A stretch of 48,060 bases of DNA from the NCBI GenBank assembly GCA_902794835.1, contig CADBIO010000002.1:1-48060 (forward strand). The letters are read 5' to 3'. The position numbers and the translations under genes are program-made. The notes under the pieces were generated by a model. That model worked only from the letters and a program-made list of their open reading frames with translations, was not told the DNA's origin and did not search any database. Of this stretch, positions 1 through 48,060 are shown piece after piece; the first letter of the stretch is position 1, and the number at the start of each line of letters is the position of its first letter. This DNA is from an uncultured Erysipelotrichaceae bacterium. GTDB taxonomy: Bacteria; Bacillota_I; Bacilli_A; RFN20; CAG-826.

Positions 1-483
1 GATTATGAACGCTATGATACCCAGGCTCTCATGATCCAAAAAGACAAATATCCAGATGTTTCTTACTACATCGTCGATAACATGGTTCCTGAGAAATTGG
101 GACACGTCATGGTCTATTATCGTCGTTGGGAAGGTGAAACCGATCAGCCAATCGTCACCTACACTCTCCGTCACCACAAGACCTTTAATGGTGGCAAAGA
201 ACTTGACTATGAGAAGACCAAGAAGGTCGTTCGTGAGGATATGAACAAGGTTGGTGCAACCATCGATACCACACAAGGCAAAGATGGCGAAATTTATGAA
301 TTCCAAACCTATTATTTCCCACACGTCTATTCTGAAGACTACGCCGCTGGTTGGTATGACAAGGTCGAAGCTATGCAGGGCAAGAACAACACCTACTATG
401 CAGGTGAAATCATGTCCTTCGGCGATATGGATGAAACCGTTGAATACAGTCACGATCTCATCGAAAGATTCTTCGCTGATTAA
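1..483 (+). CDS. FAD-dependent oxidoreductase, C-terminal part (gene runs off the window)
   Basis: The reading frame is open from base 1, so the gene begins upstream and only about 160 C-terminal residues are visible. The end of the protein has a short Tyr-Tyr-Ala-Gly-Glu stretch, a Gly-Asp-Met-(Asp)-Glu segment and a closing helix. This resembles the C-terminal FAD-contacting strand and helix of amine-oxidase-like flavoproteins, where AGE is followed by a glycine-rich turn. The Rossmann part is not visible, so the family call rests on this tail and on the two flavin/iron-sulfur oxidoreductase genes that follow. A hairpin with a T-rich tail lies between it and the next gene. Function and substrate are unknown. 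Confidence 0.55.
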   Translation, partial: DYERYDTQALMIQKDKYPDVSYYIVDNMVPEKLGHVMVYYRRWEGETDQPIVTYTLRHHKTFNGGKELDYEKTKKVVREDMNKVGATIDTTQGKDGEIYEFQTYYFPHVYSEDYAAGWYDKVEAMQGKNNTYYAGEIMSFGDMDETVEYSHDLIERFFAD

Positions 484-521
484 GATTTTGTTCATTTAGA
501 ACAAATTCGTAGTTTATAATT

Positions 522-555
522 GGGACGCTTAGGGAAATCTAAACGTCCCTTTATT
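522..555 (+). terminator. Rho-independent terminator-like hairpin
   Basis: GGGACG pairs with CGTCCC (522-527 with 544-549), extended inward by TTAG/CTAA, and is followed by a T-rich run. It sits between the first oxidoreductase and the second, only about 20 bases before the next start, so it may attenuate rather than stop transcription. Confidence 0.6.
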
Positions 556-577
556 TCAATAACGAAAGGAAAATACG

Positions 578-2137
578 ATGGCAGAAAACATCAAGTTTTA
601 CAAAGACCATTACGATGTGATCATCATTGGCTGTTCGTTAGCTGGCATGAGCGCTGGCATGACTTTGGCCAAAGAAGGCAAATCCGTTTTGATCTTAGAA
701 CGTCACAATTTGCCAGGCGGGCTAGCAACCTCTTTTGTGCGTTCCGGACATGAGATGGAGGCCACCCTCCATGAAATGATGTCCATTGGCAAAGAGGAAG
801 AACGACTCCCTGTCGGTAAATATCTCGACGATATGAAAGTTGCGATCGACTGGCTCCGTGTCCCAGAAGCATTCCGACTCTATGTTCCAACCGACGACAT
901 TGACATTTTGATCCACGCAGGGATTGATTCCGATGGCGTATACGTTGCTGCTAAAGAAATCGAAGAAAAATATCCAGGCAATTTAGAGAAAGTGAACAAG
1001 CTTCTCCATCTTTGCAAAGAGGTCATGGAATCCACCAACTATCTTAATGACCACACCGCCTCAAAAATCGAGCTTCTTAAAAATCACAGCGGATTAGCCA
1101 AAACAGCGGGCTATTCTGCAAAAGAAGTAATGGACGCCTTTGAGATTCCAGAAAAAGTTCAAGCTGTTTTGTCGGCTTATTGGATTTATGTTGGCCAACC
1201 AGTTTCCAGTCTTCCGTTCACGATTTTCGCCTTCTTGTTGGGCGACTATCTGACCGGCGGGTCTTTTGTTGCTAAAAATTTCTCTCATGGCATGTCTGTC
1301 GCGATGGCGGAAAAATGCTTAGAACTCGGTTGCCAAATCGAATATCGCACCGAAGTCACCAAAATCCTTGTCAAAGACGGAAAGGCTTATGGCGTGAGAA
1401 CAGCGCATGGTGAAGAAATTCACGGCCATTACATCATCTCTGGCGTTTATCCTGATGCAGTTTTTGGCCATATGATTGAACCACAAAGCGAAGTTCCTGA
1501 GAAGGCTGTCAAACTCTATCACGGACGCAAAATCGGTGTCACGTGTTTCTCGGTTGTCTTACTTTTAGACCAAACCCCAGAGCAACTCGGCATCAAAGAT
1601 TATTCTATTTTCTCTGGAACCTCCCATTTCGATACCGATGCCTATTGGGCGCAAGGAAGCAAACTCGGTGGCTGGGATTATCTCACCACGATTTGCTTAA
1701 ATTATGCCAACCCAGAACAAATCCCAGAGGGAATGACATCTTTATCGATCACCAATCTGCCACTTCCTGTCGCTTTTGAAGACGTGAAAGCGGACGATTA
1801 TTTTGCCATTAAACGCAAATACGGCAAAGAAATGATCGAATCTATCTCCAAGCTTCTTGGCGTGAACTTGTTAGATCATGTCGTGGAAGTGGAAATTGAA
1901 TCCCCAGCCACGATCTCGCATTATTCCGGCCAATACTTGGGTGGCATTTATGGCTATCAACACAGCATGGACGATGCTATCGCAGCCCGTCTTGAGACTT
2001 ATGGTAAAGAACATTACATCCAGAATTTAACCTGGGCGTCTTCTGCCACATTGGCAGGCGATGGCATGGCTATCAATATCAAGAATGGCCGTATCGCCGC
2101 ACAAGTTGTTGATACTTGGGAAAAGGAGGGCAAATAA
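578..2137 (+). CDS. NAD(P)/FAD-dependent oxidoreductase, phytoene dehydrogenase/CrtI-like (COG1233 type)
   Basis: A 519-residue flavoprotein. Residues 13-48 form the N-terminal dinucleotide-binding unit: a hydrophobic strand, GCSLAG (18-23), helix, then LILE with Glu41 and a PGG turn. The usual GxGxxG is altered, with Ser at the second Gly position. The C-terminus has the family's second FAD motif, a GDGM segment followed by NGRIAAQ near residues 490-506. CrtI-type proteins desaturate, isomerise or saturate C-C bonds. No carotenoid genes are visible, so the substrate is unknown. An AAAGGA sequence precedes the ATG. The gene ends one base before the ATG of the flavin/2Fe-2S reductase, which suggests the two are co-transcribed and may exchange electrons (inference). 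Confidence 0.85.
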   Translation: MAENIKFYKDHYDVIIIGCSLAGMSAGMTLAKEGKSVLILERHNLPGGLATSFVRSGHEMEATLHEMMSIGKEEERLPVGKYLDDMKVAIDWLRVPEAFRLYVPTDDIDILIHAGIDSDGVYVAAKEIEEKYPGNLEKVNKLLHLCKEVMESTNYLNDHTASKIELLKNHSGLAKTAGYSAKEVMDAFEIPEKVQAVLSAYWIYVGQPVSSLPFTIFAFLLGDYLTGGSFVAKNFSHGMSVAMAEKCLELGCQIEYRTEVTKILVKDGKAYGVRTAHGEEIHGHYIISGVYPDAVFGHMIEPQSEVPEKAVKLYHGRKIGVTCFSVVLLLDQTPEQLGIKDYSIFSGTSHFDTDAYWAQGSKLGGWDYLTTICLNYANPEQIPEGMTSLSITNLPLPVAFEDVKADDYFAIKRKYGKEMIESISKLLGVNLLDHVVEVEIESPATISHYSGQYLGGIYGYQHSMDDAIAARLETYGKEHYIQNLTWASSATLAGDGMAINIKNGRIAAQVVDTWEKEGK

Positions 2138-2138
2138 G

Positions 2139-3362
2139 ATGAAAAAATTGAAGATTAAAGGTTTCTTTAAAGACATTACGGGCTCGATGAGAGTTTCTAA
2201 ACGCCGTAATGCTAGCATCAAAAATGCCTCTCCAGTCAACGACTACAAGGACCCAATCAAAGAACTTGCGTTGGAGCTTCACCCGGTCGTGACCCATGTT
2301 ATCGTAAAGAAGGTGGAAGACGTTTCTCCTACCGCCAGAAAATTTACTTTCGTAGCTATCGATGGCGACAAACTTCCTCCTTTTGAGGCGGGACAATACG
2401 TTTCATTGGATTTAGAAATTGACGGCAAGAAAGCCTATCGTCCATATTCAATCTCTTCTGCCCCATTCCAAGCCAGAAGCGGAGAAGAGCCATTCTTTGA
2501 AATCACCGTTCGTAATGGCAGACCGGGACAAGGTTATGTTTCCAGCTACATTTATGCCAACCTGAAAGAAGGCATGAAATTAGAAGCCCATCTCCCTTAT
2601 GGACAATTCCACATCGAGCCATTGCGTGATAGCAAAAACATCGTCGCCTTGGCTGGTGGCAGTGGTATTACGCCATTCTATTCCATGGCGCAAGAGATTG
2701 CCCACGGCACCTTGGATGTTGACCTGACAATCCTTTATGGTTCCGTTTCCCACGATGACATTATCTTGGAAAAACAAATCCAAGCCATCCATTGCCCACG
2801 CGTGAAATTTATCAACGTTATCTCTGGTGAAGGCGCCAAACTCCTCCCAGGTGATGAAAAGGGCTTTATTTCTCGCGACATCATCAAAAAATATTCCGTG
2901 GATCAGGATCCGTCCAATGGCAAAACCACCTATTTCGTGTGCGGACCTCTTCCGATGTATCTCTTCATCAACAAAGAGCTTGAGGCATTGAAAGTCCCAT
3001 ATCGCCGCATTCGCATGGAAGTGTTTGGCTCAACGCCAGATGTGACCAAAAACGAAGGCTACCCAGCAGGAAAAGAAAAAGAAGTCTACAAGATTACCGT
3101 TAAACGCGGCATTCATGAAGACATTATCGACGCCAAGGGATCAGAAACCATCCAAAACGCGATGGAACGCGCGGGAATTCCCCACGAGACCCGTTGCCGT
3201 TCTGGTGCCTGTGGTTGGTGCCGTACTAAAGTCGAGAAAGGCGAATTCTTCGTTCCTTCTGTCGGCGATGGCAGGCGCGCTGCTGATAAGGAATATGGCT
3301 ATGTCCATGCTTGTGCAACCTATCCTCTTTCGGATATGGTGATCAAGATTGAGATTGAATAA
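2139..3362 (+). CDS. Ferredoxin-NAD(P)H reductase-type protein with C-terminal 2Fe-2S ferredoxin domain
   Basis: A 407-residue protein. I place the start at the ATG at 2139, which follows a strong AAGGAGGG site; an in-frame upstream ATG at 2061 lies inside the preceding gene. Order of domains: a basic N-terminal extension, an FAD/FMN domain with RPYS at 101-104, an NAD(P) domain with GGSGITP at 173-179 and a VCGPLP segment, then a plant-type 2Fe-2S domain. The cluster ligands are Cys353, Cys358, Cys361 and Cys392. This order is that of phthalate dioxygenase reductase and HCP reductase families. It probably passes electrons from NAD(P)H through flavin and the cluster to a partner, plausibly one of the upstream flavoproteins (inference). 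A strong terminator follows. Confidence 0.9.
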   Translation: MKKLKIKGFFKDITGSMRVSKRRNASIKNASPVNDYKDPIKELALELHPVVTHVIVKKVEDVSPTARKFTFVAIDGDKLPPFEAGQYVSLDLEIDGKKAYRPYSISSAPFQARSGEEPFFEITVRNGRPGQGYVSSYIYANLKEGMKLEAHLPYGQFHIEPLRDSKNIVALAGGSGITPFYSMAQEIAHGTLDVDLTILYGSVSHDDIILEKQIQAIHCPRVKFINVISGEGAKLLPGDEKGFISRDIIKKYSVDQDPSNGKTTYFVCGPLPMYLFINKELEALKVPYRRIRMEVFGSTPDVTKNEGYPAGKEKEVYKITVKRGIHEDIIDAKGSETIQNAMERAGIPHETRCRSGACGWCRTKVEKGEFFVPSVGDGRRAADKEYGYVHACATYPLSDMVIKIEIE

Positions 3363-3373
3363 CCAACTTTCTT

Positions 3374-3401
3374 AAAAGGCGTCCTTCGGGACGTCTTTTT
3401 T
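3374..3401 (+). terminator. Rho-independent terminator of the redox cluster
   Basis: AAGGCGTCC pairs with GGACGTCTT (one G-T pair) around a TTCG tetraloop, followed by a run of T. Confidence 0.9.
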
Positions 3402-3435
3402 CAATTCAAGGGATGCGTGTATCTGTTTTTTATTT

Positions 3436-4299
3436 TTATGCTTGAATTGGATGATCCCCGTCGTTGATATAGAGGATACCAAGAACGTTTCGTCCTACAT
3501 AACAAGTAACAGTCGCCATCGGATTGGTATGATAGACTTTTTTAAAGCCAACTCCGTAAAGATAATCAGTTAATTCTTGGACTACCTCTTTTGGGATTGC
3601 TGATTCCGTGATGAAAACGACTTCATGATCGGGGTTATTGAATTCTTCTAACGTGGATTTGGCGTAATCCATCACCCATTTGCGGACAGGCCCTTTGAAC
3701 TTTTTATGGGACTCCAGCTTTCCTTCTTCATTCATCACAATCTGAGGGCGAATTTTCAAAAGATTGGCGCCGAAAGCAGCGACACTGGAGCACCTACCGC
3801 TTTTGTGAAGATAGTTCACGTTTTCAAAACAAAAAGTGGTGCATACTTTATGAGATCTTTCTTTCACGATATTTATCACTTCTTCAAAAGGAGTGCCTTT
3901 GTCTAGCAGACGTTTGGCATAAATGGCTAAGGTCGCTTCGCCTGTTGATAAGGAGCGTGTATCGATTATCGCTACTTTTCCTTGGAATTTTTTAGCTCCA
4001 TTTTCAGCGTGTTCATAGGTGCTGGAGATGCCCGAAGAAATCGAGAAATGTATGATTCGGTCATAGTCCTTAAGAAGGGCTTCAAAATAATTCTCATATT
4101 CTTTTGGGTTTAAGGCGGCGGTGCGAGCGACAGTACCCGTTAACTCCATAAATTCACAAATTTCCTTGGAAGTGACTTCGCCGTCGAATTTCATTTGGTC
4201 CCCGACCATAATCGGAAAAGGGATGAAATGGATGTCATATTCTTTCAACAATTCTTGATTCAAATCGATGGTGGATTCTGCACTGATTGCAATTCTCAT
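3436..4299 (-). CDS. DegV family fatty-acid-binding protein
   Basis: A 287-residue protein with the DegV/FakB pattern: an N-terminal strand ending in Ser-Thr-Ile-Asp, the (A)RTAALNP segment near residue 60, the SSGISSTY loop (about 108-115) and the late hydrophobic lid. Family members bind a fatty acid; FakB proteins present it to the FakA kinase for phospholipid synthesis. No fakA is visible here. The ATG follows an AGGAAGGA site and a good promoter at 4324-4352. The gene runs opposite to both neighbours, so it is a single-gene unit. Confidence 0.92.
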   Translation of the reverse strand: MRIAISAESTIDLNQELLKEYDIHFIPFPIMVGDQMKFDGEVTSKEICEFMELTGTVARTAALNPKEYENYFEALLKDYDRIIHFSISSGISSTYEHAENGAKKFQGKVAIIDTRSLSTGEATLAIYAKRLLDKGTPFEEVINIVKERSHKVCTTFCFENVNYLHKSGRCSSVAAFGANLLKIRPQIVMNEEGKLESHKKFKGPVRKWVMDYAKSTLEEFNNPDHEVVFITESAIPKEVVQELTDYLYGVGFKKVYHTNPMATVTCYVGRNVLGILYINDGDHPIQA

Positions 4300-4323
4300 A
4301 CGCTGACATTCCTTCCTGGCGAA

Positions 4324-4352
4324 ATTATGGGCTACAAAAACATCAAAGTCAA
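4324..4352 (-). promoter_or_regulatory. Sigma-A-type promoter for degV gene
   Basis: Read on the minus strand: -35 TTGACT (4347-4352), 17-base spacer, -10 CATAAT (4324-4329). The Shine-Dalgarno site and ATG follow. Confidence 0.7.
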
Positions 4353-4441
4353 ACCTTAAATATCAAGATTTCATCGATAGTTTTTATAACTTCAAGAACT
4401 CGTTATGAAGACGAGGAACGAAATCTTTTTTTGCAAATTAA

Positions 4442-4470
4442 TTGAATGTCCAGGCCTTATGCTTTTTAAT
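4442..4470 (+). promoter_or_regulatory. Sigma-A-type promoter for the ABC exporter gene
   Basis: -35 TTGAAT (4442-4447), 17-base spacer, -10 TTTAAT (4465-4470). It lies about 75 bases before the ATG at 4546, with a palindrome in between. Confidence 0.5.
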
Positions 4471-4491
4471 TTACAAGTCCAAATATTTTAT

Positions 4492-4510
4492 TTTCCCAAA
4501 AATTGGGAAA
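4492..4510 (+). promoter_or_regulatory. Palindrome in the leader of the ABC exporter gene
   Basis: TTTCCCAA and TTGGGAAA form perfect 8-base arms around AAA. It sits downstream of the promoter and upstream of the start, as expected for an operator or a small leader hairpin. No regulator gene is adjacent, so the role is unknown. Confidence 0.4.
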
Positions 4511-4545
4511 TAAAAATAAGCGGAATCAAAAAAGAGGATAAAGGG

Positions 4546-7347
4546 ATGCTGAAACTAGACCACATTACGAAAATTTATCGCACCAAGGATATGCAGGTCG
4601 ATGCATTAAATGATGTTTCCCTTGCTTTCCGCAAAAATGAATTTGTTGCTATTTTGGGTCCTTCTGGATGTGGAAAGACGACGACTTTGAACATCGTTGG
4701 TGGGTTGGATCATTACACCCACGGCGATTTGGTGATCGATGGCGTTTCCACCAAAGATTTCAAAGATCATGATTGGGATGTTTATCGAAATCATAGGGTT
4801 GGATTTGTTTTTCAATCCTATAACTTAATTCCTCACGAAAATATTCAAGAAAACGTCGAATTAGCCCTAACGATTGCAGGTCTTAGCAAAGAAGAACGTT
4901 CCAAAATGGCGAGAGAGGCTTTAGATCGCGTCGGTTTGGCGGGAATGTATGGGAAAAAGCCAAACGAACTTTCTGGTGGTCAATGCCAAAGAGTCGCCAT
5001 CGCCAGAGCTTTGGTAAACAAGCCAGACATCCTTTTGGCAGACGAGCCGACTGGCGCCTTAGATTCTGTCACCTCGGTTCAAATCATGGATCTCATCAAA
5101 GAGATTTCTCAAGAAAAACTGGTCATTATGGTCACCCATAACCCAGACTTGGCCGAGAAGTACGCAAACCGCATCATTAACCTGTTAGATGGCAAAGTGG
5201 TGGGGGACACCAACCCCTATTCTTTTGAAGAGGAGGCCAAAGAGCGTGATGCCGTGACATCAAAATCTGAAGAGCAACTTGCCAAAGAACGGGCAAAGAT
5301 GTCCTGGTGGACCGCATTCAAACTCTCCGCTAAAAACTTGCTTTCCAAGGCCAAACGGACCTCTTTGATTGTTGTCGCCTCTTCTATTGGCATCGTTGGT
5401 GTTTCGGCCGTTCTTGCTGTTTCCCAAGGCGTGACTGGCTATATTGGAGGAATGCAGGATGATATGTTGTCGGGTTATCCGGTGACAGTTGCCGAATCTG
5501 CCTACGATTTGAGTTCGATTCTTTCGGGGACGAATTCTATGGAACAAGTCAATGCCGTCGCTCATTCCTGGAGGGACGGAAAGATCGACGTTCAATTCGT
5601 CACCGAAACTTTGGTGAACGTTTCTGACAGCATGAGTTCGGCTGCCTTGAAAAATGAAATTACGCAAGACTACATTCAATTCGTTGATGACATGCCCAAA
5701 AATTATTACGCCGCACTAGGAAAAGAATATGGCATCAACTTGAAAAACAATCTCTATACTCATTCGGACATTCACTTGAAAGATTACACCGAAGAACAAT
5801 TGAGGACCCAAAAATATTCCATCACCGCGATTACCTCCATCTGCAGCACCATTTTGGAGAACATCAACGATGGAGATTACTCGGCTTATTCTGCGATGGT
5901 GGATCAATATACCGACGCCATCAACCAATGTTTGCCAGAAAAAGAATACGTTCTTTCCCAATATGATGTGGTTTCTGGCAAATATGCCGAAGGTGAAAAC
6001 GAGATGATGATTGTCTTAAACCATCGGAACCAATTGACGGAATTTGTCCTTACTTTACTTGGATATTATGGCCAAGATGAATTCGCGAACGCGATTTATT
6101 ATTACTCTGACCAAAAAGAAAAAATGGATATGGATCTTTGGGAAAAGCAACAATCTTTCACCATTGATCAATTAGTAGGAAAAGAATACACGTATTACCC
6201 CAATAATTCCTTATACACTTATAACAGCAGCTATGATGCAGGCTCAACCACCAACCCTTTGGCGTGGCAGGCATATGATTATGCGTTCGTTGATGATGGT
6301 TCTTTAACCAATGGAGAAAATATGAAGGTCGTAGGAATTCTTGCCCCAAAAGAAGAGGTTTCCTATGGTTGCATGGATTCGGGTCTGTATTTTACCAAAG
6401 CCTTTGCTGAGCACTACCTTGAGCAAAACATGGAATCGGAAGTCACGAAATTCATCAGAGCTTATTGTGAAACCAATCCGGATGCTGATGGATTTACTTC
6501 CGCGGTCATCAATTTCTCCAATCACAAATTTATCTCCGGAATCGGTTTCATTTATGATGTCAACTTCCCAGACGGAATCGGATCTTCCAGCATCCAAACA
6601 TTTGAAGGCGCTGGCTTAATTGGCGAACAAAACGCCTTATCTGGCATCATGAGTTTAATTGGCGGTGGTGGATCAGGCGGTTCTTCCTCAAGCATCCTTC
6701 TACAGAAGATGGCATTATGCACCCTTAGAGATGTCGGTGGGAATTCTCTTCCAGGAACGATTAAGATCTATCCGAAGAGTTTTGCGGATAAATATTTGGT
6801 CACCGATTATTTAGATCGTTGGCAAAGCGAAGAAACCATTACTTTGTCGACGGGAACGGTTTTGACTCCCGACCAACGTAACGACATCAAATATACAGAC
6901 AATCTTGCCATCATCATCGCATTGATTAATGGGGTTATTAATATTGTCACGATCGCCTTGGTTGCATTCACCTCCCTTTCTTTGATTGTTTCCACCGTTA
7001 TGATCGGAATTATCACTTATGTGTCTGTTATGGAACGTGTCAAAGAGATCGGCGTCATTCGTTCTCTGGGTGGAAGAAAGAGGGACGTGTCTCATCTATT
7101 TAACGCAGAGACTTTAATCATCGGATCCCTATCTGGGGTGTTTGGATTAATTGTCACTTATTTATTTGAAATCATTTTGAACGCCACCATAGGGGTTTAT
7201 TATGGCATTGGCATGATTGCCAATCTCAGTTGGTGGACTGCCGTTGTAATTCTTGCGTTAAGCGTTGCCTTAACAATGATTGCCGGCATCATTCCGGCCA
7301 GAGCCGCGGCTAGACAAGACCCTGTTGTAGCGTTACGGACTGAATAA
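4546..7347 (+). CDS. Fused ABC transporter ATP-binding/FtsX-like permease protein (MacB-like type)
   Basis: A 933-residue protein started at the ATG at 4546, after a purine-rich site; an earlier in-frame ATG at 4405 lacks support. Residues 1-230 are an ATPase: Walker A GPSGCGKTT (38-46), signature LSGGQ (142-146), Walker B ILLADEP (162-168) and an H-loop THNP. A linker leads to one membrane segment (about 270-300), an extracellular region of roughly 500 residues rich in Tyr, Ser and Asp, and a C-terminal FtsX block of three membrane segments containing the VMERVKEIG motif. MacB-type exporters act by mechanotransmission on peptides, lipids or lipoproteins. The very large ectodomain is unusual; substrate is unknown. 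A two-component system is not adjacent. Confidence 0.9.
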   Translation: MLKLDHITKIYRTKDMQVDALNDVSLAFRKNEFVAILGPSGCGKTTTLNIVGGLDHYTHGDLVIDGVSTKDFKDHDWDVYRNHRVGFVFQSYNLIPHENIQENVELALTIAGLSKEERSKMAREALDRVGLAGMYGKKPNELSGGQCQRVAIARALVNKPDILLADEPTGALDSVTSVQIMDLIKEISQEKLVIMVTHNPDLAEKYANRIINLLDGKVVGDTNPYSFEEEAKERDAVTSKSEEQLAKERAKMSWWTAFKLSAKNLLSKAKRTSLIVVASSIGIVGVSAVLAVSQGVTGYIGGMQDDMLSGYPVTVAESAYDLSSILSGTNSMEQVNAVAHSWRDGKIDVQFVTETLVNVSDSMSSAALKNEITQDYIQFVDDMPKNYYAALGKEYGINLKNNLYTHSDIHLKDYTEEQLRTQKYSITAITSICSTILENINDGDYSAYSAMVDQYTDAINQCLPEKEYVLSQYDVVSGKYAEGENEMMIVLNHRNQLTEFVLTLLGYYGQDEFANAIYYYSDQKEKMDMDLWEKQQSFTIDQLVGKEYTYYPNNSLYTYNSSYDAGSTTNPLAWQAYDYAFVDDGSLTNGENMKVVGILAPKEEVSYGCMDSGLYFTKAFAEHYLEQNMESEVTKFIRAYCETNPDADGFTSAVINFSNHKFISGIGFIYDVNFPDGIGSSSIQTFEGAGLIGEQNALSGIMSLIGGGGSGGSSSSILLQKMALCTLRDVGGNSLPGTIKIYPKSFADKYLVTDYLDRWQSEETITLSTGTVLTPDQRNDIKYTDNLAIIIALINGVINIVTIALVAFTSLSLIVSTVMIGIITYVSVMERVKEIGVIRSLGGRKRDVSHLFNAETLIIGSLSGVFGLIVTYLFEIILNATIGVYYGIGMIANLSWWTAVVILALSVALTMIAGIIPARAAARQDPVVALRTE

Positions 7348-7365
7348 AATAAAAATGATCGTTTC

Positions 7366-7390
7366 AAAGGCGCCTTATCGCGCCTTTTTT
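7366..7390 (+). terminator. Rho-independent terminator of the ABC exporter gene
   Basis: AAAGGCGC (7366-7373) pairs with GCGCCTTT (7380-7387) around a six-base loop, then T residues. Confidence 0.9.
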
Positions 7391-7403
7391 CATTACGAGA
7401 AAG

Positions 7404-7429
7404 AAAAAAGATGCCATTACGACATCTTT
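7404..7429 (-). terminator. Rho-independent terminator of the small RNA
   Basis: Minus strand: AAAGATGTC pairs with GGCATCTTT (nine pairs, one G-T) around GTAAT, followed by six T. It also stops read-through from the DJ-1 gene. Confidence 0.85.
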
Positions 7430-7553
7430 CGGAAATCAAGGTTTTCCTAGCCCCGTTTAACAAACGCGACGAGGCGAGGACTATATAGGCATATGGCGGA
7501 TCCTAAACTAACCCAACTATCCTTACGGTAGTAAGACCCACTTCTGTTCCTGT
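7404..7553 (-). ncRNA. Putative independent small RNA of about 150 nt
   Basis: On the minus strand a consensus promoter (-35 at 7582-7587, -10 at 7560-7565) points to a start near 7553, and a strong terminator ends at 7404. No credible reading frame lies between. The predicted RNA has several local hairpins: CUUAC/GUAAG, AGGAU/GUCCU, CGUUU/AAACG and GGAAA/UUUCC. GGAA near the 5' end can also pair with UUCC near the 3' end, which would close the molecule. It does not show tmRNA, SRP, RNase P or T-box signature sequences that I recognise. A 6S-like RNA is one possibility and cannot be settled here. It lies just past the DJ-1 gene, which has no terminator of its own. Confidence 0.55.
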
Positions 7554-7559
7554 GCAAAT

Positions 7560-7587
7560 ATTATAATCATTTTTTAATTGAATGCAA
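7560..7587 (-). promoter_or_regulatory. Promoter of the small RNA
   Basis: Minus strand: -35 TTGCAT (7582-7587), 16-base spacer, -10 TATAAT (7560-7565). It starts right after the stop codon of the DJ-1 gene. Confidence 0.65.
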
Positions 7588-7607
7588 GCGGTTTCATCAA
7601 AGTCAAT

Positions 7608-8168
7608 TTATCGCGGGTATTTTGCTCCTCTCGTTCCCGGATAAATCGTTTTGAGTCCTTCCTCCCCTAGAAGGTTTCTTACGATCGCTTCGGCAAACTC
7701 GATCGTGTAATACATTGAATGTCCTGTAATGATGTTTCCATCTACGACCGCCCCCGTTTCCAAATAAGTCCCTTTTCCGCATTGGAAGCCGGGGAAACAG
7801 GTGTATTTCTTGCCATCTAAATAACCTAATTCCCCTAAAATTGAAGGACCAGCACAAATGGCAAAAATCTTTTTCCCCTCGTTATGGAATTTTTTGATGG
7901 CTTCCATAGCGAGGCTTGATTTCTTGATGTTTTCCACTCCTAATTTACCACCAGGAATCACCAAAAAATCATAAGACCCAAAATCTGGCATATCTCCTAA
8001 AAGGCCCTGAGAGATCATTTCCAATCCCATAGAGGAAATGACATTCAAATGATCTGAAATGGAGAGGTACGTGACATCAATTTCATGGGTTCTTGTCAAA
8101 ATATCATGGGTGCCGATGGCTTCGGTTTCTTCGAACCCATCTGCCAATAACATTAATCCTTTGATCAT
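7608..8168 (-). CDS. DJ-1/PfpI family protein
   Basis: A 186-residue single-domain protein of the DJ-1/ThiJ/PfpI family. The Gly-Phe-Glu-Glu motif (11-14) supplies the conserved glutamate near the active site. The nucleophile elbow AICAG carries Cys105, the reactive cysteine of the family. IPGG (71-74) is the conserved turn. Members act in glyoxal or oxidative stress defence or as small-molecule amidases; the precise activity cannot be told. The ATG follows AAGGGAGA. It lies 20 bases after the stop of the secreted nuclease gene on the same strand, so the two may share a transcript. Confidence 0.92.
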   Translation of the reverse strand: MIKGLMLLADGFEETEAIGTHDILTRTHEIDVTYLSISDHLNVISSMGLEMISQGLLGDMPDFGSYDFLVIPGGKLGVENIKKSSLAMEAIKKFHNEGKKIFAICAGPSILGELGYLDGKKYTCFPGFQCGKGTYLETGAVVDGNIITGHSMYYTIEFAEAIVRNLLGEEGLKTIYPGTRGAKYPR

Positions 8169-8188
8169 GTTTTCTCCCTTTTGAAAAG

Positions 8189-9088
8189 TTAGTAACTTCT
8201 ATCCCAGATAGCGTGCGCCGCATCTGGATTGTCAATAAACGGGTTGCGGTTTTTCTGGATGCCATATACGGCTTCGTTACGTTTTATTTCTTTCTCAGAC
8301 ACCGGATCTTTATCGTTCCATTCCAGGTAGGTTTGAATTGCCCACGAAGCCAAACTCGGGAATGAGTTTCGTGAAAAGGCGTCATAACTCCAATCCGCCA
8401 TTTTGTCTTGATAACGAGTGACGAAATAGAAATAGGTTCTCGCAAAATCGCCTTTGTATTCGTCAACAACTTCGAAGACGGTTTTGTTATAGCCGTGGTT
8501 GCTTCCTTTTCCTAATTTTCCTCCGTTATGAGAAGTGTAGGTAGCCGTAGAAACGTTTCCGTGTGGGTAATTGCTTCTTTTGTTATTGACGTAAGCGTCT
8601 GTCGGATAGACATGGAAGAGGTCCGAACGCATCGGAGAGTTTTTGCTGAAGATAGACTGAGGGATCGTGTGTTCGCGATTGAATCCATCCCCCTCCTCAG
8701 AATAAGAGCCGCAGAAACCAGAACTATAAACGTATCTTTCGTTGGAATACATATCCCATACCGTGCCGTTTGATGTGATGTCTGTCGTCTTATAGGCATT
8801 TAGCAATCCATTGTATCCGACATCTTTTGTGCCGGTGCTGATGGTTTTGAATAATGCGGTTTTCAAGGCAGCCCCAGTAAGACTCCAATCCACGTTTTTG
8901 TAATATCCTTTCGGTTCAGGGGAAGGGGTGGAAGAATTACTGGAGGAAGAGGTTGAGGAGGTCGTTGATTGCTCAGTGCTAATCGACTGGCTTTCCGTGC
9001 TTGCGGGTTGACTCTCTGGTGAGCAAGAACCCATGATTAAGGCAAACAAAGATAAGGTGGAAAAAAATTTAAGTCGATGCGGTTTCAC
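8189..9088 (-). CDS. Secreted lipoprotein nuclease, endonuclease I family
   Basis: I choose the GTG at 9088 (299 residues). The longer frame from the ATG at 9139 starts inside the enolase terminator. From the GTG, a basic start and a hydrophobic run lead to a lipobox with Cys22, so the protein is probably lipid-anchored outside the cell. A Ser/Thr-rich linker follows. The C-terminal domain has the endonuclease I (EndA-like) pattern: FNREHTIPQS with the catalytic His, then RSDLFHVYPTD and NNKRSNYPHG. Such enzymes cut DNA or RNA non-specifically, for nutrient recovery or DNA processing. A TATGAT box ends six bases before the GTG and there is no Shine-Dalgarno site, suggesting a leaderless message. 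Confidence 0.88.
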   Translation of the reverse strand: MKPHRLKFFSTLSLFALIMGSCSPESQPASTESQSISTEQSTTSSTSSSSNSSTPSPEPKGYYKNVDWSLTGAALKTALFKTISTGTKDVGYNGLLNAYKTTDITSNGTVWDMYSNERYVYSSGFCGSYSEEGDGFNREHTIPQSIFSKNSPMRSDLFHVYPTDAYVNNKRSNYPHGNVSTATYTSHNGGKLGKGSNHGYNKTVFEVVDEYKGDFARTYFYFVTRYQDKMADWSYDAFSRNSFPSLASWAIQTYLEWNDKDPVSEKEIKRNEAVYGIQKNRNPFIDNPDAAHAIWDRSY

Positions 9089-9094
9089 GCCATT

Positions 9095-9100
9095 ATCATA
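9095..9100 (-). promoter_or_regulatory. -10 box close to the nuclease start codon
   Basis: Minus strand TATGAT followed by six bases and the GTG at 9088. A clear -35 is not visible. Geometry predicts a transcript starting at or next to the start codon. Confidence 0.45.
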
Positions 9101-9106
9101 ACGCCC

Positions 9107-9141
9107 AAAAAGAAAAAGTGCCATTCTTGCGAATGACACTT
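9107..9141 (-). terminator. Rho-independent terminator of enolase
   Basis: Minus strand: AAGTGTCATTC pairs with GAATGGCACTT (11 pairs, one G-T) around a GCAA tetraloop, then a T-rich tail. Confidence 0.92.
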
Positions 9142-9157
9142 CTTAAATCATTAACGA

Positions 9158-10507
<1,350 letters not shown>

Positions 10508-10514
10508 TTAGGTT

Positions 10515-10549
10515 TTAAACATGCTTACAAAGTAAGCGACTAGATTATA
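10515..10549 (-). promoter_or_regulatory. Enolase -10 box and leader dyad
   Basis: Minus strand -10 TATAAT at 10544-10549, about 55 bases before the eno start. Just inside the leader, GCTTAC and GTAAGC form a six-base inverted repeat around three bases. No good -35 is visible. Confidence 0.4.
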
Positions 10550-10610
10550 GAGCAATTTCTCCATTGACGGCACGAGAAATGATTAATTAACGATTTATCG
10601 ATATTATTTG

Positions 10611-10616
10611 TATAAT
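10611..10616 (+). promoter_or_regulatory. -10 box for the glycan-region membrane protein gene
   Basis: TATAAT on the plus strand, 26 bases before the ATG at 10643; a GAAGGAG Shine-Dalgarno site lies between. The -35 is weak. Confidence 0.45.
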
Positions 10617-10642
10617 AAAAAGACGAGAAGGAGACGGACAAA

Positions 10643-12082
10643 ATGACCAAAACAAAAATCTCGACGAAACAGCTTTTGATTTGGGTCGCTTTAGCTGCCA
10701 TTGCCTTTACGGCATTTGGGTTCGGCGGGACACGTGGCGTTTCTTTTGCTTCTGCGCTGATCTTTGTGCTGGGCGTTTTCATGTTCCTTGGCAAGAAAGA
10801 AAAGATGGCCAAAGGGGACAAGAAATCCTTTTTCATATGGGTGCTGCCCTTCGCAGTTTTTGTATTGTTGATTTCTTTTGGGCGTTTTTGGAGTACGTAT
10901 CATTACGATGCGGGAGCAGGGTCGATCCGTTGGTTTTCCTATTTTATCGCGGCGTTGTTTAATGTTCTTGGCGTTGTTGGCTATGCCATGGTCGGTCATT
11001 GTTTGTCGTTGGGAGAAAACTCGGAAGGCAAAACAAAAGAGAGACTTTTCGAAGTCATCTTGTGTGCTCTTGCCTTGCACGTTCTCATCAATTTGATTAT
11101 CACACTGGCTAATTATGGCCCGTTCTATCGAACGCTTTATGCGGGCAAGAGCTATTATTATGGTTCTGTTGAATACCCTGTCGCCAACGAAAGAATGATT
11201 TTGGACGGTTTTACTATCGCTACCGTTTCCACGCAGTATGGGGACATTTCTTCTTTTTTGCTTGCGGCAACTCTCCCATCCTTGCTTTTTATCTCTTTAA
11301 AAGAAAATAAAATTGGTTTCTCCATCGCCGCCGTTAGTGGAGGCATCGGTTTGTTGGATTTAGTCTTGATGCCAAATCATTTGGCTTTATTGCTTTTGAT
11401 CCCTGTTTTTTCGATTGCCGTTTTCGTTCGTTTTGTGAAAACAGGGATAAAAACCCCTTTGTGGGAAAAGATTGTTGGCTTTGCTATGCTGGCAATGGTC
11501 GCGATTGTGGTCTTCTTGATGATCGGTGTGGCTGCAAATGGTAATAACAACTATGGCCCATTAAGCAAAATTTTTAATAATGGCAGACTGACTCAACCGA
11601 TCAATCAAATCATCAACGCAGTCTTCAAAAACAACTATGCTTGGAATTGGAAAAGCATTTTCTTTGGCATGAACGTTTATTCCGGCTATAGTCCATTGTC
11701 TTTGAAAACTAGTTTTTGGATGCAGACAGAAATCACTTGGGTCAACATCAACCTTCACACTTTCGAATTTGTGGCGCTGATGGAAGGCGGATTTATCGCG
11801 TTTATTGCCCTTTGCCTATTTATGGCCAGCCTTTTCCCGATGTTCCGAAATCATTTGAGGAGAGAAGAAAAGGCAAATCCTTGGGTATTAATCAGCGCGG
11901 TTTTTGTCCTCGGCTATTTCTTATATCAAAGCCTTTTGTTCACAATGTTCCCTTATATTTATGATGTTGGTCTTTATGTGAGTGCATTTTCATCCAATGC
12001 GTTCTTCTATTTGACCGTTTTGCTTATCTTTTTCTCTTATCGGAAAATCTATTCCTTAAAAAAGAAAGGGGGCGTAGCATGA
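10643..12082 (+). CDS. Polytopic membrane protein, O-antigen ligase/polymerase-like
   Basis: A 479-residue protein with about ten hydrophobic segments spread over its length and short loops, and one larger extracellular-type loop near residues 160-190 and another at about 300-370. The arrangement, with a segment carrying Pro-Asn-His before a membrane helix, resembles the Wzy/WaaL (O-antigen ligase-like) superfamily, which joins or polymerises lipid-linked glycans. No single decisive motif is seen, so the family is tentative. The start has a good GAAGGAG site. Its stop overlaps the start of a lipoprotein gene by four bases, and glycosyltransferase genes lie just beyond. Confidence 0.5.
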   Translation: MTKTKISTKQLLIWVALAAIAFTAFGFGGTRGVSFASALIFVLGVFMFLGKKEKMAKGDKKSFFIWVLPFAVFVLLISFGRFWSTYHYDAGAGSIRWFSYFIAALFNVLGVVGYAMVGHCLSLGENSEGKTKERLFEVILCALALHVLINLIITLANYGPFYRTLYAGKSYYYGSVEYPVANERMILDGFTIATVSTQYGDISSFLLAATLPSLLFISLKENKIGFSIAAVSGGIGLLDLVLMPNHLALLLLIPVFSIAVFVRFVKTGIKTPLWEKIVGFAMLAMVAIVVFLMIGVAANGNNNYGPLSKIFNNGRLTQPINQIINAVFKNNYAWNWKSIFFGMNVYSGYSPLSLKTSFWMQTEITWVNINLHTFEFVALMEGGFIAFIALCLFMASLFPMFRNHLRREEKANPWVLISAVFVLGYFLYQSLLFTMFPYIYDVGLYVSAFSSNAFFYLTVLLIFFSYRKIYSLKKKGGVA

Positions 12083-13392
12083 AAATCAAGGTTTGTAGCA
12101 CAGCTATTTGCGTCTTGCTTCTGGCAAGTTGCGTGAAAACCAACGAACTTTATGATCGGGGACAATACATTGATGGAGCTGATTTCACGAAGATTTTCTA
12201 CACCGATCACGACCCTTTGTCTTCGCTAAGTATTAGCAAAGAATCTTCTGTTTCCTTAGATGCCTCTCAATACTGCAACGGAACTCGTGGACTATCTACA
12301 AAAACAAATAAGACGGGGTCGATTGATTTTACCCCAATGCAGATGAGTGTATCTGTTTCTCAAACGAAAGCGTTAGATGGCACCTTATCGTTGGATGTGA
12401 CCATCCCCAAATTAAACCCCTATGGGAGTAACTTGCCTGTTTCCATCCTCCTAGGAAAGACCTACGAGGGCAAATATGCCATTTCCTCCTCTAAGGGAGC
12501 TGACTTTAACGTCCAATCCTATTCTTTTGAAGTGACTGACGATGATATTGTTGACGTCACAATGGATGGCGCCAAATTTACCTTTAGTCCGAGCAAAATC
12601 GGCGAAACGACATTGACTTTGAAGGCCAATGTAACCGTGTCTGGAACCGATTATGAGCTTCAAACTTCAATCCAATTTACTTTTGCCAACCCATACGGAA
12701 CAAGAACTGGCTATTCCGAGAGATATCCCGAGGTTTTCTCTTATCAAGGATCTTACTTAAGCGCAGACCCGTCCGATGATTGGAATCTTTCTTATGCCAA
12801 AACCAACAACGACTCCTCCTTTATCGGAAAAAGCTTTGGGCGAAGCAAATGTTTGGCAACAACCGACGAATCATTTAAATCCGGCTATCTTTCAAAAATC
12901 TACGACGGACAAATGTATTGTGAGGGTTACCATTCCCGCGCTCTGGTGGCGTTAGACCAGAACGGCTACTCGGCCTTCTTCCCCAAAACACTCGACACTG
13001 GAGATTATTTCCTGATGTCGTTCCGGGGCGGATCGAATGACGATACTGGGAGCAATCATAATGCTGGCTCGCCACGGATCTCTTCTTTTGATCTTTCATT
13101 GGACTTTTATTACCGAGATTCTGAAGGTTATCGCAAGGTTACCGTCGTTTCTGACGATGTCATTGTCGAGACTGACAACGGCGGCGAGGGGTGCACCTTC
13201 TTTGGATTCAAATTCTCGGAAATTGGGGTCGATCCAAAAGGAATTCTTGGCATGGGCCTGCGATATAACGATTTCCAAGATCCTCAATATGCATTCGCGT
13301 CTGAAGAGACTTGCAATCAAAAAGAACCGAAACAATATTCTTGGGGCCTTTTGGTCTATGAACTGATGTTCCCGGATTCAACCTGGAAATAG
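12079..13392 (+). CDS. Lipoprotein of unknown function
   Basis: A 437-residue protein. The N-terminal signal ends in a clear lipobox, LLASC, with Cys18. The rest is rich in Ser, Thr, Asp and aromatic residues and looks beta-rich. Residues about 100-220 read like an immunoglobulin-like or cadherin-like sandwich domain, with repeated VSGTD and TLTLKANVT-like strands. The C-terminal half could be a carbohydrate-binding jelly roll, judging only from composition. It overlaps the upstream membrane protein gene by four bases, so the pair is probably co-translated and may work together at the cell surface. It ends three bases from a convergent gene with no terminator between. Confidence 0.7.
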   Translation: MKIKVCSTAICVLLLASCVKTNELYDRGQYIDGADFTKIFYTDHDPLSSLSISKESSVSLDASQYCNGTRGLSTKTNKTGSIDFTPMQMSVSVSQTKALDGTLSLDVTIPKLNPYGSNLPVSILLGKTYEGKYAISSSKGADFNVQSYSFEVTDDDIVDVTMDGAKFTFSPSKIGETTLTLKANVTVSGTDYELQTSIQFTFANPYGTRTGYSERYPEVFSYQGSYLSADPSDDWNLSYAKTNNDSSFIGKSFGRSKCLATTDESFKSGYLSKIYDGQMYCEGYHSRALVALDQNGYSAFFPKTLDTGDYFLMSFRGGSNDDTGSNHNAGSPRISSFDLSLDFYYRDSEGYRKVTVVSDDVIVETDNGGEGCTFFGFKFSEIGVDPKGILGMGLRYNDFQDPQYAFASEETCNQKEPKQYSWGLLVYELMFPDSTWK

Positions 13393-13395
13393 TTG

Positions 13396-14304
13396 TTATT
13401 TGATGAATTGGGAGATATCCAACCACTCACCTTGTTCGAAGTCGGCTTGGTCGTCATCGAAAATCAAGGTTCCTTTCGCTGGCGTGAAGGTCATTTCGCT
13501 GAAATAAATTTTTCCATTCACGTTATAAAAGTCCACGCGGACAAACGGGAAAGGCTTTGCAATTTCTTCAGCAAAGCGCGCCATTTCTTCAAAATTAGAT
13601 GGTTTTTGCAGGGGTTTTTCTGTTTTTAGCCAACCATTGAATTGGCTGCCGTCAAAGGGAGTCCAATCAATATAATACTGGTTGTAACGAATATCTTTTC
13701 CTCTGCCGGTGACAACATAAAGATTCTTGGCTTTACCATTGAAGACGTGGATTTTGTATTCGGTCGGCAAAGAATCTGCGTCTCCAATATATTGTTCAAT
13801 GATGATTCTTCTTTTGATCGGAGAGTAGTGCCTCTCCACAGTCTTTTTCCCATAGTCGGTTCTCAACCATCGATGAAATTTCCTTTTAGCTTCCTTTAGG
13901 TCAAGGTTGCTTTTGTTTTTGACGATGAGATTGAAGCCAGAACCATGAGTACATTTCATGACAAAAGACTCAGGAAGCTTGTCAAAATCAATATCTTCAA
14001 ATCGGTCGTAAATTCCTAAACAAGGGATCAACAAATCTTTAAACCCTTTTTCTTGTAGATAATCACGAACTCCGATACGGTCGGTGCAGCGGATGACTTC
14101 TTTGCTTTTTGGATATACAAAAAGGCGAAGATATTGAAGCTTTTCCGTATAACGAATTGGATGACGCAAATTCAATTTGTGATGAGTGATGTAGCGATAC
14201 TGATATTTCACGTATAAAACAGGCGAAATCCATTTGATTATCCCACGGAAGGGCGTGACCAAAGCTCTTTTCAATTTGTTTTCGTGTAATCTTTTTGCCA
14301 ACAC
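13396..14304 (-). CDS. TupA-like ATP-grasp protein, probable surface-polysaccharide modification
   Basis: A 302-residue protein of the TupA-like ATP-grasp family, named after teichuronopeptide synthesis. Visible pieces are RYTEKLQYL near the start, FVMKCTHGSGFN (nucleotide loop), RRIIIEQYI, EYKIHVFNGK, and the metal-binding VRVDFYNVNGKIYFSEMTFTP segment near the end. Relatives are found in capsule and teichuronic-type loci and probably ligate an amino acid or similar group to a glycan (family knowledge). The start is GTG at 14304. A TATAAT box ends six bases upstream and no Shine-Dalgarno site exists, so translation is probably leaderless. Confidence 0.85.
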   Translation of the reverse strand: MLAKRLHENKLKRALVTPFRGIIKWISPVLYVKYQYRYITHHKLNLRHPIRYTEKLQYLRLFVYPKSKEVIRCTDRIGVRDYLQEKGFKDLLIPCLGIYDRFEDIDFDKLPESFVMKCTHGSGFNLIVKNKSNLDLKEAKRKFHRWLRTDYGKKTVERHYSPIKRRIIIEQYIGDADSLPTEYKIHVFNGKAKNLYVVTGRGKDIRYNQYYIDWTPFDGSQFNGWLKTEKPLQKPSNFEEMARFAEEIAKPFPFVRVDFYNVNGKIYFSEMTFTPAKGTLIFDDDQADFEQGEWLDISQFIK

Positions 14305-14361
14305 TAGTTAATTATAGCCTAATTGTAGAAAAAATTATTGGCAATGTGTGATAATTCTTAT
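14305..14361. promoter_or_regulatory. Compact divergent promoter region (57 bp) of two apparently leaderless genes
   Basis: Minus strand -10 TATAAT at 14311-14316, six bases from the GTG at 14304. Plus strand -10 GATAAT at 14350-14355, preceded by TGT (extended -10), six bases from the ATG at 14362. Neither gene has a Shine-Dalgarno site. Confidence 0.6.
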
Positions 14362-15552
14362 ATGCGCATCCTGCTTGTTTGCCAATACTATTCTCCCGAA
14401 CCGATTTCTGTTTCGCGAATCGCCGAAGATTTGGTGAAACGTGGTCATGAAGTTACCGTTTTGACTGGACTTCCAAATTATGGTTTCGGAAGAATTCTTG
14501 AAGGCTATGAAAAGCCCATCACCGAGGAAATCAATGGAGTTCATGTTGTTCGAGTAAAGCTTAAGCCTCGAACTAATAGCAAAAAATCTTTGATTGCCAA
14601 CTATCTTTCTTTTTGGCGTTACGCGAAGAGAAAAGTAAATCATTTAGGCCGTTTTGATTTAGTCTATGGGATTCAACTCTCGCCGGTGATCTCGATGGCC
14701 CCAGCCATTAAATATGCAAAAAAGAGACACGTCCCTTTTGTTTTGTCCTGTTATGACCTTTGGCCAGAGAGCCCAGTGGCCTCTGGTTATATCAAACAGA
14801 ATTCCCTGGCTTATAAAATTCTTTATCGCTGGTCTAGGAAAATCTATGCCAAGGCAGATAAGATTCTGACCTCCTCGCCCGCTTTCGAACCCTATTTCAA
14901 AGATGTGCTGAAATTGGATAAAAATATTTCCACCGTTTATCAACCGCCTGTCGAGTTAGAGCAAGCAGACGCTCCAAAATCCTATGAGACAAAAACGAAT
15001 ATCGTATATGCTGGGAATTTAGGCAAACTCCAACGGGTCGATCAATTTGTGGAAGCGATGAAATTTCTCCAGCCAGAAGAGTCGATCCATCTTTGGGTCC
15101 TTGGCTCTGGCGTAGAAGGGAAAAGAATCGAAGAAATCGTTGAAAAATATCATTTGCAAGACCGCGTATCACTTATTGGGCTGGTAAGTCAGCAAGAGGT
15201 TGCCAATTATGTGGCGAACGCAACCGCTTTGGTCGTCTCTTTGCCTTTCAGTGATTCTGTTGTTTCGGAAACTATCCCTTCGAAACTGGTTACCTCATTA
15301 GGGTGTGGTAAGCCAATTATTGCGGCAGTCGGTGAATCTAACAAAAAGATTTTAATGGCAGCTAAAGGCTCTTACTTTACAAACCCCGATTCCAAAAATA
15401 TCGGAGACGTGTATCGAAAAATAGCCCAAGAAAGCAAAAATAATCTGATCAAGATGGGTGAAGACAACTTAGCTTATTACAAAATTCATTTCGAATTTTC
15501 CAAGGTTATGGACTCCTTAGAAAGAGAACTTAAATCTTGCAAGAAAGAATAA
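14362..15552 (+). CDS. Family 4 glycosyltransferase (WbuB-like)
   Basis: A 396-residue GT-B enzyme. I start it at the ATG at 14362, where the core begins with MRILLVCQYYSPEP; the earlier in-frame ATGs lie within the promoter. The N-terminal half has the acceptor pattern VSRIAEDLVKRGHEVTVLTG. The C-terminal half carries YAGNLGKLQRVDQFVEAM and the donor-site region SETIPSKLVTSLGCGKPIIA, in which the glutamate of the E-x7-E motif is expected. Such enzymes add a sugar to a lipid-linked or growing glycan; the sugar is not deducible. Its 3' end overlaps the convergent glycosyltransferase gene by 67 bases. Confidence 0.9.
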   Translation: MRILLVCQYYSPEPISVSRIAEDLVKRGHEVTVLTGLPNYGFGRILEGYEKPITEEINGVHVVRVKLKPRTNSKKSLIANYLSFWRYAKRKVNHLGRFDLVYGIQLSPVISMAPAIKYAKKRHVPFVLSCYDLWPESPVASGYIKQNSLAYKILYRWSRKIYAKADKILTSSPAFEPYFKDVLKLDKNISTVYQPPVELEQADAPKSYETKTNIVYAGNLGKLQRVDQFVEAMKFLQPEESIHLWVLGSGVEGKRIEEIVEKYHLQDRVSLIGLVSQQEVANYVANATALVVSLPFSDSVVSETIPSKLVTSLGCGKPIIAAVGESNKKILMAAKGSYFTNPDSKNIGDVYRKIAQESKNNLIKMGEDNLAYYKIHFEFSKVMDSLERELKSCKKE

Positions 15553-16610
15553 ATTCTTTGGCCTTGTGTTTTCAGGCCATATAACTCTTCTAATTTTTGT
15601 TGGGAATGGTTTTCTTTAAGGCCGATCAATTTCCTATTTTCATCGAGATGGGTGGTGAAAAAATCTAGTAATGTTCCATCAACCCAGTTCACCTCTTCAG
15701 GGAAAAGCTCTTTTAGTTTGCTATGAAGAGTACTGATCACTGGTTTTCCGGAGGCAAGATATTCCAACATTTTCGAAGGGACAGATTCGGCGTCTAAATG
15801 AAGGTCATAAGGGCGGGGGTTGATTAAGGCGGCGGCATGAGCTTGCAAAGCATAATTGGTCTGTTTGGAAACCTGCCCAACGAATTTAATTCTTGGGTTA
15901 TTAAATGGCTCAAGACTTGCTCCATGTCCAGCGATGACCAAATCATAATCTGGTTTTGTTTTTTCGTAAGCCTTGATGAGATCATAAATCCCATATCGAG
16001 GCAATAGTGCGCCGCCGAAATAAAGATAAGATCCATCAAGAAAATCAATTGGGGCATCCCCTCTTTCTTCGATGATGCCTTCGGTGACCCAATGAGGCTT
16101 ATTCACCATAGAGAAGGTTTCAAGCAGCCCCTCAGATAAAGCGATTGAGGCATCCGCCTTAGACACATTTCCGAGTATTTCTTTGACATAACCCTTTTTG
16201 GCATTGGTTAAATTTTTTGGATTGTCTGTCAGCAAAGCCACGATTTCGCTTTTTGAGTGAAAACGAAGTGCCACTTTGCCTAGATGGCGATTCAACGAAT
16301 CAAAAATCACCGAATCATAAGGACCCAACTCTTTTGCCCTTAAAAACAGTGATTTTTCCAAGAATACCTTATCCAATAAGTGGTCAGGATGCTCAATGTA
16401 ATGATAATTGCCATGGTCAACGATTTTCTTCCCTTGCGTCGAAAAAGGAACTAACGACAAAACGGTTACCTCAGCCCCTGTCAAAGCGAGGGCTCGAATC
16501 ATTTTAGAATGAAAATTTTGGTTCGATGGATTCCCGACAGGAAAAGATTTTCCAAGGAAATAGTCATAATTTGTTTCTTCTATTGAAGTGGTGAGATAAA
16601 GAATTTTCAT
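15486..16610 (-). CDS. Family 4-like glycosyltransferase
   Basis: A 374-residue GT-B type protein. The N-terminal part has NFHSKMIRALALTGAEVTVLS. The C-terminal part has YLYFGGALLPRYGIYDLIKAYE, VGQVSKQTNYALQAHAAALINP and ESVPSKMLEYLASGKPVIST, the last being the nucleotide-sugar binding region with the expected acidic residues. It overlaps the preceding glycosyltransferase gene on the same strand by four bases (translational coupling). Its 3' end runs 67 bases into the 3' end of the convergent glycosyltransferase gene, so the two messages would be complementary at their ends. Confidence 0.85.
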   Translation of the reverse strand: MKILYLTTSIEETNYDYFLGKSFPVGNPSNQNFHSKMIRALALTGAEVTVLSLVPFSTQGKKIVDHGNYHYIEHPDHLLDKVFLEKSLFLRAKELGPYDSVIFDSLNRHLGKVALRFHSKSEIVALLTDNPKNLTNAKKGYVKEILGNVSKADASIALSEGLLETFSMVNKPHWVTEGIIEERGDAPIDFLDGSYLYFGGALLPRYGIYDLIKAYEKTKPDYDLVIAGHGASLEPFNNPRIKFVGQVSKQTNYALQAHAAALINPRPYDLHLDAESVPSKMLEYLASGKPVISTLHSKLKELFPEEVNWVDGTLLDFFTTHLDENRKLIGLKENHSQQKLEELYGLKTQGQRIYSFLQDLSSLSKESITLENSK

Positions 16611-17701
16611 TTGGCCATTTCTTCAAAAACTTCGAGGTGTTCTTCGACCATGATTTCGAAGGTATTTTTAGAGGCAGTTTTCAACGCGGCCTCCCTCATT
16701 TCTGCGGTAAAAGGAGAAAGCAAGGCTTTTTCGATGGCGTTCTTATCCTGAGGATCGACCAAATAACCATTAATCCCTTCTTGCAGCAAATGATTTACCG
16801 CATTGCTCTTGATGCTACCAATCACCGGCGTCCCCTGACTAAGAGATTCATTTACGACATGGCCATAAATATCTTCGTTGGTGATAAAAATCGAGGCATC
16901 GGCGATGCGGAAATATTTAAGCACAGTCTCGTGTTTCTGATATTTCACAATTTGAACATTCGTCAACTGGTTATCGCGAATAAAACTCTTATATTTGTCT
17001 TCCAAGGGTCCATCACCAATGAGAAGAAGGATGTTCTCTTTGGGCTGAGATTTCCAAATCCGGAGAAGCATCATTTCATTTTTTCGTTTGATGAAGGAAC
17101 CCACCGAAACAAAAAGCCTACCTTCTGGAAGTCCTAGTCCTTTCCTTAGCAAAACTTTTTCTTGCTCGGACAAAGGAGAGGACAAAACCGATTCCTTTCC
17201 AATGGAAGAATAAGAATAAAGTTTGATCTTTTCTGTATCTGCCCCATAGAAGGAAAGATATTTTTTGCTATTGTTTTCAGGAGCTAAAAACAAGGTGGCG
17301 CCAGGGATGTATTTTTGTTTAAGATGTTTGATGAAAAAATTCTCTTTTTCCCTTGCAAAACCCCCATTAATAGCAAAAATATAGGGTATTTTGTGGCGTT
17401 TGAGATAACGAATCGCTTTCATCTCCGTGAAGCTGGACCAGCCATTGATCACCACAATATCAAAACGTTCTTTTCTTAGAAGATTCAAAACTCCGAAAGC
17501 ATAGTTGTTAGAATGGCCGAAATGGATGCTTTTGAGAATGATTGCTTTGAAGTTTTTCGTGCCCTCTCCATAAAACAATTTGTTTCTGTCGCTTTCGTTA
17601 GAACGTTCAAAAGCTACGGTGAGATCCACCTTGAGTCCTAATTGATTAAAGAATTTGACTTTATATGGCGCCGGATGGGCAAACAACCAGAAAACTTTCA
17701 T
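16607..17701 (-). CDS. Family 4 glycosyltransferase
   Basis: A 364-residue GT-B enzyme. It begins with MKVFWLFAHPAPYKVKFFNQL and has the donor-domain pattern FVSVGSFIKRKNEMMLLRIW, LLLIGDGPLEDKY, then ADASIFITNEDIYGHVVNESLSQGTPVIGS, which contains the E-x7-E region. It is the first gene of a two-gene glycosyltransferase unit. A TATACT box ends nine bases before the ATG and no Shine-Dalgarno site is present, so the leader is about two bases at most. Confidence 0.9.
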   Translation of the reverse strand: MKVFWLFAHPAPYKVKFFNQLGLKVDLTVAFERSNESDRNKLFYGEGTKNFKAIILKSIHFGHSNNYAFGVLNLLRKERFDIVVINGWSSFTEMKAIRYLKRHKIPYIFAINGGFAREKENFFIKHLKQKYIPGATLFLAPENNSKKYLSFYGADTEKIKLYSYSSIGKESVLSSPLSEQEKVLLRKGLGLPEGRLFVSVGSFIKRKNEMMLLRIWKSQPKENILLLIGDGPLEDKYKSFIRDNQLTNVQIVKYQKHETVLKYFRIADASIFITNEDIYGHVVNESLSQGTPVIGSIKSNAVNHLLQEGINGYLVDPQDKNAIEKALLSPFTAEMREAALKTASKNTFEIMVEEHLEVFEEMAK

Positions 17702-17749
17702 CGCGCTAATAGTATAACCTTTAAACTTTTCTTAGTTATAATACCTAAG
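17702..17749. promoter_or_regulatory. Compact divergent promoter region (48 bp) of two apparently leaderless genes
   Basis: Minus strand -10 TATACT at 17711-17716, nine bases from the ATG at 17701. Plus strand -10 TATAAT at 17737-17742, seven bases from the ATG at 17750. No Shine-Dalgarno sites and no strong -35 boxes. Confidence 0.6.
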
Positions 17750-18415
17750 ATGATAAAGGACTGGAAAGAGCTTTTTGACCATGTGAAAGGGGAAACCTAT
17801 TCTCGTTCCCTCAAACAATTTTTGGATGCCGAGTATCAAAAAAATGTCATTTACCCCCCGAGAGACATGGTTTTTCAGGCGTTTAAACTGACTGCCCCAA
17901 AAGACTTAAAAGTGGTCATTATCGGTCAGGATCCCTATCACAATCCAGGCCAGGCAATGGGATTATCATTCAGCGTTCCTCGGGGGATGGAAATCCCTCC
18001 CTCTTTGGTTAACATTTATAAGGAAATTCAAAACGACATTGGGATAAAGATGAACTTTGACAATGGGGATTTGACCCCCTGGGCCCAACAAGGCGTTCTT
18101 CTCCTAAATGCTTATTTGACCGTCCGCGCTGGAATTCCTTTATCCCATGAACGCCCAGAATATCAGCAATTCATCACCGACACCTTAAACTATATCGAGC
18201 AGCTGGACCAGCCCATTGTCTATATGCTGTGGGGCGGCTTTGCCAAACGTTATGCTTCAGCGGTCACCAACCCCAAACACTTAGTTTTGATGTCTTCTCA
18301 CCCCTCTCCATTAAGTGCCAATCGTGGAGGCTGGTTTGGCAATCATTTATTTAGCAAATGTAACACTTATTTGGCGGAAAACGGCCAAAACATCATCGAT
18401 TGGCAAATAAAATAA
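17750..18415 (+). CDS. ung: Uracil-DNA glycosylase
   Basis: A 221-residue family 1 enzyme that removes uracil from DNA as the first step of base excision repair. The start at 17750 gives the usual MIKDWKELFD beginning; the upstream in-frame ATG lies inside the divergent gene. Motif A GQDPYH contains the catalytic Asp, with NPGQAMGLSFSVP, and the C-terminal HPSPLSANRG segment carries the catalytic His and the DNA-intercalation loop. The message appears leaderless. A short AT-rich hairpin follows at about 18421-18437. Confidence 0.97.
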   Translation: MIKDWKELFDHVKGETYSRSLKQFLDAEYQKNVIYPPRDMVFQAFKLTAPKDLKVVIIGQDPYHNPGQAMGLSFSVPRGMEIPPSLVNIYKEIQNDIGIKMNFDNGDLTPWAQQGVLLLNAYLTVRAGIPLSHERPEYQQFITDTLNYIEQLDQPIVYMLWGGFAKRYASAVTNPKHLVLMSSHPSPLSANRGGWFGNHLFSKCNTYLAENGQNIIDWQIK

Positions 18416-18420
18416 CAAAT

Positions 18421-18443
18421 AAAGAATTACATTCTTTTTATTT
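18421..18443 (+). terminator. AT-rich terminator-like hairpin after ung
   Basis: AAAGAAT and ATTCTTT form a seven-base stem around TAC, followed by T residues. The stem is AT-only apart from one G-C pair per arm, so it is weak. Confidence 0.4.
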
Positions 18444-18479
18444 CGTGCTATATTGCACATTGACCTAAGGAGGCAAATC

Positions 18480-19664
18480 ATGGAAGAAGAAAAGAAAACC
18501 CCTGAGGTAGAAGAAATTAAAGCTACCGAACAACAGCAAATCGAAGAAGAAAGCGATTTTGCTGATGAAATGAAACCAGAAGTCACTGAAGAAGCGAAAG
18601 TGGAAGAGCCAAAAGAGCCAGAAGTGAACCTTTATGCCGAACCCGCTCCTGAAAGCGAAGAAACAATGAAAGAAGAGCCAAAGCAAGAAGAGCAAGCTCC
18701 TGTCGAAGCGGCTCCAATGAAGAAAGGCAAAAAAAGGAAGGAAGTCGTCACATATGTCTACGATGACCCTGAACTTCAAAGCATCGAAGACGCCCGTAAA
18801 GTTTTTCATGAACAATATCACAAATTAAACGTCATCAAGTGGATCATCACGGGTGTCGGTTTGGTCTTGATCATCGCAGGATGGGTGATCCCATCTTTGA
18901 TTCAAGGCCTTGGCTCCAATATCACAATGTACGTTGCTTTAGGCGTTACCGCCTTGGTCTTGGTAGGAATTGCTATCTATTCGCATTTCTTCCGCAAAAA
19001 AACGGATGCGTATATGCGAATTTACTTTAAAGACTATTACATTCACTCCAACAAATACGTTTATGGCGACATGGTTGAAAATTTAACTGGAACGGTTGAT
19101 GACAAACTTCCACAAGATCTTCTAGTCCAATCCAACATTTATAAAGATGTTGCCAAGGTTGGAAGTCGCGCCTTTATGAATTTTACTTATAAGGATCACA
19201 AAGGCATTGTCGCCGATGCCGCCGCCCAAAAGAAAGGGGACAGACAATTAGAGACCCTTTTTGTTGGCAAATTTTTGAAATTCGAAGGCATCACCAGCCA
19301 AGACGAGGTCTTGATTTATCTAAAAGGCAACAAAAGAGCCCTCCCTCCTAATTCTTTGAAGGAAAGAAATTTGATTGAAGATAGCCGCACCATGGTCGTT
19401 TATGGAAGTGGCAAGGCGCGGACTCTTTTGACCAAGAAGGTTCGCGAGGCTCTCGCCGCTTTTGATACCAACAAGACTTTCATCGATATGGCAATCAGCG
19501 TGAATTCCAACGGCCTGTTCCTTGCTATGGGTTACGAAGATGATTTGATGGTCCTCCCATTAGAGAAGGCTTTCAATCCAGCGCCGACCACCCAAAACAA
19601 AAACGATATGGCGAAAGTCTTCGCTTTGGTGGATGCCTTCGCTAACCCACACGGCGAAAAATAA
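18480..19664 (+). CDS. Membrane protein with acidic N-terminal region, unknown function
   Basis: A 394-residue protein started at the ATG at 18480, which follows a perfect AAGGAGG site. Residues 1-80 are highly acidic and Glu/Pro-rich, 81-87 are a basic patch, and two membrane segments lie at about 120-142 and 148-168. The remaining 220 residues are soluble and contain no motif that I recognise; they include YVYGDMVENLTG and a Lys/Arg-rich stretch. With the tail inside, the acidic N-terminus would also be cytoplasmic. It stands alone between ung and the Ntdp-type gene, with its own terminator. No function can be assigned. Confidence 0.85.
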   Translation: MEEEKKTPEVEEIKATEQQQIEEESDFADEMKPEVTEEAKVEEPKEPEVNLYAEPAPESEETMKEEPKQEEQAPVEAAPMKKGKKRKEVVTYVYDDPELQSIEDARKVFHEQYHKLNVIKWIITGVGLVLIIAGWVIPSLIQGLGSNITMYVALGVTALVLVGIAIYSHFFRKKTDAYMRIYFKDYYIHSNKYVYGDMVENLTGTVDDKLPQDLLVQSNIYKDVAKVGSRAFMNFTYKDHKGIVADAAAQKKGDRQLETLFVGKFLKFEGITSQDEVLIYLKGNKRALPPNSLKERNLIEDSRTMVVYGSGKARTLLTKKVREALAAFDTNKTFIDMAISVNSNGLFLAMGYEDDLMVLPLEKAFNPAPTTQNKNDMAKVFALVDAFANPHGEK

Positions 19665-19680
19665 AGTTTCGACAAACTCT

Positions 19681-19710
19681 AGCCTCTCCTTAACGAGAGG
19701 CTTTTCTTTT
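19681..19710 (+). terminator. Rho-independent terminator
   Basis: AGCCTCTC pairs with GAGAGGCT around a six-base loop, followed by a T-rich tail; it ends the acidic membrane protein gene. Confidence 0.9.
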
Positions 19711-19793
19711 GAAATATTTGCTAACCTTAAAACGAAAAACCTTTATACTAAGTGCAGGATAGTTGTCTCTTATTGAACAACTACGCGCCGATT

Positions 19794-20366
19794 ATGGATG
19801 AACAAAAAAATATTTTTTCGAAATGGTTAATCGTTCAAGCTTATAAGCACGATGGATCATTGCATCGCCAATGGTCTCCTGGCTATGTGGTCTTAGAAAC
19901 AGATGAATATTGGGCCCTGGCGACCAAATCTTCTTTGGTCACAGAAGACGATGGAAGAAGATGGATGACCAAAGAAAACGCAATTTTTTTGCTTTTCAAG
20001 AAACAATGGCTCAACGTCATCTGCATGTTCAAAGAGGCTGGGGGCATTTGTTATTACACCAACATCGCTTCCCCAACCATTCTTGATGATGGTTATCTTC
20101 GTTACGTTGATTATGACCTTGATTTAAAACTCTTTCCTGACAAGGTCATCAAAAGTCTTGATGAACAGGAATTTTTGACTAACGCAAAACGTTATGGCTA
20201 TTCTCCAGACCTCATCAAAGCCATCCGCCGTTCATTCCAAGAAACGCGTGAAGCAATGGAAAAAGGGGTTTTTCCTTTTGCTGATTCGACTATCGAAAGC
20301 CTTTATCAGAAATTTCTTGCCGAGAACCAACCTTTTATCCCAAGACATTTTGTCCCAAGACATTAG
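19794..20366 (+). CDS. DUF402 family nucleoside tri-/diphosphate phosphatase (Ntdp-like)
   Basis: A 190-residue protein. Recognisable Ntdp features are YKHDGSLHRQWS near the start, LVTEDDGRRWMTKENAI, WLNVICMFKEAGGICYYTNIASP and YVDYDLDLKLFPD; the Asp/Tyr-rich last segment binds metal in the DUF402 fold. Staphylococcal Ntdp hydrolyses nucleoside tri- and diphosphates (family knowledge). I prefer the ATG at 19794; an in-frame GTG at 19752 sits two bases after a TATACT box (19744-19749) and is unlikely. No Shine-Dalgarno site is seen. The C-terminus ends in a short tandem repeat (PRHFVPRH) that encodes no known feature. Confidence 0.85.
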   Translation: MDEQKNIFSKWLIVQAYKHDGSLHRQWSPGYVVLETDEYWALATKSSLVTEDDGRRWMTKENAIFLLFKKQWLNVICMFKEAGGICYYTNIASPTILDDGYLRYVDYDLDLKLFPDKVIKSLDEQEFLTNAKRYGYSPDLIKAIRRSFQETREAMEKGVFPFADSTIESLYQKFLAENQPFIPRHFVPRH

Positions 20367-20406
20367 TCTTTTCTTTGTTTGACTAGTAAGAATCTATTTA
20401 TCGTTC

Positions 20407-20438
20407 TATAATTTTACAGGTTCTTTAGAGAACCTTGT
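20407..20438 (+). promoter_or_regulatory. tsaE promoter -10 box and leader hairpin
   Basis: -10 TATAAT at 20407-20412. The predicted transcript begins at about 20419, close to or within a hairpin at 20416-20438 (ACAGGTTCT pairing with AGAACC-T-TGT around TTAG, one bulge). The ATG follows five bases later and there is no Shine-Dalgarno site. Confidence 0.45.
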
Positions 20439-20442
20439 AATT

Positions 20443-20907
20443 ATGCAATTCACCTTCATTTCAACATCCAAAGAAACAACCCAGCGCCTCGGCGCTTTTA
20501 TTGCATCTCGTTTCGTTAGAGGGGACGTGGTTTTGTTAAAAGGTGACCTTGGCGCAGGCAAGACCACCCTTACTGGTGGCGTCGCCAAAGCCTTGGCCAT
20601 TCAAGATGATGTCATTTCCCCAACTTTTAACATCATGAAGTGCTATTTTAAAGGCACGCTCCCCCTATATCACATTGACGCCTATCGTTTGGAGGGCCAA
20701 AACATTGAACTTGGTCTGGAAGAATTCATCGAAGGCAATGGGGTGTGTTTTATTGAATGGCCACAATACATTGAACCTTTGTTGCCGGATGAATATCTCA
20801 CCATTACTTTAAAAAATGCCGGCGATGATCATCGAGAAATCACATTAGAGGGCAACAATGCGCATTTTGACGATATCGTTGCTGCTGTGAAAGGGGAATT
20901 CAAATGA
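20443..20907 (+). CDS. tsaE: tRNA t6A biosynthesis ATPase TsaE
   Basis: A 154-residue P-loop ATPase. Walker A is GDLGAGKT (34-41). The family's switch segment SPTF and the Walker-B-like FIEWPQ are present. TsaE cycles the TsaB-TsaD complex that transfers threonylcarbamoyl to A37 of ANN-decoding tRNAs. It heads the operon tsaE-tsaB-rimI-tsaD and overlaps tsaB by four bases. The leader is almost entirely a hairpin and lacks a Shine-Dalgarno site. Confidence 0.95.
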   Translation: MQFTFISTSKETTQRLGAFIASRFVRGDVVLLKGDLGAGKTTLTGGVAKALAIQDDVISPTFNIMKCYFKGTLPLYHIDAYRLEGQNIELGLEEFIEGNGVCFIEWPQYIEPLLPDEYLTITLKNAGDDHREITLEGNNAHFDDIVAAVKGEFK

Positions 20908-21491
20908 TCGCTTTACTCTTAGATACTTCTAACACAAACCTTTCCGTGGGATTGGCTCAAGACCATCATCTTTTGGATGAGATTCAATATGACGCTTGGC
21001 AACAACAATCGGAATTCTTGGTTCAAGAGATTGCCAATATCTTGGATAAAAACCATATTGAACGTAAACAAATCGATGAAATTATCGTCTCCAAAGGCCC
21101 AGGTTCTTATACCGGAGTTCGGATTGCAATGACCGTTGGCAAAACTATGGCCTTTGCCCTAAACAAACCATTATTTCTCGTTTCTTCCTTAGAGGTTTAT
21201 AAAAAAGGGAGTGACCGATCCGTTTGTCTGATGAATGCCCGTAGCAAAAGAAGTTACATCGGTGTGTATCAAGGTGATGAGATTTTGCTTCCTGACACCA
21301 TTATGGAAAACGATCAAATCAGACTTTATTTGGCCGCCCACCCGGACTATAAAGTTTGCGGCGATGTCTCTTATCTTCAAATGAAAGGAGAACAAGTTGA
21401 TCTTCTTGAGAATCTCATGAACGCCGACATTATGCGCAACAAAGTCACAGACGTGTTGTCCGCCAAACCAGTCTACCTGAAAGATTTATGA
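20904..21491 (+). CDS. tsaB: tRNA t6A biosynthesis scaffold TsaB
   Basis: A 195-residue ASKHA-fold protein. LLLDTSNTNLSVGL is the N-terminal phosphate-loop-like strand, and SKGPGSYTGVRIAMTVGKTMA is the helix that pairs with TsaD. TsaB is a catalytically silent TsaD paralogue that bridges TsaD and TsaE. The protein is somewhat shorter than the E. coli form, as is common in Bacilli. It overlaps both neighbouring genes by four bases. Confidence 0.95.
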   Translation: MIALLLDTSNTNLSVGLAQDHHLLDEIQYDAWQQQSEFLVQEIANILDKNHIERKQIDEIIVSKGPGSYTGVRIAMTVGKTMAFALNKPLFLVSSLEVYKKGSDRSVCLMNARSKRSYIGVYQGDEILLPDTIMENDQIRLYLAAHPDYKVCGDVSYLQMKGEQVDLLENLMNADIMRNKVTDVLSAKPVYLKDL

Positions 21492-21943
21492 TGGAATATA
21501 TTATTCGCCCATTAAAAAAGAAAGACATTCAAGCTGTCGCTGATTTAGAGGCGGCTTGTTTTGTCAAGCCTTGGCCCCTTAATCAGATCGCTTATGAATT
21601 CAAAGGCAACCCTTGTGCCAAAGTTTTTGTTGCTGTTGCCCCAAGCGGCGAGATTCTCGGCTACTTGGATTTTATGATTACTTTTAACAGTGCTACCATC
21701 GATCGCATCTGCGTTTCCTCGGATTATCGTGAACAAGGAATTGCCAGCAGACTGTTAGACAAAATGGTTGAGGTCTGCAAAGCTCAGAAAGAGGCCGTTG
21801 AGTTTATCACCCTCGAAGTCAGAGCGTCCAATGAGAAGGCCATCAAGCTTTATCAGAAGTGCGGCTGGCAAAAAGTGGTGGTAAAACCGAAATATTATGA
21901 TGATGGCGAGGACGCCATTTATATGATTAGGAGCATCCTATGA
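21488..21943 (+). CDS. rimI: GNAT acetyltransferase RimI (ribosomal protein S18 N-acetyltransferase family)
   Basis: A 151-residue GNAT protein. The acetyl-CoA motif is YREQGIASRLLDKM (Q-x-x-G-x-A type), then TLEVRASNEKAIKLYQKCGWQ, the typical C-terminal RimI signature. It sits between tsaB and tsaD, the common Firmicutes order, with overlaps on both sides. RimI acetylates the N-terminus of S18 in E. coli; the target here is inferred. The start is one of two adjacent ATGs (21488, 21491). Confidence 0.93.
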   Translation: MMEYIIRPLKKKDIQAVADLEAACFVKPWPLNQIAYEFKGNPCAKVFVAVAPSGEILGYLDFMITFNSATIDRICVSSDYREQGIASRLLDKMVEVCKAQKEAVEFITLEVRASNEKAIKLYQKCGWQKVVVKPKYYDDGEDAIYMIRSIL

Positions 21944-22956
21944 CCCGTATTTTAGCTATTGAATCCAGCTGTGACGAAACGGCTGTGGCAATCACAGAAG
22001 ATGGCAAACTATTAACTAATGTCATTTCTTCGCAAGTTGCCGTTCACGCCAAATATGGCGGTGTTATGCCTGAAGTCGCTTCGCGCTTGCACACGGAGAA
22101 TATTGCCGTCTGCCTTAAAGAAGCATTAGAGCAGGCCCATCTTAATTTTGAGGACATGGATGCGATTGCCGTCACCCGCGGACCCGGTCTGATTGGCTGT
22201 CTCCATGTCGGTTTGCAAGCGGCTAAAACAATTGCGATGCTTTATCATAAGCCATTGATCCCCGTCCACCATCTATGCGGGCACATTTACGCCAACGAAT
22301 ATGCTGGGGAATTTAAATTCCCGATGCTATGTGTCGTTGTCAGCGGTGGGAACACAGAATTGGTCTTAATGAGAGATCACCTCAATTTTGAAATCATTGG
22401 GGAAACCAAAGATGACGCCGTTGGAGAATGCTATGATAAAGTCGCTCGCGTTCTTGGCCTTCCTTACCCTGGAGGACTTCCCATTGATCAGCACGCCAAA
22501 AAAGGCAAGCACACCTATCATCTGCCCGAGCCTTTGATTGGGAAGGATGGATATGATTTCTCCTATTCCGGTCTAAAGACTTCCGTCATCAATTTGGTGA
22601 ACACCCTTAAGATGAAAGGCGAAGAAATCAATATCGACGATATGGCCAAATCCTTCCAAGATGTCGCTGTCGGGATGATTGTTGACCGAGCCACAAGAGC
22701 AGCTAGGGATTTTAAGGTCAAACAAGTTGTTTTGGCGGGGGGCGTGTCTGCAAATTCCTATCTTCGAGAACAGATGAGCAACCGTCTTCAAGGAACTGGA
22801 ATCGATCTCATTATTCCGCCACTTTGGTGCACGACAGATAATGCCGCAATGATTGCCAAAGTTGCCGAACGTCTCTATCAAGAGAAGGTGTTTGCCCCTT
22901 TGACCTTAGGGGTTGACCCAAACTGGAAAATTTCTGATTTCCGTAAATTTGATTGA
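21940..22956 (+). CDS. tsaD: tRNA N6-adenosine threonylcarbamoyltransferase TsaD
   Basis: A 338-residue catalytic subunit of t6A synthesis. ESSCDETAVA starts the ASKHA fold; the Fe/Zn-binding His pair is in HLCGH (His111 and His115). VVSGGNTELV, GECYDKVARVLGLPYPGG, FSYSGLKTS and LAGGVSANSYLR are all present, and the metal-binding Asp lies in the late CTDNAAM segment. Length is typical. It overlaps rimI by four bases and ends the tsa block; asnS follows after 45 bases. Confidence 0.98.
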   Translation: MTRILAIESSCDETAVAITEDGKLLTNVISSQVAVHAKYGGVMPEVASRLHTENIAVCLKEALEQAHLNFEDMDAIAVTRGPGLIGCLHVGLQAAKTIAMLYHKPLIPVHHLCGHIYANEYAGEFKFPMLCVVVSGGNTELVLMRDHLNFEIIGETKDDAVGECYDKVARVLGLPYPGGLPIDQHAKKGKHTYHLPEPLIGKDGYDFSYSGLKTSVINLVNTLKMKGEEINIDDMAKSFQDVAVGMIVDRATRAARDFKVKQVVLAGGVSANSYLREQMSNRLQGTGIDLIIPPLWCTTDNAAMIAKVAERLYQEKVFAPLTLGVDPNWKISDFRKFD

Positions 22957-23001
22957 GTTTAACTTAGACTCAGCTACCATAACCCAAAGGAGAATTTAGA
23001 T

Positions 23002-24384
23002 ATGCAAGAGAAAGCCATCAGCATTCGCAACCTTTATGAATTAAGCGAAGACCAATTGAAACAATTAAAGACCGTCACCGTCGTAGGATGGGTGAAAAAC
23101 AACCGCAATTCAGGCAAGGTCGGTTTCATCGCGCTTCATGATGGGACCTGCTTCAAAAACCTGCAAGTCGTTTATGATGCCGACAAACCTTTCTTTAACG
23201 ATGTTTCCCGCTATAAGATGGGATCGGCCGTTCGTTTTGTTGGCGAATTGGTGCTGACGCCTGGCATGAAACAGCCATTCGAAGTTCACGCCACCGAGGC
23301 GGTTCTTTTGGGTGATGTGGCAGATGATTATCCTTTGCAGAAAAAGAAAACCTCCTTTGAATATCTCCGCGACTTAGCTTATTTACGTCCTAGGACCAAC
23401 ACCTTTGATGCCGTATTCAGAGTCCGTTCTGTTTTGGCAATGGGGGTTCACACTTTCTTCCAAAATAATGGTTTCGTCTATGTCCATACGCCAGAAATCA
23501 CCGGCAACGATGCGGAAGGCGCAGGATCTGTTTTCACTGTCATCACTGATTCCAAAGAAGATCCAATCAATGACTTTTATGGCAGGCGTGCCTCTTTGAC
23601 TGTCTCTGGACAACTTCACGTTGAAGCGTTCGCCTTAGCCTTCAAAGATGTTTATACCTTTGGACCGACTTTCCGTGCCGAAAAATCCAACACCCCGAGA
23701 CACGCTTCTGAATTCTGGATGATAGAGCCAGAACTTGCTTTTGCCGATTTGGACGACGATATGGATTGCATCGAAAGTTGCATTAAATTCCTGATCCAAT
23801 GGGTAATGGACAAATGTCCTGATGAGATGGATTTCTTCGATCGTTGGATTGCTCCGGGCGTTAAAGACAAACTCAATCATGTATTGAATAGCCCATTTAG
23901 AAGAATGGAATATACCGAAGGGATCAAAATTCTCCAAGAAGCCGTCAAAAATGGGCATAAATTCGAAAACAACAACATCGAATGGGGCATGGACTTACAA
24001 AGTGAGCATGAACGCTATCTCACGGAAGAATATGTTAAAGGTCCAACTTTCTTAATGAATTATCCTAAGGAAATCAAAGCCTTCTATATGAGAGAAAACG
24101 ATGATGGGAAAACCGTTGCCGCGGTTGATTTGCTAGTGCCTGGAGAAGGAGAGATTGTCGGTGGTTCTCAACGTGAGGAACGATATGACATCCTGAAGGC
24201 CAAAATGGACAAAATCGGCAACACGGAGGGCCTCGAATGGTATCTTAACCTTCGTAAATACGGTGGCTGTATCCATTCCGGGTTTGGTATTGGTTTCGAT
24301 CGTCTTCTGATGTATATCACTGGCATTGCCAACATTCGTGATACCGAGCCTTACCCAAGAACCTCTTCTGCGTTAAAGTATTAA
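23002..24384 (+). CDS. asnS: Asparaginyl-tRNA synthetase
   Basis: A 460-residue class IIb aminoacyl-tRNA synthetase. Residues 1-110 are the OB-fold anticodon-binding domain (VVGWVKNNRNSGKVGFIALHDGT). The catalytic domain has motif 2, FRAEKSNTPRHASEFWMIEPE, and motif 3, GFGIGFDRLLMYITG. The AsnRS-type FRAEKSNTPRH and absence of the AspRS insertion support Asn rather than Asp. The ATG follows AAAGGAGA. No T-box leader fits in the 45-base gap before it. AsnRS presence means Asn-tRNA can be made directly. Confidence 0.97.
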   Translation: MQEKAISIRNLYELSEDQLKQLKTVTVVGWVKNNRNSGKVGFIALHDGTCFKNLQVVYDADKPFFNDVSRYKMGSAVRFVGELVLTPGMKQPFEVHATEAVLLGDVADDYPLQKKKTSFEYLRDLAYLRPRTNTFDAVFRVRSVLAMGVHTFFQNNGFVYVHTPEITGNDAEGAGSVFTVITDSKEDPINDFYGRRASLTVSGQLHVEAFALAFKDVYTFGPTFRAEKSNTPRHASEFWMIEPELAFADLDDDMDCIESCIKFLIQWVMDKCPDEMDFFDRWIAPGVKDKLNHVLNSPFRRMEYTEGIKILQEAVKNGHKFENNNIEWGMDLQSEHERYLTEEYVKGPTFLMNYPKEIKAFYMRENDDGKTVAAVDLLVPGEGEIVGGSQREERYDILKAKMDKIGNTEGLEWYLNLRKYGGCIHSGFGIGFDRLLMYITGIANIRDTEPYPRTSSALKY

Positions 24385-24617
24385 TGATGAATAATTTTGA
24401 TCCAAACCAACCATCATTCCAACCATCCGCCCCTCTTAATCCTCAACAATCCCAACAGGCGCTGGACACTGAAGCTACCTTAAGCGATCAATCCGATGCC
24501 GAGAAGGAGAGGAAGAAGAATCTTTCTAAGAAAAGAATCTTTTGGGCGGTCGTCGGCGTAGATATCGCCCTTGTCGCGGTATTGGTATACGGCATCATCG
24601 ATTTGTTTTTGGCATAA
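24384..24617 (+). CDS. Small single-pass membrane protein with a Pro/Gln/Asn-rich N-terminus
   Basis: A 77-residue protein whose ATG shares one base with the asnS stop codon. Residues 1-30 are rich in Pro, Gln, Asn and Ser; 36-50 are acidic then basic; and one membrane segment covers about 52-75. No family recognised. The composition of the tail resembles the two membrane proteins encoded convergently just downstream. Confidence 0.7.
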   Translation: MMNNFDPNQPSFQPSAPLNPQQSQQALDTEATLSDQSDAEKERKKNLSKKRIFWAVVGVDIALVAVLVYGIIDLFLA

Positions 24618-24633
24618 TTAACCGGGCAAAAAG

Positions 24634-24692
24634 AAAAGAGCCTTTATTGAACAATGCCTTCTTTTAGGCAGAATTCAAACTGGCTCTTTTTT
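24634..24692. terminator. Bidirectional terminator with segmented stem
   Basis: AAAGAGCC pairs with GGCTCTTT across the element. Inside it, TTGAA pairs with TTCAA and TGCCT with AGGCA around a six-base loop. Both ends are followed by T runs on the respective strand, so it can serve the asnS side and the opposite-strand membrane genes. It slightly overlaps the stop of the minus-strand gene. Confidence 0.8.
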
Positions 24693-25407
24693 AATGCGGA
24701 TAATTAGGGTTGTTTGGATAATTCGGTGGGTTTTGTTGCTGAGAGGCTTGCTGAGGATTCTCTTTTCCTTCGCCTTGTATTTTATCGTCTTCAAAATAAT
24801 TAAAATCTTCCAAACTCTTTTCAAAAATTGAATGGCAAAGGCGATTTAATCTAATAGCACGGGCGATGTAGGCTTGAATGACAACGGCATACCAAATGAT
24901 TGCCGTAAGCCATAATGGTACGAGCAAATAAGAACCCCAGAATTCGCCTACCCAAGTTGGGGTGGACACCACAGCAGGCCATTGCCGCAATAAATTAATT
25001 CCCCAGAAAACAGCATAATTGTCGGGATTACCCCAATCGAAATTGACCAACAAGGTGGAGAATTCGCCAAAATAATTTCTTGCCCAACTATGGTAAACAG
25101 CAGAATAGATGATCCAGATAAGCAAAGAGAAAAGACCGATAAAGAAGGGGATTAAGGAAGCTTTGATCAAGAAACGATTGTTTTTCTCGCCCCCGTATTT
25201 TCTTAATTGTTCTGGCGAGGAAATAACACGATAAACAACCGCTTCGTGGACTTCATAATCCATACGTTTGCTGAAACGGATTGTTACGAAACGAATTAAG
25301 ACACCGATTAATCCGACGATGATAAAAAGCAACACCAAGATACAAAGCAAGACAATTAAAAGGCGCTTATCATTTTCTGATAACGTGAAGTCGACAAGGA
25401 ATCTCAT
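24691..25407 (-). CDS. Multi-pass membrane protein with Gln/Asn/Pro-rich tail, unknown function
   Basis: A 238-residue protein with membrane segments near residues 15-40, 84-108 and 158-190. A charged C-terminal region begins at about 200, and the last 25 residues are almost only Gln, Asn and Pro with Tyr-Pro pairs. I do not recognise a family. It is the last of three membrane protein genes on this strand; each start overlaps the previous stop by four bases, so they form an operon and are probably made in a fixed ratio. Confidence 0.8.
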   Translation of the reverse strand: MRFLVDFTLSENDKRLLIVLLCILVLLFIIVGLIGVLIRFVTIRFSKRMDYEVHEAVVYRVISSPEQLRKYGGEKNNRFLIKASLIPFFIGLFSLLIWIIYSAVYHSWARNYFGEFSTLLVNFDWGNPDNYAVFWGINLLRQWPAVVSTPTWVGEFWGSYLLVPLWLTAIIWYAVVIQAYIARAIRLNRLCHSIFEKSLEDFNYFEDDKIQGEGKENPQQASQQQNPPNYPNNPNYPH

Positions 25408-25979
25408 AGATCGTCTCCTCCTTCATCGTGTTCTGAAATATCAATTAGTTCTGGGCCACCCGTGGACTCGTTTTCAGAGGATTGATCATGAAAGTTGTTT
25501 GGCGAGTCGATTTGCGGATTCAAATTTTGCGGCTGTTCAATTTGTGGGTTCTCCTGAACGGAAGGGGTTGGAATTTCGCCATATTGGTTTGGGCTGAATG
25601 GCTGAGGCTGTTGGTAAATCGAAGTTGGTTGTTGAGGCTGAGTTGGCTGGCCAGGGAGAGGTTGTTGCCCTTGAGTTTGCGGCTGATAATAGTTTTGCTG
25701 AATATAAACATTGCTGTTGGTGCTTGGCTGCGTTGGTTGGGGAGCGGGGGCGTTAGCGGCCACCGAAGCACGGTATTCTTTGATCTCTTGCACACGAACA
25801 TCCTCTGGGATTGGCTCGAAGAATTTCTCTCCCCTGAAGAAACGGATGAGACCTTTTATATCCCGGTAGGCCATCAAGCCCAAGCCAAAGACAGCCACCA
25901 GAGCCACCAAAACGAGGAAAAACGGCAGTAGGAAAAAATAAACCAGTCCAAGTCCGAAATTTTTCAACGCTTGTCTCAT
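25404..25979 (-). CDS. Single-pass membrane protein with long Pro/Gln-rich tail, unknown function
   Basis: A 191-residue protein. One membrane segment lies at about 8-38, followed by a basic stretch and a short helix. From about residue 75 to 160 the sequence is mostly Pro, Gln, Thr, Ser and Asn with YQP and QPQ repeats, then a short acidic end. The tail looks disordered. No family is recognised. It overlaps both neighbouring genes of the three-gene operon by four bases. Confidence 0.8.
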   Translation of the reverse strand: MRQALKNFGLGLVYFFLLPFFLVLVALVAVFGLGLMAYRDIKGLIRFFRGEKFFEPIPEDVRVQEIKEYRASVAANAPAPQPTQPSTNSNVYIQQNYYQPQTQGQQPLPGQPTQPQQPTSIYQQPQPFSPNQYGEIPTPSVQENPQIEQPQNLNPQIDSPNNFHDQSSENESTGGPELIDISEHDEGGDDL

Positions 25980-26890
25980 GCCTTATTTTTCCTTTCTTGT
26001 GTCTTAAATAATAAACTCGAAAGCAAACTTGATAAAGAAACGGATATAAAAATTGTCAAAAACAACAACGGAGACACCATAGGTGGCAAAGATTGGAAGA
26101 AGAAGGCAGAAAGATAAAACGAGGCCATTATCAGCAAACCGAGAATCAAGAACACCCACCAAGGATTCTTTCGAAAGAGATCTCTAGAATGAGTTAGACA
26201 AAGATAAATCCCTATTACGCCCAATAGATATCCAACCATCGGGGAAAAGAAGGACAAGATGATTGCTAAAACCAAAAAGAGCAGGGACGTACCCTCTCCA
26301 ACAAGAGAAAAAACCAGCGAATCTCTTTCCTCAATCTTCTCAATATTATGAATGCTGAAGATGATGACCAAGAAAGAAATCCCTGCCTCAATCAAAGCGT
26401 ATACGTAGAGGAAGGCGGGTACAATCTCGCGGATGTTCGCTTTTTCTTGCAAACCAAGCAATGTAAGAGCCGTTTCGATGACATCGACTCCATAAATCCC
26501 ACGAATTAAAAGGAGCATTAAATAATTGATCCCCAATTGTAACAAAGAGACCATCAAAACCGCCCAACTCGATGGGAACTCTCTTTTCAGTAGGAAGCCA
26601 AACAAAGCCCCAGTCAGAATCGTTGGCACAACATCAAACAGACTTGAGCTTAGGTCATAACAAGTAGAGGCAACGACAACAAGAATTGCTCCGACGACAT
26701 AAGGGATAATGTATTTCGGCTGACAATAATAGGCAGTCAAAGCGCTGATTAAAGGCAAAAAAAGCAAGATGACAAAGGCAGATAAAGGAACGAAGGTCGC
26801 TAAAATCGCCAAGGCGGTGATTGCCGCCACGGAGATTCCCATCAAAGCGATGTTCTGCGTTGGAGTGCTTCTTTCTTTCAAAAGTCTCAT
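25976..26890 (-). CDS. Polytopic membrane protein, YybS/DUF2232-like or ECF S-component-like
   Basis: A 304-residue protein with eight or so hydrophobic segments across its length. The start (TQNIALMGISVAAITALAILATFVPL) resembles the first helices of YybS/DUF2232 proteins and ECF transporter S components, and the assignment is tentative. In Bacillus yybS neighbours gdpP and rplI, which are absent here. It heads the operon that continues into the Pro/Gln-rich membrane proteins. A GATAAT box ends eight bases before the ATG with no properly spaced Shine-Dalgarno site, so the message is probably leaderless. Confidence 0.6.
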   Translation of the reverse strand: MRLLKERSTPTQNIALMGISVAAITALAILATFVPLSAFVILLFLPLISALTAYYCQPKYIIPYVVGAILVVVASTCYDLSSSLFDVVPTILTGALFGFLLKREFPSSWAVLMVSLLQLGINYLMLLLIRGIYGVDVIETALTLLGLQEKANIREIVPAFLYVYALIEAGISFLVIIFSIHNIEKIEERDSLVFSLVGEGTSLLFLVLAIILSFFSPMVGYLLGVIGIYLCLTHSRDLFRKNPWWVFLILGLLIMASFYLSAFFFQSLPPMVSPLLFLTIFISVSLSSLLSSLLFKTQERKNKA

Positions 26891-26898
26891 GCCCTTAT

Positions 26899-26933
26899 AT
26901 TATCAAACGAAACGCTCTCTCTTTTAAAGAGAG
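26899..26933 (-). promoter_or_regulatory. -10 box and upstream palindrome of the membrane operon
   Basis: Minus strand GATAAT at 26899-26904, eight bases from the start at 26890. Further upstream CTCTCTTT and AAAGAGAG (26917-26933) form a near-perfect palindrome around one base, located where an operator for this promoter would be. Confidence 0.4.
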
Positions 26934-27003
26934 GAATCAAAACGAAAACTTTTTTCTTTTTCCCTCTCCTGAATATAGAAGAAAACCCGGGGAAATAGTA
27001 AAA

Positions 27004-27017
27004 TTAACTTTAGTTAA
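27004..27017 (+). promoter_or_regulatory. Inverted repeat just before pcrA
   Basis: TTAACT and AGTTAA flank TT, ending four bases before the pcrA ATG. A possible -10 (TAAAAT, 26999-27004) overlaps its left arm. The pcrA leader would be short and has no Shine-Dalgarno site. Role unknown. Confidence 0.35.
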
Positions 27018-27021
27018 ATTT

Positions 27022-31355
<4,334 letters not shown>

Positions 31356-31377
31356 AAAATTTTTTGGTAATTTTTGC

Positions 31378-31413
31378 CAAACACCCCCTTATTAAAAGTG
31401 AGGGGGGTTTTTC
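31378..31413 (+). terminator. Terminator hairpin between ligA and comFA
   Basis: CCCCCT pairs with AGGGGG, extended by AAA/TTT, with T residues after. The 3' arm and T tract lie directly before the TTG start of comFA, so the hairpin may control comFA translation or read-through. Confidence 0.7.
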
Positions 31414-31414
31414 A

Positions 31415-32560
31415 TTGGAGAACTTTATCTGCGAACGTTGCGGCAATCGAGATCCGCGTTATATCGGCTTTAAAAACGGAAAGCCATACTGCCGAAGATG
31501 CATCTCCTTCCAAGGCGAAAGCGTTTCTTATGAGAAACCCCTCCCTAAAAGAGCGCCTTTAAATCTGCATTATGGTTTATCTCAAGATCAAGCCCGCCTT
31601 AGCGAAAAAATCGTGTCCAACTTCAAAAACGGAATCGATACCTTGGTCTATGCTGTATGTGGGGCGGGAAAAACAGAGATCAGCTATGCCGTAATTTCTT
31701 ATGCCATCTCCCAAGGAATGACGGTTGGCTTTGCTTTGCCAAGACGCGATGTGGTTATCGAGCTTTTTTATCGCCTGAAAGAATCATTTCCGGAAAACAA
31801 AGTGGTTGCTGTTTTTGGTCAACATACCTCCGTTTTAAAAGGCGATATCATCATTCTTACCACCCATCAGCTTTTTCGCTATCCTAACTATTTCGATTTG
31901 CTAGTGATGGATGAGATTGATGCCTTCCCTTTCAAAGACAATCCCGTTTTAATCGCCATGTATCGAAGAGCTATGCGGGGGAGTTGCGTCTTAATGAGCG
32001 CAACCCCTTCAGAAAACGTAATCCAAGAATTCAAGAAACCTGATCATGAAATTTTGGAATTAAGGACGCGTTTCCACCACCAAGAGATTCCTCTCCCCCA
32101 AACAAAAATCATGCCCTCATTTCTGCAACCATTATTTGTTGTCGCCAAACTTCTCCATTACAAAAAAGAAGGGAAATGTTGTTTCGTTTTCACCCCGTCC
32201 ATTGAAGAATGCGAGATGCTATATCGTTTTGTCTCTTGCTTTGTGAAAGGAGGCTCTTTTGTGCATTCGAAAAAAGAAAACAGGCAAGAAACAATAGGGA
32301 TATTTAAGAAAAAAGGTTATTTCTACCTGATTACCACATCGGTTTTGGAGCGGGGAGTCACTTTTAAAAACCTCCAAGTGATGGTAACCCACGCTGACCG
32401 GGAATCGATTTATTCCTCCAGCGCTTTAATTCAGATTGCGGGGCGGGTGGGGAGAAAAAGCGACGCCCCAGGAGGAGATGTTATTTTCTTGGGAGAAGTG
32501 GAATCGAAAGCTATGAAGGACGCACATGATGAAATCCAATTCTGCAACACCTTTCTGTAA
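31415..32560 (+). CDS. comFA: ComFA-like DEAD-box helicase, DNA uptake
   Basis: About 381 residues from a TTG at 31415. No ATG lies near the start; another in-frame TTG (31364) lies before the terminator. The chosen start keeps the N-terminal zinc finger (Cys6, Cys9, Cys26, Cys29). The helicase core has Walker A VCGAGKTE, the motif II MDEID, motif III SATPS and motif VI-like QIAGRVGRKSD. ComFA is the ATPase that drives single-stranded DNA into the cell during natural transformation. comFC follows with a 35-base overlap. The other late competence genes are not in the window, so competence itself is not shown. Confidence 0.88.
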   Translation: MENFICERCGNRDPRYIGFKNGKPYCRRCISFQGESVSYEKPLPKRAPLNLHYGLSQDQARLSEKIVSNFKNGIDTLVYAVCGAGKTEISYAVISYAISQGMTVGFALPRRDVVIELFYRLKESFPENKVVAVFGQHTSVLKGDIIILTTHQLFRYPNYFDLLVMDEIDAFPFKDNPVLIAMYRRAMRGSCVLMSATPSENVIQEFKKPDHEILELRTRFHHQEIPLPQTKIMPSFLQPLFVVAKLLHYKKEGKCCFVFTPSIEECEMLYRFVSCFVKGGSFVHSKKENRQETIGIFKKKGYFYLITTSVLERGVTFKNLQVMVTHADRESIYSSSALIQIAGRVGRKSDAPGGDVIFLGEVESKAMKDAHDEIQFCNTFL

Positions 32561-33170
32561 GGTATGCTTCCAACCCTTCTCACCGCCATCTTTGAAAACC
32601 ATTCTTGATCGCGATCCTTGCCTCTGTGCTAGGTGTTTTCGTGAGATGGGCCCCGTGAACCTTTGCTACACCCTCGAGGGGATTAAGACGATATCCCTTT
32701 ATCGTTACAATGAAAAAATCAAAGGAATGCTATTTGATTTAAAAGGATGCGGCGATTATGAAATGGCGAAAGTATTTTTAGTCAATCAAAAACCATATCT
32801 AAAACATCGTTTCCGGGACTATTATTTAGTGCCTGCGCCAAGCTTTGAGCCAAAAAACATAGAACGAGGTTTTAATCATGTCGAAGAAATCTTCACGGGC
32901 ATTGGGAAAGGATATATCCACGCCATCATGAAAATAGATGGCATTAAACAAGCTGATCTTAATTATCGCCAACGGCAACAAATCGGCGCTCATTTGACAT
33001 GGAACCCAAAGGCAAATGTGGTTGGCAAGAAGATTCTTTTTGTCGACGATCTTATTACGACCGGAGCGACAGCAAAAGCGTGTTGTCATTTGCTAATGAA
33101 GCATGGGGCAAAGGAAGTGAGGATTTTGTCTGTTGCAAAGACGCCATTACGTCAAAATCACCGAAAATAA
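32526..33170 (+). CDS. comFC: ComFC-like phosphoribosyltransferase-fold protein
   Basis: A 214-residue protein. A Cys-rich N-terminus (Cys11, Cys14 and a later CLC-x-x-C) forms a zinc ribbon. The C-terminal PRPP-loop motif ILFVDDLITTGAT is the type I phosphoribosyltransferase signature. ComFC works with ComFA in DNA uptake. The gene has two adjacent ATGs (32526, 32529) behind an AAGGA site and overlaps comFA by 35 bases. In many Bacilli an hpf/raiA gene follows and then secA; that gene is missing here. Confidence 0.92.
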   Translation: MMKSNSATPFCKVCFQPFSPPSLKTILDRDPCLCARCFREMGPVNLCYTLEGIKTISLYRYNEKIKGMLFDLKGCGDYEMAKVFLVNQKPYLKHRFRDYYLVPAPSFEPKNIERGFNHVEEIFTGIGKGYIHAIMKIDGIKQADLNYRQRQQIGAHLTWNPKANVVGKKILFVDDLITTGATAKACCHLLMKHGAKEVRILSVAKTPLRQNHRK

Positions 33171-33215
33171 CGCGCGTTTAAGGAACTTCGCAACGGCGCT
33201 CACGCACACTCATAT

Positions 33216-33244
33216 TTGCTTACCATTTATGGTAATGGTAAAAT
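33216..33244 (+). promoter_or_regulatory. Sigma-A promoter of secA with an inverted repeat in the spacer
   Basis: -35 TTGCTT (33216-33221), 17-base spacer, -10 TAAAAT (33239-33244). TTACCAT and ATGGTAA form a perfect dyad around TT at 33220-33235, mostly inside the spacer, as expected for an operator. Confidence 0.65.
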
Positions 33245-33271
33245 CTCAAAGAACTTTTTAGGAGAATAATC

Positions 33272-35956
33272 GTGGCTAACATTATTGAAAAGATATTTCA
33301 TCTTGAAAAACGAGAACTGAACAAATACTATCGCGAATCTGAGCAAGTTTTGGCCTTTGATGAAGCGATGCAGAAGTTGAGTGATGATGAACTTCGCGCG
33401 AAAACCGAAGAATTCAAGGCAAAGCTGAAAAACGGCTCTTCTTTGGAAGACATCAAATACGAAGCTTATGCCGTCGCTCGTGAAGCTGCTTGGCGTGTTT
33501 TACACCAAAAGCCTTTCCAGGTGCAGATTATTGGCTCTTTGGTATTGAATAACGGCGATATTGCCGAAATGAAAACCGGTGAAGGTAAGACCCTTACTGA
33601 AACCATGGCGGTTTATCTTAATGCATTGACTGGCAGAGGCGTCCACGTCATTACCGTTAATGAGTATTTGGCTTCCCGTGACGCCGAGTGGATGGGCCAA
33701 ATCTATCGTTTCTTAGGACTTACTGTCGGCGTTAACCTTGCCTCGAAATCTCCTAGCGAAAAACGCGAAGCTTACGCTTGCGATATCACCTATACGACCA
33801 ACTCAGAGTTGGGTTTCGATTATCTCCGCGACAATATGGCCCCAGACCTTTCTGGCCGCGTTTTGCGAGGCCTTTATTTCTGTGTCGTCGATGAGGCGGA
33901 CTCCGTTTTAATCGATGAATCCCGCACTCCATTGATTATTTCCGGCGGATCAAGAACAGCCGCCTCTCAATACCAAGTCGCCGATCGTTTCGTCAAAGCG
34001 CTGAAGAAAGATGTGGATTTCACCATCGATATCAAAGAAAAGACTTGCTCTTTGACCGATGAAGGCAATACCAAGGCGGAGAGAATGTTTGGCATTCGTA
34101 ATCTCTATGACCCAGAATACCAAGATCTTGTCCATAGAATCCATCAAGCCTTGAAAGCCAACTACATCATGACGCGTGATGTTGAGTATATGGTCGATGC
34201 CGAACATACGATTCAATTGATTGATCAATTCACCGGTCGTATTATGCCAGGGCGTGAATATAATGATGGACTCCAACAAGCCATCCAGGCCAAAGAAGGC
34301 GTGGAAATCAAACAAGAAACCGTCGTCATGGCGACCATCACTTATCAGAATTTCTTCCGTCTTTATGAAAAACTTTCTGGCATGACGGGTACCGCCAAAA
34401 CGGAAGAAGAGGAATTCGAAACCATCTATAACATGAAGGTTATCGTCATCCCGACCAACCGACCGATTCAACGTATTGACGCTTCTGATTATATTTTTGG
34501 AACCCACAAAGAAAAATTGGAGGCCTTGGTCAAAGCAGTGAAAGAAAAACAAGAGATCGGACAACCGGTTTTGATTGGTACGGTCTCCGTCGAATCTAAC
34601 GAAGAAATCTCTGCCTTGCTCACCGCGGCAGGCATCAAACACGAGGTTTTAAATGCGAAAAACCAAGCCCGTGAAGCGGAAATTATCTCTCACGCTGGTG
34701 AAAAAGGCGCAGTAACCTTGGCTACTAACATGGCAGGCCGTGGCACCGATATTAAACTTGGCGAAGGCGTTAAGGAACTCGGTGGCCTTTGCGTTTTTGG
34801 AACCGAACGTCATGAATCTCGACGTATTGATAACCAGCTCCGTGGCCGTTCTGGCCGTCAGGGGGACCCAGGCTTCACCCGTTTCTTCATCTCATTCGAT
34901 GATGAATTGCTCCGTCGCTTTGCCCCAGACAATCTCCGTGAGCAATTCCAAAAGAACGCCGACGGCGAACCGATCGAATCTCGGTTGTTGACTAACGCCG
35001 TTACCAACGCCCAAAAACAAATCGAAGGCAAAAACTTCGACATCCGTAAAAATCTAAAGGATTACGACGATGTTTTGGCCAAACAAAGAGACATCATTTA
35101 CAAGAAACGTGATGCGATTTTAATGGCAGAAGACATTGTTAACATGATTCATGACTTCTTCAAACTGACGGGCCTTTATCTTTGCAAACAAGCACAAGAT
35201 AAGAACTCCAATCTAGACATCATCAACGGCGAACATTTAAAACGTATCGTTGAGCCACAATTTTTGCCCGAAGGCAGCATCGCCGTTTCTGCTTACGATG
35301 GTGCGCCAATCGAAGAGGCGGGAGAAGATTTAGGCGAAATTCTTTATGCACGCTATCTTGAAAAACGTAAGACGTGGCCAGCAGCGGATGCCGACAAAAT
35401 TGAACGGACCATTTCCTTGCGTGTCATCGATCGTAACTGGCAAGGCCACATCGATACAATGTCCCACTTGCGTGATGGCATCAATTTGAGAAGCTATGCC
35501 CAGAAAAACCCACTCCAAGATTATGTTAACGAAGGTTATGACCTCTTCGCGGAAATGAATGAGAAGGCCGCGGTCGATACCTGCTTCAATTTGTTGAATG
35601 TCAGAATCGCCCAAAAAGCTCCTGAAGCCCCAAAACCACAAGAGCAGCCGAAACAGCCAAGCCACGAGCACATTCAGGCTCAACCGCAAGAAGGAAAACC
35701 AATCGGGGCGATTAAACCAGAAAAAATCGTTGTTGCTAGACCAGCAGAAAAAGAACCCACTCCGGCTCCACGTCTCACCAAACCAGACCCATTGCCGCAA
35801 GCAACCCCAGACATGAGCCCGGAGCAACGCTTAAAAATCGCCGAAGGTAACTTACGTCGTGCCAATCGCGAATTAATCGGTGATGAAGCCTATGGCAAAA
35901 TCATCCGAGAATACAATGACGCTGTCGCCGCCGTGGAAGCGGCTCAGAAAAAATAA
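33272..35956 (+). CDS. secA: Preprotein translocase ATPase SecA
   Basis: An 894-residue motor that pushes proteins through SecYEG. The GTG start follows AGGAGA. Walker A is MKTGEGKT (about 100-107), Walker B VVDEADSVLIDESRTPL, and MAGRGTDI, GTERHESRRIDNQLRGRSGRQGD mark the second helicase domain. After about residue 770 the sequence is a Pro/Gln/Lys-rich linker and a short helical tail of unknown role. The usual C-terminal zinc motif that binds SecB is absent, as in several Bacilli. prfB follows after 13 bases, the standard arrangement. Confidence 0.98.
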   Translation: MANIIEKIFHLEKRELNKYYRESEQVLAFDEAMQKLSDDELRAKTEEFKAKLKNGSSLEDIKYEAYAVAREAAWRVLHQKPFQVQIIGSLVLNNGDIAEMKTGEGKTLTETMAVYLNALTGRGVHVITVNEYLASRDAEWMGQIYRFLGLTVGVNLASKSPSEKREAYACDITYTTNSELGFDYLRDNMAPDLSGRVLRGLYFCVVDEADSVLIDESRTPLIISGGSRTAASQYQVADRFVKALKKDVDFTIDIKEKTCSLTDEGNTKAERMFGIRNLYDPEYQDLVHRIHQALKANYIMTRDVEYMVDAEHTIQLIDQFTGRIMPGREYNDGLQQAIQAKEGVEIKQETVVMATITYQNFFRLYEKLSGMTGTAKTEEEEFETIYNMKVIVIPTNRPIQRIDASDYIFGTHKEKLEALVKAVKEKQEIGQPVLIGTVSVESNEEISALLTAAGIKHEVLNAKNQAREAEIISHAGEKGAVTLATNMAGRGTDIKLGEGVKELGGLCVFGTERHESRRIDNQLRGRSGRQGDPGFTRFFISFDDELLRRFAPDNLREQFQKNADGEPIESRLLTNAVTNAQKQIEGKNFDIRKNLKDYDDVLAKQRDIIYKKRDAILMAEDIVNMIHDFFKLTGLYLCKQAQDKNSNLDIINGEHLKRIVEPQFLPEGSIAVSAYDGAPIEEAGEDLGEILYARYLEKRKTWPAADADKIERTISLRVIDRNWQGHIDTMSHLRDGINLRSYAQKNPLQDYVNEGYDLFAEMNEKAAVDTCFNLLNVRIAQKAPEAPKPQEQPKQPSHEHIQAQPQEGKPIGAIKPEKIVVARPAEKEPTPAPRLTKPDPLPQATPDMSPEQRLKIAEGNLRRANRELIGDEAYGKIIREYNDAVAAVEAAQKK

Positions 35957-35969
35957 GAAAAGGAATAGT

Positions 35970-37086
35970 ATGAAAGAGCTAGTCGAATTAAAACAAGAAG
36001 CCCAGGAAATCGGGAAACTTGTCTCGCAGCTCGGTGGTTCTCTTTGACCTCCCAAAGCTGAAAGATGAGATTGCCTCCCTTACAGAGGAGCAAAACAAAG
36101 AAGATTTTTGGAATGACCAGAAAGCTGCTTTAGCCGTTGTCGATCGTCTCAATGACGCCAAATATAAAGTCGACACTTACGCAACCATTCAAAGCGACTT
36201 CGAAGGTGTCAGCCTTCTTCTCGAAGATGCCGACGCCGATTCGCCAGATATGCGAGAATTAATTGAAGAGACGGAAAATTCTTTAAAAAAGAAAATCCAC
36301 GAACTCCGCAACGATCTCTTATTCAATGGCGAATATGATAGCCTCAACGCCACATTAGAAGTTCACCCAGGAGCTGGCGGCACGGAAGCACAAGATTGGG
36401 CTGACATGCTTTTTAGGATGTATGGCCGTTGGGCAGAAAAACATCATTTCAAATGGCAAGTCTATTCTTATGAAAACGGGGATGAAGCCGGATTGAAATC
36501 CGCGATGGTCAAAATCAGCGGGAAAAATGTTTATGGTTTATTAAAAGGAGAGAAAGGCGTTCATCGCTTGGTTCGTATTTCCCCTTTTGACGCCAACGCC
36601 AGAAGACACACCTCTTTTGCCTCAGTGAACGTCGTTCCAGAATTTGGCAAAGTAGCAGATGTCGTCATTGATCCAAAAGATCTCCGTGTCGATACCTTCC
36701 GCAGCGGTGGTGCCGGCGGTCAAAACGTCAATAAAGTTTCCTCTGCCGTCCGTATCACCCACATCCCAACCGGCATCGTTGTCTCTTGCGAGATTGAGCG
36801 TTCCCAACTTTTTAACAAACAAACCTGCATGGAGATGCTCGCCGACAAACTCATGCAGCGAAAAATCGAGGAACGGGATGCCCAAATGAAATCCATCGTA
36901 GGCGAGCAAAAAAATATTGAATGGGGTTCTCAAATCCGTTCCTATGTCTTCTGCCCTTATACTATGGTCAAAGATCACCGCACCGAATTCCAGACTGCCG
37001 ATGTCAACGGCGTCATGGATGGCGACATCGATGATTTCGTTTATTCCTATCTAGAGATGCTCGCAAGAACCGGAAAACAAAGTTGA
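35970..37086 (+). CDS. prfB: Peptide chain release factor 2, with programmed +1 frameshift
   Basis: The gene starts at the ATG at 35970 (AAAAGGA site). The zero frame reads 25 codons to an in-frame TGA at 36045-36047; a +1 slip at CTT-TGA-C continues from GAC at 36046, giving a 371-residue RF2. Marks of RF2 are SPFDANARRHTSFASVNV (the SPF stop-codon reader) and the peptidyl-hydrolysis GGQ in RSGGAGGQN. RF2 ends translation at UGA and UAA and tunes its own level through the slip. It lies between secA and yitT in a run of same-strand genes. Confidence 0.96.
36030..36048 (+). other. RF2 programmed frameshift site
   Basis: A Shine-Dalgarno-like GGTGG precedes CTT TGA C. UGA at 36045-36047 is the slow stop codon; the P-site tRNA-Leu slips forward one base from CUU to UUU. 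This also shows that UGA is read as stop in this organism. Confidence 0.95.
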
Positions 37087-37096
37087 GGAGGATAAC

Positions 37097-38122
37097 ATGG
37101 ATGCTCAGATGAGAAAAATGGTCCGATCACCGCATTACCAAAGGGCTAAGGATATTTTGTTGATCCTTGTCGGATGCGTTCTTTTCGCTTTTGGCGATGC
37201 CGTTTTTCTTAATAAATGGGACATCGTTTCTGGCGGCGTTTCTTCTCTTGGCATCATCGTTGACTATTTTGTTGAGCCTTTGACTGGGTTCGGCATCAGA
37301 GATATCGTCGTTGCGGTCGCTCAGGTTGTCCTCTGGATCCTCGGGCTGGTATTTATGGGCAAAAAATTTGCTCTAAAGACCTTAGTTGCAATGATTGCCT
37401 ATCCAGCTTTCTATGCTTTGTTTTATCGTTTAGATTTAGGCGCCGTTCTTGGGTTAGGTCTTTTATATCCATCCGTCGGGGGCGCATCGTTAAGTTCATA
37501 TGAATTGTTGTCGACCGATGTTGGCAATTTAATGATTTGTGCCGCAATCGGCGGTGCTTTAGATGGTGTGGCCGTGGGAATGGCCTTTTTAGGGCACGCC
37601 TCAACTGGAGGCTTTGCGATTGTCTCCAGCATCTTGGCGAAATTCACCGCGATGAAAGAAGATGTTTCCAGTTTCTTAATCGACAGCGTTTTAATTCTTA
37701 TCTCTGCTTTAGCTCGTTTGAATCAGCCTAGCATTGGCATCTATGTTCTTGGCGGCATCATCTCCGCTTTGGTTTGCTCGATGGCGATTCAAGCGGTTTA
37801 TATCAATGCCGATCGTTTTGTCATTGCCGACGTCGTATCAGACCAATATGAAGAGATTGCCAAATTCGTCTATAACGAATTAGACCACAGTGTTACTTTA
37901 TTTGATGCTGTCGGCGGCTATACAGGCGAAAACCGTAAAATGATGCGAATCGTCATCAATAAATCCGAACAACTGGATTTAGAGAATAAGATTGCAGAAA
38001 TCGATCCATCAGCCTTCGTTTCCTTTACGAAAGCCAAATCCATCAACGGCGAAGGCTTTGTGCCTCTCCCGAAAATCAAAAAAGAAAAGAAACATAAGAC
38101 GGGAGACAAGGAACATGATTGA
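37097..38122 (+). CDS. YitT family membrane protein (DUF161/DUF2179)
   Basis: A 341-residue protein. Five to six membrane segments fill residues 15-235, including VSGGVSSLGIIV and HASTGGFAIVSS, the family's paired glycine-rich loops. The C-terminal DUF2179 domain is near 240-315, ending in a Lys-rich tail. YitT proteins are widespread in Firmicutes; no transport substrate is established for most. The start follows a GAGGAGG site 10 bases after prfB; the stop overlaps the uvrB start by eight bases. Confidence 0.9.
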   Translation: MDAQMRKMVRSPHYQRAKDILLILVGCVLFAFGDAVFLNKWDIVSGGVSSLGIIVDYFVEPLTGFGIRDIVVAVAQVVLWILGLVFMGKKFALKTLVAMIAYPAFYALFYRLDLGAVLGLGLLYPSVGGASLSSYELLSTDVGNLMICAAIGGALDGVAVGMAFLGHASTGGFAIVSSILAKFTAMKEDVSSFLIDSVLILISALARLNQPSIGIYVLGGIISALVCSMAIQAVYINADRFVIADVVSDQYEEIAKFVYNELDHSVTLFDAVGGYTGENRKMMRIVINKSEQLDLENKIAEIDPSAFVSFTKAKSINGEGFVPLPKIKKEKKHKTGDKEHD

Positions 38123-40106
38123 TTCTTCTCATCCGTTCAAACTAGTTTCAAAATTCAAGCCAACGGGGGATCAACCCCAAGCCATCGAACAAGTTCTTAA
38201 AGGAGTGCGCGAAGGAAAACAATTTCAAGTTATCAAAGGGGCCACGGGCACGGGAAAGACTTTTACTGACGCTAATATTGTCGCGGCCCTGAATCGTCCG
38301 ACTCTTGTTTTGGTTCATAACAAAACTCTAGCCTCACAGCTTTATGGGGAATTCAAAGAACTATTTCCTGAGAATCGCGTCGAATATTTCGTCTCTAACT
38401 TCGATTTTTATCAACCAGAAGCCTACGTTCCGAAAACTGACACCTATATCGCCAAAGATGCGATGATGAACGACGAGATTGAGCAATTACGTACCAGTGC
38501 GGTCAATTCGATCCTTGAACGTCGTGATACGATTGTCGTAGCTTCTGTTGCTGCCATTTATGGTTTGACCGATCCGGCCGAATATAGTGGCCTTGTTTTT
38601 GAAATTCGCGAAGGGGAAACCTTGGATCGAAAGAAATTTTTCGCCCGCCTTGTCGATTCTCAATATTCGCGGAACAACTTCGATCTGAATCCAGGCAATT
38701 TCCGCGTTCATGGCGACATCATTGACATCTGTCCTATGGCGCCTAGCGATTATTACATCCGTATTGATTGTTTTGGGGATGAAGTGGAACGAATTTCCGA
38801 GATTGACAAAACGACGGGGGAATTCCATCGTTCCTACCGCACCTATGCCATCTATCCAGCCTATGACCACGCCTCGACTCGTGCCAGAATCAATATTGCC
38901 TGTGAGTCGATTTCGAAAGAATTAGATACACGTCTAGCCTATTTTAAGAAAGAAGGCAAACTTTTAGAGGCTGAGCGTCTCGAAATGAGAACCAGGCAAG
39001 ATATGGAATCCTTACAAGAATTCGGCCGTTGTCCCGGAATTGAAAATTACTCCGCCCACATTGATCAACGTAAACCTGGGCAAAGACCCTTTTGCTTAAT
39101 CGATTATTTCCCCAAAGATTATCTCCTTCTGGTAGACGAATCCCACGTTACCTTCCCTCAAATACGGGGCATGTATTTTGGCGATCGTTCTAGAAAAGAA
39201 ACTCTTGTGGAATATGGCTTCCGTCTTCCCAGCGCTTTGGATAATCGCCCTTTGAATTTTGACGAATTTGAACGCCTGATGCCTGCCAACGTGATTTGCA
39301 CCTCGGCTACGCCAGGTGATTATGAATTGAATCAGGCTGATGGAGAAGTGGTAGAACAAGTCATTCGTCCTACCGGCTTGCTCGATCCAGTCATCGAAGT
39401 TAGAAAGCCGCTCGGACAAATCGATGACATCATGCAAGAAATCAAGCAACGGATCGAAAAAAACGAACGTGTGATGATTGTTACTTTGACCATCCGTATG
39501 GCCGAAGATCTTACGGCATACCTTAAAGGGCAAGGAATTAAGGTCACTTATCTTCAAAATGAGACCAAGACCTTAGAACGCACGGAGATTATCTATCAAT
39601 TAAGAAAAGGAAAATACGATGTCCTGGTCGGCATCAATTTGTTAAGAGAAGGCTTAGACATTCCAGAAGTTTCTTTGATTTGCATTTTAGATGCAGACAA
39701 AGAAGGATTCTTACGTTCGAAGACCTCCTTAATCCAAATCACAGGACGCGCCGCCCGTAACGCCCATGGCAAAGTTATCATGTACGCCGATATTATCACG
39801 GATTCAATGGCGGCCTGTATCCATGAAACGAATCGCCGTCGGAGAATCCAAAACGAATATAATGAAGAAAACGGCATCATTCCAACAACGATCATCAAAG
39901 ACATCCGCCCTCCGCTTTCCAATAGCGACAGCGAGGAAGAGGAAATCACGAAACACATCAACAAAAAAGCCTCCCGCAAAGATTTGGAAACGCAAATCAA
40001 AAAGCTGGAGAAAGAAATGCGCGAAGCTGCCAAAGCCTATGATTTTGAACGGGCGGCTGAGATTCGTGACATTATCTTAGATTTGAGAACGGGCATGAAC
40101 CAATGA
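38115..40106 (+). CDS. uvrB: Excinuclease ABC subunit B
   Basis: A 663-residue damage-verification subunit of nucleotide excision repair. I use the ATG at 38115 (AAGGA site). Walker A is GATGTGKT (42-49); the damage-probing hairpin is FDFYQPEAYVP; then DESHVTFPQ (motif II), and TGRAARN (motif VI). The C-terminal UVR motif that binds UvrC is at about 625-660. uvrA and uvrC are not in the window. It shares a run of overlapping genes with yitT and the HAD phosphatase. Confidence 0.98.
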   Translation: MIDSSHPFKLVSKFKPTGDQPQAIEQVLKGVREGKQFQVIKGATGTGKTFTDANIVAALNRPTLVLVHNKTLASQLYGEFKELFPENRVEYFVSNFDFYQPEAYVPKTDTYIAKDAMMNDEIEQLRTSAVNSILERRDTIVVASVAAIYGLTDPAEYSGLVFEIREGETLDRKKFFARLVDSQYSRNNFDLNPGNFRVHGDIIDICPMAPSDYYIRIDCFGDEVERISEIDKTTGEFHRSYRTYAIYPAYDHASTRARINIACESISKELDTRLAYFKKEGKLLEAERLEMRTRQDMESLQEFGRCPGIENYSAHIDQRKPGQRPFCLIDYFPKDYLLLVDESHVTFPQIRGMYFGDRSRKETLVEYGFRLPSALDNRPLNFDEFERLMPANVICTSATPGDYELNQADGEVVEQVIRPTGLLDPVIEVRKPLGQIDDIMQEIKQRIEKNERVMIVTLTIRMAEDLTAYLKGQGIKVTYLQNETKTLERTEIIYQLRKGKYDVLVGINLLREGLDIPEVSLICILDADKEGFLRSKTSLIQITGRAARNAHGKVIMYADIITDSMAACIHETNRRRRIQNEYNEENGIIPTTIIKDIRPPLSNSDSEEEEITKHINKKASRKDLETQIKKLEKEMREAAKAYDFERAAEIRDIILDLRTGMNQ

Positions 40107-40732
40107 AACATTACGACTATTATTATTTTGATTTTGACGGCACTTTGGTCGATACTTGGAAATCTTTGATTCGCCCCTTCCAGGTTGCTTATGGGCATTT
40201 TGGCTATCAACTCACCCCTAGCGACGTGCTTCACTTTACTCATATGGCGATGGTTCAATCCTGCCTTGAAGTCGGCATCACCAAAGAAGAGGATATGTTG
40301 ACGTTATATCAAATTCTTTCGGAAGAAATGAAAAACGAAGAAGATCTGAAGAAAATCGAAGTCTTCCCAGAAGTTTCAGAAGTTCTCGCCACCCTCAAAA
40401 AGAACGACAAAAAGATCGCTGTGGTCTCTGGCAACTCCGTCACCCATATCGGCCGTGTATTAAAAATCATCGGATTGGACCAATATTTCGATTTCTATGT
40501 CGGTGGCGACAGCACGAAAAACCCCAAGCCTTTTGCCGATCCCTTGTTGAAGGCGATGGAACTTTCAGGCAACCCATTAAAGGAAGCGTGTCTTTATATT
40601 GGAGATTCTCTGCAAGACCCAGAATGTGCAAAAAATGCGGGAATCGATGGCTTTTTATTGGACCGCAAAAATGAATACGCTAAGGAGAAGTGGCCCATCA
40701 TTCATAATCTCAAGGAGCTTTTAAATGACTGA
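40103..40732 (+). CDS. HAD-family phosphatase, phosphoglycolate phosphatase/PpaX-like
   Basis: A 209-residue HAD hydrolase. Motif I is FDFDGTLVD with nucleophile Asp10 and Asp12; motif II VVSGNS; motif III Lys in NPKP; motif IV GDSLQDPECAKNAG. The alpha-helical cap between motifs I and II places it with Gph/PpaX-type enzymes, which remove phosphate from 2-phosphoglycolate or pyrophosphate. The exact substrate is uncertain. It overlaps uvrB by four bases and the following glycosyltransferase by eight. Confidence 0.88.
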   Translation: MKHYDYYYFDFDGTLVDTWKSLIRPFQVAYGHFGYQLTPSDVLHFTHMAMVQSCLEVGITKEEDMLTLYQILSEEMKNEEDLKKIEVFPEVSEVLATLKKNDKKIAVVSGNSVTHIGRVLKIIGLDQYFDFYVGGDSTKNPKPFADPLLKAMELSGNPLKEACLYIGDSLQDPECAKNAGIDGFLLDRKNEYAKEKWPIIHNLKELLND

Positions 40733-41570
40733 GACCTCCCCGATTTGTATTCTTTGCTCAGCCGACTCCCATTGTTTCGATGGCGCCCTTATCACTTTGC
40801 TTTCAGCTCAAAAAGAAACGAAGCGCCCACTGCACATCTTTTTCGTGACTGGGGAGATCAAAATTAAGAAAAAACAATATCACGCCCTGCCTGAATCTGA
40901 CTTAAAATTCATCGAATCTCAACTTCAGCGTTACAACAAAAATGCTAAAATCACTTGCCTAGATTGGACGAACGAATTAATTGAAAAATTACATAAATCC
41001 AAAAGTTTCAAAACTCGATTTTCGCCTTTCTCGATGATGCGTCTTTTAGCTGATTTCCACCCGGAATTAGGGGACAGGGTCCTTTATATGGACATTGATG
41101 TCGTTGTCACTGGGGATTTAGAACAAATTTTTGATTGCGATCTAGAAGGAAATGATGTCGGTATGGTAAGGGATGAAGTCGGAAGCCATTGGCTGGGGAA
41201 AAATTATTGCAACAGCGGCGTCATCTTAATGGATTTAAAACGGTTAAGAGAAAACCATGACTTCGATTTGGTCCGTAAAAAATTGATCAAGAACTTTTAT
41301 TTCATGCCAGATCAGACGGCGATTAATCGCGCTTTGAAAAACAAAAAGAAAATCATGTCACCCAGATTTAATGACCAACATTATTTGCATGAAGATACGG
41401 TGATTCGCCATTATTGCCAATGGATCAAATTTTCCCAATTTTTCCGGAACGTCGCGAAAAAACCTTGGGATGTTGAAGCGTTTCGGAAATGCTATGGGCC
41501 AGAAATTCATCGCGACATCATCGAAGAATATTTAGCTTTAAAAGAGGAGTACGCAAAGATAAAATCTTGA
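40725..41570 (+). CDS. Family 8 glycosyltransferase
   Basis: A 281-residue GT-A enzyme. The metal-binding DxD is in LYMDIDVVV (about 123-131), after FSMMRLLADFHP. CNSGVILMDLKRLRE and MPDQTAINRAL are the other family landmarks. GT8 enzymes transfer glucose or galactose from UDP-sugars with retention, for example to lipooligosaccharide or proteins. The target is unknown. It is the last gene of the run that begins at secA and overlaps the HAD gene by eight bases. Confidence 0.9.
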   Translation: MTETSPICILCSADSHCFDGALITLLSAQKETKRPLHIFFVTGEIKIKKKQYHALPESDLKFIESQLQRYNKNAKITCLDWTNELIEKLHKSKSFKTRFSPFSMMRLLADFHPELGDRVLYMDIDVVVTGDLEQIFDCDLEGNDVGMVRDEVGSHWLGKNYCNSGVILMDLKRLRENHDFDLVRKKLIKNFYFMPDQTAINRALKNKKKIMSPRFNDQHYLHEDTVIRHYCQWIKFSQFFRNVAKKPWDVEAFRKCYGPEIHRDIIEEYLALKEEYAKIKS

Positions 41571-41598
41571 TAATCTTTCATTGATAAAAAAGCGTTTC

Positions 41599-41604
41599 TA
41601 TAAT
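41599..41604 (+). promoter_or_regulatory. -10 box of secG
   Basis: TATAAT, 39 bases before the secG ATG; the candidate -35 TTTCAT lies 17 bases upstream. The leader shows no Shine-Dalgarno site. Confidence 0.4.
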
Positions 41605-41643
41605 AAAGTTATAGAGCGTTTTGAAAGAGCGCATCTTATTGAT

Positions 41644-41946
41644 ATGAAGTGGTACGATATTGTCTTTATCATCATAGCCCTGATCGTGATCGTCTTGAGC
41701 CTTCTTCAAGGCGGTAAATCTGAAGGTGCTTCCGGCGCCATCACCGGCGGTGGTCTCAACGTCTTCGCCAAAACTAAGGAAAGAGGGTCTGAGAAAATTA
41801 TTTCATGGATGACCTTCGGCTTTGCCGTCGTCTTCTTGTTTATGGCGTTGCTCATTATGTTGCTGAATTCCCGTGGCAGCGCACCAGCAGATTCGACTGA
41901 CTCCGCAACAGCGGCAATGGCTATCATCCCGTTATTAGGCTTCTAA
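41644..41946 (+). CDS. secG: Preprotein translocase subunit SecG
   Basis: A 100-residue membrane protein. The start at 41644 gives MKWYDIVFII; the longer upstream frame lies in the promoter and leader. It has membrane segments at about 4-22 and 53-75. The loop SLLQGGKSEGASGAITGG is the SecG signature, with the following FAKTKERG. The tail is Ala/Ser-rich. SecG is the accessory subunit of SecYEG and eases SecA cycling. A terminator follows. Confidence 0.93.
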   Translation: MKWYDIVFIIIALIVIVLSLLQGGKSEGASGAITGGGLNVFAKTKERGSEKIISWMTFGFAVVFLFMALLIMLLNSRGSAPADSTDSATAAMAIIPLLGF

Positions 41947-41962
41947 GCAGAACATGAATTTG

Positions 41963-41990
41963 AATCCCTTCTCGCAAGGGATTTTTCTTT
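41963..41990 (+). terminator. Rho-independent terminator of secG
   Basis: AATCCCTT pairs with AAGGGATT around CTCGC, followed by T residues. Confidence 0.9.
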
Positions 41991-42039
41991 TGGTGCAATC
42001 ATAAACAAGAAGGGCTAAAATGAGCCCAAGGTGAAAACG

Positions 42040-42837
42040 ATGACGATTAAAGAATATGTTGCTGCCCGCAAGGCAGCTTTAAAAGAGGAAATTGCTTCTC
42101 TTCCCAAAGTCCCAACCCTTTCGATTATCACAGTCGGGCACAATCCCGCATCAGAGGCGTATGTTCGAGGCAAGAAGAAGGATGCCGCCGAAATCGGAAT
42201 TAACGCAGTTCAGACTTTGTTTGAAGAAAACATCGCCGAAGAAGAGCTTCTCTCTTTTATTCGCAAACAAAACGACGACCCTGCTATTGATGGGATTATC
42301 GTCCAATTGCCTGTCCCTAAACACATCTCGGTCGAGAAGATCAATTTGACGGTTTCCCCGGCAAAAGATGTTGATGGTTTTACCGCTTTAAGTCAGTTTG
42401 ACCCTTGCACCCCCAAAGGCATTATCAATTATCTCACCGCAGAAGGCTTCCCATTCCGAGGAAAGAACGCTGTCGTGCTGGGGCGTTCGGAAATCGTTGG
42501 CAAACCAATGGCAAGATTATTATTGGAACGGGACTGCAACGTCGTCCAGCTTCACAGCAAAACCACGGAAGAGGATAAACGTTTCTACATGAAACACGCC
42601 GATTTAATCGTCTCTGCCATTGGGAGAATGTTTTTATGGGATGCCTCTTATGAATTCAAACCGACGGCATATCTTGTAGATGTCGGAATCAATCGCGGAG
42701 AAGATGGACATCTTCATGGCGATTTTGTTCCTAATCTTCCCGTTGCTTTGCAAACTCCGGTGCCAGGCGGCGTCGGATTGTTGACGAGATTGGCTCTATT
42801 AGAGAATTTGATGGAAGCAGTACGTAAAGAAAAATAA
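42040..42837 (+). CDS. folD: Bifunctional methylenetetrahydrofolate dehydrogenase/methenyl-THF cyclohydrolase
   Basis: A 265-residue FolD. I choose the ATG at 42040, six bases after an AAGGTG site, over an in-frame GTG at 42031. Family marks are VGHNPASEAYVRGKKKDA (with the catalytic Lys), GIIVQLPVP, KDVDGF, PCTPKGI, VLGRSEIVGKPMARLLL and the end PVPGGVGLLTRLALLEN. It interconverts methylene-, methenyl- and 10-formyl-tetrahydrofolate using NAD(P). The usual VGPMT near the end is VGLLT here, a mild difference. Confidence 0.97.
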   Translation: MTIKEYVAARKAALKEEIASLPKVPTLSIITVGHNPASEAYVRGKKKDAAEIGINAVQTLFEENIAEEELLSFIRKQNDDPAIDGIIVQLPVPKHISVEKINLTVSPAKDVDGFTALSQFDPCTPKGIINYLTAEGFPFRGKNAVVLGRSEIVGKPMARLLLERDCNVVQLHSKTTEEDKRFYMKHADLIVSAIGRMFLWDASYEFKPTAYLVDVGINRGEDGHLHGDFVPNLPVALQTPVPGGVGLLTRLALLENLMEAVRKEK

Positions 42838-42839
42838 TG

Positions 42840-42870
42840 AAATTGCGACCACCGGTTGCAATTTTTCTTT
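42840..42870. terminator. Terminator between folD and the convergent YolD-like gene
   Basis: AAATTGCGACC pairs with GGTTGCAATTT (11 pairs, one G-T) around ACC, followed by T residues on the plus strand. It reaches the stop codon of the convergent gene. Confidence 0.85.
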
Positions 42871-43183
42871 AATCATTATCGGGATATAAATCTGTTAACT
42901 GTCGGAAATAAATCTCCTCGCCCCCTATTCTTAAATATCCATAAATCGTGGACACTTCTTCAAGGTAGCCGTGAATGGCATAAATATAGCCATCATGCCA
43001 ATAACGAGCGACGATTTTCTCTCCTTTGTAATTGGTGAGCAAATCATTAATTTCCTCAGCTTTGTCATTGGACATTTGAGGGCAAGGTCGTTTATTTCTT
43101 TCATAATCCATGCGAGCTAAAAAATCCGCTTGTTGATCCAATGATTTGTAAGGAGCCCATTTTAACATTCCGCGATCTTTCAT
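42869..43183 (-). CDS. YolD-like family protein
   Basis: A 104-residue protein. It has the YolD start, RGMLKWAPYKSL, and the hydrophilic beta-rich remainder (GEKIVARYWHDGYIYAIHGYLEEV). YolD-like proteins are linked to the UvrX-type Y-family polymerase in many Firmicutes; their biochemical role is not settled. Here it overlaps the polymerase gene by four bases on the same strand, the usual pairing. Confidence 0.85.
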   Translation of the reverse strand: MKDRGMLKWAPYKSLDQQADFLARMDYERNKRPCPQMSNDKAEEINDLLTNYKGEKIVARYWHDGYIYAIHGYLEEVSTIYGYLRIGGEEIYFRQLTDLYPDND

Positions 43184-44421
43184 TCTCTGTGTCCTCCAAT
43201 TTGTTCATGTCTTCTCCGAATGGTGGAATTAGGCAACAACGAGGAACATCGAAGCACACTGTTGCGCCCATATATTCCATGAATTTGATCTAAGGTGCGA
43301 TCCAAAGACCTTCTCTCTTCTTGTTCTTTTGGATCGATAAACAAAGAAGTTTGCTCCATCTTCGGATTACTTAATTTCCCGAAGGAAATCCCCAAAGCGC
43401 ATATTGGTGCTTCTTTGATTCCCGAAAAGAAGGCTTCTCGGATATAGGCGAACAACTCATAAGTGGAATCGGTAGCGATGGGAAGCTGCATTTGACGGGA
43501 ATATCCACCAAGCGTTCCATAAGAAGCCCAAACGGATATTTTCTGTGTCAGAAAGCTCTCTTTTCTTAATCGTGAAGAAAGATCATCAACCATCTCTCGA
43601 AGCAAAAGCTCGCATTGAGAAGGGACCAATGGCTTGATTAAAGTTTGTCCATTAGACAAAGAAGGGGATACGGGGGTGTATTTTTGAGGGATTTCTGATT
43701 CGTCTTTGCCATTGGCTAAGGCTTTTAATTGAGCCCCCATAATACCAAATTCTTTGGCAAGCAAAGTGTCATCAGCATGAGCTAATTCCTTTAAGGTATT
43801 GATACCGATCCTTGAAAGGTGAGAAGCAGTGCCTTCAGCAATCGACCAGATTTTGGTCATCGGATGGATTTTCCACAATTTCGCAGGTACGTCTTGTTCA
43901 TCCCAATGGGCGATAAATGGTTTTTTCTTTTTGCCTTCGTTATCTAACGCCGTTTTTGCCAAAAACATATTGGGGCCGATTCCTGCTGTGGCGACGAGCC
44001 CCAGCCGATCCCATATCTCTTTTTGAATCCTTTTCACAATGGTTTCAGCCGATCCGCCATATAACTTAAGATACGGGCCTAAATTCAAAAAACTTTCATC
44101 CACGGAATAAATGTGGAGATCTTCTGGTGCGACATATTCTAAAAAGATCGACACGACCTTCGCGGATATGGTCAGATAATAAGACATGCGGGGGACGGCA
44201 TAAATCATCCCGGGAACGTTTGGCAAATCTCTTTTTCGGCAGACGTTCCCACAGCCATATTTTTCTTTTAAATAAGGCGTGACTGACATCACGATGGAAG
44301 AGTCGGAGCGATAGGGGTCACAACAAACCAAAGGCGTTTTAAAGATGTCCAGATGACGGACTGCGCACTCACAGGAGGCATAGAAACTTTTTAGGTCAAT
44401 GATGGCTATCGTTCGTGTCAT
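43180..44421 (-). CDS. Y-family DNA polymerase, UvrX/DinB-like
   Basis: A 413-residue translesion polymerase. Catalytic acids lie in AIIDLKSFYAS (Asp9) and YSVDESFLN (Asp-Glu near 105). DLKSFYAS instead of DMDAFFAS, and the partner YolD-like gene, place it with UvrX rather than Pol IV. GIGPNMFLAK, the little-finger region near 235-350 and a C-terminal basic tail are present. No LexA-type box is seen upstream. The ATG has no Shine-Dalgarno site; TTTAAT ends eight bases upstream, so it may also be leaderless. Confidence 0.9.
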   Translation of the reverse strand: MTRTIAIIDLKSFYASCECAVRHLDIFKTPLVCCDPYRSDSSIVMSVTPYLKEKYGCGNVCRKRDLPNVPGMIYAVPRMSYYLTISAKVVSIFLEYVAPEDLHIYSVDESFLNLGPYLKLYGGSAETIVKRIQKEIWDRLGLVATAGIGPNMFLAKTALDNEGKKKKPFIAHWDEQDVPAKLWKIHPMTKIWSIAEGTASHLSRIGINTLKELAHADDTLLAKEFGIMGAQLKALANGKDESEIPQKYTPVSPSLSNGQTLIKPLVPSQCELLLREMVDDLSSRLRKESFLTQKISVWASYGTLGGYSRQMQLPIATDSTYELFAYIREAFFSGIKEAPICALGISFGKLSNPKMEQTSLFIDPKEQEERRSLDRTLDQIHGIYGRNSVLRCSSLLPNSTIRRRHEQIGGHRE

Positions 44422-44757
44422 GGGACCTTATTAAAAAGGGAGATTCAAACAAGAAAAAGCCTTGAATTTTCAATGTTTCGAAGCAATGGGCAAAGTAGGT
44501 TAAAAACTTTACAATTACAAAGAAAACGGCCTTATACGATGTCATAATGAAAGCGATAAAAACCAAACGCCATCGCCAAAATAAATATTTTGAACAAATA
44601 AAGGAAAATGGCGATAAAAGCCTTCTTCCAAATGCATTCAAACGGGAAAACGAGGCAACGCGCGTGGAATTTTTGGAAACTTTACAATTGCAAATTGAAA
44701 TTGTTCTTGAAAAAGCGTTTTCTTTTTCTTTCAGGATTACTATAATAATAACCCGTT
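44422..44757. other. Intergenic region with a direct repeat and tRNA promoter
   Basis: 336 bases with no supported gene. An 18-base direct repeat with one mismatch (AAACTTTACAATTRCAAA) occurs at 44504-44521 and 44677-44694. A short Lys-rich reading frame starts at 44547 but runs on into the tRNA, so I do not call it. The tRNA promoter -10 TATAAT lies near 44741-44746. Confidence 0.5.
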
Positions 44758-44833
44758 GGGACATTAGCTCAGCTGGGAGAGCGCCTCGTTCGCAACGAGG
44801 AGGTCGACGGTTCGATCCCGTTATGTTCCACCA
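44758..44833 (+). tRNA. tRNA-Ala (anticodon CGC)
   Basis: 76 bases fold into a full cloverleaf: acceptor GGGACAT/ATGTTCC, D stem GCTC/GAGC, anticodon stem CCTCG/CGAGG with loop TTCGCAA, T stem GACGG/CCGTT, discriminator A and an encoded CCA. The anticodon CGC reads the codon GCG. G3-U70 in the acceptor is the alanine identity pair. It lies at the edge of what looks like an accessory region. A terminator hairpin follows at 44912-44937. Confidence 0.97.
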
Positions 44834-44845
44834 ATAAGCATATAT

Positions 44846-44885
44846 TTGTCGTCGTCCAAATCCGATCGTCCTCAGTTGGACAAAA
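44846..44885. repeat. 40-bp site A with conserved arms
   Basis: TTGTCGTCGTCCAAA, 15 variable bases, then TTGGACAAAA. It starts 13 bases after the tRNA. A second site with the same arms and spacing is at 46810-46849. 29 of 40 bases match, and the matches are in the arms. Confidence 0.6.
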
Positions 44886-44911
44886 CGGATCGACCTCGGC
44901 GGTTTGAATAG

Positions 44912-44937
44912 AAGCCGTCAGGAATGGCGGCTTTTTT
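44912..44937 (+). terminator. Rho-independent terminator after tRNA-Ala
   Basis: AAGCCGTC pairs with GGCGGCTT (one G-T) around AGGAAT, followed by six T. Confidence 0.85.
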
Positions 44938-45001
44938 CGTATCTCGAACTCGCCGAGCTTCCTTTCGCTTAGAAGTGGGTGCATTGCGAATTAATCAAAA
45001 G

Positions 45002-45007
45002 TATACT
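45002..45007 (+). promoter_or_regulatory. -10 box of the XRE-GNAT gene
   Basis: TATACT, with 11 bases to the ATG at 45019; no Shine-Dalgarno site. The predicted leader is about five bases. Confidence 0.45.
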
Positions 45008-45018
45008 AAAATTAAACC

Positions 45019-45762
45019 ATGGCAAAAGAACTTGGTAGAAAAATAAGGTCCATACGTCTTAAAAGGAATTTAAGCCAGTCTGAAATGGCAGATATTTTAG
45101 GATATTCCGGAAAAGGAATGATCAGCCGTTTGGAAAACGATTCGGCGGAAATGAGCTACGAAAAACTAATGCTCTTGCTGTCGCGTTTCGGCGAAGATTT
45201 TGAAGGGGAAACGATCGAGACCCTTGCTCCAAAGGCTGATTCCACAGTGATCAAGTCAGCTAACCTTGTTCTCAAGGCCATTGGTTTCGCAGAACTTGAC
45301 GACGTGTTGTCTTTAAAGGTTGCGCCTCATCAACGTGACTTTGTTGCGGAAAACGCGCTCGCTATCGCGGAGGCCTATGCTGCCGAACACGAAGGTGGGA
45401 AAACGCAGTGTTTTGTGGCCTATCACAAGAACGCTCCGGTTGGTTTTGCTTCTATTGCCTTAGGCTCGATAGGAGCCAAAAGAGAAAAAGAGTGGATGAA
45501 AAAATCCTATTGTCTGTGGCGAATCATGATAGATATGAACTATCAAGGCAAAGGTTTTGGCAAAGAACTGCTTACCAGCGTCATTAGGTGGTGCGCTACA
45601 AAGCCCCTAGGCGAAGCCGATGCCATATACACAAGCTGCGATGGAAAAAACGAGGGGGCGATATCCCTATATCAGGCGGCCGGCTTTGAAGTCACGGGCG
45701 AAAAGATCGATGGAGAAATTGTTCTTAAGCGGAGTTTAATGGGAGGGCATTTGGATGAATGA
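45019..45762 (+). CDS. XRE-family HTH fused to a GNAT acetyltransferase
   Basis: A 247-residue two-domain protein. Residues 5-60 form an XRE helix-turn-helix (LGRKIRSIRLKRNLSQSEMADILG ... ISRLEN). After a short linker, residues about 90-240 are a GNAT fold close to spermine/spermidine acetyltransferases: VAPHQRDFVAENALAIAEAY, the acetyl-CoA loop QGKGFG (176-181) and YTSCDGKNEGAISLYQAAGFE. A DNA-binding acetyltransferase could autoregulate and modify a partner; this resembles toxin-antitoxin logic but is an inference. It overlaps the RhuM-PLD gene by eight bases and lies between the two 40-bp sites. Confidence 0.88.
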   Translation: MAKELGRKIRSIRLKRNLSQSEMADILGYSGKGMISRLENDSAEMSYEKLMLLLSRFGEDFEGETIETLAPKADSTVIKSANLVLKAIGFAELDDVLSLKVAPHQRDFVAENALAIAEAYAAEHEGGKTQCFVAYHKNAPVGFASIALGSIGAKREKEWMKKSYCLWRIMIDMNYQGKGFGKELLTSVIRWCATKPLGEADAIYTSCDGKNEGAISLYQAAGFEVTGEKIDGEIVLKRSLMGGHLDE

Positions 45763-46627
45763 TAAATATGAATTGGTTCGATTCGAAAAAGACGGTCTGA
45801 TTCTTGACGTTAATGTGTCTCCAAGCGAGGACACTGTATGGCTTTCTTTGAATGAGATGTGCCTTTTGTTCGGGCGCGACAAATCGGTTATTTCAAGACA
45901 TATCAAGAATGTATTTAAAGAAGGGGAGTTAGACTCGAAACGAGTTGTTGCAAAAAATGCAACTACTGCTTCAGATGGGAAGGTTTATGAAGTGACGTTT
46001 TATAACCTAGATGTAATCATTTCGGTTGGCTACCGCGTGAAATCTAAAAACGGGGTGGCTTTTCGAAAATGGGCAAACTCTGTCCTAAAAGAGTATTTGT
46101 TACGTGGGTATGTAGTTGATAGTAGCCGCGCTCTTGTGACCAACGAGAATTACATTAACCTTCTAAATAAGGTTGAAAGTATCGACACGAGGTTGACCAA
46201 AATCGAGGAAGAACATATCCCGGACTTAGAAAAGGTTTTCTTCGACGGCGAATATTTAAACGCTAGAGTATTTATAAAAGAACTGTTTTCTAAGGCAAAA
46301 ACAAGCATTGTGGTCGTCGACCCTTATGCCGACGCAAAGGCGCTTGGTTTTCTTTCGAGCAAAGACAACGCGATTCCGGCAAAAATAATCGTTTCATCCA
46401 AGACCAAACTTACGCAGGGCGATGTTGATGCATTTGTCCTTCAGTATGGAGCATTAACTGTTAAGAGTGACGATTCGTTCCACGACCGCTTTGTCGTCAT
46501 AGACGGCAAGTCTTTATATCACCTTGGAACTTCGTTGAATTATGTCGGCAGGAAAACATTTGCGATTTCGGAACTGACGGACGAGCGGCTTGTGAAAAGC
46601 GTGATTGATAGGATAAACGCCAATTAA
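45755..46627 (+). CDS. RhuM-family protein with C-terminal PLD-like nuclease domain
   Basis: A 290-residue protein. Residues 1-125 match the RhuM/virulence-protein domain (VWLSLNEMCLLFGRDKSVISRHIKNVFKEGEL, then YNLDVIISVGYRVKS), a probable DNA- or partner-binding module found near restriction and mobile loci. A coiled linker spans about 130-160. Residues 165-290 look like a phospholipase-D superfamily domain with one H-x-R-x4-D motif: His243, Arg245, Asp250, then GTSLNYVG. A single motif would need a dimer to make the active site. It overlaps the XRE-GNAT gene by eight bases, so they form one transcript. Function unknown; defence or toxin roles are conceivable. Confidence 0.8.
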   Translation: MNDKYELVRFEKDGLILDVNVSPSEDTVWLSLNEMCLLFGRDKSVISRHIKNVFKEGELDSKRVVAKNATTASDGKVYEVTFYNLDVIISVGYRVKSKNGVAFRKWANSVLKEYLLRGYVVDSSRALVTNENYINLLNKVESIDTRLTKIEEEHIPDLEKVFFDGEYLNARVFIKELFSKAKTSIVVVDPYADAKALGFLSSKDNAIPAKIIVSSKTKLTQGDVDAFVLQYGALTVKSDDSFHDRFVVIDGKSLYHLGTSLNYVGRKTFAISELTDERLVKSVIDRINAN

Positions 46628-46716
46628 GGTTCGCGAACGTCTATAAACATGACAAAAAGGCGGATAGATCAAGCTAGAGAGGGAAGCTGCGTCTGGCGAG
46701 ATTCGATAGTGGGGGG

Positions 46717-46743
46717 AAGCCGAGTGAAATATCTCGGTTTTTC
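46717..46743 (+). terminator. Rho-independent terminator of the XRE-GNAT/RhuM operon
   Basis: CCGAG pairs with CTCGG around eight bases, extended by a G-T and A-T pairs, followed by T residues. It lies about 90 bases past the RhuM-PLD stop. Confidence 0.6.
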
Positions 46744-46809
46744 TTTTGCCTTCTAAGGACGAAGGATTTTGGACAAAATAGGATGGATTGACTTAGACAA
46801 CCACACAAA

Positions 46810-46849
46810 TTGTCGTTGTCCAAAGTCACTTATTCAAAATTGGACAAAA
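46810..46849. repeat. 40-bp site B with conserved arms
   Basis: TTGTCGTTGTCCAAA, 15 variable bases, then TTGGACAAAA. It copies site A (44846-44885) in the arms and in spacing. In site B, TTGTCCAA and TTGGACAA also form an eight-base inverted repeat. Confidence 0.6.
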
Positions 46850-46867
46850 AGACTTATCCAGCATAGA

Positions 46868-46891
46868 TTAGGCCTCTTCGGAGGTCTTTTC
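46868..46891 (+). terminator. Terminator-like hairpin upstream of fic
   Basis: AGGCCTC pairs with GAGGTCT (one G-T) around a TTCG tetraloop, followed by T residues. It has no gene directly upstream, so it may insulate the fic promoter. Confidence 0.7.
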
Positions 46892-46910
46892 TCGTGTCTT
46901 GACTCTTTTT

Positions 46911-46959
46911 AAGTGCAAGTTGCACTTTAAGATTGCACTTTAAAGCATTTTATGATAAT
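46911..46959 (+). promoter_or_regulatory. fic promoter with palindromic operator-like repeats
   Basis: AAGTGCAA-G-TTGCACTT is a perfect palindrome at 46911-46927. TTGCACTTTAA occurs twice, at 46920-46930 and 46933-46943; the second copy overlaps the only possible -35 (TTGCAC). The -10 is TATGATAAT at 46951-46959. The GTG of fic follows eight bases later with no Shine-Dalgarno site. Confidence 0.6.
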
Positions 46960-46967
46960 ATTTTCCT

Positions 46968-47942
46968 GTGGAAAATAATTATACAAACCGTTACATATTG
47001 GAAACTGGCATTGGTCTTCAAGATGTCGACCATTTAAAGAATTCATCATATTTCCTTCAGGAATCCGAAAGATATTTAAAAGGCGAAATCTCGCTAGATG
47101 AATTAGATGACATCGTGAACTCCTATTACAAGAGTAAACCAGCCGTGGGAGATAGAAGCGAGGAAGCTGATAAAGTCTCGATTAGAATAGCTAGAATAAT
47201 CAATGAGGATTATTTCACTTTTACCGTTGGGCAGCTACTTTCTATTCATCGAATTTTATTTGAAGGTATTTTGGAACACCCTGGCCAATTAAGAACCTAC
47301 AATTTCTCAAAAAAAGAATGGGTTCTTGATGGCGCATCGGTCATCTATGGGGACTATCGTGAATTAGAGGCGACGCTTCAATATGATTTTGATATCGAAA
47401 AGCGGTTTGATTATTCAAAACTTTCCATGGATGAAATCGTTGAGCATCTTGCAATCTTTATTGCCAACCTTTGGCAAATTCACGTTTTTGAAGAGGGCAA
47501 TACCAGAACTACTGCGGTATTTACCATTAAATATTTAAGGAGTTTAGGCTTTGATGTAACCAATGATACATTTGCTAAAAACGCGTGGTATTTCAGAAAC
47601 TCTTTAGTGAGGGCAAACTACACAAACCTACAAAAAGGAATTTATGAAGATAGAACGTATCTCATTAAGTTTCTCAAAAATTTGTTATTCAATGAGAATA
47701 ACCGGTTGGAAAACAAAGAATTGCATATTGTTCCTCTTTCTTCTGTGTTTAATGAGACAAAAGAAGCTAGATTACTCCGTTTGTTAAAAGGTAATCCGAC
47801 TCTGAGAACAGACGAACTAGCGAGGGAATTAGGCGTTTCGTTAAGGACGATTAAAAGCATTATTGCCGCCTTAAGAAAAGACGGGAAACTAGAGCGCGTA
47901 GGCGGAAAGAAATATGGTCACTGGGAGGTAAAGCAACTATGA
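46968..47942 (+). CDS. Fic-domain protein with C-terminal winged-helix domain
   Basis: A 324-residue protein with a GTG start. The Fic core is at about 70-215, and the active-site loop is HVFEEGNTRTTA (172-183). The catalytic His172 is kept, but the canonical HxFx(D/E)GNGRxxR has Thr for the third Gly position and Ala in place of the last Arg, which normally contacts the nucleotide phosphates. Residues about 265-324 form a winged helix-turn-helix (LRTDELARELGVSLRTIKSIIAAL). Most Fic proteins AMPylate proteins. The domain layout and the palindrome upstream suggest autoregulation. It overlaps the following Cys-rich ORF by four bases. Confidence 0.88.
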   Translation: MENNYTNRYILETGIGLQDVDHLKNSSYFLQESERYLKGEISLDELDDIVNSYYKSKPAVGDRSEEADKVSIRIARIINEDYFTFTVGQLLSIHRILFEGILEHPGQLRTYNFSKKEWVLDGASVIYGDYRELEATLQYDFDIEKRFDYSKLSMDEIVEHLAIFIANLWQIHVFEEGNTRTTAVFTIKYLRSLGFDVTNDTFAKNAWYFRNSLVRANYTNLQKGIYEDRTYLIKFLKNLLFNENNRLENKELHIVPLSSVFNETKEARLLRLLKGNPTLRTDELARELGVSLRTIKSIIAALRKDGKLERVGGKKYGHWEVKQL

Positions 47943-48049
47943 AAACTTATTGCGGAATCGATTGTTGCAAAGATTGTGACAAATTATCCGAATGTGGTGG
48001 CTGTGAGAAGTGTCAGGGGCACCCTGTAGGAGCGGTTCAGCCGCTCTAA
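47939..48049 (+). pseudogene. Short Cys-rich frame, DUF3795-like N-terminus, possibly frameshifted
   Basis: A 36-residue frame overlapping the fic stop by four bases. It begins MKTYCGIDCCKDC and has CGGCEKC, the zinc-ribbon-like start of DUF3795 proteins, then stops at a TAA (48047-48049). One shift of frame in the last 40 bases gives a Cys-containing continuation (after GHP) that stays open to the window end. This could be a genuine frameshift, a short protein or a sequencing error. Confidence 0.45.
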
Positions 48050-48060
48050 TCATTACTATT

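Follow-up and report, generated by a model that had tools for sequence, protein, structure and literature searches.

A predicted small RNA gene with a conserved fold in a small clade of uncultured Erysipelotrichaceae

The intrinsically terminated, trans-acting small RNAs (sRNAs) of the Bacillota have a sigma-70-type promoter, a length of 100-200 nt, several hairpins and a U-tract terminator. The RNA described here, predicted on the minus strand at 7404-7587 of a 48,060-base stretch of DNA from an uncultured Erysipelotrichaceae bacterium (the window is this whole stretch), has the promoter type, size, hairpins and U-tract terminator in common with them, but it differs in that a long structured 5' domain is conserved rather than a short seed, and in that no match was found at the family level. 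It resembles 6S RNA (RF00013) as a stand-alone small RNA of similar length, but lacks a long closing stem, a central bubble and any sequence match. RNAs of the CsrB/CsrC type (such as RF00084) share with it a hairpin loop bearing GGA; however, a single GGA opens a loop here, and CsrA was not found in 37 genomes of the genus. STnc40 (RF02057) gave a sub-threshold match near the RNA (28.3 bits versus a cut-off of 45), but on the opposite strand, over the end of the neighboring ABC transporter gene and its terminator. In the full-text literature, as far as search results reveal its content, nothing on this RNA came up; the reports listed dealt with large ornate RNAs and with CASP16 predictions.

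A sequence-only reading of the window had proposed a small RNA, matched to no family, that has a promoter and a terminator of its own. Our analysis supports this proposal, since homologues of the predicted transcript in two other species of the same genus (G014 and G033, uncultured Erysipelotrichaceae by their GenBank titles; the genome of the window is G000) have retained the promoter, the form of the terminator and a fold that shows compensatory changes. At gathering score, the sole Rfam 15 match in the whole window was a tRNA at 44758-44830, and none fell on the RNA. When the threshold was relaxed to E<=10 in the region 7300-7700, matches appeared on the plus strand only, at the end of the ABC gene; STnc40 and isrK were rejected as identities because their matches lie on that other strand. 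The weak STnc40 match covers a terminator-like hairpin of the ABC gene at 7366-7387 (plus strand). In the loci of the relatives (L002 and L003), four weak matches were found at this threshold, all in L003, none of them overlapping the RNA at 1455-1601 and none to 6S. Most likely, we are dealing with a family not matched in Rfam 15 and of a known general kind, that of the lineage-specific stand-alone sRNAs. It would add an unlisted small RNA family from an uncultured lineage, and it illustrates that a fold absent from Rfam can be established by comparing species within one genus.

Promoter, predicted transcript and terminator

The promoter elements named in the earlier reading were confirmed on the minus strand: a -35-like hexamer, TTGCAT, at 7587-7582 and a -10 hexamer, TATAAT, at 7565-7560. 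The former sits within a 9-base block, CTTGCATTC, identical in all three copies of the RNA gene, and the latter reads TATATT in G014 and G033; the spacer between the hexamers is 16 bases long in the window and 17 in both relatives. TTGCAT followed by TATAAT at a distance of 15 to 18 bases occurs once in the 48,060 bases, against 0.05 occurrences expected from shuffles. The pair does not appear in a stricter consensus scan, because TTGCAT fits only three of the six bases of TTGACA.

From the -10 site and the terminal T run, a transcript of about 152 bases (7555-7404) is predicted. It would end at an intrinsic terminator at 7430-7404, with its stem at 7430-7406 and its T run at 7409-7404. Six T had been noted before, correctly, together with a stem of nine pairs, for which the fold gives 10, two of them wobble pairs. 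The terminator hairpin is far more stable than its shuffles (z -4.6 in the window and z -3.4 in G014, with 0 of 200 shuffles as low in either), and in G014 and G033 the terminators have the same form with a stem sequence unlike that of the window. Both promoter and terminator are thus kept in the relatives, as is expected of a stand-alone sRNA. A riboswitch, leader or attenuator acting in cis was rejected for the window and for G014, as the next gene past the terminator is convergent in both. The interval had also been described as non-coding, which holds insofar as no ORF of at least 60 aa lies wholly within 7404-7587; however, an 87-codon ORF starts at 7463 and continues antisense to the ABC gene, and a 12-codon frame with a GTG start is present as well.

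Homologues and fold of the RNA

A blastn search of 61 genomes returned eight with E<=0.01, the genome of the window included, and only G014 and G033 among the others span the RNA (80% identity; E 7.0e-26 and 5.9e-26). The remaining five matches are pieces of 19-25 bases, and the four that were inspected sit in unlike sequence, the piece in G028 just before a tRNA-like sequence; among the 37 genomes of the genus, the four matches are the same three and this G028 piece. A covariance model of the RNA core built from the three copies (R1) scored 128-144 bits in 3 of the 37 genus genomes and no more than 18.3 bits elsewhere (E<=1). The weak matches in G000:C51, G007:C2 and G014:C7 (16.4-18.3 bits, E 0.2-0.6 per genome) were judged from their alignments to be due to chance. 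With stricter filters, under which at most 13 (order) or 9 (class) candidates per genome were scored among the matches listed, R1 detected the RNA in three of the order's 279 genomes (E<=0.1) and, of 395 genomes drawn evenly from the class (E<=0.01), in one, that of the window.

An exact pattern scan over the contigs of 84,980 species gave three stretches, namely those of the uncultured Erysipelotrichaceae MAGs RUG13722 and RUG13633, whose prefix we take to denote rumen genomes, and one unrelated; a pattern match in Sulfurimonadaceae (L023) was discarded, with no R1 match at E<=10. Allowing two mismatches in a 13-base pattern yielded 37 matches, compared with 55 for the reversed control. Neither blastn against 50,697 phage and 72,556 plasmid records nor the exact pattern in viral contigs gave a match, and on these searches a phage or plasmid origin was rejected. 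Diverged copies were sought in 46 ABC/DJ-1 loci reaching 1,500 bases to each side of the match. Of the other 34 species of the genus, 29 supplied 41 of these loci, and the rest came from G000, G014 and G033. With default filters, only two matches beyond the copy of the window were obtained (10.5-11.1 bits, both in L073); with the filters off, 25 of the 41 other-species loci gave 11 matches at E<=5, the best of 13.6 bits and E 0.21, and no copy was recognised. Among the genomes searched, the RNA has a narrow distribution.

Conservation between the window and G014 is uneven along the locus. Identity is highest in the 62 bases from 7551 that make up the 5' domain (56 of 62), lower in the next part up to the end of hairpin P3 (36/53) and in the promoter part, the 50 bases before the 5' domain (34/53), and each of these values lies above all 300 shuffled controls. 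The upstream flank (17/43, matched by 222 of 300 shuffles) and the 3' end with the terminator (19/43, matched by 201 of 300) stand at the shuffled level, indicating that sequence is not conserved there. The cores of G014 and G033 are identical, so the three copies represent just two independent lineages and part of the conservation may reflect recency.

When folded separately, the three copies give one plan, with small differences within P2 and P3: a short stem P1, an AACAGAA loop, hairpins P2 and P3, and the terminator hairpin, in agreement with the several hairpins anticipated from the sequence. The predicted 5' domain (7551-7487) consists of P1, the interior loop AACAGAA/CAUAUG and P2. A closing stem had been thought possible, and P1 is indeed one, of three pairs (7549-7551 with 7487-7489; the outer pair is A-U here and C-G in the relatives), but it encloses the 5' domain and not the whole RNA. 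P2 pairs 7523-7541 with 7496-7516 around the loop GGAUAG; 16 of its 18 pairs are invariant, and it contains one C-G to G-C change and one G-U to A-U. P3 (7480-7445, pairing 7470-7480 with 7445-7455) contains two compensatory pairs and two pairs each broken in one lineage.

In the window, the stability of the whole transcript exceeds that of its shuffles only mildly (z -1.78; 10 of 200 as low). Tested against 200 shuffles each, the 5' domain gave z -1.18 in the window (27/200 as low) and z -2.4 in G014, and P3 gave z -2.4 and z -1.6, respectively. As single-sequence stability is weak in the window, the support for the fold comes from the comparison. RNAalifold on the two distinct rows recovered P1 and P2 as named and P3 minus its two mismatched pairs, plus an inner stem of two pairs within the P3 loop, with a consensus energy of -32.0 kcal/mol against -16.1 kcal/mol (sd 3.1; z -5.1) for column shuffles that do not keep dinucleotides, 0 of 1000 of which were as low. 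Among the 32 pairs compared, four are compensatory, one is changed on one side and two are broken in one lineage. Random placement of the 12 substitutions would give at least four compensatory pairs with P of about 1e-4 (0.0017 for P1 and P2 alone, 0.04 for P3 alone); in a letter-shuffle control, a weak one with two rows, 30 of 500 shuffles did as well. Retention of promoter, terminator and hairpins in relatives had been named in advance as one test of the small RNA, and all three are kept in G014 and G033, with these four compensatory pairs.

The bases UGUU in the P3 loop (7459-7462) and AACA in the interior loop (7545-7548) are both invariant and could pair in a pseudoknot between the two loops. 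The inner P3 stem given by RNAalifold uses two of the UGUU bases and would compete with it.

Possible modes of action

The comparison within the genus shows a conserved locus with a conserved predicted fold, promoter and terminator form. We consider it very probable that 7404-7587 on the minus strand is a genuine small RNA gene; we infer its transcription from the promoter and terminator sequences, and the RNA probably acts in trans. The explanation that we tentatively favor is a stand-alone trans-acting RNA of about 152 nt whose 5' domain works through protein binding or a tertiary fold. Such an RNA would be transcribed from its own promoter, ended at its intrinsic terminator and passed down within one small clade of a genus that is uncultured. 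Its working part would be the nearly invariant 5' domain with P1, the AACAGAA loop and the GGAUAG-capped P2, which would most likely bind a protein or make a tertiary fold with the P3 loop, while P3 and the terminator would supply spacing, stability and the end of transcription. That a rigid domain has remained almost unchanged suggests recognition of shape, by a protein or by a tertiary contact, and the number of fixed P2 pairs is more than a short pairing seed would need. It is rather unlikely that we face a new structured class, in which P1, the AACAGAA loop and P2 would be compact with the P3 loop by way of the AACA-UGUU pseudoknot and form a protein- or ligand-binding regulator distinct from 6S.

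The main rival is an sRNA that acts by base pairing, the commonest mode of stand-alone bacterial sRNAs, with a seed in GCCUCGUCGC of P3, in CUUGA before the terminator or in GGAUAG of P2, and a fold that protects or presents the seed. This is possible, if doubtful: GCCUCGUCGC and CUUGA are invariant within an otherwise variable 3' half, but conservation is highest in a long double-stranded domain. Duplex scores computed for start regions of the window and for three orthologous gene starts pointed to no conserved target, a weak test in which pairing spanned the whole RNA. A short-peptide or dual-function gene appears improbable. The 12-codon GTG frame, preceded by AGGA or CGGA, encodes VGLTTVRIVGLV in G000 and VDLTSVRIVGLV in G014 and is open to its stop in both genomes; as there is no gap in the 5' domain, conservation of the frame is automatic and does not support a peptide. 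Of the three changes, two alter the encoded residue and two jointly make up one compensatory pair, and the GTG start is located in the P2 stem. That the locus is an unexpressed, decayed or fortuitous promoter-terminator pair, as the weak -35 might suggest, we hold to be highly unlikely, since the locus is conserved with compensatory changes and its terminator has retained its form though not its sequence. Scarcely credible is a CsrB-like RNA whose GGA-bearing hairpin loops would sequester CsrA. A GGA does open the P2 loop in both lineages, but the transcripts hold just four GGA in G000 and five in each relative instead of many GGA-bearing loops, and the partner CsrA (PF02599) was found in none of the 37 genus genomes, with controls positive in 3 of 14; such a role would call for a CsrA-like protein that escapes recognition.

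Just as unlikely as an unexpressed locus is a polymerase-binding 6S RNA, be it a second or a diverged one. The sequence-only reading had entertained the 6S type, which has in its favor the stand-alone promoter and terminator and a length that, at about 150 nt, comes close to that of the 6S matches in relatives (156-168 nt). The idea was not borne out: the RNA has no match to RF00013 at E<=10, and the fold of the three copies is no rod, having neither a long closing stem nor a central bubble. The Rfam 6S model found none in G000 (controls positive in 5 of 14), and across the 37 genus genomes it gave sub-threshold matches in four, three full-length and one partial, and none above the cut-off. 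These four (L075-L078) have UGUUGAA and GAAUCCU in common, and each of the three that are full-length has a long closing stem in its fold. A model of the 6S core built from them (R2) matched 7 of the 37 genomes at E<=0.1, namely its four sources and exactly G000, G033 and G014, away from the RNA in each case: G000:C20:20917-21024 (L083, minus strand, E 3.6e-4, with 109 of 338 first-look candidates scored in this genome), G033:C60:4191-4309 (L084, plus strand, E 0.013) and G014:C7:13733-13850 (L085, minus strand, E 0.018). At E<=10, the sole R2 match in the window and the two relatives' loci was at 23608-23729 (11.1 bits), and none fell on the RNA. The three new 6S candidates keep CCUACA, UGUUGAAAGC, GAAUCCUAA and a closing stem; as they are missing from the matches of the Rfam model even at E<=5, we grade them as candidates and not as 6S proper. 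Candidates below or outside the Rfam model suggest that 6S is undercounted in such lineages.

Gene order around the RNA gene

In the window, an ABC transporter/FtsX permease gene (4405-7347, plus strand) is convergent with the RNA gene beyond the RNA terminator, and its terminator-like hairpin lies just past that terminator. The other flank is occupied by a DJ-1/PfpI gene (7608-8168, minus strand), followed by genes for endonuclease I and enolase. The G014 RNA lies on the minus strand at about L026 8815-8962, between a related ABC gene (1466-4261, plus strand) and the DJ-1 (10471-11049) and enolase (11110-12441) genes, both on the minus strand, so that order and orientation are as in the window. 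Additional ORFs are present in G014, three on the ABC side (989, 215 and 263 aa) and, on the DJ-1 side, one for a 428-aa protein with a tyrosine phosphatase domain; the endonuclease gene is absent. The 263-aa ORF lies beyond the RNA terminator and is convergent, like the ABC gene in the window.

The ABC protein of the window is 65% identical to that of G033 and 64% to that of G014 (C-terminal 315 aa), compared with at most 56% for other species. The DJ-1 protein shows 59% identity to those of G014 and G033 and up to 69% to other species of the genus; as it is closer to these than to the two species that share the RNA, unlike the ABC protein, its gene may have another history. In G033, the RNA sits on a contig of 3,763 bases, with the ABC and DJ-1 genes on other contigs. 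A same-strand ORF of 223 aa, not common to the window or G014, starts at 3198, 267 bases past the terminator. Both ends of this contig (G033:C167) carry an 84-base repeat with copies 92% alike (L027 167-250 and 3657-3740). One copy begins 9 bases upstream of the -35 hexamer of the RNA (3643-3648), which may point to the insertion of a mobile element next to the promoter.
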